IMG/VR virus record: IMGVR_UViG_3300020183_000162
Location: 1-43,093 of that record
DNA: 43,093 nt
Direction: 5' to 3' (one strand)
DNA from: a virus
The number at the start of each line of letters is the position of its first letter. Within the stretch, counting starts at the first letter, position 1. Below are positions 1 to 43,093 of the stretch, piece after piece. The notes under the pieces are model-generated. The model was not told the origin of the DNA. It did no database searches and saw only the letters and a program-made list of their open reading frames with translations. The position numbers and the translations under genes are program-made.

Positions 1-395
1 CGCAGAAAGCCATTGATAATTACATCATTAACCAAGAGGTGATGAAGATTAAGGGCAACCTTTCGTGGAGTGATTCAGTCAATCAATTCGCAAGAAAGGG
101 GTTTGACTTAGAACTCAACGAACGTTATATCTTTGCATTGTCGGATGGCAAGTTGGTGGTGACAGATAAGAACGGCAACCAAATCAAGAACGATAAGGGA
201 ACCGGTTATTTGACACCCGAAGAGTTGGTTCGCTCGGAGGCTGATAAAGCTCAAATGCTGAAAAAGGCAGGAGATGCAGGAAGGCAAGAGAGAGAGCCTG
301 TTCGGACAACGACTTCTGGCACAAAAGAAGGAACTCGTGAGCGGTACTTGCACCCAAGGGCCGCGAGACATAGAGAAGAGATTAACGCACGATGA
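1..395 (+). CDS. Scaffold-like head assembly protein, C-terminal part (partial at window start)
   Basis: The reading frame is open from base 3 to the TGA at 393-395 and lies directly before the major capsid gene, the usual place of a siphovirus scaffold. The visible part has a charged middle and a basic C-terminus ending in REEINAR. Scaffolds I know in Bacteroidota phages often end in a similar R-x-EE-(L/I)-N pattern. The N-terminal half is at the other end of the window (42668-43093). Overlapping the shared CGCAG at the two ends gives one continuous protein of about 271 residues. The ATG at 39 is internal, not the true start. Scaffold is inferred from position, charge and coiled-coil look, not from a catalytic motif. 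Confidence 0.6.
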   Translation, partial: QKAIDNYIINQEVMKIKGNLSWSDSVNQFARKGFDLELNERYIFALSDGKLVVTDKNGNQIKNDKGTGYLTPEELVRSEADKAQMLKKAGDAGRQEREPVRTTTSGTKEGTRERYLHPRAARHREEINAR

Positions 396-477
396 TGTGT
401 CGGGTGGGGGACAATAAACCCCATAGTGCCTGGCTTGGCAAGAAATAGCCGACAAAACTTTCTTTCATTCTAAAAAA

Positions 478-1536
478 ATGTCATACGCTTTTTCATCCTT
501 CGTATCGTGTCCCGATATTCAAGGTCGTTTGGATGACGGTTACTTCAATGCCGATCCCACGATGTTCCCCGGACACATTAACACTCTTCGGGCGATTACT
601 TCCCCGATGAACGAATCTGGTATTATCCAAAACCAGATTGACACCAAGAACGGCCACTACCGCCAGGTTGAGGTCGTGTACCAGCCTCGTATGAACGATG
701 CCGGAACTTCCGCTTCTGCTGAGTTGAACTGCGCTGCCGGTCCAACTTATGGCGAAACCTCTACCGTTTACAACATTGACCCTGCCACAGGTGCTTCACG
801 CAGGTGGTCGGTCAGTCTTGACGATTTGTCTCCTCGTTGTGAGAATGACGAGAACTATGTTGCAAGGCAGTTGGCGATGAACTTGCAGGCTCTCAAGCGT
901 TTTATGAACGAAGAGGCCGTGAGCTACATCTCTACCAACTTCGGTAAGTTCTCCTACAACGCAGGATCCACCGTAAACGCAGCGCGTACCTTGATGACCA
1001 CCAAGACCAAAAACACCACTTCAGGCGTTTTCTTGGATGACTTCTTGTCCGATGTAACCTATCAGTATCAGCTTGCTGAAGGTTGGGATCGCCCGATTAT
1101 CATTGGTGGTGAACTCTCTCACAAGTATATGACTGCGTTGAAGTCTCATTGCTGTGCCACCGTAAACGTGGACTTGCAAGCGATGATGAACTCAGACGCT
1201 CAGTCTTACTTCTTCTTTGAGCCAAAGGCCGATAGCGTTTTCGGTACAGGCGAGTTCGCAATGATCGCCCCAGGTGGCGTTCAGTTGATCCGCTACAATG
1301 CTTTCCGTGGTGCTTCTGGCATCCGTGTAATTGATGACCAATCCATCAAAAAGGGTACGATTTCCGACCCTGAGACCGGACTTGAGTTTGACTATTACGC
1401 TCAGTTGGATTGCAACACCTGGAAGTTCTTCTTGGGTCTTTCCTACAAGTATGTTGACCTACCTGCCGACTTGTTCTTTAATGACGATGACTTGGCCGGT
1501 GTGAACTACATCTTTAACGGATTGGTGAGCAACTAA
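478..1536 (+). CDS. Major capsid protein
   Basis: This 352-residue protein should form the icosahedral shell. It follows the scaffold and precedes connector genes, has the right length for an HK97-like capsid protein, and is closed off by its own strong terminator at 1563-1588, fitting high expression. The N-terminus (MSYAFSSFVSCPDIQGRLDD) resembles capsid proteins of Bacteroidota siphophages, which often open with a C-P-D-x-Q-G-R-L-D stretch; this is recognition from memory. There is no signal peptide or membrane segment. The start has no Shine-Dalgarno sequence but sits after an A-rich run. HK97 fold is assumed, not visible. Confidence 0.8.
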   Translation: MSYAFSSFVSCPDIQGRLDDGYFNADPTMFPGHINTLRAITSPMNESGIIQNQIDTKNGHYRQVEVVYQPRMNDAGTSASAELNCAAGPTYGETSTVYNIDPATGASRRWSVSLDDLSPRCENDENYVARQLAMNLQALKRFMNEEAVSYISTNFGKFSYNAGSTVNAARTLMTTKTKNTTSGVFLDDFLSDVTYQYQLAEGWDRPIIIGGELSHKYMTALKSHCCATVNVDLQAMMNSDAQSYFFFEPKADSVFGTGEFAMIAPGGVQLIRYNAFRGASGIRVIDDQSIKKGTISDPETGLEFDYYAQLDCNTWKFFLGLSYKYVDLPADLFFNDDDLAGVNYIFNGLVSN

Positions 1537-1562
1537 TCCTTGTTTGGGGTTTAGTGAAGAGA

Positions 1563-1588
1563 GGGGGTGCGAAAGCATCCCCTTTTTT
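1563..1588 (+). terminator. Rho-independent terminator after the capsid gene
   Basis: An 8-bp stem (GGGGGTGC paired with GCATCCCC, one G-T pair) closes a GAAA tetraloop and is followed by six T. It ends the capsid transcript 27 bases past the stop codon. Confidence 0.9.
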
Positions 1589-1662
1589 CTTTTGCGTAAA
1601 GTATTGAATTGTGATACCTATTGCAAAATATCCCTCTTGTATCTTTAGCCATTCATTTTTAG

Positions 1663-1670
1663 TAACTTTG
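1663..1670 (+). promoter_or_regulatory. Bacteroidota-type -7 element (TAACTTTG)
   Basis: TAACTTTG matches the TAnnTTTG -7 consensus and lies 4 bases before the ATG at 1675, after the capsid terminator. A weak -33-like CTTG lies 23 bases upstream. The closeness to the ATG implies a very short leader or leaderless mRNA. Confidence 0.55.
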
Positions 1671-1674
1671 CCCT

Positions 1675-2679
1675 ATGAGTTGTTGGAATAATGTAATCGG
1701 AATCCGTGGCTTATGTGAGCCTGGCTTGGACCCTATAAGCGGCCTCTATATCAATGATTTGACAGGCATTAGCCTTGCCGACCTTGATTCAGGGGTTAAC
1801 GAAGAGGACAAAACTGCTTACACGCTGATTCAGCGTAAGATTGACCAAGCCGCAAATATGCTCAAAGCAGAGTCTTTGGCCTATATGCAGAGCCGTTGGA
1901 ATTACACAACCTCTGCGTTTAATGGCGATTTGGGGTATTATGCGGAGAGCGTTGAGGCTCTACCTGCTTCTGCGGTATGGAGGGGTATAGGGATGAGGTA
2001 TCGGCAGGTGGACTACATCTCCGTGACCATTTCTTCGTTAAGCCTCTTGCTCCCCTCTTCAGGCGTTGTTCCTGTGAGGGTTGTTGATTTGAGGACGGGC
2101 GTGACTTTGGATACTTTTAATGTCACCTCGGTGGCTAATTCGGTGGTGAGGCTTGTGGTGAACAAGACCTATCAATCCAACGGTCAGATGTTGAATTTGG
2201 CGGTGGTTTACAACGCAACTGCGGTGGCCTCGTTTCAGACGAGTTTGTATGCGACTTACGGATGCGGTGGTTGTGGACGTGGATACCGTTGGACGGAGAA
2301 TATGTTGGAGAGGGCTATTGAGATACCTACGAGCGGTCAGTTGATTGAAGGCAACATATCGGGCGGTGGGTTCACAGGCGGTTTGAGTGTGCAGTACCAA
2401 GTCGCTTGCAGCTTTGAATCGCTTATCTGCGCTCACGTTGCCCAACTCGGCTATCCCTTGCTTTACAAGACGGGTATGCTTTTGCTCAAAGAGATGCAGT
2501 TCTCCAAGAGGTTGAACGGCATTATTGTATTCAATAGGGATATGAACGAGGAATTGGGCAATTACTATCAGGCTCAATATGACCAATATATGCAACGCTA
2601 CTTTGAGCAGGCGAACTTGCCAGAGGGCGGTTGTTTTTCTTGCAGACAAAGGGTTAGACAAGCATCCTTCATACCGTGA
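1675..2679 (+). CDS. Putative head-tail connector / virion protein
   Basis: I do not recognise a named domain in this 334-residue protein. It is the first gene after the capsid gene and heads an overlapping run of small connector-type genes, so a role in the head-tail joint is inferred. Visible features are a cysteine cluster in the middle (CGGCG), another at the C-terminus (GGCFSC), and a hydrophobic beta-rich centre. It has its own promoter-like element 4 bases upstream and its stop overlaps the GTG start of the next gene (GTGA), which suggests translational coupling. Confidence 0.5.
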   Translation: MSCWNNVIGIRGLCEPGLDPISGLYINDLTGISLADLDSGVNEEDKTAYTLIQRKIDQAANMLKAESLAYMQSRWNYTTSAFNGDLGYYAESVEALPASAVWRGIGMRYRQVDYISVTISSLSLLLPSSGVVPVRVVDLRTGVTLDTFNVTSVANSVVRLVVNKTYQSNGQMLNLAVVYNATAVASFQTSLYATYGCGGCGRGYRWTENMLERAIEIPTSGQLIEGNISGGGFTGGLSVQYQVACSFESLICAHVAQLGYPLLYKTGMLLLKEMQFSKRLNGIIVFNRDMNEELGNYYQAQYDQYMQRYFEQANLPEGGCFSCRQRVRQASFIP

Positions 2680-3125
2680 CGCTTAATGATTACATAAGCA
2701 AATTGCAAGGACAGAGTTCTTCTCTGAAGGCCAATTTAGTCGCTGCTTTGGACGATGCCGCTCCGATGACGCACGACACCCAAGTATTGCCAAGGATCTT
2801 TGAGAAAGGCTTAAAACCCGATTTAGCAAAGATTGGCGATTACGCAAGCGATAAGTACAAGGAGAAAAGGCGCAAGAAAGGTTTGCAGGTCGCTTACATT
2901 GATATGAAGTTCACGGGGGAATTGAAGAGTGAGTTCAGTCAGCCTAAACGGAAGGTCGGTGGCAAGACCCCGTCCATTTCTTTCAATGTGTTGAGTTCTC
3001 AAAATAAGGAGAAAGCCGTTGAGAATGAGAAGCGTAGAGGCACTATCTTTGGGTTGTCCGTACCAGAAAAGCAGTATTTCGTTGATTTATTGACTCGTAA
3101 ATTCTTTGAAAAGGTATTCCGATGA
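2676..3125 (+). CDS. HK97 gp10-like tail completion protein (putative)
   Basis: This 149-residue basic protein starts with GTG inside the GTGA overlap with the previous stop; no ATG fits the frame at that place. Its size, charge (KEKRRKKG region) and place between connector and tail-terminator candidates match gp10-like neck or tail completion proteins, which sit at the tail top. The C-terminal part (EKQYFVDLLTRKFFEKVFR) looks helical. It overlaps the next gene by ATGA. The family call is positional. Confidence 0.45.
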   Translation: MTLNDYISKLQGQSSSLKANLVAALDDAAPMTHDTQVLPRIFEKGLKPDLAKIGDYASDKYKEKRRKKGLQVAYIDMKFTGELKSEFSQPKRKVGGKTPSISFNVLSSQNKEKAVENEKRRGTIFGLSVPEKQYFVDLLTRKFFEKVFR

Positions 3126-3736
3126 TAGTCACTCAGGTTATTGACGAGATATTCGCTCGGCTGAACGCCTATAAACTTGTTCGGCATACAGGCTTTGCCG
3201 AGTTATTGCCCGATAAAGACGCAAAGATTATCCCTGCGATTTATTGCTCCAATGGAGATTACAGGCACGTTGTGGACGAGTACGATTGGAGCGAAGGAGT
3301 TGCCTACATTCGGTACAACGGCAGGGAGAGGTCAGAGGTTACGGAGGAGAAAAACTTTATCGGATGCCAAGACCTGCTTAGAACCATTTATCCGCTTCGT
3401 CTTGTGATTATCGGCAAGAGGAAGGCCAAGAGACCCTACGAGGTCGCATCGCTCGTCCAGAGCAAGATTACGGGCCTCTACGAGGCTTTAGCGCAGAGCG
3501 TTGGTGCGGTGAGTGTGGATGTGTTGGGCGTGAGTGCAGGATATTCCATTAAAGATAACCTGGAGAGCGAGTTTGAGGGGGCGAAGATTATTTGGGATAC
3601 GAATTTGTATATCATTACTTTGGATATGGAGGTGGAGGTTATCGGGGATGCTTCTTGTTTGAACACGACCGAGCCTTGCGTTCCTATTCTTGTTGGTGGT
3701 ATTTTTGATTTTACCTTTGACCAAACCTATAATTAA
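3122..3736 (+). CDS. Putative tail terminator / head-tail joining protein
   Basis: The 204-residue product starts within the ATGA overlap with the gp10-like gene. Position after the completion protein, and a mixed alpha-beta sequence with a C-terminal region rich in beta strands (LYIITLDMEVEVIG), fit a tail terminator of siphophages, which caps the tail tube. No diagnostic motif is visible, so the call is from gene order. Confidence 0.4.
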   Translation: MIVTQVIDEIFARLNAYKLVRHTGFAELLPDKDAKIIPAIYCSNGDYRHVVDEYDWSEGVAYIRYNGRERSEVTEEKNFIGCQDLLRTIYPLRLVIIGKRKAKRPYEVASLVQSKITGLYEALAQSVGAVSVDVLGVSAGYSIKDNLESEFEGAKIIWDTNLYIITLDMEVEVIGDASCLNTTEPCVPILVGGIFDFTFDQTYN

Positions 3737-3755
3737 ACCTATAAATAAAACTATT

Positions 3756-4310
3756 ATGGCTATTGAAACAAGAGCAAATTTAGATTCGGCTTCGCTTGTG
3801 GTGAAGAACGAAACAGGCATTGCACAGAACACGGCAAACAGGGTTGGTACTTTGTTTGAGAACTTGGCTGATTCTACTGCGTTGTTAAAGGAGAGGGGAT
3901 GCGTGAGTTTGTCCAAGAGTTCGGCTTATTCTTTTACTGTTGCTGCCAATGACACCCCTGAGAAATTGACCTACTCAATGAGTGGGGTTGTTTCTACGGC
4001 CTACAATGTTGCCGGGGAACCAAGTCCAAGAGTTGATTGGACAGGAGCGGGTTCGCTTCCCTATCGTGTAAGCGCGTTGCTAAATTTTAGTGGCGCAAAC
4101 AATACTGAGTATTATTTCTATATCGCAAGAAACGGTGTTGTTAATGATACCACGAAGGTGTCGGTTCACCTGTATTCTTCCGATCCCCATTCGGCTTACC
4201 TTGAGTTGTATGCGGAGGGAGCAGGGCAGTATGAGATTTGGATTGAGCAGAAGGATAGCATTGACCAAATTGATTTCATTAACGGACAACTTAGTTTAAT
4301 GAGCGTGTAA
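3756..4310 (+). CDS. Structural protein of unknown role (fibre-associated?)
   Basis: I chose the ATG at 3756, because it begins a plausible N-terminus (MAIETRANLDSAS) after a run of stop codons and AT-rich bases; an upstream TTG in the same frame lies inside the previous gene. The 184-residue protein opens with a segment (LVVKNETGIAQNTANRVGTLFENLADS) resembling the short attachment helix seen at the start of many phage fibre-type proteins. The rest looks beta-rich. Its stop overlaps the next ATG (TAATG). It probably works with the large fibre gene that follows. Confidence 0.4.
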   Translation: MAIETRANLDSASLVVKNETGIAQNTANRVGTLFENLADSTALLKERGCVSLSKSSAYSFTVAANDTPEKLTYSMSGVVSTAYNVAGEPSPRVDWTGAGSLPYRVSALLNFSGANNTEYYFYIARNGVVNDTTKVSVHLYSSDPHSAYLELYAEGAGQYEIWIEQKDSIDQIDFINGQLSLMSV

Positions 4311-5962
4311 TGGCACTTCAAAGACTGACTTCCTTCACCTTTGGCACGGGGTTTCTTACGCTTGTTTACGGCAGTACGCAAACCTTTAATGTGTCGTATG
4401 CTCATCTGATTGGCTTTGAATCCGACCCTCGCTCTGGTGACTTGACGATATGGATTTACACGGCAGGTGAGGTGAGTGAAACCTTGTCGGTTAGGAATAG
4501 CGATTTGGTTGCGATAGGCAGTAGCGCTTCTGCGTTTGTGGCGTTGATGAATCAAAACATTCAGCCATATTCGTATTGGGAGGAATTTTTGGCCTCTACA
4601 ACCGCAAATGGAGCATTGCCAACCGAACCTTCTGCGCTTAGAGGACAATGCTTGTATGCTCATTTTCAGCCTCTTTACAATTCGGGTTCACCGAGTTTAA
4701 TAAACGTCCCTGCGAGGTTTAAGGCAGGCACCTTATACTCCCAAATCCCCGAAAGCGGTGCGGGGGATTTCACCGTAACTCGCACCACGACCGTTGCGAA
4801 TCGCTCTACGAGGATTAACAAGAATGGGCTGATTGAACTTGTGAACGACAATGTGCCTCGCCTTGACTATCCGTTGGGGGGAGCGGTGAATGGTTGCCCT
4901 GCGTTGCTTGTTGAGCCGAGTGCGGCAAACGGAATCTTAAACTCTAATAACACCACAACAGGTTGGACGCATGGGATAAACCTTTCAAGCGGTGCGATTG
5001 ATGTCATTGGCGTTTCGGGGATTAACATTAGCGTATTAGCTATAGGTTTTATTACACAAACTGCGAGCAGGTATATAAGTTCAAATAATAATGTTAGCCT
5101 TGCAAGTGGAAGCACTTACACTTTTAGTTTTTTAATGAAAAAAACAGGAGCGCACACGATTGGAGGGTATCGTTTTGGAATGTCATCGGGAGCTATTGGT
5201 TCAGGATTTGATGTGAGTGGCTCGTTTGCAAGTGGGTCAAATACAAGCACCGCACCAATTACAAACCGAATCCGCAGGATTGAGCAATACGGAACGGATG
5301 TTTATAGATGCTCGGAAACTTTTACAATGACAGCACCCGCAATAGCACAGAATGTGGCATTTGCTCCATTAAGTGGAGTTACGCTTACAAGTACTGCCGT
5401 TGGTGGTTCAATGGGCTTTGCTGCTCCGCAGTTAGAACTTGGTTCGGTTCCCACAAGCTTCATCCCCACCACCACCGCAGCAGTCACGCGGAGTGCGGAT
5501 GTGATTTCAAAAACGAGTGCGAGTGCATTGATTGGTCAAAGTGAGGGGACGATTTATGCGGAGTTTGTAAACACACTTATCGCATCATATAGCGAGGCGT
5601 ATTTGTACAGGATTTTTGCTGATGCGAACAATGAAATTTGGGCAAGAAAAGAAGCAGGAGGAAATACTTATTCGTTTAGATGGAGAGCAAATAGTCAAAA
5701 CACTACCTTTCTAAATGTTGTTGTTCCGAATGGAGCGAACAAAATTGCTTTTGGATACAAGTCAGGCGATACCGCATTGTTTCTTAATGGTTCGCAAGTA
5801 GGTACTACAAGTACGGATGTTCGTGCCTTTGCTAACAATCCAACCACAATCGCAATAGGTTCAACAAGTTCAGGTCAATTCTTCAACGACCGCATCCGTG
5901 CCGCCTCCCTCTACACCACAAGGCTTACTGACGCTCAACTCCAAGCCCTCACCGCACCATAA
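4310..5962 (+). CDS. Large fibre / receptor-binding protein with C-terminal LamG-like domain
   Basis: This 550-residue protein is very rich in Gly, Ser, Thr and Asn, typical of exposed fibres. Residues 1-85 form a small module that is repeated as a separate gene at 5993. The middle (about 130-390) looks like repeated beta-sandwich. The C-terminus (about 400-550; runs such as GTIYAEF, ANKIAFGYKSGD, RIRAASLYTTRLTDAQLQALTA) has the pattern of concanavalin/LamG domains that bind sugars, often ending in T-x-x-D-A-Q-L-x-A-L. It probably recognises host surface glycans. There is no chaperone or protease motif. It could be a head rather than tail fibre, since it follows neck genes. Confidence 0.65.
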   Translation: MALQRLTSFTFGTGFLTLVYGSTQTFNVSYAHLIGFESDPRSGDLTIWIYTAGEVSETLSVRNSDLVAIGSSASAFVALMNQNIQPYSYWEEFLASTTANGALPTEPSALRGQCLYAHFQPLYNSGSPSLINVPARFKAGTLYSQIPESGAGDFTVTRTTTVANRSTRINKNGLIELVNDNVPRLDYPLGGAVNGCPALLVEPSAANGILNSNNTTTGWTHGINLSSGAIDVIGVSGINISVLAIGFITQTASRYISSNNNVSLASGSTYTFSFLMKKTGAHTIGGYRFGMSSGAIGSGFDVSGSFASGSNTSTAPITNRIRRIEQYGTDVYRCSETFTMTAPAIAQNVAFAPLSGVTLTSTAVGGSMGFAAPQLELGSVPTSFIPTTTAAVTRSADVISKTSASALIGQSEGTIYAEFVNTLIASYSEAYLYRIFADANNEIWARKEAGGNTYSFRWRANSQNTTFLNVVVPNGANKIAFGYKSGDTALFLNGSQVGTTSTDVRAFANNPTTIAIGSTSSGQFFNDRIRAASLYTTRLTDAQLQALTAP

Positions 5963-5977
5963 TTCATCCTTCCTTAC

Positions 5978-5985
5978 TAAATTTG
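5978..5985 (+). promoter_or_regulatory. -7-like element (TAAATTTG) before 5993 gene
   Basis: TAAATTTG lies 7 bases before the ATG at 5993, the same tight arrangement seen before 1675, 22358 and 25394. No clear -33 TTTG is visible, so this is a moderate call. Confidence 0.4.
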
Positions 5986-5992
5986 TCGCACT

Positions 5993-6247
5993 ATGGCACT
6001 CGCAACACTCACAGCACTAAACTTCCTGGCAACCCAACTGCAACTCACCTACTCCGATGGCAGGGTGTATTACCTCAATTACAGGGATATTAACGCCACC
6101 GAATTGGATGGCACATCGGGCATTACAAAGGTTCGTATCTACCTCTCAGGAGGCTTGGACGAGTCTATGTTCGTTTCGGGGCCAGACCTCGTAGCCATCG
6201 GCACAAACGCGGCCACATTCCTATCAACCCTCAACTCCTACCTCTAA
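5993..6247 (+). CDS. Stand-alone copy of the fibre N-terminal module
   Basis: The 84-residue protein matches residues 1-85 of the fibre at 4310 in layout and wording: MAL-x-x-LT at the start, a Tyr-rich strand, a short acidic turn, and DLVAIG followed by an A-x-F helix at the end. It thus looks like a gene duplicate of the fibre attachment or assembly module. It may act as an adaptor, chaperone or competing subunit. It ends by overlapping the holin gene (TAATG). Function unknown. Confidence 0.55.
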   Translation: MALATLTALNFLATQLQLTYSDGRVYYLNYRDINATELDGTSGITKVRIYLSGGLDESMFVSGPDLVAIGTNAATFLSTLNSYL

Positions 6248-6546
6248 TGTCTATCAAGCAGATGATGATGGAACTCGGCATTAATGTCGGGATGTCAATC
6301 GGTGGATTCTTCGGAAGCCTCCTCCTCGTTGGAAAACAAACAGGTGCGTCTATCCGTACCCAACTCTTCTCCATCCTCGCAGGAACATTGTCTGCTAATT
6401 ACGTTACTCCGTTGGCCGTAAATTTCCTTGGCGTAGAACTTGAATCGGCCAAGTTTGCGATGGCTTTCATCGTTGGATTTAGCGGTCTAAGGCTCGTGGA
6501 AACGATAAGCGACCGCCTCCATAAGAAGGTGGACGATGAATCTTGA
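6247..6546 (+). CDS. Putative holin
   Basis: This 99-residue protein has three hydrophobic segments (about residues 12-29, 38-60 and 68-85) and a charged C-terminal tail (DRLHKKVDDES), and lies directly before, and overlaps, the endolysin gene. That is the normal holin-endolysin order; holins make holes in the inner membrane so that the lysin reaches the wall. Holins share little sequence, so the call rests on size, membrane segments and position. Confidence 0.7.
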   Translation: MSIKQMMMELGINVGMSIGGFFGSLLLVGKQTGASIRTQLFSILAGTLSANYVTPLAVNFLGVELESAKFAMAFIVGFSGLRLVETISDRLHKKVDDES

Positions 6547-7138
6547 AGCGTTATTCCCTGCCATTCCAAGGCACGTCCTTGATGACCTCCCTGACACGAT
6601 AGGGAAGTTCAGCATTAACACCCCCCTTCGCCTCGCTCATTTCCTCGCTCAATGCGCCCACGAATCGGGCGATTTTGTGTTTACAAGGGAAAACCTTAAT
6701 TACTCTGCGACAAGGCTTGAGCAAATCTTTCCAAAGCATTTCAACAAGCACAACTCCAAGCTCTACGCAAGAAACCAAGAAGCCATTGCCAACAAGGTCT
6801 ATGGCAATCGGATGGGTAATACCGAGGTTACGGATGGATGGAAGTTTAGGGGCAGGGGATATATTCAACTGACCGGCAAATCAAATTACGCAGAACTTGA
6901 CAAGCACGTTGAGGAGGACTTGATTGAAAACCCAGAACTCGTTGCCTCTCAATACGCCCTGCTGAGTGCAGGATTTTATTGGAATAGCAGAAAGATTAAC
7001 GCAGTCGCAGACAAGGGTGCAGACAAGGAAACTGTAAGGCTTGTAACGCTGAAAATCAACGGAGGAACGCACGGCTTGGAGGACAGGGAAAAGCGATTCT
7101 TCCAAATCCATAAACTCTTAAACGCTCCTATCGTATGA
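6536..7138 (+). CDS. Endolysin, chitinase-like glycoside hydrolase family 19
   Basis: The 200-residue protein carries the GH19 lysozyme-type signature: AHFLAQCAHESGDF with a predicted catalytic Glu at 43, a second acidic residue at 52, and the GRGYIQLTG motif in the middle. It should cut the glycan strand of peptidoglycan in the periplasm. There is no signal peptide, so export through the overlapping upstream holin is expected. Length matches single-domain phage GH19 lysins; no wall-binding domain is present. The start overlaps the holin end by 11 bases and the stop overlaps the next gene. Confidence 0.92.
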   Translation: MNLEALFPAIPRHVLDDLPDTIGKFSINTPLRLAHFLAQCAHESGDFVFTRENLNYSATRLEQIFPKHFNKHNSKLYARNQEAIANKVYGNRMGNTEVTDGWKFRGRGYIQLTGKSNYAELDKHVEEDLIENPELVASQYALLSAGFYWNSRKINAVADKGADKETVRLVTLKINGGTHGLEDREKRFFQIHKLLNAPIV

Positions 7139-7482
7139 AAAAAGACGCTTGCTACAAGAAGGTGAAGGCATCCTACAAGGTGTTTCCCTCTGCCAGGGCA
7201 TCTCAAGCCATTGCCAAATGCCGTAAGGAATCAGGGCAAGTTACCAAAAGCGAGAAAGGTGCATCGCTCAAACGGTGGGAGAAAGAGGAGTGGGAAGATC
7301 AACGCACAGGGAAGCCTTGCGGAGCAGGAGGCAAGAACGAATACTGCCGACCCACCAAGCGTGTTTCATCCAAAACCCCGAAGACTGCATCCGAGATGAG
7401 CAAGAGCGAAAAGAGCAAGAAAATTGCTGAAAAGAAGAAGGTTGGAATGGGAAATAGGGTGAAGCCGGTAAAGAGAAAATAA
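7135..7482 (+). CDS. Small basic protein, DUF5872-like
   Basis: The 115-residue protein is very rich in Lys. The segment SLKRWEKEEWEDQRTGKPCG followed by a further Cys (NEYCRPTKR) fits the small DUF5872-type domain (from memory; K-x-W-x-D-x-x-x-x-KPCG). The N-terminus (YKKVKASYKVFPSARASQAIAKCRK) is a motif I have seen in many phage proteins of unknown role. The basic C-terminus suggests nucleic-acid binding. It overlaps the lysin stop (ATGA) and so is cotranscribed with the lysis genes. Confidence 0.6.
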   Translation: MKKDACYKKVKASYKVFPSARASQAIAKCRKESGQVTKSEKGASLKRWEKEEWEDQRTGKPCGAGGKNEYCRPTKRVSSKTPKTASEMSKSEKSKKIAEKKKVGMGNRVKPVKRK

Positions 7483-7493
7483 CGCAGATAAAC

Positions 7494-7501
7494 TATCTTT
7501 G
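7494..7501 (+). promoter_or_regulatory. -7 element (TATCTTTG) before the 7522 gene
   Basis: An exact TATCTTTG stands 20 bases before the ATG at 7522, in the gap after the 7135 gene. The -33 element is not clear. Confidence 0.45.
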
Positions 7502-7521
7502 AACTATTAAAACCCATCATT

Positions 7522-7683
7522 ATGCCACTCACTAAAGCCAAAGGTTATGGAAAAAAAGCAATGTCCACAGCCGTCTCCAAAAACGTCTCCGAACTCACCA
7601 AGGCGAACAAAGCCAAGCCAAAAGGCAAAAAGCGGTCCAAAAAGCAAATTGCCGCTATTTCCTATTCTGCTGCAAAGTCATAA
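7522..7683 (+). CDS. Small Lys-rich protein (53 aa, DUF6496-like)
   Basis: ATG at 7522 to TAA at 7681 encodes 53 residues: a basic, Ser/Ala-rich protein with the pattern K-K-A-M-S-T-A-V-S-x-N-V-S-E-L followed by a KK-Q-I-A-A-I-S helix and a terminal AAKS. This resembles the very small DUF6496-type phage and plasmid proteins, which have an N-terminal V-x-x-N-I-x-E-L and a C-terminal K-Q-A-V-A-I-A-L. The function is unknown. A promoter-like TATCTTTG lies just upstream. Confidence 0.65.
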   Translation: MPLTKAKGYGKKAMSTAVSKNVSELTKANKAKPKGKKRSKKQIAAISYSAAKS

Positions 7684-7695
7684 CCATTCCTGCTA

Positions 7696-7929
7696 ATGTC
7701 ACCGAAAATCAATCTTTCTATTGAAATTTCCCAAAGCCTACACAAGGCCTTGGAGGAAATGAGCAAAGAATCGGGAAAGACGATTGATACCCTTATTGAA
7801 GAGGCTATTACTGACCTTGCAGATTTGTTTGAGGAATACACCGACATTGACCTTGAAGCCTACCTCACCGAGGAAATCAAAGAGGGCGATGAAGTAACAA
7901 GGGTGTTCCCCGAAGATGATGGTTGCTGA
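7696..7929 (+). CDS. Small acidic protein, ribbon-helix-helix-like
   Basis: The 77-residue protein begins with a beta-strand (KINLSIEIS) followed by two predicted helices (SLHKALEEMSKESGKTIDTL, then IEEAITDLADLFEE). That is the layout of CopG/Arc-type ribbon-helix-helix DNA-binding proteins, although the C-terminal half is strongly acidic. It could be a late regulator. It overlaps the start of the spanin-like gene by 14 bases. Confidence 0.45.
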   Translation: MSPKINLSIEISQSLHKALEEMSKESGKTIDTLIEEAITDLADLFEEYTDIDLEAYLTEEIKEGDEVTRVFPEDDGC

Positions 7930-8449
7930 TAAAGGTGGATACACCCCCTACGGAGGCATCTCTCTTATCGTAATTCCTGTCGTGATAGGTCTTGCCTATC
8001 TCATTTACCTCATAAAAGACAAGCCCGCCCAGGTCATTGAGTCAAGGGACAGAACCATTGATTCTTTGGCCTACGAGATAAGCTATTTAGAGCCTCTGAG
8101 AGATACGATAGTTCAAGAGGTGATACGCACTCAGGTCAAATGGAGAGAAAGGCTTGTAGAGGCTTACGCAAAGCCTGACACGATTCTTGTTCCTTCCTAC
8201 ATTCCTGTTCGGTTGGATTCGTGTTTGGAGGTAGGGATGATGCTGAATACCCAAATAGCCATAACGGATTCGTTATTGCTCGTGTACCGAGTGAAAGACA
8301 CGGCTATGGTTAGGGCCATTGCCACCAGGGATTCGCTTGTATTGGTCTCGCAGGGGGAGAAAGTGAGAGCAGAGCGTTTAGAGCGCGTCTATAAATTCGC
8401 AACCGTTGCAGGAATTGCATTGCTTGGTGGATTAATTATTGGTAAATAA
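7916..8449 (+). CDS. Spanin-like membrane protein
   Basis: This 177-residue protein has a membrane helix near the N-terminus (about 15-33), a long helical, probably periplasmic middle rich in charged residues, and a second hydrophobic stretch at the C-terminus (about 158-174). It closes the holin/endolysin transcription unit, where i-spanin/Rz-like genes lie. Spanins join or fuse inner and outer membranes at the end of lysis. No lipobox partner gene is visible nearby, so a unimolecular mode, or another membrane role, is possible. Two start codons (7916, 7919) are adjacent. Confidence 0.5.
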   Translation: MMVADKGGYTPYGGISLIVIPVVIGLAYLIYLIKDKPAQVIESRDRTIDSLAYEISYLEPLRDTIVQEVIRTQVKWRERLVEAYAKPDTILVPSYIPVRLDSCLEVGMMLNTQIAITDSLLLVYRVKDTAMVRAIATRDSLVLVSQGEKVRAERLERVYKFATVAGIALLGGLIIGK

Positions 8450-8453
8450 ACCC

Positions 8454-8461
8454 TATCTTTG
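8454..8461 (+). promoter_or_regulatory. -7 element (TATCTTTG) followed by no gene
   Basis: An exact TATCTTTG starts 5 bases after the spanin-like stop. The transcript would run only about 75 bases to the terminator at 8501-8536, with no open frame of useful length. Confidence 0.4.
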
Positions 8462-8465
8462 ATGT

Positions 8466-8536
8466 GCCGTTAAGGGGTTAGCGGTTGTGTTTCATTGGTT
8501 AAGCCCACGAGTAGGTCGCTCCGAAAGTGGGCTTTT
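8466..8536 (+). ncRNA. Candidate short untranslated RNA
   Basis: The stretch lies between a promoter-like TATCTTTG (8454) and a strong terminator (8501-8536), holds no plausible coding frame, and separates the plus and minus gene blocks. If the promoter is active, a roughly 70-nt RNA ending in the hairpin would result. The alternative is simply a 3-prime UTR for the lysis operon. Confidence 0.25.
8501..8536 (+). terminator. Terminator at the end of the plus-strand lysis block
   Basis: AAGCCCAC at 8501-8508 pairs with GTGGGCTT at 8527-8534, followed by more T. Read on the minus strand the stem is followed by AACC rather than T, so it mainly stops plus-strand transcription before the converging minus operon. 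Confidence 0.85.
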
Positions 8537-8579
8537 TCATATCACCCCTGCAAGGACAAAGCTGACCACATTGATACCA

Positions 8580-9464
8580 TTAATACATCTGCGTACAATG
8601 CGAGAAATCGGCCACAATCTCGCGTATATCGCTTCCATGTTCGTTGCATCTTCTGCCGAGTTTGAGCTTCATCCAATAACCGCCTAATGGCTTTGGTGGC
8701 CTTCCCTTTTCAACGTGAAATCCTCCGATACCCCCATCCCATTCCTCCTTGTAGGTGGCGGTGCGCAGTTGGTGGATGTCCTTCTGCGTGATGGTCTTTG
8801 TGATGCGGTCATAGCGATGCACCCGGTTGATATGGTGGTACAATTCGTGGACATGACCCATCCAAGTGCAATCGTATCCCTCCATCGCCATCATAAGCCT
8901 TGAGTCTTGAAGGACTCCCTTGGTGACAATTCCACCGCCCCCAAAACCGTGCGCGTAATGTGTTACGAAGGACAATGAACTCCTTGCCTTTCCCGACCCC
9001 CAACCGAGGCGAAACTCAATAACGCCCGTGTATCCACCGACTTGAACGTGCGAGCCGCATTCCCTGTTGATGACCGAACTGAATCGTTGCAGAAGGTCAA
9101 TCTCGTTGAACTTGATGATGCTCGTTTCGTGATTGCCATACCCTATCAGCAGAATGTTCTTTGCGTAGGGAGCGAACCATTCCACCGAGGTGTCAACGAT
9201 GGAATCAAAGTAGTACGGAGTGTTGTGTTCAGGGCGCACATCCCCCTTATTCCTGCGACCATCGGCACGGCCATTCATAACACAGTAGAAGTCTCCGTTG
9301 ATGATAATTCCTGCATTTCTGCGCAGGGCTTCATCCAAATGATTCTTGAGAAGTTCTCTATCGCAATGCGGATTATCCCAATGCAAGTCCGATATGAGCA
9401 AGAACTCAGTCTCGGATTCGCAGTCAATGACATGGACATTCTTGGAGATTCGGTCTGCTCTCAT
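8580..9464 (-). CDS. Calcineurin-like metallophosphoesterase
   Basis: The 294-residue protein carries the full set of metallophosphoesterase motifs: D-L-H at 26-28, NGDF at 56-59, GNHE at 110-113, H-Y-A-H-G at 169-173 and GHVH at 203-206. These bind two metal ions and hydrolyse phosphate esters. Phage members may act as DNA-end or cyclic-nucleotide phosphoesterases; the substrate cannot be told. It is the last gene of the minus operon. The ATG at 9464 is preceded by a TTAACCCTTAA stretch. Confidence 0.85.
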   Translation of the reverse strand: MRADRISKNVHVIDCESETEFLLISDLHWDNPHCDRELLKNHLDEALRRNAGIIINGDFYCVMNGRADGRRNKGDVRPEHNTPYYFDSIVDTSVEWFAPYAKNILLIGYGNHETSIIKFNEIDLLQRFSSVINRECGSHVQVGGYTGVIEFRLGWGSGKARSSLSFVTHYAHGFGGGGIVTKGVLQDSRLMMAMEGYDCTWMGHVHELYHHINRVHRYDRITKTITQKDIHQLRTATYKEEWDGGIGGFHVEKGRPPKPLGGYWMKLKLGRRCNEHGSDIREIVADFSHCTQMY

Positions 9465-9480
9465 GATTGTTTTTTAAGGG

Positions 9481-9696
9481 TTAAGTGAGAAGTGGATCAT
9501 TGTAAAGGTCATCTATTTCAATCTTGAAATCGGCCAAGGTTTCTTCCACCCTCTCCTGCATATCAGGTGCATCGTGGAAGGCGTGGTTTCGTAACTCTGC
9601 GAGAGCTAAGTACATAGAAGGAGCAAGAATTGCCTTCTTATAGTTCACCATATCCTCCTCATTCTCTGTATCAAACTCAATCGTTATCTTTGCCAT
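9481..9696 (-). CDS. Small conserved phage protein, function unknown
   Basis: The 71-residue acidic protein begins MAKITIEFDTENEEDMVNY, a strand-then-helix opening common to small phage proteins of unknown role, and is otherwise helical. It overlaps the 3-prime end of the ParB-like gene by 20 bases. A TATCTTTG on the minus strand (9743-9750), inside the upstream gene, could give it an additional promoter. Confidence 0.55.
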   Translation of the reverse strand: MAKITIEFDTENEEDMVNYKKAILAPSMYLALAELRNHAFHDAPDMQERVEETLADFKIEIDDLYNDPLLT

Positions 9697-10267
9697 TGTG
9701 ATGATTTAGGAGGTAAACTACCGCTTCTTCAAATGTTTCGCCCAAAGATAACAACGCATCTCTCACATATAGGAACTCTTTTTTGTTAAATCTTAGGATA
9801 ATCTTTTGAGCCTTAGCGTTATCCTTCCTTTCCTCCTCTTCTTCCAACTCTTTTTCAATCTCTTCGGGCAACTGCCAGACCTCAATACCGCAATCGGCAA
9901 GGAGTTGAGCATCCCATTCGTTAGCGAGAGCATCGTAATCGTACTCCCCAAAAGACGAGTTGTCTTTGAGGGCAATCGCTTTGAGTTTAGCGATGGGCGT
10001 GTCAATGTCAAGGACTTTGCAGGGAGCCTCCGAATAACCAAGCTCTTTCATCGCCCTGAACCGCATATTACCGCCTATGACCACGAAGGTGTCTCCGTGG
10101 GGATACACGATTAACTCACGCAGGTTAAGCATTTCAGGGTCATCCTGAATGCTTTTAACGAGGGATGCAAACCTATCGTCCTTGATGAGGCGTGGGTTCT
10201 TTGGTAAGCCTTCAATCTGCCCTCCGTTGATACGCAGTTGATATAGCTTGAGCTTTTGTGCGTTCAT
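9677..10267 (-). CDS. ParB/Srx-fold protein
   Basis: The N-terminal half of this 196-residue protein has ParB N-domain features: NPR at 24-26, then GGNMRFRAMKELG at 65-77, the site for CTP or nucleic-acid contacts in ParB-like proteins. The C-terminal half has a strongly acidic helix (KELEEEEERKD) and no clear HTH. Many phages carry such ParB-like proteins next to methylases or nucleases, where they may act as nucleases or DNA-modification adaptors rather than in partition. Its start is immediately adjacent to the stop of the next gene upstream (TAGATG). Confidence 0.75.
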   Translation of the reverse strand: MNAQKLKLYQLRINGGQIEGLPKNPRLIKDDRFASLVKSIQDDPEMLNLRELIVYPHGDTFVVIGGNMRFRAMKELGYSEAPCKVLDIDTPIAKLKAIALKDNSSFGEYDYDALANEWDAQLLADCGIEVWQLPEEIEKELEEEEERKDNAKAQKIILRFNKKEFLYVRDALLSLGETFEEAVVYLLNHHNGKDND

Positions 10268-10537
10268 CTATGGAAGGTCTATCTCCCCGAAGAACGGTCT
10301 TTTGTCCGTGCTTTTCGCTCCCTTGCAAGACCACAATGCCCTTGCAAACCAATTCGGTGAGTGCGTTTCCGACTTGATACCGTTGGATCGGGAGCAGTAG
10401 TTGTCTCCCCTCGGAGTGCCTGGGGAGATTGTATATCCTGATGCACCGAACTGAACGGTCTTGCCATCTTTGGTGGCGGTGTATTTCTTTCCTTTTGCGG
10501 ATGACTTGGTGATCATCCAACCTCTGAACTCTGGCAT
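10268..10537 (-). CDS. Hypothetical phage protein (89 aa)
   Basis: The product is basic at the N-terminus (SSAKGKKYTATKDGK) and ends in a Trp/Phe-rich tail (RPFFGEIDLP). I recognise no family function. It sits flush between the ParB-like gene and the 10543 gene in the same frame direction, with intervals of 0 and 5 bases, so it is clearly an operon member. The predicted short beta strands and Gly turns may form a small folded domain. Confidence 0.6.
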   Translation of the reverse strand: MPEFRGWMITKSSAKGKKYTATKDGKTVQFGASGYTISPGTPRGDNYCSRSNGIKSETHSPNWFARALWSCKGAKSTDKRPFFGEIDLP

Positions 10538-10542
10538 AGCGT

Positions 10543-11019
10543 TTATTTTAAGCGTAGAATGGTCATATCGTGCGGAGCGGGAGGAATGCCTCCGAAGTAT
10601 GCAGGGAGCGTGTAGGTAAGCAAAGGAATGCGAACCTTGAAGGTGGTGGACTGCGTGTTAATCCATACCGAAGCGTTGTTGCCTTGGTTGGAAATCAAAC
10701 ACACAATCTTCTGCTCCACCTGAACCGAGGACAAATACCGAATCTCCCTGCGTCCGTTGATGTATGCAGTTGCGTACATTTTAATGTACTGCCCTTCTTC
10801 GTGAGGCATCCACCCTATGCGTACCGAATTACGCTTGTGGTAGGGAAAGCCTGATATGCCCCACAGTTTGTTGATGCCATAACCTTCCATACCTGTGTTC
10901 TTGTAAAGGCACGATTCGGTAAATCTGTACTCTCTCTGCCAGACAGTTCCCACGGTGGGAAGCATTGGGTCATTCTCGGCCCAATTCTCACCTTGCTTGA
11001 TAAGGATTTTCTTGTTCAT
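10543..11019 (-). CDS. Conserved hypothetical protein (158 aa)
   Basis: This protein has alternating strands, with a segment NKLWGISGFPYHKRNSVRIGW that resembles uncharacterised proteins of Bacteroidota phages in which a His-Lys-x-S-V-R-x-G-W block is conserved. No enzyme motif is certain. It has its own -7-like element 4 bases upstream of the ATG (11024-11031) and starts after a 9-base gap from the nuclease gene. Confidence 0.6.
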   Translation of the reverse strand: MNKKILIKQGENWAENDPMLPTVGTVWQREYRFTESCLYKNTGMEGYGINKLWGISGFPYHKRNSVRIGWMPHEEGQYIKMYATAYINGRREIRYLSSVQVEQKIVCLISNQGNNASVWINTQSTTFKVRIPLLTYTLPAYFGGIPPAPHDMTILRLK

Positions 11020-11023
11020 AGAG

Positions 11024-11031
11024 CAAAGTTA
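11024..11031 (-). promoter_or_regulatory. -7 element on minus strand (TAACTTTG)
   Basis: On the minus strand TAACTTTG stands 4 bases before the ATG at 11019, just after the upstream nuclease gene. It repeats the arrangement seen before 1675. Confidence 0.45.
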
Positions 11032-11448
11032 CTTAGTTGTGGATAGATACGAGTCAATGATGGTCTTGGCTGTTTCAAAGGTATTGCAATGCGTGGCAAG
11101 GTAGCCTTTGGATAGCAACTTGTTAATCATCTCCCATTGCTCGGCATAGTGTTCAGTTGCAGGGGTGATGCCGTCTTTCTTGAAGAACGACACATTAGGT
11201 CGCTTGAGTTCAATGAACAAGCCGTGATAACCGTGCCTCGGCTCAAAGATGAGCAAGTCGGGGATGGCTCTTGACGAGCGGAGTTTGGCGGTCTTAACGG
11301 CAAGCCCCATCGGTAGGCGTATGCCCGACAAATCGGAAGTGAATATCAGGTCCGGGTATTGGATTCGGATATATTGGCAGATGTCCTTTTGGAGGTCGTA
11401 TTCGTATTGTGCGGGAACCTTTGGGTTTTGACATTTCTTTATAGGCAT
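11029..11448 (-). CDS. VRR-NUC-type PD-(D/E)XK nuclease
   Basis: The 139-residue protein shows a PD-(D/E)XK core: IPDLLIF with Asp64, and LFIELKRP with Glu80 and Lys82. This is the layout of VRR-NUC nucleases, which cut branched DNA such as Holliday junctions or flaps. The size is that of a single-domain phage VRR-NUC. In the replication operon it probably resolves recombination intermediates before packaging. Asp64-Glu80-Lys82 are all present, so it should be active. Confidence 0.8.
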   Translation of the reverse strand: MPIKKCQNPKVPAQYEYDLQKDICQYIRIQYPDLIFTSDLSGIRLPMGLAVKTAKLRSSRAIPDLLIFEPRHGYHGLFIELKRPNVSFFKKDGITPATEHYAEQWEMINKLLSKGYLATHCNTFETAKTIIDSYLSTTK

Positions 11449-11483
11449 TTTACATCGTCTTACTGTTCGGTTTTTCCGAAACG

Positions 11484-11693
11484 TTAGTAATCATCGCTTC
11501 GGGGATTGGTTAAGTGTTTTGGCTTGATGAAGAACGTGGTGAGCAGGATGACGATGAACATAACAAGAATCAACGCCATCGTAATCCATAACGGAGCAAA
11601 GCACCAACCCCACGATATAATCGCAGGGCTGATGAGCTTCACTATGCACAACAATCCGCTAAGAATCGTTGGCCATTTGAGTAGATCCACCAT
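11484..11693 (-). CDS. Small membrane protein (two helices)
   Basis: The 69-residue protein has two hydrophobic segments, about residues 8-28 and 33-56, and a short basic C-terminus (KPKHLTNPRSDDY). Its ATG overlaps the stop of the previous gene (TAATG). The function is unknown; small early membrane proteins in phages often affect superinfection or host physiology. Confidence 0.55.
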   Translation of the reverse strand: MVDLLKWPTILSGLLCIVKLISPAIISWGWCFAPLWITMALILVMFIVILLTTFFIKPKHLTNPRSDDY

Positions 11694-11968
11694 TAGAACG
11701 GTAAATCTTCTTTTTCTTCCTGAACAGGAGCAACCTTGGGCGTTGGCCTCCAGGTGTTCAACTCAGCGTTGTGAGTGCCGTACTTGTCGGCTTCACGCTT
11801 AGGCCAAGACGCGATACGGACATAGCCCTTTTCATCACGATGCTCTTGAAGGAATGCAACGAACTTGTCCACGTTGTAAGCGATTTCAATCAGCTCCTTG
11901 CCGTTGATGTCTTTCTTGTTAACGTAAATCCCGTTTGCGAAAACTTTTGGGGGGTTTGTGTTTGCCAT
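11693..11968 (-). CDS. Small protein with SSB-like acidic C-terminal tip
   Basis: The 91-residue protein has a beta-rich N-terminal body (KVFANGIYVNKKDINGKELIE...) and a linker rich in Pro/Val/Gln, then the acidic-hydrophobic tip EEKEDLPF. Such a tip is the classic interaction tail of bacterial SSB (D-D-x-P-F), which recruits replication and repair proteins. Together with its place among helicase, annealing and nuclease genes, this suggests a small single-strand DNA-binding protein or a mimic of the SSB tail. An OB fold cannot be proved by eye. Its start overlaps the 3-prime end of the 11919 gene by 50 bases. Confidence 0.6.
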   Translation of the reverse strand: MANTNPPKVFANGIYVNKKDINGKELIEIAYNVDKFVAFLQEHRDEKGYVRIASWPKREADKYGTHNAELNTWRPTPKVAPVQEEKEDLPF

Positions 11969-12305
11969 TTTCGTAGATTTTAATGACTTTTTTTCTTTGG
12001 CGGTATCCGATTTTTTCTACCCGTTTATACATCTGACGATACCAATCAGTTGATGAACGGTCATAATTCTTTGGATGCGAGTATGAATCGTATCCCTCCT
12101 GGTAAGCACGCATAAGCCCTTTGCTCTCTACATCACGCAGAGATTCAACTCTTTTGACCACGGCTCTCTTAACGAGGAGATCAGGTTGGTTGGATAGCCA
12201 ATCCAAAAATAGCTCTATTGGGGTTGAACGATATTTAGGTTTCTCCGGTTCAATCTTGTCCACGGTGTATTTGATGTCATTACCATTGCTCTTGCCTTCA
12301 CTCAT
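11919..12305 (-). CDS. Conserved hypothetical replication-region protein
   Basis: I chose the start at 12305 (MSEGKSNGND), which lies in an ATGAGTGA overlap with the end of the DnaA-like gene; an upstream TTG-type extension would overlap that gene by about 100 bases. The 128-residue protein has a charged helix pattern: TPIELFLDWLSNQPDLLVKRAV, then EGYDSYSHPKNYDRSSTDWYRQMY, and a very basic C-terminus. It resembles phage proteins of unknown role which share S-T-P-I-E and a later Y-x-x-G-Y. Confidence 0.6.
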   Translation of the reverse strand: MSEGKSNGNDIKYTVDKIEPEKPKYRSTPIELFLDWLSNQPDLLVKRAVVKRVESLRDVESKGLMRAYQEGYDSYSHPKNYDRSSTDWYRQMYKRVEKIGYRQRKKVIKIYENGKHKPPKSFRKRDLR

Positions 12306-12816
12306 TGTTGATTGCTTTAATCTTAATGATGGACGATTGAGTGCAACGCTTGTCTTTGATGATGGACTTAACTTGGTCTTGCAGAACGGTATTCGCTTCA
12401 TCGGTGGTGTCCCAGAACCCGTAAAACTCGTCCTTCATCCCTGAACATTTGACGTGCAGGCCGTATTTGGTCTTGAACTTGCGTGGAACGATGGTGACTT
12501 TGCCTTCAATGATGTCGGAGAGATTTTGTATGTCAAACTTCGTTCCTCTTGCGTTGGTCTTGATTTCTTTCTCCACCACATTGCAGGAATGGATGACGGT
12601 GGAATGGTCTTGCGAAAAGAACACCCTACCAATGGCAAGTTTGCTGACCTCGGTGTATTTGCGGATGAGGTAGCAAGATAGCTGACGAGCGTGAACGATG
12701 TCCCTGCTTCGCTTTTTGGTTGGCATTAACGCAGGGTCAAGCTCATAGTAATCGCAGACCGTGTTGATGATATTCTGCACGATGCCGTATTCCAATTTAC
12801 CTACTTTGTGTTTCAT
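12298..12816 (-). CDS. Stand-alone DnaA domain IV-like DNA-binding protein
   Basis: Residues about 10-80 match DnaA domain IV: R-S-R-D-I-V-H-A-R-Q-L at 36-46, a helix-turn-helix, and DHSTVIHS at 70-77, the equivalent of DnaA signature DHTTVIHA that recognises the DnaA box. The AAA+ domain of DnaA is absent, so it cannot melt DNA itself. The remaining 90 residues are unrecognised. It probably binds DnaA boxes, such as the perfect one at 22307-22315, to start phage replication or block host initiation. It overlaps the microprotein gene upstream by ATGA. Confidence 0.85.
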   Translation of the reverse strand: MKHKVGKLEYGIVQNIINTVCDYYELDPALMPTKKRSRDIVHARQLSCYLIRKYTEVSKLAIGRVFFSQDHSTVIHSCNVVEKEIKTNARGTKFDIQNLSDIIEGKVTIVPRKFKTKYGLHVKCSGMKDEFYGFWDTTDEANTVLQDQVKSIIKDKRCTQSSIIKIKAINNE

Positions 12817-12965
12817 TTCTCTTTATGGTTCTTTTTCGTTGTTTTTAGAACTGTAACGAGTTTGCCACAGTAAGGGCAGTATGGACCACCTTTGATGTCA
12901 AGCATTGCTTGTGTGGCATCGTGAGCGATTAAGCCGTGGTCTGGACACATTCCTGCGTATTTCAT
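12813..12965 (-). CDS. Zinc-finger microprotein (50 aa)
   Basis: ATG at 12963-12965 to TGA at 12813-12815 encodes 50 residues with a CPDH motif and, 24 residues on, CPYCG. These four ligands (Cys, His, Cys, Cys) suggest a small zinc ribbon; the C-terminus is basic (KTTKKNHKEK). Both ends overlap their neighbours by ATGA (methyltransferase stop, DnaA-like start), which is strong support that it is translated. It may bind nucleic acid or partner with a neighbour. Confidence 0.75.
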   Translation of the reverse strand: MKYAGMCPDHGLIAHDATQAMLDIKGGPYCPYCGKLVTVLKTTKKNHKEK

Positions 12966-15115
12966 AGTTCTTTCATTAACGATTCAATATACTCAATCCT
13001 CTGCCCAATCCACCTCATCACCGGCACGGCCATTGAGTTACCGCAGGCTTTGTACCTCGGCCCATCAGGGCATTGGTCGGCAGGTTTGTTTCGGTAGGGG
13101 ATTTTCGTCCAATCATCGGGAAACCCTTGCAACCTTTCGCATTCCTTTGGGGTCAGCCTTCGGATAGCCATTGTGTGCTTAACTGCGTGAGGCCCTTTGG
13201 CTACAAGCGATGACATTGTCTGCCCTTGCTCAATCCGTGGCTCATATTGAGCCTTCTCGCCTTGGTTGAATGCCGCTCGGTCAATGATGGTAGGCTCTAA
13301 CACCGCTCCGTAATGGTTCACATCCGAAGCCGAAGAGCCAATCGTCTGCGAGGTCTTGTTATTGATGGTTTGCTTGAAGCAGTCCACGGCAATGGGTTGA
13401 GCAATCTTAGGCCCGCTTGTATTTGTGCCACCAACAGCCTTTGTAATTGTAGCAGAGGTTTGACCATCAATCGTTTGATTGTAAACATCCACGGCAATCG
13501 GTTGAGCGATTTGTTGGTCTTGCGTAGCACCAATGGTAAATGCCTTCTCATCTTGCCCAAGATACCCCTTACCTGCTTTCTTACCGGGCGTACCGCCCTG
13601 CTCTCCTGTTTCCGTTTCAGAACCACCACGAACTTTGAATGCGTGTACTGGTTGAGCGACTGGCTGAATTACCTTCAAATCGCTTTCGGCTTGGGTTACG
13701 GTTGGACTTACTTGAGGATTTTCCGTTATGTAACAACCGCCATTTGGTCTGTCCTTACGAGTGCCATTAGCATCATTAAAGCAGATTTGAATCGGTTGAG
13801 CGATTAACGGTTCGTGTCCGTGCGTTTCTCTTCGCAATGTACCGCATATCCCGCTTTGGCTTACATTCATTACTGAGCCACCTTGGTCATCTAACATAAT
13901 GGGTTGAGCAATCGCAATGCCTCCTTGATTCTTGGATGGTTCGGGAGTAGTGGTGTCAATGGTCTTGCTTGTGTCCACCTCTCTGCAACCGCTATGCGGA
14001 TTATTGGACTTCATTGAGTTGGAGGACAACGAGTCAAAGGAGTAGGCAATGAGTTGAGCGATAACTTGAGGCTCTTTGTAATCATCTGCCAAAAGAGGGT
14101 TTGCAATGTTATTACCGATGTTTTGAGAATATTGCTTTGAGGCTAAGGCAATGGGTTGAGCAGTTGGTTGCCCAACAATCGGAGTATTACCACCACCCAT
14201 TCCATAATTTGCGCTAACCGTGCTACCAACATCGTGTGGGCCTGTAACCCTTGAATCTTGAGCGTGATTATCAAAGTATTGAGGCTCATAAACCATATTG
14301 TCTGCTTCGCTCCTGCCACTCGGCTTACCATAGCCCGTTTTCCATTTACTTGTAACGGTAGGGCTTACATTTCCTCCTGCACAACTGACATCTTTGATTT
14401 GAATATCAAGACCTCTACCGCTCTCAAGGTCATCGTTCCCAATGCCCTTGTAATCTCTTTGCCTTAGAGTCCCGATGGTTTCTCTTCCATCAGGGCTTGT
14501 TGTTCCAACGCATTTTTGAGCATCGTAGGGAGTTTCTTGCCTCTTCGTTCTGCTCGGTTTAGAATCCCTCTGCAAGCTTTCGGACTCAAATAAAACCGCT
14601 GCGGCAGGTCTCCAATCTCCAAGGTATCCGACAACAAACACTCTTCTGCGTCTTTGTGCGACTCCGAAGTGTTGAGCGTCAAGAACTCGGTAGGCGAACC
14701 CATACCCGAGTTCGCCCAACGCCCCGAGGAAGGTTCCAAAATCTTTTCCTCCGTTAGATGACAACACACCGGGGACATTTTCCCAGACAATCCATTTGGG
14801 TTTCTTTGCGTCAGCCAATGCGAGAAATGTGAGCATAAGGTTTCCTCGTGGGTCAGCAAGGCCACCTCTAAGTCCGGCAACGCTGAAGGATTGGCAGGGA
14901 GTTCCTCCGACCAAAAGGTCAATTGATTTTTCATTGAATGTAGGGTTTGAAGTTAGTTTGGTCATATCCCCAAGGTTAGGGACATCGGGAAAGCGGTGTT
15001 TCAACACCTCCGAAGGGAAGTGTTCAATCTCTGAATACCATTGAGCCTCCCATCCAAGGGAGTGCCAAGCGACCGAGGCCGCTTCTATGCCTGAACAAAC
15101 GGATCCGTATTTCAT
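12962..15115 (-). CDS. DNA cytosine-5 methyltransferase with long repeat-bearing insert
   Basis: The 717-residue protein has all C5-methyltransferase motifs: SGIEAAS (I) near the N-terminus, PCQSF with catalytic Cys74 (IV), ENV at 112-114 (VI), QRRRR at 154-158 (VIII), RRLTPKECERLQGFPD (IX) and KACGNSMAVPV (X) near the C-terminus. It should methylate C5 of cytosine in phage DNA, protecting it from restriction or regulating it. Between motifs VIII and IX lies an unusually long insert (about 180-640) with about eight copies of a short I-A-Q-P-I-A/V phrase. Similar inserts occur in other phage enzymes, where they may hold target recognition. A different-frame ORF overlaps residues 61-217. Confidence 0.95.
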   Translation of the reverse strand: MKYGSVCSGIEAASVAWHSLGWEAQWYSEIEHFPSEVLKHRFPDVPNLGDMTKLTSNPTFNEKSIDLLVGGTPCQSFSVAGLRGGLADPRGNLMLTFLALADAKKPKWIVWENVPGVLSSNGGKDFGTFLGALGELGYGFAYRVLDAQHFGVAQRRRRVFVVGYLGDWRPAAAVLFESESLQRDSKPSRTKRQETPYDAQKCVGTTSPDGRETIGTLRQRDYKGIGNDDLESGRGLDIQIKDVSCAGGNVSPTVTSKWKTGYGKPSGRSEADNMVYEPQYFDNHAQDSRVTGPHDVGSTVSANYGMGGGNTPIVGQPTAQPIALASKQYSQNIGNNIANPLLADDYKEPQVIAQLIAYSFDSLSSNSMKSNNPHSGCREVDTSKTIDTTTPEPSKNQGGIAIAQPIMLDDQGGSVMNVSQSGICGTLRRETHGHEPLIAQPIQICFNDANGTRKDRPNGGCYITENPQVSPTVTQAESDLKVIQPVAQPVHAFKVRGGSETETGEQGGTPGKKAGKGYLGQDEKAFTIGATQDQQIAQPIAVDVYNQTIDGQTSATITKAVGGTNTSGPKIAQPIAVDCFKQTINNKTSQTIGSSASDVNHYGAVLEPTIIDRAAFNQGEKAQYEPRIEQGQTMSSLVAKGPHAVKHTMAIRRLTPKECERLQGFPDDWTKIPYRNKPADQCPDGPRYKACGNSMAVPVMRWIGQRIEYIESLMKEL
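14464..14934 (-). CDS. Overlapping ORF inside the methyltransferase gene (156 aa, +1 frame)
   Basis: The ATG at 14934 begins a 156-residue frame entirely inside the methyltransferase gene, same strand, different phase. The text includes LTLNTSE, an acidic CLLSDTLEIGDLPQRFYLSPKAC segment and GILNRAERRGKKLP. From memory these phrases recur in stand-alone phage proteins found beside methylases (S-x-x-L-E-x-G-D-x-P-x-R-x-x-L-S-x-K-A-C, then RAERRGK-x-LP). It may be a real overlapping gene, or the source frame from which such proteins came. The counter-explanation is a shadow of the strongly conserved enzyme motifs. Confidence 0.4.
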   Translation of the reverse strand: MKNQLTFWSEELPANPSALPDLEVALLTHEETLCSHFSHWLTQRNPNGLSGKMSPVCCHLTEEKILEPSSGRWANSGMGSPTEFLTLNTSESHKDAEECLLSDTLEIGDLPQRFYLSPKACRGILNRAERRGKKLPTMLKNALEQQALMEEKPSGL

Positions 15116-16482
15116 TAGAATGGGGCTTTATTGTTTGCGATTCTTTCCTCAAAGGTAGGGATTTCTCCGTTAAATTCCAACACTTTTGTGTATTCTAATT
15201 TAATTCTTGCCATTGCAGTACCAACCTTACCGTTGCGATTCTTCCTGACCAAGATCTCCATCACCTCCAACATTTCGTGTTTGTTGGGGTCGCTCTCCTC
15301 CATATACTCGGCAGGTCGGAACACGAACAAGATTTTGTCTGCATCAAATTCTAACTGCCCTGTCTCCCTTAAATCGCTCATCTTCGGTCGCTTGGTTTCC
15401 CTTTGCTCAACATTTCTTGACAAAGACGAAACCACGCAAAGCCATATATTCAGCCTCTTGCATATCATTTTTAGGTACTTGGAGATGTTGGTAACTTGCT
15501 CAATCCTTTGCTTACTGCGGTCTTCAGGGAGAGCGGAAATAAGTTGCAGATAATCTATGTAGGCTCCTTCAATCTTATGCGTCCTGATGAGCTTGATGAG
15601 TTCAAGTTCAATGCGTGTGGGGTCTGCCCCAGGTATATCAACGATGTGCAACGGAGCGTTCTTTACCCTATCCACCGCAATGCCCATTTCAATATATTGA
15701 TCTCGGCTGATCCGTGAGGTAACATCCAAAAACGCTTCGCCATCCACTTCGCAGAGGTTGGAAACAAGACGAGTCATTAACTGTTGCGTACTCATTTCAA
15801 GGGTGAAAAAGGCCACAGGCTTGCCGTTGATGGCTTGGTTAAGGGCAAATTGCACTCCAAGCGTGGTCTTACCCATACCGGGTCTGCCACCAAGCAGAAT
15901 GAACTCCGAAGGCTTAAAGCCTGTAATCAGAGAGTCGGTGTTGGAATGGTAGGTCGGGGTGATACGGTTATCCCTTCTCCCTGACATAATGTCTGCCATT
16001 TCAACCATATAACTGACAAGTAATTGGTGAACATCGGTGGCGATTGGGTCAGGGTCAAGCATCCGTATCTCCTGCATCTCGTTGTAGAGCTTATCTATGT
16101 CTTGATGCTTGAGAAATTGAACCTTGCACTCCTTGATTCGCTCACCGACATACCGCAGGTGGAGTTCGTGGCGGTAATGCTTCCATCCATCGCAATGGTA
16201 AATTCCGTTATTTATGTTGGAAAGGTAAACTGCGTCTATGGGCGTTTTGAGTTCAACGAGCTTGCCATAGACCGTTACGGTGTTGATAGGCTTTTCTTCC
16301 CTTCGTAATTCCCTGATAGCGCGAAAAACGTTCTTACGCGCCCCCGATTCAAAGTATTCCTCCCGAAGTTGAAGGACAATATCGCCTGGGCGTATGGATT
16401 CGGTAATTAGGATGCCAAGCATCCTATCTTGGTACTCATCGTACAATACCTGGCTCTGGAGTATAGTTTCGGAGTGATTCAT
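15115..16482 (-). CDS. dnaB: Replicative DNA helicase, DnaB-like
   Basis: I chose the ATG at 16482 (MNHSETIL), which begins the conserved N-domain; this overlaps the end of the upstream gene by 47 bases. The 455-residue protein has a DnaB N-domain, then Walker A GGRPGMGKT (near residue 198), Walker B in AYIDYLQLI (near 308), and the DLRETGQLE region typical of DnaB motif 4. It should unwind DNA at the fork as a hexamer with ATP. Its stop abuts the methyltransferase ATG. The C-terminus lacks any primase domain, so a host primase is probably used. Confidence 0.9.
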   Translation of the reverse strand: MNHSETILQSQVLYDEYQDRMLGILITESIRPGDIVLQLREEYFESGARKNVFRAIRELRREEKPINTVTVYGKLVELKTPIDAVYLSNINNGIYHCDGWKHYRHELHLRYVGERIKECKVQFLKHQDIDKLYNEMQEIRMLDPDPIATDVHQLLVSYMVEMADIMSGRRDNRITPTYHSNTDSLITGFKPSEFILLGGRPGMGKTTLGVQFALNQAINGKPVAFFTLEMSTQQLMTRLVSNLCEVDGEAFLDVTSRISRDQYIEMGIAVDRVKNAPLHIVDIPGADPTRIELELIKLIRTHKIEGAYIDYLQLISALPEDRSKQRIEQVTNISKYLKMICKRLNIWLCVVSSLSRNVEQRETKRPKMSDLRETGQLEFDADKILFVFRPAEYMEESDPNKHEMLEVMEILVRKNRNGKVGTAMARIKLEYTKVLEFNGEIPTFEERIANNKAPF

Positions 16483-17179
16483 CGGTTTGTTTTGAGGGTT
16501 TATTTTGGGTATGCCTCTCTGACGCATTTAGAGGCTCATCATTGAACGCTTTATGCGTAAGGTATCTCACAGGGTCTTTGCGGTACTTACGCTCGTAGAA
16601 GGCTTCTAAATAAGCGGGAAGGGTATTCCTAATTTTCTCCACCTCTTCGTCCGTGAGTTTGAACCAAGCGACCATTGCTTTGTCCTTGCCAACCTTCTTG
16701 TCGTAGAAGTTCCAAAAACCTTCAAACATCTCGGTCATCTGCTCGTGGGAGTAGATTGAATTTCGTCTTAATCTTTCAAAAACCCTCCCCTTCTCTTTTC
16801 CTTCCTCCCCTTCTTTCTCCCCCACACCCCCTCTATTATCCCTACCTTCCTTATCTCTACCCCTCAGAGATATATAATTGCTTATATCTTTATTATTATC
16901 TAATATAAATCTTATTCGTTCAATTTTGGTTTTTTTCTGCGAATCAAGGTAGGGAATGCGGATGTTTTCGCCATCCAAAACGAGCGTTTCGTTGGCAATC
17001 AAAGCTTCCAAAACGGGTTGTCCGAGCAGGGTCAGAGCCTCGTTCACGGTCATTTTGCCTTCGTAGGCGATGTAATCGCAGAAGAAATCCAAGGCAGCAA
17101 GTCGTATCACGCTTGGCTCTTTGCCAAGCCTTGACAATCTCCACCAGGTCGGGGAGAAGGTAAATTCGGGGTTTAGCAT
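16436..17179 (-). CDS. Replication initiator / helicase-loader-like protein
   Basis: The 247-residue protein has an N-terminal helical part, probably winged helix, a low-complexity Gly/Glu/Lys linker around residues 105-130, and a C-terminal segment (FWNFYDKKVGKDKAMVAW, then YRKDPVRYLTHKAF) I recognise from phage replication proteins that precede dnaB. It likely recruits DnaB to the origin. The linker DNA is a purine-rich run in the mRNA sense. The leader holds the CCAACCCCAAACCAATG start motif that recurs through this operon. Confidence 0.75.
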   Translation of the reverse strand: MLNPEFTFSPTWWRLSRLGKEPSVIRLAALDFFCDYIAYEGKMTVNEALTLLGQPVLEALIANETLVLDGENIRIPYLDSQKKTKIERIRFILDNNKDISNYISLRGRDKEGRDNRGGVGEKEGEEGKEKGRVFERLRRNSIYSHEQMTEMFEGFWNFYDKKVGKDKAMVAWFKLTDEEVEKIRNTLPAYLEAFYERKYRKDPVRYLTHKAFNDEPLNASERHTQNKPSKQTDESLRNYTPEPGIVR

Positions 17180-17247
17180 TGGTTTGGGGTTGGATTTTTG
17201 ATGGATATGCGCTTCAATAGGTTTGGTTTTTTTGGTTAGTGAATGAT

Positions 17248-17448
17248 TTATTCAGCACCCGATGGCTCGGTCTCGGAGCAATCTTGCAGACCACGGTGGT
17301 AAGCCTCGTGGGTTTGCTCTTGTTCCATAACGAGACCCCTCTCAAGGGTCTCGGTCAGTACGGTAAAGCCTTTGCTGATTTCTTCTTGCTCAAGTTCACG
17401 GAGGCGTAATTCCTGGATTAGCCACTCCATTGCAGTCATCTTGCTCAT
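17248..17448 (-). CDS. Small helical hypothetical protein
   Basis: The 66-residue protein is acidic and helical throughout (MEWLIQELRLRELEQEEISK...). It overlaps the 17445 gene by ATGA. A 68-base gap then follows before the replication initiator, which contains the recurring start motif. The function is unknown; similar short proteins in phages often begin MTAVEWL-x-x-Q. Confidence 0.55.
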   Translation of the reverse strand: MSKMTAMEWLIQELRLRELEQEEISKGFTVLTETLERGLVMEQEQTHEAYHRGLQDCSETEPSGAE

Positions 17449-17891
17449 TTGAAAGTAATTGCAATGCTTCCTTTTGTACCTTTCGCTTCGCAGATAGGAA
17501 TTTCCTCACCTGTGGTTGGATCCGTGATCATCGCTTTCCCTGCTTGTTTGAACGCAAGTTTCAGCAGTTCTTCACGGTCTTTCAGTTGAGCTTTGATTTG
17601 AGCGTACACCGAATCGGTATCGCAGTTTGGTCCGATAGATCCCTCCTTGATTTGGACGTTTGCACCAAAGACATCAAAGCTCTTGCCAGGGTATTTACCG
17701 GCCTCATCGCCTACCGCTTCTTCGGTAGCCTTAATGACCGCCTCAATCGCCTTGACCATTGCCTTGAGCTTGATGTGCGCTTCAAGGGCATTGACGTGGC
17801 CTTCGTTGATTTGCTCAATCAGGGTGAGCGAGAAGGTCTGAATATCAGCCTTGCTGACATTAGACCGAGGGATGGTGATTAGGCTTTCCAT
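17445..17891 (-). CDS. Hypothetical recombination-region protein
   Basis: This 148-residue protein has an N-terminal helical part with a repeated K-A-M/L-V-K-A-I pattern, a short central strand region, and a C-terminus with a K-x-R-E-E-L-L-K-L-A helix then strands ending in ITFK. In phages, proteins of this shape lie next to Rad52- or RecT-like annealing genes, as here. It abuts the annealing gene upstream (17891 shared). No catalytic residues are evident. Confidence 0.5.
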   Translation of the reverse strand: MESLITIPRSNVSKADIQTFSLTLIEQINEGHVNALEAHIKLKAMVKAIEAVIKATEEAVGDEAGKYPGKSFDVFGANVQIKEGSIGPNCDTDSVYAQIKAQLKDREELLKLAFKQAGKAMITDPTTGEEIPICEAKGTKGSIAITFK

Positions 17892-18547
17892 TATTTCTTG
17901 TTGTTAAAATAGTTAATGCCATTCTTGTACTTCTCCTCGTCCCAATTATTGGGTATGAATCTCGTGTCAAGCTTCTCTGCGTCAGAGCCTTTGACCGCCT
18001 TTGCGATGATGTACTCTTGATGCAATTTCTTTAATGCCTCTGGCACAACCACAGGCTCGGTGGTGCGAGTTTTGGTTGCAGGAGCAGTCGTAGTGGTAGG
18101 CTTGGAAACCTTGCTTTCTGCGGGTTTTACAGGAGCGTCCTGCTCACCTTTGAATACCGAAATACCAATGCCGATCCAAGATGCAATCTTCGTAATTGCA
18201 TCGGTGGTCGCGCCTTTAGCGGCATCGCCCATATCATCGTTGGTGGACGAGGCAATGCACTCATAATAAATGCCGTGCAAAGGAACTTCAAAGACAGTCT
18301 TTGCAAGGGCGGTGTATTCGGTGCGCTCTTTGCCGTAACTCGTGGTGCGAGTGATGGATGAGATTGGGGCAATAAGTTCGGTCTTGATAGACCATTCTCC
18401 AACACCAAAGACATCGTTGAATCGCTCGGTAACAAATATGGCCTTGATGGTGGACATCCCGGTTCTTGTCGGGTGAGGCTTTACGGCCTGTGGGGGGAGA
18501 GCCTCGGCAATCTTGGCGAGTTGCTCTGCGGAGAGGGTTGTTTTCAT
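17891..18547 (-). CDS. Rad52-like single-strand annealing protein
   Basis: The first 135 residues of this 218-residue protein match the Rad52-type annealing core: VFGVGEW near 48-54, then a strand region, then NDDMGDAAKGATTDA and IGIG-x-x-VFKG. It should anneal complementary single strands in phage recombination and repair, as a ring. The middle is a Pro/Thr-rich linker (about 140-165) and the C-terminus a helical piece that may contact partners. The nuclease gene at 11029 and the SSB-tailed gene complete a recombination set. Confidence 0.75.
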   Translation of the reverse strand: MKTTLSAEQLAKIAEALPPQAVKPHPTRTGMSTIKAIFVTERFNDVFGVGEWSIKTELIAPISSITRTTSYGKERTEYTALAKTVFEVPLHGIYYECIASSTNDDMGDAAKGATTDAITKIASWIGIGISVFKGEQDAPVKPAESKVSKPTTTTAPATKTRTTEPVVVPEALKKLHQEYIIAKAVKGSDAEKLDTRFIPNNWDEEKYKNGINYFNNKK

Positions 18548-18801
18548 TGTGCGGGTTGTTTATTGGTTGTCATTTGAGATTGGAAGATCATTACAAGGGA
18601 AAAGATATTGCCATCCCATATTTCGTTGGGCAAAGCAACGCGAAGGTCAATCAAGTGATTTGCCTTCAAATTGCCCCAAAAGTCGGTGGAGGCAAAGGCT
18701 TCGTAAAGTTCTGCTCCAAGAGCAGGATACTTTTGCCTGTATTGAGTGATGTGATAAAACGCATCTGCGTTTATCTTGTCAAAGAGGGTTTTTGGTGTCA
18801 T
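18544..18801 (-). CDS. Small hypothetical protein (85 aa)
   Basis: The ATG at 18801 (MTPKTLFDKI) is chosen over the longer frame because it lies directly after the recurring AACCCCAAACCAATG leader. The protein is helical with aromatic residues (FYHITQYRQKY, FWGNLKANHL). It overlaps the annealing gene by ATGA and so is probably co-translated with it. No function can be assigned. Confidence 0.6.
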   Translation of the reverse strand: MTPKTLFDKINADAFYHITQYRQKYPALGAELYEAFASTDFWGNLKANHLIDLRVALPNEIWDGNIFSLVMIFQSQMTTNKQPAQ

Positions 18802-18823
18802 TGGTTTGGGGTTGGATGAAGGG

Positions 18824-19318
18824 TTAAAGTGATGGGAAAAAATGCTTGAGAATAGTGTAAGCAAGCGATGGCTTTGCTTGTGATGGCTTAGGGCTTGCCT
18901 TTGGCTTAGAGGCCTTCTTGATAGCCTTCTTGACTGCCTTCTTTGGGGTTGTTGGCCATGATGGCTTTTCGCTGAATGGTAATTCTTGCGATTTCTTGGC
19001 TTGACGCTTAGAGGCAGATGGGTATTCTTTATTAGAAAGATCTAAGGTTCTGGATTTGTAGATGTCAATGCATTGTTGCCTTGTGGGGCGAGGCGCGTTT
19101 GCTGACCATTTATACACGCCATACTTTACTCGCTGAAGCATTCCTGGCCTGATGTAATAATCGTGCAATCCTTTTCCAACGGACATCCCTACGGTTAGGG
19201 CGGTGATTTTTGCCGTTGTGGTTTCCTCTTGCGAGATTAACCATAGTGCCAAGCCGTAAATGTGAGCCTTGTCATCTTTAAGGTTGGCAGGGGTGTGGGT
19301 CATTGTTTTGCTTTTCAT
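18824..19318 (-). CDS. Hypothetical protein with histone-like Lys/Pro-rich tail
   Basis: The start at 19318 (MKSKTMTH) follows a promoter (TATCTTTG at 19354-19361) and the AAACCCAAACCAAATG leader; an upstream start in the frame would lie before the promoter. The 164-residue protein has a folded N-terminal half (GLALWLISQEETTTAKITALTVG, possibly a winged helix) and a tail with repeated K-K-A-x-K-K, like histone or HU tails that coat DNA. It may bind DNA non-specifically. Confidence 0.6.
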   Translation of the reverse strand: MKSKTMTHTPANLKDDKAHIYGLALWLISQEETTTAKITALTVGMSVGKGLHDYYIRPGMLQRVKYGVYKWSANAPRPTRQQCIDIYKSRTLDLSNKEYPSASKRQAKKSQELPFSEKPSWPTTPKKAVKKAIKKASKPKASPKPSQAKPSLAYTILKHFFPSL

Positions 19319-19350
19319 TTGGTTTGGGTTTAAGTAATTAACAAAAGTGT

Positions 19351-19809
19351 TCACAAAGATATAGTCGCCCCTCGTTTTTCCAAGCATTTTGCTAAAAATA
19401 ATTTTAACGATTCACCCTCCTCGGTTCCATCCTTTTTTCCTTGCGTCCAAAAGAATACTTGATTGCGGTCAATACCGGATTCGGTGGAAAGTTGGTTTAC
19501 TGTAACCTTATATCTATCCATAATCACCCGAATAAAGTCGGATTGACGCAAATTGAGGGTTAATTCGGAATTACGCAGAATTGCCTTTGCTTTCTTGACA
19601 GGAAGCGCCTTCGTGCGTTCAACCTTCTTGAGGAATGCAATCTCAATCTGCAATTCAGCAGCGCAAGTTTCAGGCTTTCGCATCCAATTAAAGATGGTGG
19701 AGATGCTTACTTTGGCATCCTTGCTGAAATCAACCATCGTATAGTCCATTTCTTTCAGGAGTAGTTTGAGGATTTCGTGCCTATGAAGGCGGTAGGGTTG
19801 TTTGTTCAT
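19351..19809 (-). CDS. Regulator with two helix-turn-helix segments
   Basis: The 152-residue protein contains two HTH-like stretches: residues about 12-46 (MDYTMVDFSKDAKVSISTIFNW) and about 95-130 (YKVTVNQLSTESGIDRNQVFFW). Each has the pattern of Cro/CI-type DNA-binding units and each ends with an aromatic F-N/F-W. A basic helix lies between. It is probably a transcription regulator, maybe of the nearby promoter at 19354 or of the origin-side promoter. The first gene with a clear regulator pattern in this operon. Confidence 0.6.
   Translation of the reverse strand: MNKQPYRLHRHEILKLLLKEMDYTMVDFSKDAKVSISTIFNWMRKPETCAAELQIEIAFLKKVERTKALPVKKAKAILRNSELTLNLRQSDFIRVIMDRYKVTVNQLSTESGIDRNQVFFWTQGKKDGTEEGESLKLFLAKCLEKRGATISL
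19354..19361 (-). promoter_or_regulatory. -7 element on minus strand (TATCTTTG)
   Basis: On the minus strand TATCTTTG lies 35 bases before the ATG at 19318, with a CTTG 19 bases further upstream as a possible -33 element. It sits inside the 3-prime end of the double-HTH gene. Confidence 0.5.
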
Positions 19810-20621
19810 TTGTTGAGGTTTGGTAGGTTAGATTTGAATGGTTTAGGTTGGGTGTTTAAGATTACTTCAATATCATTTGGGCTTGGCTCGTGCCGTACAT
19901 CTGCGCTTTCGCTTGCAGGTATTGTCCGTACAATACCCAATTCACTCGGAACGGTTGGATCACCTCCGACCAATCCGGCATTGTGCTTCGCACGCACGCT
20001 TTCTTGATTTCTTTTTGCCAGCTGGCGAACGGTGCCTCTGACGTAGGGTTGGATAAATTCAAATTCATAATAAAAGGGTTTAAGGTTAGATTCAATATAC
20101 TTTCTTAATCGCAATGATTTCATTCTTTGCTTTCTGTTTGACCTGCGGTTATTCTCGGCCCTAATCATCAACTGATTAATGACTCGCAAGGGGTACTTAC
20201 CAGGGGGTCTGCGAACCGTCTTTACTCCTGTGCGACCCGTGTATATAGTCGGCAGTTCAAGGCATCTCCTCACCGCATCGTAGTTCCAATTATTTTGATT
20301 TGCGATGTCCACAATATCGCCATCAATCAGATACTTCTTCATATCAAAGACAAGGATGGGAGGGAGGGGGAAATAGGGTCCCATCTCGGCTCTTCGCATA
20401 TTGCCTGGGAGCTTTTTGTTGCACCAATAATTAGCGGCAGAGTCAATCTTTGACTTGACATTATGAGCGTTGAAGTCAAGTAATGCTCTGACCTTCTTGT
20501 GGATGAGCCTATACGAAGATGTATTGTCCATTCCTCCCTTCTTCAAGATAAAGAGCAATCGGTTGGCCTCAAAGAAGTCAAGTTCTATGTTGCCCTTGAT
20601 GGATTTCGGTACGTTGTGCAT
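19806..20621 (-). CDS. Hypothetical early protein (271 aa)
   Basis: I recognise no family. The protein has a basic, Arg/Asn-rich middle (RAENNRRSNRKQRMKSLRLRKY) which suggests nucleic-acid binding, preceded by an ANQNNWNYDAVRRCLEL stretch that could be HTH-like, and a Pro-rich C-terminus. It overlaps the gene before by ATGA and the regulator after by ATGA. It may act with the regulator as a pair. Confidence 0.55.
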   Translation of the reverse strand: MHNVPKSIKGNIELDFFEANRLLFILKKGGMDNTSSYRLIHKKVRALLDFNAHNVKSKIDSAANYWCNKKLPGNMRRAEMGPYFPLPPILVFDMKKYLIDGDIVDIANQNNWNYDAVRRCLELPTIYTGRTGVKTVRRPPGKYPLRVINQLMIRAENNRRSNRKQRMKSLRLRKYIESNLKPFYYEFEFIQPYVRGTVRQLAKRNQESVRAKHNAGLVGGDPTVPSELGIVRTIPASESADVRHEPSPNDIEVILNTQPKPFKSNLPNLNK

Positions 20622-20917
20622 CAGTTCTTGGTCTCCTGCTCGTAATTCGTAGTCTCAATCAGCTCGTAAGCAAGGGCATGAAAGTCAATCCACGTCAAAC
20701 TCATTATCGTCAATGCTTTTGCTTGTGCATCGTCAATCTGGCAGGCTTGCTCCATATAGTAGGCGTGCATCAGGGCAGACAATTCGTCAGGGTCAATAAT
20801 GGACCTGGCCTTGCGCTTCCATATAAGGAAGTCAAGGGAGACCGACTTGCGCTTCCTTGGTCGGCTCATCGTCAAGCTATCGTCAAGGCTATCGTCAAAG
20901 GAGGAGGGAGGAGTCAT
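20621..20917 (-). CDS. Early protein whose N-terminus is built from TGACGAT repeats
   Basis: The ATG at 20917 is the first true one; the frame can also start at 20869 (MSRPRKRK). The product is 98 residues. Its first residues contain the doubled phrase DDSL-DDSL, which is the direct translation of the TGACGAT heptamer that fills this region. A basic RPRKRKS follows, then an acidic helical part. It overlaps the 20895 gene by 23 bases. The function is unknown. Confidence 0.5.
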   Translation of the reverse strand: MTPPSSFDDSLDDSLTMSRPRKRKSVSLDFLIWKRKARSIIDPDELSALMHAYYMEQACQIDDAQAKALTIMSLTWIDFHALAYELIETTNYEQETKN

Positions 20918-21140
20918 CGTCAAGGCGTTTAATGCGTCTGTAAATCGTCATCCAATAGTCAAAGCCCTCGTCAGTATGCCACCAAACAAAGCTCATCAAG
21001 GCATCATCAATACCGGCACATTCATCGTCAGCGTTTCTCAATATACGCTTAGGACCGCTTTGTTGAGCCTGGATATTGAACACGGCAGCCCCCGCCACAT
21101 CGGACGGGAGCTTGTCAAATAAGGTTTGTCGGATCGTCAT
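20895..21140 (-). CDS. Small hypothetical early protein
   Basis: The 81-residue protein begins MTIRQTLFDKLPSD and contains a Trp-rich segment (FVWWHTDEGFDYWMTIYRRIK), then an acidic LDDDSSLLL end encoded by the heptamer copies. It overlaps the following gene. I cannot name it. The heptamer copies at 20916, 20944, 21024 and 21133 lie inside it. Confidence 0.5.
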   Translation of the reverse strand: MTIRQTLFDKLPSDVAGAAVFNIQAQQSGPKRILRNADDECAGIDDALMSFVWWHTDEGFDYWMTIYRRIKRLDDDSSLLL

Positions 21141-21142
21141 TG

Positions 21143-21346
21143 TTAAGGCATTAAGGTTGCAGTAGCACGAAGGATGGCCTCGTGAGCAGATACTTCAACG
21201 TGAAGCTCGTCCACCATTTCATCGCCATAAACGATTATGTAAACGCGACCTTCGGCATCATCGTAGGCGTGTACTCCTTTGGATTCGTACCACCTGACCG
21301 CAGCTTTGGCGATGGTGTTCATTGATTTAAGAATAGGGCTGTTCAT
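21143..21346 (-). CDS. Small hypothetical early protein (67 aa)
   Basis: The product has a helix (TIAKAAVRWYESKGVHAY) followed by strands (GRVYIIVYGDEMVDELHVEVS) and a helix. The ATG at 21346 follows the AAACCCCAAACAAACCAATG leader, an elongated form of the operon start motif, which supports this start. The function is unknown. The gap to the next gene upstream is 27 bases. Confidence 0.55.
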   Translation of the reverse strand: MNSPILKSMNTIAKAAVRWYESKGVHAYDDAEGRVYIIVYGDEMVDELHVEVSAHEAILRATATLMP

Positions 21347-21373
21347 TGGTTTGTTTGGGGTTTAAGGTTGTGG

Positions 21374-21646
21374 TTAATCGTTAATAATAAAGGTATCGTC
21401 AGCCAAAATATAGCCCTCCTCCCAGGCCTGTTCAGGGGTCATATTCGCCATTCCCGTATAGGTAGTCAAGGTGTGGTGGGCATTGAATCGTTGCTCCTCT
21501 TCGGTTAGCCTATCGTCAATTTGCGAATAATTGTGGGGTATCTCAGCGATAGCACCAAAATAATCGTCAAAGAATCCGATAAAATGCCCAGCTCCTTTGT
21601 TGTTAGCCGGGAAATAATCAACGCGGTAAAAGTCTTTTGTTTTCAT
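21374..21646 (-). CDS. Small acidic early protein (90 aa)
   Basis: The protein is acidic with aromatic residues (FYRVDYFPANNKGAGHFIGFFDDYFGAIAEI). Its mRNA leader CAAACCCCAAACCAATG is at the same time the end of the upstream gene, where it codes QTPNQ-stop. The ATGA overlap thus combines start motif and coupling. The function is unknown; such proteins near the origin may target host enzymes. Confidence 0.55.
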   Translation of the reverse strand: MKTKDFYRVDYFPANNKGAGHFIGFFDDYFGAIAEIPHNYSQIDDRLTEEEQRFNAHHTLTTYTGMANMTPEQAWEEGYILADDTFIIND

Positions 21647-21915
21647 TGGTTTGGGGTTTGGAAGAAATACTCAAATTCGCTATTAAGTATAAGATCCAAA
21701 AAGGCAAACAATTCGCCACCGACTTGTAAACCAAGTGCTTCGGTCAAATCGTTGTGGAATTGAATTAAATCGTCAATCGTCAATTCGTCAATGCTGAAAG
21801 TCTCAAATTCGGTGTAGGATTGGATCGTCCGGGCGTCAACATTCAGCAACTGATCGCCATCGCGAAGGTGGACGAATTTGGGCAGGTGCGCGGGGATAGG
21901 GGTTGGTTGGTTCAT
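21643..21915 (-). CDS. First gene of the minus operon (90 aa)
   Basis: I chose ATG 21915 (MNQPTPIPAH) because the leader AAACCCCTACCAAATG and the -7 element at 21936-21943 lie just upstream; a longer frame would begin inside the heptamer array. The protein is acidic and helical (SIDELTIDDLIQFHNDLTEALG) and ends QTPNQ. It is the first gene expressed from the origin-side promoter, a place where phages often keep host take-over genes. The function is unknown. Confidence 0.6.
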   Translation of the reverse strand: MNQPTPIPAHLPKFVHLRDGDQLLNVDARTIQSYTEFETFSIDELTIDDLIQFHNDLTEALGLQVGGELFAFLDLILNSEFEYFFQTPNQ

Positions 21916-21935
21916 TTGGTAGGGGTTTAGTAAGA

Positions 21936-21943
21936 CAAAGGTA
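21936..21943 (-). promoter_or_regulatory. Promoter of the minus operon (-7 TACCTTTG)
   Basis: On the minus strand TACCTTTG lies 20 bases before the ATG at 21915, between the heptamer array and the first gene. It is the natural promoter for the whole 8580-21915 block. A -33 element is not clear, so an activator bound at the array could be needed. Confidence 0.5.
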
Positions 21944-21987
21944 ATATATATTTTTATCAATTGCGCCACATCATCAAAAACATTTTT

Positions 21988-22134
21988 TTCGTCAATCGTC
22001 AATCGTCAATCGTCAAGAAAAAAATATCGTCAATCGTCAATCGTCAAGAAAAAAATATCGTCAATCAATCGTCAATCGTCAATCGTCAACTATCGTCAAG
22101 AAATCGTCAATCGTCAAGAAATCGTCAATCGTCA
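21988..22134 (+). repeat. Dense iteron-like array: 15 copies of ATCGTCA
   Basis: After a variant TTCGTCA at 21988, exact ATCGTCA units start at 21995, 22002, 22009, 22026, 22033, 22040, 22057, 22068, 22075, 22082, 22092, 22103, 22110, 22121 and 22128. Several are head-to-tail with a 7-base period; triplets are separated by AGAAAAAAAT spacers, and the triplet-plus-spacer unit is itself repeated. Orientation is constant. This is the look of an iteron array for an initiator or regulator. It is not a CRISPR: there are no unique spacers. Confidence 0.9.
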
Positions 22135-22142
22135 ATCGTGTC

Positions 22143-22288
22143 CTAAATAGTGGACATGGAGGGCCTGGATGTCCAAAAAAGTGGACATGACCTAAAAAGT
22201 GGACACTTCGACCTGTTTTGTCTAATTTATTGGACATGTATAGAAAATTGAACATGGCGCAAATATAGCGTCTAATTTAATAGACACA
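22143..22288 (+). repeat. TGGACA boxes, operator-like repeats
   Basis: Related 16-17 base units occur at 22143-22158 (CTAAATAGTGGACATG), 22175-22189 (partial), 22192-22207, 22222-22238 and 22272-22288 (CTAATTTAATAGACACA); a further half unit, CTAATTTAGCG, begins at 22330 next to the plus promoter. TGGACAT at 22151 and ATGTCCA at 22169 form an inverted pair. They look like binding sites of one regulator. Confidence 0.65.
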
Positions 22289-22306
22289 AAACAAACATGA
22301 AATTAT

Positions 22307-22315
22307 TTATCCACA
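22307..22315 (+). promoter_or_regulatory. Perfect DnaA box (TTATCCACA)
   Basis: TTATCCACA matches the TTATnCACA consensus exactly, followed by an AT-rich run (22316-22335) suited to melting. The phage has its own DnaA domain IV protein at 12298. Confidence 0.7.
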
Positions 22316-22341
22316 ATTATAAAAAATATCTAATTTAGCGT

Positions 22342-22349
22342 TAAATTTG
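22342..22349 (+). promoter_or_regulatory. -7 element (TAAATTTG) of the amidoligase cassette
   Basis: TAAATTTG lies 8 bases before the ATG at 22358 and 35 before that at 22385. A start of transcription near 22356 would place the first ATG at the mRNA 5-prime end, so 22385, which has the CCCCAAACCATG leader, is the better start. Confidence 0.5.
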
Positions 22350-22384
22350 CATAGGCAATGAAGCCAAAACCTAAACCCCAAACC

Positions 22385-23932
22385 ATGAATGTAAACCCCT
22401 TCACAAACCGACCAAACACCGGCGCCGCCGTCCCTTGCCACTTGCCCGAATTAGGCGCATACATGGCCCCGAATTCCCCAAGGTATAAACGGATTGAAAC
22501 GGGCGACCCTTGGACCCCGGCGTACATACCGAAGACCCTAAGCCCTCGAAAAATTAGCCGCCTAAATTTAGGAAAATACTATGGACCCAACGCCGCCACC
22601 AATACCGGCGAAGGTCTAATAATAGATAACAAGGTCTTAATCCATGCAAAATACCTGCAATTCATGGAGCTAATCCAAAAAGACGCGCCGCAAAATTTCA
22701 ACACGACAAGCGCCTACGAAAAAACGGATAATAACGCCATATTGAACTATTTTGAGGGAGGCAAAATACGCTCTTTTTATGTTGAATTCACGGAATTAAG
22801 CCCCGACGCCACGAATTTAGAACGCGTAAAACGTGAAAGCTATTTAAGCCAATTAAGCCAAAAAATACGCGTTCGTACTTATTCCATGGCCCAAGCCTAT
22901 CAATTCATAAGCGCCCAAAATATAACCAAGGTCAAACCCTTTGAAAATAACCCAATTTTAGGCCCTTGGAAATTAGGGAACGAAAACGGAGCGCCGACAA
23001 TTTACGAGACCGAAGACCTAAGAACGCAGCACGAAAGCCTCCCAAGTTTACCAAGGTATCATGGCCCCACAAGGTCCACACGCGTTCTAAATAACGCGAG
23101 CGCAAAATGGCGGATAGCCTTTGAGGTCGAAAAGGAGGACGGGAAAGTAAGACGCGAAATACAGCGCCACCGCTTTAATGTTTTAAGCGGATATAAATTT
23201 GAGAGGGATGGAAGCCTTAGCAGTTCAGAGGGCTTCGAAATGATAAGCCCAATTTATAACCTTGAGGACCGCACCAAGATATTTAGCGACTTTGACAAAA
23301 TAAGCCCGATTCTAAATTCCAAATTTAGTAAATCGTGCGGAGGACATATAACCATCAGCCGCCGGGGAATGAATGCGGGAGAATTATTCGACAAGTTCGC
23401 GCCTTATTTACCTCTATTTTACGCGCTATATTTTGGAAGGCTCAAAAACCACTACAGCCACGCGCAAACCAAGGAGAGCGCAAAGAGGCACCCAAGCCGC
23501 GGCGCCGTAAATCTTAAGTTAAGCCAGAACGCCATCGAATTCAGGCTAATTAGCGCAGTTCCAAACGCCGAAACGCTCAAATTCAGGGTAAATCTTTTTA
23601 GGTATATAACCGACCAAATCGACGCAAACCCAAACACCACGCCTAAAGACGTGCTAAAGGCCATGCAATCAAATAGCACGCCTTTATATCAAATTTTGCG
23701 CCAACAATACACCGCCGACCAATTAAACGTTAAATTAAACCACGCATGTATCATGTATCTATTTTTAGAGCAAGCCGACCAAAACCAATTTAACGCGGAG
23801 CGCCAAAAAGAAATTTATGAAACATGGCAAAATTTAGGCGCTCAAAATAGGGACGCACTTGTAAGGACCTTCGGCGAGGACCACAAACCAACCCGACCCG
23901 ACGCCAACACCGACACCAACCCGAGCAAATAA
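22385..23932 (+). CDS. Amidoligase-like enzyme (GS-like fold, COOH-NH2 ligase)
   Basis: I prefer ATG 22385 because the bases before it, AAACCCCAAACC, are the operon start motif; a longer form at 22358 adds 9 residues. The C-terminal half (about 245-420) fits the phage/bacterial amidoligase family: a first F-E-V-E acidic strand, DGSL then GFEMISP, CGGHITIS with the metal or ATP-binding His, and later an A-I-E-F-R segment. Such enzymes join a carboxyl and an amine with ATP. The N-terminal 240 residues are not recognised. A class II amidotransferase gene follows, a pairing described for this family (Iyer and colleagues). Leu TTA, Ile ATA and Arg CGC codons are used much more than in neighbours. 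Confidence 0.75.
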   Translation: MNVNPFTNRPNTGAAVPCHLPELGAYMAPNSPRYKRIETGDPWTPAYIPKTLSPRKISRLNLGKYYGPNAATNTGEGLIIDNKVLIHAKYLQFMELIQKDAPQNFNTTSAYEKTDNNAILNYFEGGKIRSFYVEFTELSPDATNLERVKRESYLSQLSQKIRVRTYSMAQAYQFISAQNITKVKPFENNPILGPWKLGNENGAPTIYETEDLRTQHESLPSLPRYHGPTRSTRVLNNASAKWRIAFEVEKEDGKVRREIQRHRFNVLSGYKFERDGSLSSSEGFEMISPIYNLEDRTKIFSDFDKISPILNSKFSKSCGGHITISRRGMNAGELFDKFAPYLPLFYALYFGRLKNHYSHAQTKESAKRHPSRGAVNLKLSQNAIEFRLISAVPNAETLKFRVNLFRYITDQIDANPNTTPKDVLKAMQSNSTPLYQILRQQYTADQLNVKLNHACIMYLFLEQADQNQFNAERQKEIYETWQNLGAQNRDALVRTFGEDHKPTRPDANTDTNPSK

Positions 23933-23964
23933 ACCTATAATTTAACCCTTAAAACTTAGAAATC

Positions 23965-24717
23965 GTGTGCATAGCAATTCTAAACAAATCAGGCCTAATA
24001 AGCCGCGAAGCCCTTAAAAACTCATGGAACAACAACAACCACGGCGCAGGCCTTGGATATGTAGAAAACGGAGAAACGAAAACCGCATATTTCCCAGCGT
24101 CGTTTCGATCCATGTATAAGTTCTATAAAGCCCTAAGACAAACAAATAAGGCCCCTATATTATTACACTTCAGGATCGCCACTTCAGGTTATAACGCCGA
24201 TATGCTCCACCCCCACACCATAACCGAAAACAAACTGATTCTAATCCATAACGGAATGATAAGAGGCCTAGGTAATAATAAGGTCAGTGATACCCGAGAA
24301 TTTGCAAACGCCCTGAGCCAATTAAAACCGAATGGAGTCAGCTTTTTCAATAACCAAGGAATAAAGACCCTAATCGAGACCGCGATAGGCACCGCCAATA
24401 AATTAGTATTTTTAGACAAATTAGGAAAATACTTTATTTTTAACGAGAGCGCCGGACACTGGGATAATAGCGGCGCGAACTGGTATTCAAACGAATCTTA
24501 TTTGGAACGCCAAGACTTCAAATACTATGGAAATGTAAAAATCTACAATAGCGCCACGCCAACAACAACAACAAGCCACACGCCGAACCCGTCAATAGGC
24601 TATAATCGCAGTTTATACGCCAACGACAAACACGCCGCCGACGTGCTGAAATTTGAGGAGGAGCAAATGAAACGACGCAAGGACAAAAGGCACGAATTTT
24701 GGCCGTATGTAGATTAA
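23965..24717 (+). CDS. Class II glutamine amidotransferase (Ntn hydrolase)
   Basis: Only a GTG start at 23965 fits, since a stop lies at 23950, and it puts Cys at residue 2, the catalytic N-terminal nucleophile after Met removal. Other family marks are H-F-R at 68-70, ATSG at 72-75, HNG at 95-97 and SDT at 108-110. It should hydrolyse glutamine, or act as the reverse amide-hydrolysing partner, to give ammonia to the amidoligase. It lacks a synthase domain, so it must work with another protein, clearly the gene before. Codon use is the same unusual type. The transcription unit ends in the terminator at 24745. Confidence 0.85.
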   Translation: MCIAILNKSGLISREALKNSWNNNNHGAGLGYVENGETKTAYFPASFRSMYKFYKALRQTNKAPILLHFRIATSGYNADMLHPHTITENKLILIHNGMIRGLGNNKVSDTREFANALSQLKPNGVSFFNNQGIKTLIETAIGTANKLVFLDKLGKYFIFNESAGHWDNSGANWYSNESYLERQDFKYYGNVKIYNSATPTTTTSHTPNPSIGYNRSLYANDKHAADVLKFEEEQMKRRKDKRHEFWPYVD

Positions 24718-24744
24718 CAACGCCAACACCACCACCAACAACAG

Positions 24745-24769
24745 GGGCCCAATTTAGGGCCCTTTTTTT
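24745..24769 (+). terminator. Terminator of the amidoligase cassette
   Basis: GGGCCC at 24745-24750 pairs with GGGCCC at 24757-24762 around an AATTTA loop and is followed by seven T. Confidence 0.85.
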
Positions 24770-25356
24770 ATGCGCTCAATTTTGCAGGGATGAAGAAGGG
24801 AGGAGGGGATGAAAGGAGGGGAGGGAGTCCCACCACACACCGACCCCCCAAAAAAACCAACAGCGCCCAAAAATAAAAACTAAAAATAGGGCCTATTTTG
24901 CGGCCGTTCGTCATCAACAAGCCAACAAGAGCAGAGGCCCGGCCACGCCTAAAATGTCCACTAAATAGGGCAGACCCGCGCAAAATTGTATATATAAACA
25001 CACTCTCCCCCACTCCCACTCCAACTCACCCCTTAACACATTCCAACAAATCTAAATTTAGGCATCTCTAAACTTGGTTGTCTGAATTGGATGGATTTAG
25101 AGAATTTTTGATAGCCAAAATGCGTATCAAAAAAAAGTAAATTGAGCGAATAAGATATTATTTATCTCTAAATATAGATTATTATATATACAGTTATCTA
25201 TATATACAATTAATAGTATGTATAATTAATTATATATATAGTATAGGGAAGAAAAAAGAAAAAAGTCTTTTTGTTGAAAAAAAGCCTATTGCAAGAAATT
25301 GAGTTTTTGGAATAAAAGGGTACACCCCCCATTTTTTTTGGCGATTTCAAACTGAC
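24770..25356. other. Long non-coding stretch before the terminase genes
   Basis: About 590 bases with no credible gene. It contains a purine G-A run (24788-24830), a TGGACA box in reverse (24954-24968), a hairpin candidate TCTCTAAA/TTTAGAGA (25065-25072 with 25096-25103, followed by five T), and an extremely AT-rich, TATA-repeated block (25140-25250). Its place just upstream of the small terminase is where pac or cos sites usually lie. Confidence 0.5.
24954..24968 (-). repeat. Reverse TGGACA box at right edge of cassette
   Basis: ATGTCCACTAAATAG is, on the minus strand, CTATTTAGTGGACAT, near-identical to the boxes at 22143-22238, but in the opposite orientation. The amidoligase cassette is thus bracketed by these boxes. 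Confidence 0.5.
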
Positions 25357-25389
25357 TTTGGCTGAATAATTGATTTATCCCTACTTTTG
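25357..25389 (+). promoter_or_regulatory. Full Bacteroidota-type promoter of the terminase block
   Basis: TTTG at 25357-25360, a 21-base spacer and TACTTTTG at 25382-25389 give both the -33 and -7 elements at normal spacing; the ATG at 25394 is 4 bases on. It is the best-formed promoter in the window and fixes the small-terminase start. Confidence 0.7.
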
Positions 25390-25393
25390 TGCA

Positions 25394-25807
25394 ATGCCGA
25401 CAAATACGTTTGTAAAGCGTAAGACGAGAGAGCCTGCAAAGGCAGAGGTTGTGGAGGATAGCGTGGAGATAACCTCTACGCAATCAGAGAGCGTTCAGGA
25501 GGCGTTTCCTGTACTCTTGAAGAGTGGTAGTCGCACACCGAAGAATGTAACGAGAAAAGACATCAGAGAGCTTTTGGATGCCGACTTGGACAGGAGTATT
25601 GGTGGTGTTCGCAGGATGGATGCTTTGATTGCGAGGTTGGTGACTGAAGCGATTAGGGGCAATATGAGGGCGATGGAATTGACTTTGGCTTACTTGTATG
25701 GCAAGCCAGGTCAGCAGCAGACTGCGCCCGACACAGGGCCGTTTGTACTTGAATTAAGCGAACCGACAACGGATGAAGCTAACAGCGAGGCAGACGCAAG
25801 CGTATAA
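25394..25807 (+). CDS. Terminase small subunit-like protein
   Basis: The ATG at 25394 lies right after the promoter, so the in-frame bases upstream are excluded. The 137-residue protein has a disordered basic N-terminus and a helical C-terminal region ending N-M-R-A-M-E-L-T-L-A-Y-L-Y-G-K-P, a phrase found in DUF5681-type and small-terminase-like proteins. It precedes and overlaps the large terminase gene by 35 bases. It should recognise the packaging site, perhaps in the adjacent 24770-25356 stretch. Confidence 0.65.
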   Translation: MPTNTFVKRKTREPAKAEVVEDSVEITSTQSESVQEAFPVLLKSGSRTPKNVTRKDIRELLDADLDRSIGGVRRMDALIARLVTEAIRGNMRAMELTLAYLYGKPGQQQTAPDTGPFVLELSEPTTDEANSEADASV

Positions 25808-27122
25808 ACTTGCTATCTCAGGCGAGAAGCAGTTTATCTTGTTTGGCGGGGCAATCAGGGGAGGAAAAACTTACTGTCTCCTTCTAACCTTCATCTCCCT
25901 CTGCTCCAAGTATCCACGCAGTCGGTGGGTGATTATCAGGCAGAGTATGCCAACGCTCCAACGAACAACCTTGGTGACTTTTACATCCTTGATGAACCAA
26001 GGCCTTGGAACGCACGTTTCGGGGTGGGACAAGCAAGCGCAGATTGTGACCTTCAAGAACGGCTCGGAACTGCTCTTTATGGGCGAGAACTACGACACCG
26101 ACAAAGACTTTGACAGGTTCAAAGGTCTTGAAATCAACGGTGCAGGGATTGACGAGATCAACGAGTGCCAAGAAGGATTGCTCTACAAGGTGCTTGAACG
26201 TGCCGGTTCGTGGCTCAATGCCGAGGGCAGACCACCGATTGTGGTGATGGGTACTTGCAATCCGAGCAATAATTGGGTGAAGGAACTCGTTTATGACAAA
26301 TGGAAAGAATCAAACCTTCCCCCCACCTGGGCGTACATCCCCTCCAAGATTACCGACAACCCCCACATTCCTGAAGATTACCTTAAATCCCTGCGAGACA
26401 ATATGCCCGAGTACGAATATAAAAGATTCGTTGAAGGCGATTGGGAGGTGCAGGAAAAGCCAGAAAACCCTTTCTTTGTATCCTATGACTCCAAACGACA
26501 CGAATCCTTCCAACCCACCTTCCGCACCAACCTCCCCATCTACATCTCTTTGGACTTCAACTTGCAGCCATTCTGCGGAATCGTTGCCCAAATGTGGACC
26601 GATGACGCAGGAGACCACGTTCATATCGTGGACGAGTTCAACGTGGTGGACGGCTCCATCCCTAAAATGGTGGATACGATAAAGGCCAAATACGCTCCGT
26701 TTCTGTTCTCCTGCCTGATTACGGGGGATGCAATGGGCAAGCGTGGCGATTTATCGCAAAGGGACAACGCAAACTATTACGAGCAACTTGCAAGGGGCTT
26801 GGGGCTGAGCCAAAAGCAAATCCGTATTGTTCCGAACCCAAAGCACGAGAACAGTAGAGCGCAATGCAATTACCTTTTGCAATTCCACCCTGACATTAAG
26901 ATTAATCCCAAGACCTGCCCTGGGATGGCGAGGGATATGAAAATGGTGGCCTGCGATGCCGCAGGAACGATTATCAAAAGAAACCGTTTTATTATCAGCC
27001 AACAGTCCGACTTTGCCGACTGCTTTCGGTATCTTTGCAATAGCTTCCTGAGCGAATGGTACATTAAGCACCTCAAACGGAGCGGGTACAACAAGTTCGG
27101 GCCTAACTTTATCCCTTCCTGA
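25773..27122 (+). CDS. terL: Terminase large subunit
   Basis: The 449-residue protein has an ATPase domain with Walker A GGAIRGGKT at 25-33 and Walker B GIDEIN with Asp127/Glu128, and a C-terminal nuclease domain with acidic residues at Asp261 (SLDFN), Asp319 (ITGDAMG) and in the later SDFADCFRYL. It pumps and cuts DNA into proheads at the portal. The length is normal. The start overlaps the small subunit gene in another frame. Type of end (cos or headful) cannot be told from sequence alone. Confidence 0.93.
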   Translation: MKLTARQTQAYKLAISGEKQFILFGGAIRGGKTYCLLLTFISLCSKYPRSRWVIIRQSMPTLQRTTLVTFTSLMNQGLGTHVSGWDKQAQIVTFKNGSELLFMGENYDTDKDFDRFKGLEINGAGIDEINECQEGLLYKVLERAGSWLNAEGRPPIVVMGTCNPSNNWVKELVYDKWKESNLPPTWAYIPSKITDNPHIPEDYLKSLRDNMPEYEYKRFVEGDWEVQEKPENPFFVSYDSKRHESFQPTFRTNLPIYISLDFNLQPFCGIVAQMWTDDAGDHVHIVDEFNVVDGSIPKMVDTIKAKYAPFLFSCLITGDAMGKRGDLSQRDNANYYEQLARGLGLSQKQIRIVPNPKHENSRAQCNYLLQFHPDIKINPKTCPGMARDMKMVACDAAGTIIKRNRFIISQQSDFADCFRYLCNSFLSEWYIKHLKRSGYNKFGPNFIPS

Positions 27123-27134
27123 AATGATCCAACT

Positions 27135-27470
27135 ATGAGCTGCCTTGAATGCACCGACTGCCTAAGCATAGGAACCTTTGACCTTTGCTGCGAGACCATT
27201 ACCCTCGCCCAAGCCACCCCCGCCACCACCTACCGCGTGGTCATTACCGATGTTACTATTGACAAAAGGACATCTTACGACTTAACCACTAATGGCAATG
27301 GCGATGTCACGCTCACGCCAGACGAGGCCATCTACACCACAGGCCGTACTTACGAAGTGCGTATCTACCCCGAAGACGCTTGCGATTTCAACGACCCCCA
27401 AGAAATGACAAACGACCTCCACGAGGACGCACACACCTGCTTTTCTTTTGAATTTGAACGATTAACATAA
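27135..27470 (+). CDS. Cysteine-rich structural protein (putative)
   Basis: The 111-residue protein opens MSCLECTDCLSIGTFDLCC, six cysteines in 19 residues, followed by beta strands that look like an Ig-type fold (TTYRVVITDV, GDVTLTP, TYEVRIYP). It may bind a metal or form a disulfide or metal cross-link in the virion. It stands between terminase and the tail chaperone genes, and its stop overlaps the next ATG (TAATG). Confidence 0.55.
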   Translation: MSCLECTDCLSIGTFDLCCETITLAQATPATTYRVVITDVTIDKRTSYDLTTNGNGDVTLTPDEAIYTTGRTYEVRIYPEDACDFNDPQEMTNDLHEDAHTCFSFEFERLT

Positions 27471-27775
27471 TGTACACCATTGAAACCTTCTACCGTGCCT
27501 TGATTGTGAGCCTGATGGTCGTGTCGCTCTCCATTTCTATGGAAGACGAGCAACTGCTAAACGGCCTGCAAAAGCGATTGAGACACCTTCTACCCCCCGA
27601 CAAATACCCGATGCTCCACAAACCGATTTACGGCTGTGTGGGGTGTATGGCATCTTTTTGGGGAGGCATCTTCTACCTGCTGACCGCCCCAATCTTCGGC
27701 TTCCACCCCCTTGAAATGGGTGTCGTAATGATGATGGGCGTTGCGCTCAACTTCATCTTTATTAAAATCTCGTGA
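27470..27775 (+). CDS. Small membrane protein with CxxCM motif
   Basis: The 101-residue protein has an N-terminal hydrophobic helix (about 9-23), a charged middle, a conserved-looking P-I-Y-G-C-V-G-C-M-A-S-F-W-G segment, and a C-terminal double hydrophobic stretch (about 65-98). Proteins with a C-x-x-C-M-x-S-x-W-G motif next to tail genes are known to me from Bacteroidota phages, without a known job. It may be a membrane helper of DNA entry or tail assembly. Confidence 0.55.
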   Translation: MYTIETFYRALIVSLMVVSLSISMEDEQLLNGLQKRLRHLLPPDKYPMLHKPIYGCVGCMASFWGGIFYLLTAPIFGFHPLEMGVVMMMGVALNFIFIKIS

Positions 27776-28416
27776 TACACAAAATTGTTTACAAACTCTT
27801 TCAAAAAGAGCTAACCCAAATGGTATGGGACGAAACCTACAAGCCCGATATGATGAAAGGCTTGAAATTCGCCTTGGTCTGCGAGGGGCATAAGTATTAC
27901 ATCTATTCCAACATCTTTGACATCCCCATTGAGCGGATGGGCAGGATCCAAGACCTTGTAATCCAACTGCAAAGAATGGTAAGCCGTGAGGAGTTGGATG
28001 TGTTCTTGGAGAATATGGAGAACGCCTTGAATGCCTCAGTTTCGGGCGCAGCCGTGAAAAACTTGGCGCAAATCGGCTTTTTGGTGGGAGAAATGAGAAA
28101 GAGGAAGGAAATGCTGATCCACCCCGATGTAATGATGGAACTTGCAGGGGCGGTCTTGATTCGTGAGGACCAAAACCCAGGCGAGTGGAATGCCGAGTTT
28201 GAGCAGAAGAAGGTGGAGGCTTTCCGCAATGCGCACAAAGGGAAGGCGTTGTATGATTTTTTCGTTTTAGCCGGGCTGAGTCAATACTTTCCCAATATGG
28301 AGTATTTAGAAGAAGATTGGATAATCTTCTGGGAGATGGCCTCCTCCCGGCTGGAAGCGACACAGGAACTCCTGAAATCCGAGCTATCGGCTCAGAACTC
28401 TACTTCAGCGACCTAA
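27772..28416 (+). CDS. Tail assembly chaperone, short form (gpG-like)
   Basis: The gene starts with GTG at 27772, overlapping the previous stop (GTGA); ATG 27820 is an alternative. The 214-residue product is helical and acidic-basic mixed, with no motif, and lies just before the tape-measure gene, the place of the G gene of lambda-like phages, whose product wraps the tape measure before the tube forms. At 28257-28263 a UUUUUUC heptamer is in the correct phase for -1 slippage to the next frame. Confidence 0.7.
   Translation: MIHKIVYKLFQKELTQMVWDETYKPDMMKGLKFALVCEGHKYYIYSNIFDIPIERMGRIQDLVIQLQRMVSREELDVFLENMENALNASVSGAAVKNLAQIGFLVGEMRKRKEMLIHPDVMMELAGAVLIREDQNPGEWNAEFEQKKVEAFRNAHKGKALYDFFVLAGLSQYFPNMEYLEEDWIIFWEMASSRLEATQELLKSELSAQNSTSAT
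28257..28263 (+). other. Slippery heptamer T TTT TTC for -1 frameshifting
   Basis: The heptamer fits X-XXY-YYZ in the zero frame (GA-T TTT TTC G). The -1 frame has its last stop at 28254-28256, directly before the slip site, and is then open to 28565. This is exactly the arrangement needed for a G-GT type fusion. Confidence 0.7.
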
Positions 28417-28565
28417 ATTGGCGAGAGTTCTTCATCTTCCTTGCAGATGGCGATATATTTCTGTATAAGGAATATATGAAAACATCCGTTGAGGATGTCT
28501 TAACTTTGCTCAAGCACTTCCAAGAGGAAAGAAGGCGCAAAGCTAAACAAAACAAAGATGGCTAA
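28264..28565 (+). CDS. Frameshift extension of the tail chaperone (T-like part)
   Basis: The -1 frame codes about 100 residues to the TAA at 28563-28565. It has no ATG before 28477, while the sequence upstream of that (LYFSDLNWREFFIFLADGDIF) clearly looks coding, so expression by frameshift is needed. The basic C-terminus (EERRRKAKQNKDG) fits the tape-measure-binding T part. It overlaps the tape measure start by 8 bases. A separate TTG start at 28317 is possible but less likely. Confidence 0.65.
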
Positions 28566-31491
28566 TAGAATATCCGTACAATACGATGCGAACGTAGATG
28601 ACCTCAAGAGAAAGCTTGATGACCTGATCGCAAAGAACACGCAACTCGCCAACGCAGCCAATACGGCCAACAGGGCGATGGCGGGCCTTAATACAACGGT
28701 TGGGGCAACGAATAACGCGTTCAATCAATCTACGACTGTCGTAAACAACTACAACAACTCTGTTAATACGACCAACAACAGCGTTAATAATTTGAACAAC
28801 TCTCTCAAAAATACGAGAGGACAACTCGGATTGCTTGATGGGTTCCTTCAGAGGATTGCGGCAAGAATGGCCGCTGTCTTTGCGATTGACTCAATCATAA
28901 ACTTTGGTAAAGCCGTTGTTGATGTAACGCGAAAGACTGAACTCCTGCAAAATAGATTGAATTTTGTATTTGAAAATGCTGAAAGTGGCCGTGCTGCATT
29001 TGATAGGCTTTATGAAACAGCGCAAAAACTTGGTATAGGATTTGAAGATCTCTTACAAGGCTTTTCAGGGTTTGGTATTGCCGCAAGGGCAGCGGGATTT
29101 TCTGCAAAAACCACGGAAACTATTTTCGTTAAAGTCGCTACCTCTTTAAGAGCCGCAGGAGCTTCATCCTTGCAGACTCAAAGAGCCTTTTATGCTTTGC
29201 AACAAATGCTCTCCAAGGGCGTGGTCGCTGCCGAGGAATTGAGAAGACAGTTGGGTGAAGCGTTGCCTGGAGCTTCCGATAAAATGACTAAAGCCTACAA
29301 CAGGCTTCATCCCGCGCAAGAACTTACCAATAGACAATTTACAAAGTTGCTTGAAGATGGTAAAATCCTTTCCGCTGAAATACTGCCTGAATTTGCAAAT
29401 GTATTAGAAGAAGACTTTGGCCCTGCACTTGCGGGTAAACAAAACTCTTTGGATGCTACGCTCATAAGGGCCGGTAATGCCTTTGAGAGATTTAAGCTTC
29501 AAATTGGTCAAGCTAATTTTGAACAAATATCGGGTACTTTCAAGTGGCTTGAGGGAAGATTAAGCAACATCAATGTCCTTTTAAAAAATTCACAGGGATT
29601 TTGGGAGTCTTATAGCAATGTTGTTAATGAGTTCTTTTTAGGGGGAAGCAATAATTTTATTGGTAAATGGTGGCAAAAAAGGGTAAATCAGGAAAAAGAA
29701 ATACAAGAGTTGAATGAAAGAGGCTTTGAAAGCAGAGCAATGCAGTTTGCGAAAGGAATTGGCCAACAAAAGGAGTTGGACAAAATGACCAAAGCGGAAC
29801 TTGAAACCAGGCAACAAACATTGCAAACAGAAATAGACTCAAATAAATTAACCTCGGCCTCAAGTGATACCGAAAAAGAAACGCAAAGAGCAAGAATGCG
29901 TGGTCTTGGCCTTATCATGGAACAATTACAGGTTATTCAAGAACAAGAAAACAAAAACCTTCAAGCAGCTAATGAGGCAGACGAGGCGAATAAAGAGGCA
30001 ATTAAAAATGCCAAAGAACTTCTTGCCTTGGAGCAAACCAAATTGCTAAAGATAAAAGAGAATACCGTTGCCTATGTTGAACAATCAAAGAGGGTTATTG
30101 AAGCCGAGAATGCGGTGCTAAGGCTTGAAAAGAAAGACAGTCCGTTTGATTTGGGTTTAAGTCTTGAAAAAAACAAAAAGAAGTTGGAAGAACTTGACAG
30201 GCTTATTTCTTCCTATGACCCAAATATCCCTGAAATTATTATAGAGCCAGAGGTAAGCCTTGAGCCGATGAAGAAGCTTGACAGGGAGCTTCAAAAGATT
30301 AGGCAAGACGAGCTTGAGCTTGCCGTTGTAACTGCTCAAAAGATAGTTGAGGCCACAAAGAAAGGCACACAAGAAAGGCTTAATGCCGAACAGATATTGG
30401 CAACTGAGGTTGCGGCTCTTGAGGTATTTAAGATAAGGATTTCTAAAGACTCCGAAGCATTAAAGGCTGAGAAGATAAAACTGATTAATGAAAAGCTCAA
30501 GAACGAGATTTCCGACTTAAATACAAAGGAAGAAAAAGACACTCAAAAAACGCAAGACAAAATCGTTGATATTCTCCAAAGAGCCAACGACCTGATTGAA
30601 AGAAACGAGGGCGATACATTCAGTAGGAGAATCGCAAGGACAAAGCAGATGTTTGAGAAGATGGCGAGGGATATTAAGGAGGCGATGTCTAAGACGCAAG
30701 ACCCTGCGCTTCTTAAAGAACTCACCGAAAAACTTAAAGAGGTTGAGGATGCGGGTAAAAAGGCTGTTGCCTCAATTTCTTTTGATCAAGCGTCAGAGAT
30801 TATCTCTGGAGTTGGGGGGTTATACGGAAATCTTGCTAAGATTCAAACAACGGCCTACGAGAACGATGCAATTTCGCTTAAAAAGCAACTTGACCAAAAG
30901 CTAATAACCGAGCAGGAGTATGAAAGAAAGTCCGCTGAACTTGCGAGGAAACGCTTTGAACACGAGAAACAGGTTGCCACGGTAACTGCATTGATTGATG
31001 GAGCATCGGGGATAATGAAGGCAATAGGAAAAAGCGAATGGTGGCAGATTGGCCTTATTGCCGCAACGACTGCCGCTCAAGTAGCCACCATTCAATCCCA
31101 ACAATTCCCCGGATTCAAAGAAGGGGTCATTGACCTTCAAGGGCCAGGCACGGCAACCTCCGATAGCATTCCTGCGAGGCTATCGCGAGGCGAATCGGTG
31201 ATGACCGCAGAAGAAACAAAGCGATACAAACCCGTTCTTCAGGCCATACGAGACAACGAGTTTGAGGCATTTGTGGCGAAGCGATATACTGACGCAATGC
31301 GTAAGCAAGATGGAGGCTCAAGTTCTTTTGCGGAAAATGTATCCAATTCCTTTGATATGCAAACGGCAGAGCTTGCGACTTTGCTCAAGCAGAACAGAAA
31401 GGTTGCCATTAAGAACGTGGATGAGTTTGCGAGGGCTATATCTCGCAGAAGCACGACCGAGAAGGTCATAAACAGAAGGAGATTCAAATGA
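28558..31491 (+). CDS. Tape measure protein
   Basis: At 977 residues this is the longest protein in the window. It has an N-terminal Asn/Thr-rich coiled-coil, a conserved tape-measure domain (about residues 130-250, with L-R-A-A-G-A-S-S-L-Q-T-Q-R-A-F, then GEALPGASDKM), long Lys/Glu coiled coils (about 380-800), and a short hydrophobic C-terminal part (about 815-850). It fixes tail length and helps DNA entry. At about 1.5 Angstrom per residue, a tail near 145 nm would result; this estimate is inference. It overlaps both neighbours. Confidence 0.93.
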   Translation: MANRISVQYDANVDDLKRKLDDLIAKNTQLANAANTANRAMAGLNTTVGATNNAFNQSTTVVNNYNNSVNTTNNSVNNLNNSLKNTRGQLGLLDGFLQRIAARMAAVFAIDSIINFGKAVVDVTRKTELLQNRLNFVFENAESGRAAFDRLYETAQKLGIGFEDLLQGFSGFGIAARAAGFSAKTTETIFVKVATSLRAAGASSLQTQRAFYALQQMLSKGVVAAEELRRQLGEALPGASDKMTKAYNRLHPAQELTNRQFTKLLEDGKILSAEILPEFANVLEEDFGPALAGKQNSLDATLIRAGNAFERFKLQIGQANFEQISGTFKWLEGRLSNINVLLKNSQGFWESYSNVVNEFFLGGSNNFIGKWWQKRVNQEKEIQELNERGFESRAMQFAKGIGQQKELDKMTKAELETRQQTLQTEIDSNKLTSASSDTEKETQRARMRGLGLIMEQLQVIQEQENKNLQAANEADEANKEAIKNAKELLALEQTKLLKIKENTVAYVEQSKRVIEAENAVLRLEKKDSPFDLGLSLEKNKKKLEELDRLISSYDPNIPEIIIEPEVSLEPMKKLDRELQKIRQDELELAVVTAQKIVEATKKGTQERLNAEQILATEVAALEVFKIRISKDSEALKAEKIKLINEKLKNEISDLNTKEEKDTQKTQDKIVDILQRANDLIERNEGDTFSRRIARTKQMFEKMARDIKEAMSKTQDPALLKELTEKLKEVEDAGKKAVASISFDQASEIISGVGGLYGNLAKIQTTAYENDAISLKKQLDQKLITEQEYERKSAELARKRFEHEKQVATVTALIDGASGIMKAIGKSEWWQIGLIAATTAAQVATIQSQQFPGFKEGVIDLQGPGTATSDSIPARLSRGESVMTAEETKRYKPVLQAIRDNEFEAFVAKRYTDAMRKQDGGSSSFAENVSNSFDMQTAELATLLKQNRKVAIKNVDEFARAISRRSTTEKVINRRRFK

Positions 31492-33527
31492 GCTATGTCG
31501 TAACGCTTGATGGCGTTGTTTTGCAAAACGAGCCTATGGGCTTGTTGGATGCTACGGTTGATATTTACAGGGATAGCCAAAACCCAGGCATATTCAACAC
31601 CTTCATTTCGGAGGTTACGTTTTGGGGTGATGGCTATGATATTCTTTATTCCTATTTTGATTCAAACGTGGTATGCAAGACTGTGCCTATTACGATAGTT
31701 CAGCAATGCGATGATGGCTTGAATTTCAACGGAATTATTTACGTTGAGGACTTGGAAGTTAATCTTGAAAAATGTACGGTTTCCTGCTCCATTGAGGATG
31801 ATTCAATTATTAGCAGGATTACGAGGTTCAGCGAAACCAAAGTGCCGGTTAATGGAGGAAAGAGTATGTCTCCTGCGTCCGATGGTGGTATTGACCTGTC
31901 AAACATTGGTGCGCCATACCTAACTCCGTACTTTGACCCTGTACTGAATATACCCAGCATCATAAGTAAGCGTTGGTTCAAGATACTTGAAACGACCGAT
32001 TACGTTCTCAAGTACATTACGGATGGCAAGTGCAATGCGACAAGTTTATATCTTGGAAGCTCCGCATATATTTACACTCCTGACACTTGGATGGTCAACA
32101 TTAGCATCGTAAGCCCAATTCCTGTTTTCAATGCAGGTTTCCAAGAATATGTTATTAAGTTAAAAATATCGGGAGATGTTTTTGGCGATGACGTGATTGT
32201 GGAAGAAACAATTAATCTTCCAGGAATAGACGCAGGTAGCAATATGAGCAACAGAGATATTGGCAGAAACCTTGCAATAGCGTTAAATTCTTCAAGGACG
32301 TTTAGCATAGATGCTCTTGCGTGGCCCGATGTCTATGTGTTTAACCGAAATGCGATTAACCGTGGCGATTTGCCCATTGGAGTTGTTGTTCCTGACGATA
32401 TAAACTCCTTGAGTCGGGCTCCATCTAGTGTTGTGCCGATTGTCCTTATTTTTCCTTGGAACGTGAACTCCATAACCTGCTTGAATTTTTACAACAAGAA
32501 CACAGGGGTAACTGCGATGAGCAGTATAAACTTCACCGCAGTCAGCCCTTCGCCTTCAAGCCTAACGATTCAAACGACATTCAATTACGGAGCAACTAAT
32601 TTCGCATTTACTTCGGGTAATATATTAAAGTCAGGGCCGAGAAACACGAGTGCAAATCCAAGTGGCGGAAGCGTTCCGTTTTCAGGCAGGGAGGAGATTA
32701 TGAATGTTTCCTTTGACGATTTAAGTACAGGAGTCTTTTCGCTTTTCAATCTTTGCATTATCCCAAAGAAGAATACCGATGGCACATATACGATACAGAT
32801 AGAGCCTGAGCCTGACACCTTCAATATATCAACGCAGATATTTGCGGTGGAGGATATTAAAGACTTGATGTTCAAGAGGGGCGATACGTTTGTTTTCTCG
32901 GCTTTGCAGACAGGGCTTACAGGCTCAAGGACAAACTTCTATTTACATCAGAGCATAGGGTTTACGACCGATTCTTGCTCGGACAGTTCGCTGAATGCAA
33001 CCTCTGTATTCTATCCCGCGAATTGGGGGGATACCTCCTATTTGTCGGACAACATCTCTGACGAGAACATTTATATGGCGGAGATTTTGCCTACAAGCAC
33101 GGCTTTTCCGAACAACACGGCATTCTACCCGATAAAAAGGCTTGGCATTACGGCAACGTATAATATGGTAGGGCAACAAGTTCCGCCTGCTACGATTACA
33201 TTCAATAATGATGCAGAGACTTGTTTTTCGGTTATTAACCACTTCGTTGCAAGGAATCACGTTAATAAGACGAGGAATGGTTATTTCTTGTCTGGCAGAA
33301 AAATACCCAAAAGCAACAACACCTTTCCTTGGTGGAATATAAGCGGCATTGACACGGACTTGAAGAACGAGTTGTCTTTTGAATACCCGATTACGACCTC
33401 CCAACTCAACGATATTATAGCAAACCCATTTGGCTATATTCTTTGCGATGGGCGCAGGGCGTGGATTAAGAAGATTTCTTTCTCCATTAAAACAGGAATG
33501 ACTACCTTTGAACTTCTAACAGAATGA
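31488..33527 (+). CDS. Distal tail / baseplate protein (putative)
   Basis: The 679-residue protein follows the tape measure by an ATGA overlap, where distal tail proteins lie. It opens with a strand-rich MSYVVTLDGVVLQ and has many short beta segments with Asn/Thr/Ser turns, and cysteines near 67-103. Its opening resembles baseplate proteins in Bacteroidota phages and prophages. No enzyme motif is visible. The ATGA coupling to the next gene suggests the two form one tip complex. Confidence 0.6.
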   Translation: MSYVVTLDGVVLQNEPMGLLDATVDIYRDSQNPGIFNTFISEVTFWGDGYDILYSYFDSNVVCKTVPITIVQQCDDGLNFNGIIYVEDLEVNLEKCTVSCSIEDDSIISRITRFSETKVPVNGGKSMSPASDGGIDLSNIGAPYLTPYFDPVLNIPSIISKRWFKILETTDYVLKYITDGKCNATSLYLGSSAYIYTPDTWMVNISIVSPIPVFNAGFQEYVIKLKISGDVFGDDVIVEETINLPGIDAGSNMSNRDIGRNLAIALNSSRTFSIDALAWPDVYVFNRNAINRGDLPIGVVVPDDINSLSRAPSSVVPIVLIFPWNVNSITCLNFYNKNTGVTAMSSINFTAVSPSPSSLTIQTTFNYGATNFAFTSGNILKSGPRNTSANPSGGSVPFSGREEIMNVSFDDLSTGVFSLFNLCIIPKKNTDGTYTIQIEPEPDTFNISTQIFAVEDIKDLMFKRGDTFVFSALQTGLTGSRTNFYLHQSIGFTTDSCSDSSLNATSVFYPANWGDTSYLSDNISDENIYMAEILPTSTAFPNNTAFYPIKRLGITATYNMVGQQVPPATITFNNDAETCFSVINHFVARNHVNKTRNGYFLSGRKIPKSNNTFPWWNISGIDTDLKNELSFEYPITTSQLNDIIANPFGYILCDGRRAWIKKISFSIKTGMTTFELLTE

Positions 33528-35695
33528 TTAATCCAAATCAGCCTTTCGGGCAAACGCCTCACGTTTTAGGCCAATCCATAACTCCTGTGGATTGGGCAAC
33601 CAATCAGGCGTTGCCCGCAGATATTGGCGGAGGGTATTATATAAACAATCAAACCAACAATTCTTGGCTTGTTGGGACGGGAGAATTGAATTTTAACGGA
33701 TCGACTTACTTTTCCTTTTTTACGGCTCCAGAAAACGGAGTAAAAATTTATGTGAGCTACAATTTTACACCTCCATTAAATTGCAACTACGCATTAATGA
33801 GGTTTTATGTTGATGAGTTTGGATATAATGCAGGGTATCCGGAGTCTTACGACTACTCTTCTGTAATTGTAAAATCTATCAATGAGGTTCGTATTGTGGG
33901 AAACGGATGGTATTCCATTCCGATTGTCGTGAATCCCCTTCCAGCCTCAAACGATCCCATAAACCTTACCACGAGAGGAACTAATTTTTGGATTGACATA
34001 TATGCGGATGCTCCTGGAAATGCCCCTGTATTTAAGATAACCAACCTTACAATACAATGCGTTTCCGATGACGATTCGGCTTGTCTAAATTGCAAGACAG
34101 GGGAATATGCGATGCCCATTACCTACGAGGACGATGGGGAGGGCGGTCAGCAAACCGAACAAATAAGTATGCAGTCCACCGAACCCTACTGCGGTGAGGC
34201 ATTATCCAACAACGACTTTGGCCTTAAAACAAACGGCATTAAATATCAAATGCGTGAAAATAATGGCGCATTAACGACAAGGAGATACGCTAATGGGTTT
34301 ATAGCCGCAACCGAAAACTTTCCAACTTTTGCGTCCTTTGGCTCAAATGGCGATGTATATTTTAGTGCTAGTACGGCATTAATATCGCTTATAACCATTA
34401 ACGGAGGACCGTTTTCAAATGCCTCTTTGGCCATTAATTACATACTCAATCAAAGCCTTGGTCAAAACAAAAGCCCTGCACTTGTAACTGCAACTACCCC
34501 ATTTGACACTCCACATTCGTATTACAAAGTAAGATTTTACCTTGATGGCGTTACGCCAGCGGCACAAATGTTTTTCAAGGACAAAATCGTGGTAAGCGTC
34601 CTTCAGTCAGGCGGCAATGAGTATTTAATCGGTGAAATACCCTATGCAGGAGCATCTACTCGCAAGGGTTATTATGAGTTTTATTACTATACATTAGGGC
34701 CAACGACTAACGCAAATTTGTCTATTACCTCAGGTAGGATGAGCGTTCTGAGCGACACCTTTTTTTACAGAATATCCGATTTAACCGTTCAGAAAATATC
34801 CACTTACGATGCCACGTTGATACCGAATTTTAGGGTAAACCTATTCAAGCAGTTAATTCAGACTTCAACGCAGGCAAGGTTGTTTTCTTCGGATTATACT
34901 GCGCAAGGCCCAAACTATCCAATGGTGGCTCAAAACAGTTATTACTATTACCTTTTTAGCATTACAGATGCTTTTTCGCTTTTGGAAGAAGAGCCTTGCT
35001 TTAGGGTTTGGTTTACTAAAGAGTATTGCAACGACAAAAACAAAACGGCTCAGGAGTATGTCGATGACTTGGATGTGTTTGTTTCGGCAGATTACAAGTT
35101 GATTTCCAACGACTGCGGCACTTTAAGGATAAAGGCAGGACAGGACGCATTGACGGACAGAGAGGTTTGTGCTTTTGGATTTACCTACCCGACCTTTTCC
35201 ACCGAACTTGAAATCCAACGATGGTATCACCTGACAAGGGTTTACGGAGAACTTCGCAATCCGCAATACGATGGAGAAATGATAAGCTATCAGGATAGCC
35301 GAGGCAAGAAAAACATTGTGTATGCGGAGAGCAGGGAGTTTTTGGAGATGGTGGTGAATCTATCGCCTAAGCACGTTCACAATTTTCTGCGGTTGGCGTG
35401 TCGGCACGACAGGTTTTCGGTTGATGATGGCAATGACGTTTACTTCTATTTCACAAGAACGGAAACCTATTCCCCTTCTTGGATTCGCACAAGGCTTGTT
35501 GCTCCTGCGTTTTTAGAGATTGAGGTAAGGGAGCAGGATTTGAAGAAAGAGCTTTGCTGTGCAGGAATCCTTGGCGAGTACGAAGAAACGCCCGATGACC
35601 AAAGGGTAGGTCCGTACATTTATTCGGGCGTTGAACCTACCCCTGATCCAAACGACACCATCTTTGACTTGACTTTTAACTTAACCTTTGAATAG
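33524..35695 (+). CDS. Tail tip / tail-associated protein (putative)
   Basis: The 723-residue protein overlaps the gene before by ATGA and ends in a gap with a promoter. It has a low-charge, Asn/Tyr-rich N-terminal two thirds (YYINNQTNNSWLVGTGELNFNG) like carbohydrate-binding beta sandwiches, a cysteine pair (CLNC near 188-191) and a more polar C-terminal part. It probably sits at the tail tip and may contact the host. I do not recognise a named family. Confidence 0.55.
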   Translation: MINPNQPFGQTPHVLGQSITPVDWATNQALPADIGGGYYINNQTNNSWLVGTGELNFNGSTYFSFFTAPENGVKIYVSYNFTPPLNCNYALMRFYVDEFGYNAGYPESYDYSSVIVKSINEVRIVGNGWYSIPIVVNPLPASNDPINLTTRGTNFWIDIYADAPGNAPVFKITNLTIQCVSDDDSACLNCKTGEYAMPITYEDDGEGGQQTEQISMQSTEPYCGEALSNNDFGLKTNGIKYQMRENNGALTTRRYANGFIAATENFPTFASFGSNGDVYFSASTALISLITINGGPFSNASLAINYILNQSLGQNKSPALVTATTPFDTPHSYYKVRFYLDGVTPAAQMFFKDKIVVSVLQSGGNEYLIGEIPYAGASTRKGYYEFYYYTLGPTTNANLSITSGRMSVLSDTFFYRISDLTVQKISTYDATLIPNFRVNLFKQLIQTSTQARLFSSDYTAQGPNYPMVAQNSYYYYLFSITDAFSLLEEEPCFRVWFTKEYCNDKNKTAQEYVDDLDVFVSADYKLISNDCGTLRIKAGQDALTDREVCAFGFTYPTFSTELEIQRWYHLTRVYGELRNPQYDGEMISYQDSRGKKNIVYAESREFLEMVVNLSPKHVHNFLRLACRHDRFSVDDGNDVYFYFTRTETYSPSWIRTRLVAPAFLEIEVREQDLKKELCCAGILGEYEETPDDQRVGPYIYSGVEPTPDPNDTIFDLTFNLTFE

Positions 35696-35697
35696 CG

Positions 35698-35705
35698 TAT
35701 CTTTG
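35698..35705 (+). promoter_or_regulatory. -7 element (TATCTTTG) before the tail-tube candidate
   Basis: TATCTTTG directly follows the stop codon of the tip gene. The 70-base leader before ATG 35776 is untranslated and may hold stability or translation signals for a highly expressed gene. Confidence 0.5.
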
Positions 35706-35775
35706 TCCTACAATCGTGCGATGTGGCCTGTCTGCCATACAATGACAAACCCTTAATCCTTTCAATTTCAATAAA

Positions 35776-36354
35776 ATGGCTTATTTAGAATATGGCTGTA
35801 CTGTTTTACCAGACCACGAACTCGTACTTTGTGGCTCATACAACAGGGGAGGCATTTCTGCGATAGGTATTCTTGAAGAGGACGCTTTCGGTACGGGTGC
35901 GACTTTTGCTACTGCTGCCGATTGGAGCAATGGAGCAAAATACCTTGCTGCTATCGGTGCTGGAGACCTCAAGATTATCAAAAATGTTCGTGGAACTGTT
36001 CCTGACGCATCTCCCGTAGATGTGGACAATCCTGTTGGTTGTGGCCCACAAAGCCTCTTGGCCGGGTTTGATTTCACCGCTACTTGGATGGATGCCAACA
36101 CTACTGATGGTGCTATTGACTTCTATAACGCTCTGAACAAGCGCGTAACGGGGTTGGTTCTCTATCTGTGTGGCTCCAACGAAGTTATGGTGATTACCCA
36201 ACCCGTGAACTACGTTTGTTTGCCTGTGAACGTCCCTGCCTCTAACAAGGAGTTGCAGATGTTCAACTGCACGGCTCGTGCTTCGCTTGGTCCAGACCAA
36301 CTGCCTCAGAAGTTCCCTGCGCCTTCCAACGCAGACGCTATCTTCGGAGCGTAA
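35776..36354 (+). CDS. Major tail (tube) protein candidate
   Basis: This 192-residue protein has its own promoter (35698) and its own terminator (36378), the same isolated expression as the capsid gene, which suggests high copy number. Composition is balanced with many beta strands and no long helix, as in tail tube proteins. It lies after the tip genes rather than before the chaperone, which is not the usual lambda order, so decoration or another structural role is possible. Confidence 0.5.
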   Translation: MAYLEYGCTVLPDHELVLCGSYNRGGISAIGILEEDAFGTGATFATAADWSNGAKYLAAIGAGDLKIIKNVRGTVPDASPVDVDNPVGCGPQSLLAGFDFTATWMDANTTDGAIDFYNALNKRVTGLVLYLCGSNEVMVITQPVNYVCLPVNVPASNKELQMFNCTARASLGPDQLPQKFPAPSNADAIFGA

Positions 36355-36377
36355 GTGAACCTTCGGTAAACGAAAGA

Positions 36378-36407
36378 ATCCTCGGCTAATAGTCGGGGAT
36401 TTTTTTT
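36378..36407 (+). terminator. Terminator after the tail-tube candidate
   Basis: ATCCTCGGCT at 36378-36387 pairs with AGTCGGGGAT at 36391-36400 (10 pairs with two wobbles) around a 3-base loop, followed by seven T. Confidence 0.9.
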
Positions 36408-36416
36408 GAAATAACC

Positions 36417-36424
36417 TATATTTG
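36417..36424 (+). promoter_or_regulatory. -7 element (TATATTTG) of the glycan cassette
   Basis: TATATTTG follows the terminator by 9 bases and ends 5 bases before the ATG at 36430. It would drive the four glycan genes. Confidence 0.55.
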
Positions 36425-36429
36425 CACAA

Positions 36430-37380
36430 ATGAGTGAACAAACCACAGGCATAGTGATAATGGCTTTTGGAAAGCCTGCCTATCACGAAATGGCGTACAA
36501 CTTCGCCTTATCGGTCAAGCATTTTGACAACGACATACCGATACAGTTCATTTGCGATAGCAAGAATGTGCTTTTGGGGCATAAGTATTGGGTTTTTAAT
36601 CAGATTGATTTGATTGAGCGAGATGACCTCTATATTGATGGGAGGATATTTAGCCCTGGCAGAGCCAAAACCCGCATTGACAAGTATATGGCCTTTGACA
36701 ACAACCTGTACTTTGACACAGATGGCATTGCTCTCAAGTCCATAAAGCCATTGATTGAGAGGATGTTGGCTTTGCCGAAGGAGGGTTATTTCTTTTCGCA
36801 GACCGCAAGTTGGACGGATCCTGAGGGTAAAACTCCGATGGCGAACCTAAAGGAGAACGGCCCTGATTTTGTGGAAATGCAATGGGCAACCCTTGACACA
36901 ATTTGGGAATATCACGAACTTCCTGACGATGCGAAGGTTACGGCCATAAACAGTTCGTTTATGTTCTTGCGGAAGGGAGAGAAATTGACCGAGTTCTTTG
37001 AGCAGGTGAGGGATAACATTGACAATGGTATTCCTATAAGCAGATTGAAGATGCCTTGGGGAGGCACATATCCCGATGAACTTGCGTTCAATATCGCCTG
37101 CGCCCAATACCGAATTGACCCTTGGTGCGGATTAAACCCCGTTTATTTTCAGTTCAAAAACTCAATGACAGGCAAAATTGTCAAATGGGTTTATGAGAAC
37201 TATTATGTCTTGGGTCTTTACGGAGGTGAAGGATTTACGCATAATTCGGCTTGGGAGATGTCTTGCAATCTTTTAGGTCAATATCACGCTAATATGGGAT
37301 TGACCCACGAATACAAATGGCATAGCCTTGTAAAGCAAAAACACGCAGGAAAGCAAAAGCAACTGATACGATGGAATTAG
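36430..37380 (+). CDS. Glycosyltransferase (GT-A type, GT8-like)
   Basis: The 316-residue protein starts with a Rossmann-like strand (TGIVIMAFG) and has a YFDTDG motif with DTD at 96-98, the metal- and nucleotide-sugar-binding DxD. Next come a K-x-I-K-P helix and a GYFFS strand typical for GT-A enzymes such as GT8. It has no signal or membrane segment, so it acts in the cytosol, on virion protein or on a host glycan precursor. It overlaps the next gene by 10 bases. The exact sugar is unknown. Confidence 0.65.
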   Translation: MSEQTTGIVIMAFGKPAYHEMAYNFALSVKHFDNDIPIQFICDSKNVLLGHKYWVFNQIDLIERDDLYIDGRIFSPGRAKTRIDKYMAFDNNLYFDTDGIALKSIKPLIERMLALPKEGYFFSQTASWTDPEGKTPMANLKENGPDFVEMQWATLDTIWEYHELPDDAKVTAINSSFMFLRKGEKLTEFFEQVRDNIDNGIPISRLKMPWGGTYPDELAFNIACAQYRIDPWCGLNPVYFQFKNSMTGKIVKWVYENYYVLGLYGGEGFTHNSAWEMSCNLLGQYHANMGLTHEYKWHSLVKQKHAGKQKQLIRWN

Positions 37381-38027
37381 AAGGCTTTGTTTCAATCATA
37401 ACGACCTGTAAGGGCAGGATGCACCATTTGGAGGAGGCGTTGCCTACTTGGACAACTCAAGTTGGAGATAATTACGAGATTATTGTGGTGGATTATGGAG
37501 ACCCCGATAAGAGTGGGGATTATGCAGAAGAACTGAATCACCCAAGGGTTCGGGCAGTAAGGCACGATGCCGAAGGCTTTAACTTGAGCCACGCAAGGAA
37601 TCTTGGGGCGTTATCGGCCTCTCCGAAGGCAGACACCTTCTTGTTTATGGATGCAGACGCATTAATGACCAACGATTCTTTTGTGAACTACCACAGGCAG
37701 AAGGTTATGGAGGGGGGCGCGTTTGTAACCGGTTGGGGGTTTGGCGATGGTACGGGATGTTGTATGGTATGGCGAGAACTTTTCAGCCGAGTTCGTGGTT
37801 ACAACGAGGTAGTGGATGGATGGGGATTTGACGACGTGGACTTTTATTGGCGCATTGAGGCTCAAGGCTTTGAGCAAAGGGCATTCCACAATGGCATAAA
37901 GACCATTAAGCACGATGATGAGGATAGGGTTCGCTTTTATCAAAACAAGAACTTACATAAGACCAACAAACGAAATCATAGACTGATTCAAAGAACCTTC
38001 GTGAGTTGCATCCCTGAAAAATTTTGA
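37371..38027 (+). CDS. Glycosyltransferase family 2 (with galactosyltransferase-like C-motif)
   Basis: The 218-residue protein has GT2 marks: VSIITTCKGR at 7-16, IIVVDYGDPD near 37-46, the DxD FMDADA at 92-97, and WGFDDVDF at 151-158, which is the [E/D]DxD-like segment of galactosyl-type C-terminal domains. The enzyme is cytosolic and short, probably adding one sugar. It overlaps the gene before and lies one base before the GT10 gene. Donor and acceptor are unknown. Confidence 0.85.
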   Translation: MELEGFVSIITTCKGRMHHLEEALPTWTTQVGDNYEIIVVDYGDPDKSGDYAEELNHPRVRAVRHDAEGFNLSHARNLGALSASPKADTFLFMDADALMTNDSFVNYHRQKVMEGGAFVTGWGFGDGTGCCMVWRELFSRVRGYNEVVDGWGFDDVDFYWRIEAQGFEQRAFHNGIKTIKHDDEDRVRFYQNKNLHKTNKRNHRLIQRTFVSCIPEKF

Positions 38028-38028
38028 T

Positions 38029-38889
38029 ATGAGCGTTAAGGTCAGGGCGATTTGTAATTGGACCGATTCCACAGGATTGAACCAAAGGATTATGGAGCAG
38101 TCCCTTTGGGGGGAATCCGATGGCATTCAGTTCGTGGATGACGATTCCTACGATTGGCTTGTGGTCTTTAACGACAAGAGAGGCGCAGAGCCAAGAGTGC
38201 CAAAAGAGAGAGTTATCGGCTTTATCCAAGAGCCACCCGACCACGATTTCTTTGACAGGAATATCGGATCGTACTGCTCCACCGTTTACACCTGCGCCCA
38301 TCCATCCACCTACGGCATCCAAGGCAACTTGGTTGGCTTCCCTTGTGGGATGTTCTATCACATGGATGGCCCTTTGAAGGACTATCTCAAGGACTCCATT
38401 GCCGACCGCAAGACAAGGGTATTGAGTATGGTGACGAGCGGTATCTCCCACGGCTTCTACCTAAACCGCGTTAAATTGGCCAGAGAACTCGCACAGACGG
38501 CCTATGCTGATGTTTATGGGCGTGGCCTTGGTCTTGGTAAGGGAGAGCTACAAAACAAGGCTGACGGTCTTATTCCGTACCGCTATTCGGTGTGTATGGA
38601 GAACGGCATTTGGCAGGGTTATATCTCCGACAAGATTATTGACGCGATTCTCTGCCGTGCCATTCCGATTTATGTAGGCGCACCCGATGTGCTTGAGCAT
38701 ATCCCTTTTGCCTTCAACATAAAGCATTACACGAAGTCTGCGTTGGCTAAAGAGGAGATAGGCGGTATTATTGCATCAGCATCGCCTCAACTGATTCTTG
38801 AGCAGATGAATGCGTGGGTTCGCAAGTATGCCGAGGAGAATACAATTTATTCAAAGATAAAAAATCACATTGAGAATGAACGAAACTGA
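38029..38889 (+). CDS. Glycosyltransferase family 10 (fucosyltransferase-like)
   Basis: The 286-residue protein ends in the GT10 signature: Y-R-Y-S-V-C-M-E-N-G at 184-193, then Y-I-S-D-K-I-I-D-A at 198-206 and I-P-I-Y-V-G-A-P at 212-219, which bind GDP-fucose in alpha-1,3-fucosyltransferases. Upstream ADVYGRG at 160-166 also fits. It should add fucose or a similar deoxy sugar to a growing glycan. It is rare in siphophages in my experience. Its end overlaps the methyltransferase gene by 14 bases. Confidence 0.85.
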   Translation: MSVKVRAICNWTDSTGLNQRIMEQSLWGESDGIQFVDDDSYDWLVVFNDKRGAEPRVPKERVIGFIQEPPDHDFFDRNIGSYCSTVYTCAHPSTYGIQGNLVGFPCGMFYHMDGPLKDYLKDSIADRKTRVLSMVTSGISHGFYLNRVKLARELAQTAYADVYGRGLGLGKGELQNKADGLIPYRYSVCMENGIWQGYISDKIIDAILCRAIPIYVGAPDVLEHIPFAFNIKHYTKSALAKEEIGGIIASASPQLILEQMNAWVRKYAEENTIYSKIKNHIENERN

Positions 38890-39529
38890 TTTTCTAAAAA
38901 AGGTTTTTGGCACTAAATATGGCGAAATCATCATATTTGACATAGGGGCTGCCGATTTTGGTCATACTATTGCCTTCAAAGAGGCTTTTCCAAATGCGAT
39001 GATTTACGCATTTGAAGCCGATGCTGAGAACATAAAGAATTATTCGCATCGTGTTTCTAATGCGTCCAACGTGATTGTTACGCCTTGCGCAATTTCGGAT
39101 AAGAAAGGCTATGCCACATTTTTTCCAAGCGAGAACTACAACGGCCAACCTTGGCGGTATTCTGGGTCATTGATAAAGCCTATCGTTGTGCCTGGAACAA
39201 GCGAAGAAATTGTTCACCCAAGCCTTCACTACGATATGAAAGGCGTAAAGGTCAAGACCATTCGCTTGGATGATTTTTGCAGGAAGAATCGTATAAAAAG
39301 CATTGACTACATACATATTGATGTGCAGGGAGCGGAGTACAAGGCTATTGTTGGCTTGGGAGATTTACGTCCTTCTTACATTTTTGCTGAAACCTGCGAG
39401 TTTGAAACCTATGATACGGGAGTTACTCTTGCTGACTTTGATGAATTGATGAAGGAGAAGGGGTACAAGATTGTCCAAAGGCACGACTATGATACGCTCT
39501 ATGTTTACGATGGAAAGCCGATTGCATAG
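38876..39529 (+). CDS. FkbM-family methyltransferase
   Basis: The start at 38876 (MNETDFLKK) is the only ATG; 38870 is TTG. The 217-residue protein has FDIGAADFG at 21-29 (SAM-binding), YAFEAD near 44-49, V-x-T-I-R-L-D-D-F in the middle and IDYIHIDVQGAE near 143, all FkbM traits. These enzymes O-methylate sugars or peptides. In this cassette it would cap a sugar added by the three transferases. It overlaps the GT10 gene and ends before the portal leader. Confidence 0.85.
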   Translation: MNETDFLKKVFGTKYGEIIIFDIGAADFGHTIAFKEAFPNAMIYAFEADAENIKNYSHRVSNASNVIVTPCAISDKKGYATFFPSENYNGQPWRYSGSLIKPIVVPGTSEEIVHPSLHYDMKGVKVKTIRLDDFCRKNRIKSIDYIHIDVQGAEYKAIVGLGDLRPSYIFAETCEFETYDTGVTLADFDELMKEKGYKIVQRHDYDTLYVYDGKPIA

Positions 39530-39539
39530 GTTTTCCTTG

Positions 39540-39547
39540 TAATTTTG
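39540..39547 (+). promoter_or_regulatory. -7-like element (TAATTTTG) before the portal gene
   Basis: TAATTTTG lies 53 bases before the portal ATG and 18 before the small leader ORF, in the gap after the methyltransferase gene. The -33 element is not clear. Confidence 0.35.
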
Positions 39548-39565
39548 AGTATAAATTCCATCCCA

Positions 39566-39598
39566 ATGTGCAAGTGCAGAGGCGGTAAAAAGCGATAG
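39566..39598 (+). CDS. Possible 10-residue leader peptide
   Basis: ATG 39566 to TAG 39596 codes MCKCRGGKKR, ending 2 bases before the portal ATG. The spacing invites translational coupling, and the short Cys/Lys/Arg content could cause a pause. There is no further evidence of translation. Confidence 0.25.
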   Translation: MCKCRGGKKR

Positions 39599-39600
39599 TT

Positions 39601-41448
<1,848 letters not shown>

Positions 41449-41457
41449 CCCTAACCA

Positions 41458-42267
41458 ATGACCTTAGAGCAGATAGCGGCCTCCAAGCAGGAAGGCTTGG
41501 ACACGATTGGCGAAGAGTTCGGCCAAAAGGTGGATAAGTCGCAAGATGAATTGCTCGTATTACTGCTTTTACTGCTCTCTCGGCTCTCCTATGACGAAGG
41601 AGGCAACCTTGTATCATCCACCGATAATTACGCTCGTGTAGAGGCTTTAATGGCCGAATTTAAGGGAGCGGTATCTCGGAGTAGTTATTACGATGCGTTG
41701 GTCTTTTTGGCCAACAAGATTGACAAGCAGGCTGACCTGACCAAAGAGTATTACAAGAAATTGGGGTTTGACCCAGGCTTGGCTTCGGATGTGGGCTATG
41801 AGGAGCAGATGGCTTCAATGTTTGATGATTTGACGAATCTTGAGACGAATCTATACGCTTACATCCGAAACTTCATCCTTGCCTCCATTGCTTCGGGTTC
41901 AGCTCGGTCGCTTTTGGAGGGAGGGTTGCAGGACATAATGGTAGGTGGTGGTACTGACAAAAAGGGAAGGCTTTTCAATATGGCCGTTCTTACGGCAGAT
42001 ACGATGTTTGCGGTGATTGACCGCTCGTTTAGCTACGCTTTGGGTAAGGCTTTGGGTATTAAGAGGTTCAGATATACAGGGGGATTGATAAACGATTCAA
42101 GGCCATTTTGCATTGCAAGGGATGGCAAGGTCTTTGATGAGGGGGAAATACGCTCGTGGGGAAGGCTGGGGGATTGGAAGGGAAAGATACCTGGCACGGA
42201 CGAGGCAACAATTTTTATCTATTTAGGAGGCTATCGGTGCAGACATTGGCTTGTGCCGCAACTATGA
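41458..42267 (+). CDS. MuF-like minor head protein
   Basis: The 269-residue protein has an N-terminal helical part and a C-terminal domain with R-P-F-C-I-A-R-D-G-K at 213-222 and G-G-Y-R-C-R-H-W at 257-264. These are the two cysteine motifs of MuF/SPP1 gp7-like head morphogenesis proteins, ejected or bound at the portal. The position between portal and scaffold is normal. There is no toxin domain at the C-terminus. Confidence 0.75.
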   Translation: MTLEQIAASKQEGLDTIGEEFGQKVDKSQDELLVLLLLLLSRLSYDEGGNLVSSTDNYARVEALMAEFKGAVSRSSYYDALVFLANKIDKQADLTKEYYKKLGFDPGLASDVGYEEQMASMFDDLTNLETNLYAYIRNFILASIASGSARSLLEGGLQDIMVGGGTDKKGRLFNMAVLTADTMFAVIDRSFSYALGKALGIKRFRYTGGLINDSRPFCIARDGKVFDEGEIRSWGRLGDWKGKIPGTDEATIFIYLGGYRCRHWLVPQL

Positions 42268-42283
42268 TATTACCATTTTTGTT

Positions 42284-42291
42284 TATATTTG
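42284..42291 (+). promoter_or_regulatory. -7 element (TATATTTG) before the scaffold-capsid block
   Basis: TATATTTG lies 20 bases before the ATG at 42312, in the only gap between MuF-like and scaffold genes. It may give extra transcription of scaffold and capsid. Confidence 0.5.
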
Positions 42292-42311
42292 CACCATAAA
42301 CCCTTAAACGT

Positions 42312-42671
42312 ATGAATGATGAAATGAGAGGCAGGCGTATCCGTGCCATTAAAGCCAACGGTCAGGTCGTAATGATTAGCCGAGAAACCGCAAGGAACAC
42401 CAAGTTCTTGCAGAAGTACAAAATCCGCATTGAGGATGAAGCTTACCTGAACCCCCAAAGCAAAGTCTTTGAGCCAATCCAAGAAGCCCCTAAGCGCAGG
42501 AGGATGATTATTGCTCAAGAACCCGAAATCGTTGTTTCGCAAAGTTCTGAAACAATGATGGAGCAAACCCCCGAAGTTTCAGATGCCGAGCCTGTGTCCG
42601 AGCAAGATGCCGAGGAAGAAATCAACCAAGCAACCGAAGAAACACCAACCACTAAAACCCGTAGAAAATGA
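42312..42671 (+). CDS. Hypothetical head protein with acidic tail
   Basis: The 119-residue protein has a basic N-terminal half (GRRIRAIKANGQVVMISRETARNTKFLQ) and a Glu/Gln/Thr-rich, probably disordered C-terminal half. It lies between MuF-like and scaffold genes and overlaps the latter by ATGA. In Bacteroidota phages a small gene is often found here; its role is unknown. Charge polarity suggests it may bridge scaffold and capsid. Confidence 0.55.
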   Translation: MNDEMRGRRIRAIKANGQVVMISRETARNTKFLQKYKIRIEDEAYLNPQSKVFEPIQEAPKRRRMIIAQEPEIVVSQSSETMMEQTPEVSDAEPVSEQDAEEEINQATEETPTTKTRRK

Positions 42672-43093
42672 GCATAGACCACAAAGAGATGGCCAAATGG
42701 CTATTTGACCAAGAGAAGGAGTTCACCTCCCTTGACGAGTTCAAAGAAGAGCTTGCGAAAAAGTATGTGTCCCGTGAGGTTGCCGTTGACGATGAGGACA
42801 TCCGCAATCGTGTAACAGGCAAGACCCTTGGAAGCCTTGAGACCAAGTTCAAGAGAGCCTTCAACTTGACCGAAGAAGATGTAAAGGGCAAGAAACTGTC
42901 CGACTTGTTTGAAGTTGCCCAACAGCGTATCAACACGCAGATTGAGGACTTGAAAGACCAAGCCAAAAGCACAGGCAAAGACGATGAGAGCTACAAATCG
43001 CAACTTGCTGAGCTTAAAAAGCAGAAGGGCGAGTACGAAACTTTGGCAGGGGAGTTGACGCAGAAGTTGGAGCAGAAAGAAGTTGAATCGCAG
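42668..43093 (+). CDS. Scaffold-like protein, N-terminal part (partial at window end)
   Basis: The frame begins at the ATGA overlap and runs open to the last base. The 142 residues are highly charged and helical (DLKDQAKSTGKDDESYKSQLAELKKQKGEYETL...), ideal for a coiled-coil scaffold. It ends in ESQ, whose codons read GAA TCG CAG. The window start reads CGCAGAAAGCC; sharing CGCAG continues the frame without a break into the part at 1-395. Confidence 0.7.
   Translation, partial: MSIDHKEMAKWLFDQEKEFTSLDEFKEELAKKYVSREVAVDDEDIRNRVTGKTLGSLETKFKRAFNLTEEDVKGKKLSDLFEVAQQRINTQIEDLKDQAKSTGKDDESYKSQLAELKKQKGEYETLAGELTQKLEQKEVESQ

Follow-up and report, generated by a model that had tools for sequence, protein, structure and literature searches.

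Same-orientation TGACGA sites at an early promoter and inside early genes of uncultured phages: a possible polar control of transcription

In the cluster A mycobacteriophages, such as L5 and Bxb1, which are temperate and possess an immunity repressor, the repressor bound at asymmetric sites known as stoperators blocks transcription elongation in one orientation (PMC6550527, PMC9283540). Stoperators are 13 bp long and are present in 20–30 or more copies per genome, in promoters and short intergenic spaces of the whole genome (PMC6550527, PMC9283540). A second system, that of plasmid pSM19035, involves omega/ParB, which belongs to the ribbon-helix-helix proteins and has ParA as partner. Its WATCACW heptad sites are consecutive non-palindromic 7-bp units that overlap promoters and occur in mixed orientations; intragenic scatter is not described in the part of that source on which we draw (PMC9499535). 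Finally, direct repeats of the heptamer TAACTGA are found in the cellular genomes of Beggiatoaceae and others, mostly just upstream of start codons, and are suspected of a regulatory role (PMC4679880).

Here we describe a phage locus with a different heptamer, for which a literature search by its sequence gave no relevant result. Its core, TGACGA, resembles the cluster A stoperators in being short, asymmetric, oriented with transcription, attached to an early leftward promoter and operon, and conserved across a clade. The arrangement points to an as yet undescribed switch acting on the transcription of early genes.

A polarized motif at the early promoter and inside early genes

The window that we analyzed is a whole viral record of 43,093 bases without terminal repeats, and its gene content is that of a tailed phage, hereafter phage W (Table 1). 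The leftward operon encodes DnaB, a protein with DnaA domain IV (12298-12816, minus strand), a Rad52-like protein and several small genes. By protein comparison, the cultured phages nearest to W are Flavobacterium phages, at about 30% identity. Its -7 boxes are of the TAnnTTTG type, known from Bacteroidota. Because of these boxes and of the nearest cultured phages, the host of W and of its relatives, which are uncultured viral contigs, is probably a member of the Bacteroidota.

Table 1. Coordinates of the main features of the phage W window.
Feature	Coordinates	Strand	Remarks
Holin and endolysin	6247-7138
Second candidate binder	19351..19809	-	two helix-turn-helix segments
g19806, putative winged helix-turn-helix protein	19806..20621	-	distal edge of the motif zone
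g20621, early gene with DDSLDDSLTM	20621..20917	-	five copies
14 scattered exact ATCGTCA (TGACGAT on the coding strand)	20706..21782	+	inside four leftward early genes
g20895, early gene	20895..21140	-	four copies
g21143, early gene	21143..21346	-	no copy
g21374, early gene	21374..21646	-	three copies
First gene of the leftward operon	21643..21915	-	two copies, adjacent
P2 -7 box TACCTTTG (Bacteroidota-type TAnnTTTG), leftward early operon	21936..21943	-	just downstream of the array
Main array: TCGTCA at 21989 and 15 exact ATCGTCA	21989..22134	+	spacings 7, 10, 11, 17
Palindromic operator-like sites TGTCC...GGACA / GTCTAATTTAATAGAC	22139..22287	.	full palindromes at 22171, 22220, 22270
P1, candidate distal leftward promoter, TTTTG-N19-TATATTTG	22260..22291	-	palindromic operator between boxes
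-7 box TAAATTTG of divergent rightward gene 22358	22342..22349	+
Terminase	25773-27122
Tape measure	28558-31491

Motif counts were taken on the W window and on the relative loci fetched. ATCGTCA occurs 40 times on the two strands of W, compared with 4.3 ± 2.0 in dinucleotide shuffles, none of which reached 40 (0/100). All 29 plus-strand copies are located within 20706-22134, 14 of them scattered and 15 in the array; the 11 minus-strand copies are scattered elsewhere in W. The first-pass annotation had described these 14 same-orientation copies as lying inside five coding genes, in different frames. The copies are real, but the genes are four. The copies occupy two of the three frames (xxT GAC GAx, xTG ACG Axx), and the register with an in-frame TGA is found in no case inside genes among the relatives. 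The core of the motif is better written TGACGA, on the coding strand, with array copies usually flanked by T on both sides.

Relative loci were fetched by searches with the terminase, DnaB and g17445. Clade loci covering the divergent intergenic region share the motif, its position and its orientation, down to 72% identity for the terminase and 41–45% for DnaB. A density profile was built from 24 relatives (10 groups by zone similarity) aligned at the array end. The density of sense TGACGA is 20.5/kb in the array bin and 11, 7, 8, 4.3, 2.2 and 0.7/kb in the following 500-bp bins, a decay spread over about 2.5 kb of downstream genes, whereas antisense copies stay at background (about 0.1/kb) and are near zero in the 1.5 kb on the other side of the array. 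TGACGA is the top enriched hexamer of the zone in these genomes (33-fold). Coding parts account for 288 of the 364 zone copies, with similar densities in coding and non-coding parts (6.0 versus 7.3/kb). Spacings of 7 and 11 dominate in the arrays of the 24 relatives, 7 being the commonest (102 intervals). The arrangement recurs in an eleventh clade (L086, L343), with flanks of the TGACGAC type. Flavobacterium phage tooticki (Muminvirus), a distant cultured relative, shares a g17445-like gene (28% identity) and possesses, as W does, a DnaA-domain protein near recombination and replication genes; no TGACGA cluster was found in its genome.

Along the leftward operon, the divergent promoter is followed by P1, variable operator-like sequences, the array, an A/T tract, P2 and the first gene. 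A -7 box (TAnnTTTG or TAGTATTG) is located 8–79 bp downstream of the array end in 24 of the 24 relatives. The full form of P2, TTG-N17-21, is present in 10 of these 24, and TTG-N19 in distant clades; in W, no -33 box can be recognised for P2. Boxes like the -7 box of P1 are found in near relatives, and P1 is not recognisable in the most distant clades. One of the palindromes sits within P1, in the stretch separating its -33 box from its -7 box, and several relatives have similar sites; the palindromic sites of W look like operators to which a distinct repressor would bind. On the rightward side of L042 (4925-4997) and L343 (5457-5637), second TGACGA arrays were observed, oriented like the first. 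They adjoin a bidirectional intrinsic terminator that closes a rightward gene, no leftward promoter is recognisable at them, and the rightward two-gene cassette between the two arrays is free of motif copies.

Several observations concern other parts of these genomes. In W, the family match of a 717-aa cytosine methyltransferase (12962-15115, minus strand) is split by several hundred extra residues, possibly an intein or an inserted domain. A methyltransferase gene without motif copies lies immediately upstream of the g19806 homologue in the relative L322 (1-1482) and probably carries an inserted HNH-like stretch. The gene at 23965-24717 (plus strand) gives a weak match to class II glutamine amidotransferases and has homologues in some motif-bearing relatives. 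Ahead of the terminase genes, at 25162-25240, lie AT-rich tandem repeats. Of 80 contigs of relatives, about 30 end 0–1.6 kb upstream of TerL, between the motif zone and TerL; these ends may correspond to a natural genome end or to assembly breaks at the AT-rich tandem repeats.

Selection on the nucleotides of the motif

In W alone, the zone genes contain 17 TGACGA, compared with 6.1 ± 1.9 when synonymous codons are permuted (maximum 11 in 300 permutations), and the control genes contain none, compared with 2.5. In the relatives, the zone genes hold 331 coding copies, whereas within-gene permutation of synonymous codons yields 110 ± 8 and codon shuffling 36 ± 6; such counts over all relatives include non-independent events, and the excess is present in each group. 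With one phage per group, 124 copies were counted for a synonymous expectation of about 44. The excess is weak in L311 (5 versus 2.5). The motif is not enriched in the control genes of the same phages.

Alignments between relatives point in the same direction. Where the amino acid is conserved, synonymous sites are retained more often in the motif than outside, for GAC (94% versus 67%), for the T before GAC (96% versus 76%) and for ACG (88% versus 65%). The motif is kept at 83% of aligned places, compared with 48% for random 6-mers. Selection acts on the nucleotides of the motif throughout the clade. The proposal of the first-pass annotation that a nucleic-acid motif is selected over protein sequence is thus borne out and extends to codon choice, with the synonymous null exceeded and synonymous sites retained clade-wide. 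The DDSL repeat of g20621, which had been taken as a sign of altered proteins, aligns without insertion to FDNGLDDSLAM in relatives and can therefore be read as substitutions, in the direction of change that we infer.

Candidate binding proteins and competing explanations

The best candidate for a protein reading the motif is most likely the g19806 family, judging from its conserved position. All the motif-bearing clades checked, including that of L086, have a homologue bordering the zone on its distal side, with a length of 226–271 aa in W and near relatives and a shorter form of 110–140 aa in distant ones. The two forms are linked by profile comparison (probability 94.6%, E 7e-8) and find each other in reciprocal HMM searches. 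No significant match to the family was obtained in the motif-less relatives that include this region, L308, L314-L317, L340 and Muminvirus tooticki. No homologue was detected either in about 690 genomes (phylum and order of one Saprospiraceae genome, a search run without a positive control) or in annotated phages searched by tblastn with the L055 homologue as query. The link between the family and the motif thus consists of synteny and co-occurrence within one lineage, and is suggestive rather than proof.

The predicted model of g19806, of moderate quality, shows a group of three helices followed by a hairpin and another helix (H-H-H-wing-H), with a pLDDT of 79–90 in the helix-turn-helix part. 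The best fold matches, to EnrR and to a regulator of phage 186 (VIA-align Z of 3.5 and 3.4), are weak, and naming the family by fold was rejected since no match exceeds Z 3.5. With regard to a repressor like Rep of L5, PHROG and Pfam scans of the regulators gave generic helix-turn-helix matches only. The adjacent protein with two helix-turn-helix segments is a second candidate binder; no homologue of it was found in distant motif-bearing clades.

As the best explanation, which we put forward tentatively, TGACGA would be the short asymmetric recognition element of a polar, stoperator-like control of early transcription, read by a g19806-family protein. The array would act from its place directly upstream of P2, together with the further same-orientation copies of the first 2.5 kb transcribed, coding or not. 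The g19806 protein, made from this leftward operon, would bind TGACGA; when bound to the array it would determine initiation from P2, and inside genes it would form an orientation-dependent roadblock to elongation. As the binder accumulates, the leftward operon would shut itself off. Searches of the near-complete relatives yielded neither a tyrosine integrase nor a resolvase; shut-off of early genes is therefore expected, and an immunity repressor is unlikely. A roadblock alone does not explain the uniform orientation in an array with 7-bp spacing, and the strict orientation indicates that direction matters. It is possible, although we would say so with some reserve, that this represents a new form of polar control, in which a hexamer kept in one orientation in most early genes, at a cost to the proteins, is read by g19806 and acts on elongation (or on RNA) along 2.5 kb.

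The motif could instead act in the mRNA, a reading that we consider unlikely. UGACGA would then be the target of a protein of the phage or of the host (or of an RNA) and would control elongation, translation or decay, the array forming the long leader of P1 transcripts. The strict sense orientation within one transcription unit and the decay of density along this unit are consistent with it, as is the rightward cassette devoid of copies. P1 of W, upstream of the array, could transcribe it, and the similar -7 boxes of near relatives fit the same idea. However, the promoter that is consistently present is P2, downstream of the array, whereas P1 is lost from view in distant clades. Motif accessibility in RNA is 0.456, versus 0.472 for neighbouring 6-mers, and slightly above the 0.410 obtained with shuffled flanks. 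No Rfam match was found in the window, and the second arrays lack a recognisable leftward promoter. DNA action is given the edge because the array lies upstream of the conserved P2, because of these promoterless second arrays and because the motif shows no extra accessibility in RNA. For the same reasons, the earlier suggestion that UGACGAU elements in the early mRNA serve as binding sites is kept as a possibility without being preferred.

A replication origin or partition site also appears improbable. The array would correspond to iterons for an initiator or a centromere-binding protein, with the scattered copies as auxiliary sites. The direct repeats adjoin A/T tracts, and W has both a DnaA-box-like sequence (TTATCCACA, 22307-22315) and the DnaA domain IV protein. 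However, of the repeats, A/T stretch and DnaA boxes that characterize an iteron origin, the first two are present, the box being found in 1 of 24 relatives, for which reason a DnaA-box origin was rejected. ParA (AAA_31) was detected in 0 of 9 records, some of them incomplete, the controls being positive in 14 of 14. Such a function would also leave unexplained a scatter that is one-sided, in one orientation, and follows an operon.

Short, asymmetric sites graded in density could also be a directional DNA-processing signal, either Chi-like or composed of numerous short packaging sites, with a density that falls from an end or start, and the contig ends upstream of TerL may mark a natural end. 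This is highly improbable: in all clades the zone goes together with P2 and the leftward genes, and the contig ends may be assembly breaks.

Slippage, copying or a functionless selfish repeat is scarcely tenable as an explanation, even though the units of the array are 7 bp long and head-to-tail and cellular genomes commonly hold heptamer arrays. The 107 cellular arrays have a median of 1 sense and 1 antisense scattered copy, versus about 10 and 0 here. Alignment with relatives showed that copies have been both gained and lost, and where a copy is missing, the aligned sequence is mostly one base off (177 cases), with gaps at 43 of 1751. The spread by slippage or copying that the first-pass annotation had considered is contradicted by this predominance of point substitutions over indels, as well as by purifying selection on synonymous positions. 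Lastly, an origin of the motif in codon use and in the acidity of the proteins (Asp-Asp, Asp-Glu) can be set aside: the commoner frame does give D-D or D-E (225 of 331 copies), but 106 copies are in the second frame, the number is threefold above the synonymous null, control genes are not enriched and non-coding parts are equally dense.

Comparison with known systems

Like the TAACTGA repeats, the present motif forms direct repeats of a heptamer for which a role in regulation is suspected. The two differ in sequence, and the TGACGA motif belongs to phages, is mostly intragenic and follows a polar gradient along an operon. Kinship with cellular heptamer arrays found by pattern scan was also considered and rejected, these arrays having neither scatter nor a g19806 homologue. 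The array shares with the pSM19035 heptads its contiguous 7-bp repeats at a promoter, 7 being the commonest spacing and P2 lying beside it. In contrast to these heptads, it has a uniform orientation and intragenic scatter, and ParA was not found (AAA_31 in 0/9 records).

If the proposed control is correct, orientation-dependent sites acting along a whole operon, known from mycobacteriophages, would have arisen from other components in phages of a distant group, and the embedding of such sites in genes could be strong enough to shape the proteins. The g19806 family would also be identified as a binder and thereby receive a function. Small early phage genes in such zones would then contain information that is not protein-coding and that biases both protein comparisons and codon statistics.

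The cluster A stoperators combine sites at an early promoter with many downstream, oriented with transcription. TGACGA does the same, in 24 of 24 relatives and over 2.5 kb, as seen from the sense and antisense densities. In contrast to the 13-bp stoperators, mostly intergenic or in promoters, the TGACGA core is 6–8 bp long and most zone copies are coding (288/364). TGACGA also differs by its tandem promoter array, its restriction to about 2.5 kb, the lack of a detected integrase and its candidate binder, g19806, which would belong to an undescribed protein family. Since site length, intragenic location, array, integrase and binder all differ, we do not file TGACGA as a member of the stoperators. 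The stoperator system is nevertheless the known system whose working is most like that proposed for TGACGA.

Follow-up and report, generated by a model that had tools for sequence, protein, structure and literature searches.

Introduction

In the parS region of pSM19035, each cluster is composed of 7 to 10 contiguous 7-bp sites that overlap promoters, and the protein that binds them is both a regulator and a partition protein (PMC9499535). These sites (5'-WATCACW-3', recognized by the RHH protein omega) are non-palindromic, and in this, as well as in their length, contiguity and overlap with promoters, they resemble an array of heptamers found in a phage genome and described here (PMC9499535). 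The pSM19035 sites are, however, unspaced, may be inverted and are distributed in six separate clusters, whereas the phage array keeps a single orientation, has copies inside genes, and shows an 11-bp spacing nearly as often as one of 7 bp. By likeness of layout, pSM19035 parS may serve as the nearest working analogy for the phage array.

Lambdoid iteron origins (O protein, ori-lambda) share with the array the placement of repeats beside an A+T-rich tract, and loader and DnaB partners supplied by phage or host (PMC7466680). Yet the iterons of ori-lambda are longer and number only 4-6, and they sit centrally within the initiator gene, while the phage array may contain as many as 20 heptamers and lies between divergent genes, approximately 5 kb from the loader gene; moreover, the N-terminal domain of the phage loader varies independently of the heptamer, unlike in the ori-lambda arrangement. 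With immunity regions of the lambda type, the locus has in common divergent promoters, five palindromic operator-like boxes and HTH genes in the neighbouring operon, the heptamer array being an additional element in the phage. TRAP-type leader RNA sites, generally known as many short same-sense sites with small spacers, would be similar in these respects if the leftward promoter to the right of the array (P_L2, see below) is active, but differ from the phage array in motif, spacing and host group.

Results and Discussion

Organization of the divergent region

The window, i.e. the whole stretch of DNA analyzed, is a virus record of 43,093 bp from a phage of Bacteroidota-type bacteria. Leftward early genes run from 21915 down to 8580 and encode HTH proteins, a Rad52-like protein, a loader, DnaB, a C5 methyltransferase, a DnaA domain IV protein and an exonuclease, while the rightward genes, starting at 22358, encode a 524-aa protein, a class II amidotransferase-like protein, terminase and tail proteins. 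As the first ATGs lie at 21915 on the left and 22358 on the right, the stretch between them is gene-free, in agreement with an earlier note made from the letters of this DNA. The replication genes that the note had listed for the phage were also found, in the early operon, namely a DnaB-type helicase (15115..16527, - strand), a loader/initiator-like protein (16436..17179, - strand; PHROG 270, 'replication initiation protein') whose N-terminal part varies between clades, and a protein consisting of DnaA domain IV only (12298..12816, - strand).

On the rightward side, the 524-aa protein (22358-23932, + strand) is amidoligase-like by eye, with no Pfam match and no matches in a first viral search, and adjoins the class II glutamine amidotransferase-like gene (23965-24717, + strand); this pair is also present in genomes G002 and G020, other genes taking its place elsewhere. 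A 650-bp A+T-rich intergenic stretch (24718-25370), with 16-bp A+T repeats (25162-25240), lies upstream of the terminase genes and is a possible alternative site for an origin or a packaging signal.

The 15 ATCGTCA units reported in the earlier note were confirmed as exact copies at 21995-22134, all on the + strand. The array core (21988..22134, + strand) contains 16 TCGTCA words, 15 of them within ATCGTCA, at spacings of 7, 10, 11 and 17 bp, and reads (TTGACGAT)n on the leftward strand. The array is nonetheless larger than first described: 14 more copies, dispersed on the same strand over 20706..21782 (+) in small leftward genes, had been missed, as had the spacing pattern, 7 and 11 bp being the rule across relatives. 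In total, the window holds 40 copies of ATCGTCA against 4.3 ± 2.0 in shuffled sequences, a number not attained in any of the 100 shuffles. The heptamer was absent from the literature searched.

The pair of divergent promoters proposed earlier is present, with Bacteroidota-type -7 elements left of the array (P_L1, TACCTTTG, of the form TAnnTTTG; 21936..21943, - strand) and on the rightward side (P_R, TAAATTTG; 22342..22349, + strand), but a second leftward promoter to the right of the array had been overlooked (P_L2, TTTG-N19-TATATTTG; 22260..22290, - strand). The Bacteroidota promoter pattern, TTTG approximately 19 nt upstream of TAnnTTTG, is exact in P_L2 and limited to the -7 element in P_L1 and P_R, -33 elements being mostly poor in these promoters. 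Transcription of the leftward early operon from P_L2 would place the array in the 5' leader of its RNA. Regarding the relatives described below, a box comparable to P_L1 occurs left of the array in most of those from the nearer clades. To the right of the array, 23 of 32 regions carry a leftward -7 box, while shuffled sequences predict 3.3; the relatives are not independent of one another, and a more distant clade (8 regions) has no leftward -7 box on that side.

The operator-like boxes noticed previously were confirmed as five palindromes (TGTCY-N8-RGACA) at 22139, 22170, 22188, 22219 and 22270 (22139..22286 overall), the last of them within the -33/-7 spacer of P_L2. This block is present in only part of the relatives and thus represents a separable module; in the genomes compared, the heptamer array is better conserved than the palindromes. 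The adjacent A+T-rich tract (22287..22350) contains upstream parts of both P_R and P_L2, together with a perfect DnaA box (TTATCCACA; 22307..22315, + strand), which the earlier note had pointed out and which is the sole exact match in the window.

Conservation of the array in related phages

Relatives were retrieved by an exact-pattern scan and a terminase scan of viral contigs, both of which converged on one phage family. At least 30 related phage contigs from metagenomes carry the array, its location in the divergent region and its orientation being unchanged, with the consensus ATCGTCAA and a usual spacing of 7 or 11 bp. Every relative covering the divergent region, longer records included, carries it, always on the + strand relative to terminase and at the left-hand boundary of the rightward unit, and the relatives without it are contigs that end short of this region. 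The earlier note had suggested comparing related phages and had counted loss of the array in close relatives against its reading; since the array is kept in all relatives covering the region, no such loss occurred. Moreover, the exact motif is retained down to identities of 72% for TerL and about 41-43% for DnaB.

Across 32 distinct regions, the motif was A(77%)TCGTCAA(89%), with 7 bp (150 cases) and 11 bp (104 cases) as the commonest spacings, the spacer sequence being variable at 11 bp. Forward sites averaged 14.5 per region, while TGACGA on the opposite strand was found 3 times in total. In one clade the first three sites are fixed, 2-3 bp from the -7 box and with spacings of 7 and 18 bp, and the copy number of the distal cluster varies between 6 and 14 among genomes whose flanks are more than 90% identical.

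Close relatives thus vary in heptamer copy number and spacing order, as a neutral heptanucleotide microsatellite would, and tandem heptamer runs also occur in viral contigs unrelated to the phage family. Such an origin of the array is nevertheless highly improbable in view of the preservation of the exact motif over the identities given above, the 11-bp spacing with variable spacers, and the in-gene copies, which are more numerous than expected in each of the two usable reading frames. Perfect tandem (GATTGAC)n runs were recorded in two unrelated viral contigs (L134, 6189-6244 and 8826-8881; L135, 10863-10953).

Searches beyond this family yielded little. No close phage was found in GenBank by DNA, and Flavobacterium phage 11b shares 31% identity in TerL. 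A host prophage bearing the array was also sought, and the sole genome match (L200, Pedobacter nyackensis, NZ_FWYB01000001.1; TerL identity 43%) does not have it. Occurrence of the array in unrelated phages, which would suggest a binding protein of the host, was likewise rejected for the part of the other matching viral contigs that was examined individually, these being mostly chance matches or plain heptamer runs with no homologous genes.

Strand distribution of the heptamer core

The dispersed heptamers are located in five small early genes (20621-20923, 20895-21140, 21143-21346, 21374-21646 and 21643-21915; all within 20621..21915, - strand), of which 20895-21140 is conserved in relatives and most of the others are not. 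On the coding strand of these genes TGACGA occurs 16 times, against 4.0 expected for the same proteins under the codon usage of the phage, and the excess is seen in both usable frames. It recurs in seven further genomes, although it is small in one with little coding sequence (2 vs. 0.8 expected), and the opposite word is absent from the early genes that bear it. Heptamer copies extend only leftward into the early genes, at 2 to 8 times expectation in eight genomes.

Outside the array zone, nine representative genomes contained 2 TCGTCA words on the + strand vs. 31.7 expected, and 100 on the - strand vs. 91.4, the expectation being derived from synonymous codon shuffling. Among 4,090 hexamers, this bias took 4th place when ranked on strand log-ratio, but 22nd on z-score difference and 62nd once agreement of both gene compartments was required, and the neighbouring CGTC and GACG words are likewise under-represented in general, so that the avoidance of TCGTCA on the + strand is suggestive. 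By compartment, the word complementary to TGACGA was found once in the rightward genes (23.6 expected), while the sense word TGACGA was not avoided in the late genes (93 vs. 83.3). The oriented TCGTCA core might constitute a strand-specific mark of the genome, concentrated in the array and over the initial 1-2 kb of the early operon, under selection even within coding sequence, and avoided in this orientation elsewhere. We regard this as unlikely; if true, one strand of the genome would be read directionally, in replication, recombination, packaging or RNA pairing, by a process able to recognize single copies. The orientation rule, together with selection within coding genes, is unusual for operators or iterons and has to be explained whatever the function of the array.

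One explanation at the RNA level would be that UUGACGAU sites, transcribed from P_L2 into the leader and early mRNA, bind an RNA-binding protein that forms oligomers, as TRAP does on repeated triplets, or pair with other RNAs. The array has one orientation, its copies are confined to the side of P_L2 that is transcribed leftward, whether leader or coding sequence, and the word that rightward genes avoid is the complementary one, all of which is consistent with such an element; the lack of avoidance of TGACGA in the late genes is not, nor is the result for the more distant clade, where no leftward -7 box was found on the right-hand side. In addition, predicted folding of the array was not consistently stronger than that of shuffled sequences, predicted structure was inconsistent between relatives, and there was no candidate RNA-binding protein, leaving RNA sites as quite unlikely.

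Orientation and strand-specific avoidance elsewhere would also suit the site of a directional motor, namely a centromere-like or packaging (pac-like) site recognized directionally, and the 7-bp tandem sites resemble parS of pSM19035. Pfam and PHROG scans of the early proteins, which covered part of the small ORFs, gave no match to RHH or ParA, however. Moreover, pac sites usually lie within or beside the small terminase gene, while the terminase genes are 3.2 kb from the array here and approximately 7 kb in other relatives; a function of this kind therefore seems very unlikely.

The array as a candidate replication origin

In the earlier note, the region was read as a candidate initiator-driven replication origin. 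Spelled out, this would mean that the heptamers would be iterons for a phage initiator, the A+T-rich tract would unwind, and the phage loader would bring DnaB; the dispersed copies would then behave like the extra iterons of plasmids. Part of this reading stood. Tandem, directly repeated short sites kept in relatives, as in iteron origins, are present in the divergent intergenic region of every relative covered, with an A+T-rich flank and with genes for DnaB, the loader and the DnaA domain IV protein in the neighbouring operon, and iterons adjoining an A+T-rich tract correspond to the layout of ori-lambda (PMC7466680).

Other findings speak against it. The DnaA box was exact in 1 of 36 array regions, that of this genome, and the relaxed form TTWTNCACA was found in 2 of 36, so that it was rejected as a functional anchor; although a DnaA box is not required by every iteron origin, a perfect one beside repeats is not to be read as an origin before relatives are checked. 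The heptamer is constant while the N-terminal domain of the loader, the part with which a protein like lambda O would contact iterons, is swapped: in G003 and G016 this domain is non-homologous to that of the window or G002, and the heptamer is identical. The distance of the array from the loader gene also weighs against an origin, since lambdoid iterons lie within the initiator gene, as does the overlap of the A+T-rich tract with promoter elements.

The cumulative GC-skew check proposed earlier placed the minimum away from the array, and only the AT-skew minimum (21659) falls here. The latter coincides with the switch in gene direction, and four-fold sites flip with gene strand; the skew test therefore cannot decide on an origin, and neither GC nor AT skew was retained for this purpose. 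A lambda-like origin inside the loader gene of the window was also discarded, as no repeats occur there. Of 11 genomes, 8 (G001, G002, G003, G012, G014, G015, G016 and G019) carry a DnaA-like box (≤1 mismatch) in the same orientation in or at the loader gene, yet it is weak and possibly a coincidence, being encoded by VDK/VDI residues. On balance, an iteron origin is possible, if on the unlikely side.

Proposed control of the early operon and candidate binding proteins

A control element for the early genes is more likely than a replication origin, and we tentatively interpret the array as an element that acts in cis, through multiple sites, to control the leftward early operon, followed in decreasing likelihood by an iteron origin, RNA sites, and a centromere or packaging site. 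This interpretation is favored by the array abutting a leftward -7 box, the frequent second -7 box on its right, the near-single orientation, and the copies extending only leftward. Precedent is provided by omega of pSM19035, whose contiguous 7-bp sites overlap and regulate promoters (PMC9499535). Sites located 1-2 kb inside genes, on the other hand, are unusual for a plain operator.

As a possible mechanism, a phage protein would bind cooperatively to the oriented ATCGTCAA sites, which occupy the DNA from P_L2 on the right to P_L1 on the left and continue over the initial 1-2 kb of the operon. Early transcription would be set or shut off in this way, perhaps through autoregulation, with an HTH-like protein encoded in this operon as the binder; the target may be either DNA or leader RNA. 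The position, orientation and conservation of the array, its overlap with promoters and the selection of its motif inside coding genes are established at the level of sequence; from them we infer that the heptamers may be protein-binding sites, that an HTH-like protein may be the binder, and that transcription would be affected. If this is right, common uncharacterised metagenomic phages with Bacteroidota-type promoters would share an array-based element for early control (or an origin), and the array motif, the spacing rule and a candidate binding protein are now defined enough for testing.

The leading candidate for the array binder, judging from sequence and a modelled fold, is a putative HTH-like protein of 271 aa (19806..20621, - strand). 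In the array-bearing genomes tested, the early operon encodes a member of its family (22 matches among 3,682 distinct ORFs). Residues P85, P87, G101, Y143, A155, E156 and R173 (window numbering) are invariant in this family, and a short homologue was predicted by AlphaFold to adopt a tri-helical HTH-like fold with moderate confidence (pLDDT 71). Weak PDB matches to a profile of the family included P22 Cro and a TetR-type regulator alongside unrelated chains, and the PDB fold search produced no significant match; small phage proteins, one of them annotated as a Fis-type HTH, matched it by fold below significance. The DnaA domain IV protein, the DUF5754 protein, the ParB-N-like protein, DnaB and the loader are just as universal in relatives, so that co-occurrence singles out no binder, and the HTH-like protein is proposed accordingly as a candidate. 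A neighbouring protein with two HTH-like regions (19351..19809, - strand) might possibly bind the palindromes.

Three further early genes were distinctive. The product of 10268-10537 (- strand; 89 aa, DUF5754 match) is unusually conserved, with 80-98% identity in relatives whose DnaB is only ~43% identical, and that of the adjacent 9677-10267 (- strand) resembles a ParB N-terminal domain (PHROG 17622) and is conserved in the phage family. The 91-aa product of 11693-11968 (- strand) ends in EEKEDLPF, an SSB-like acidic tail, and may be a single-strand binding protein of the phage.
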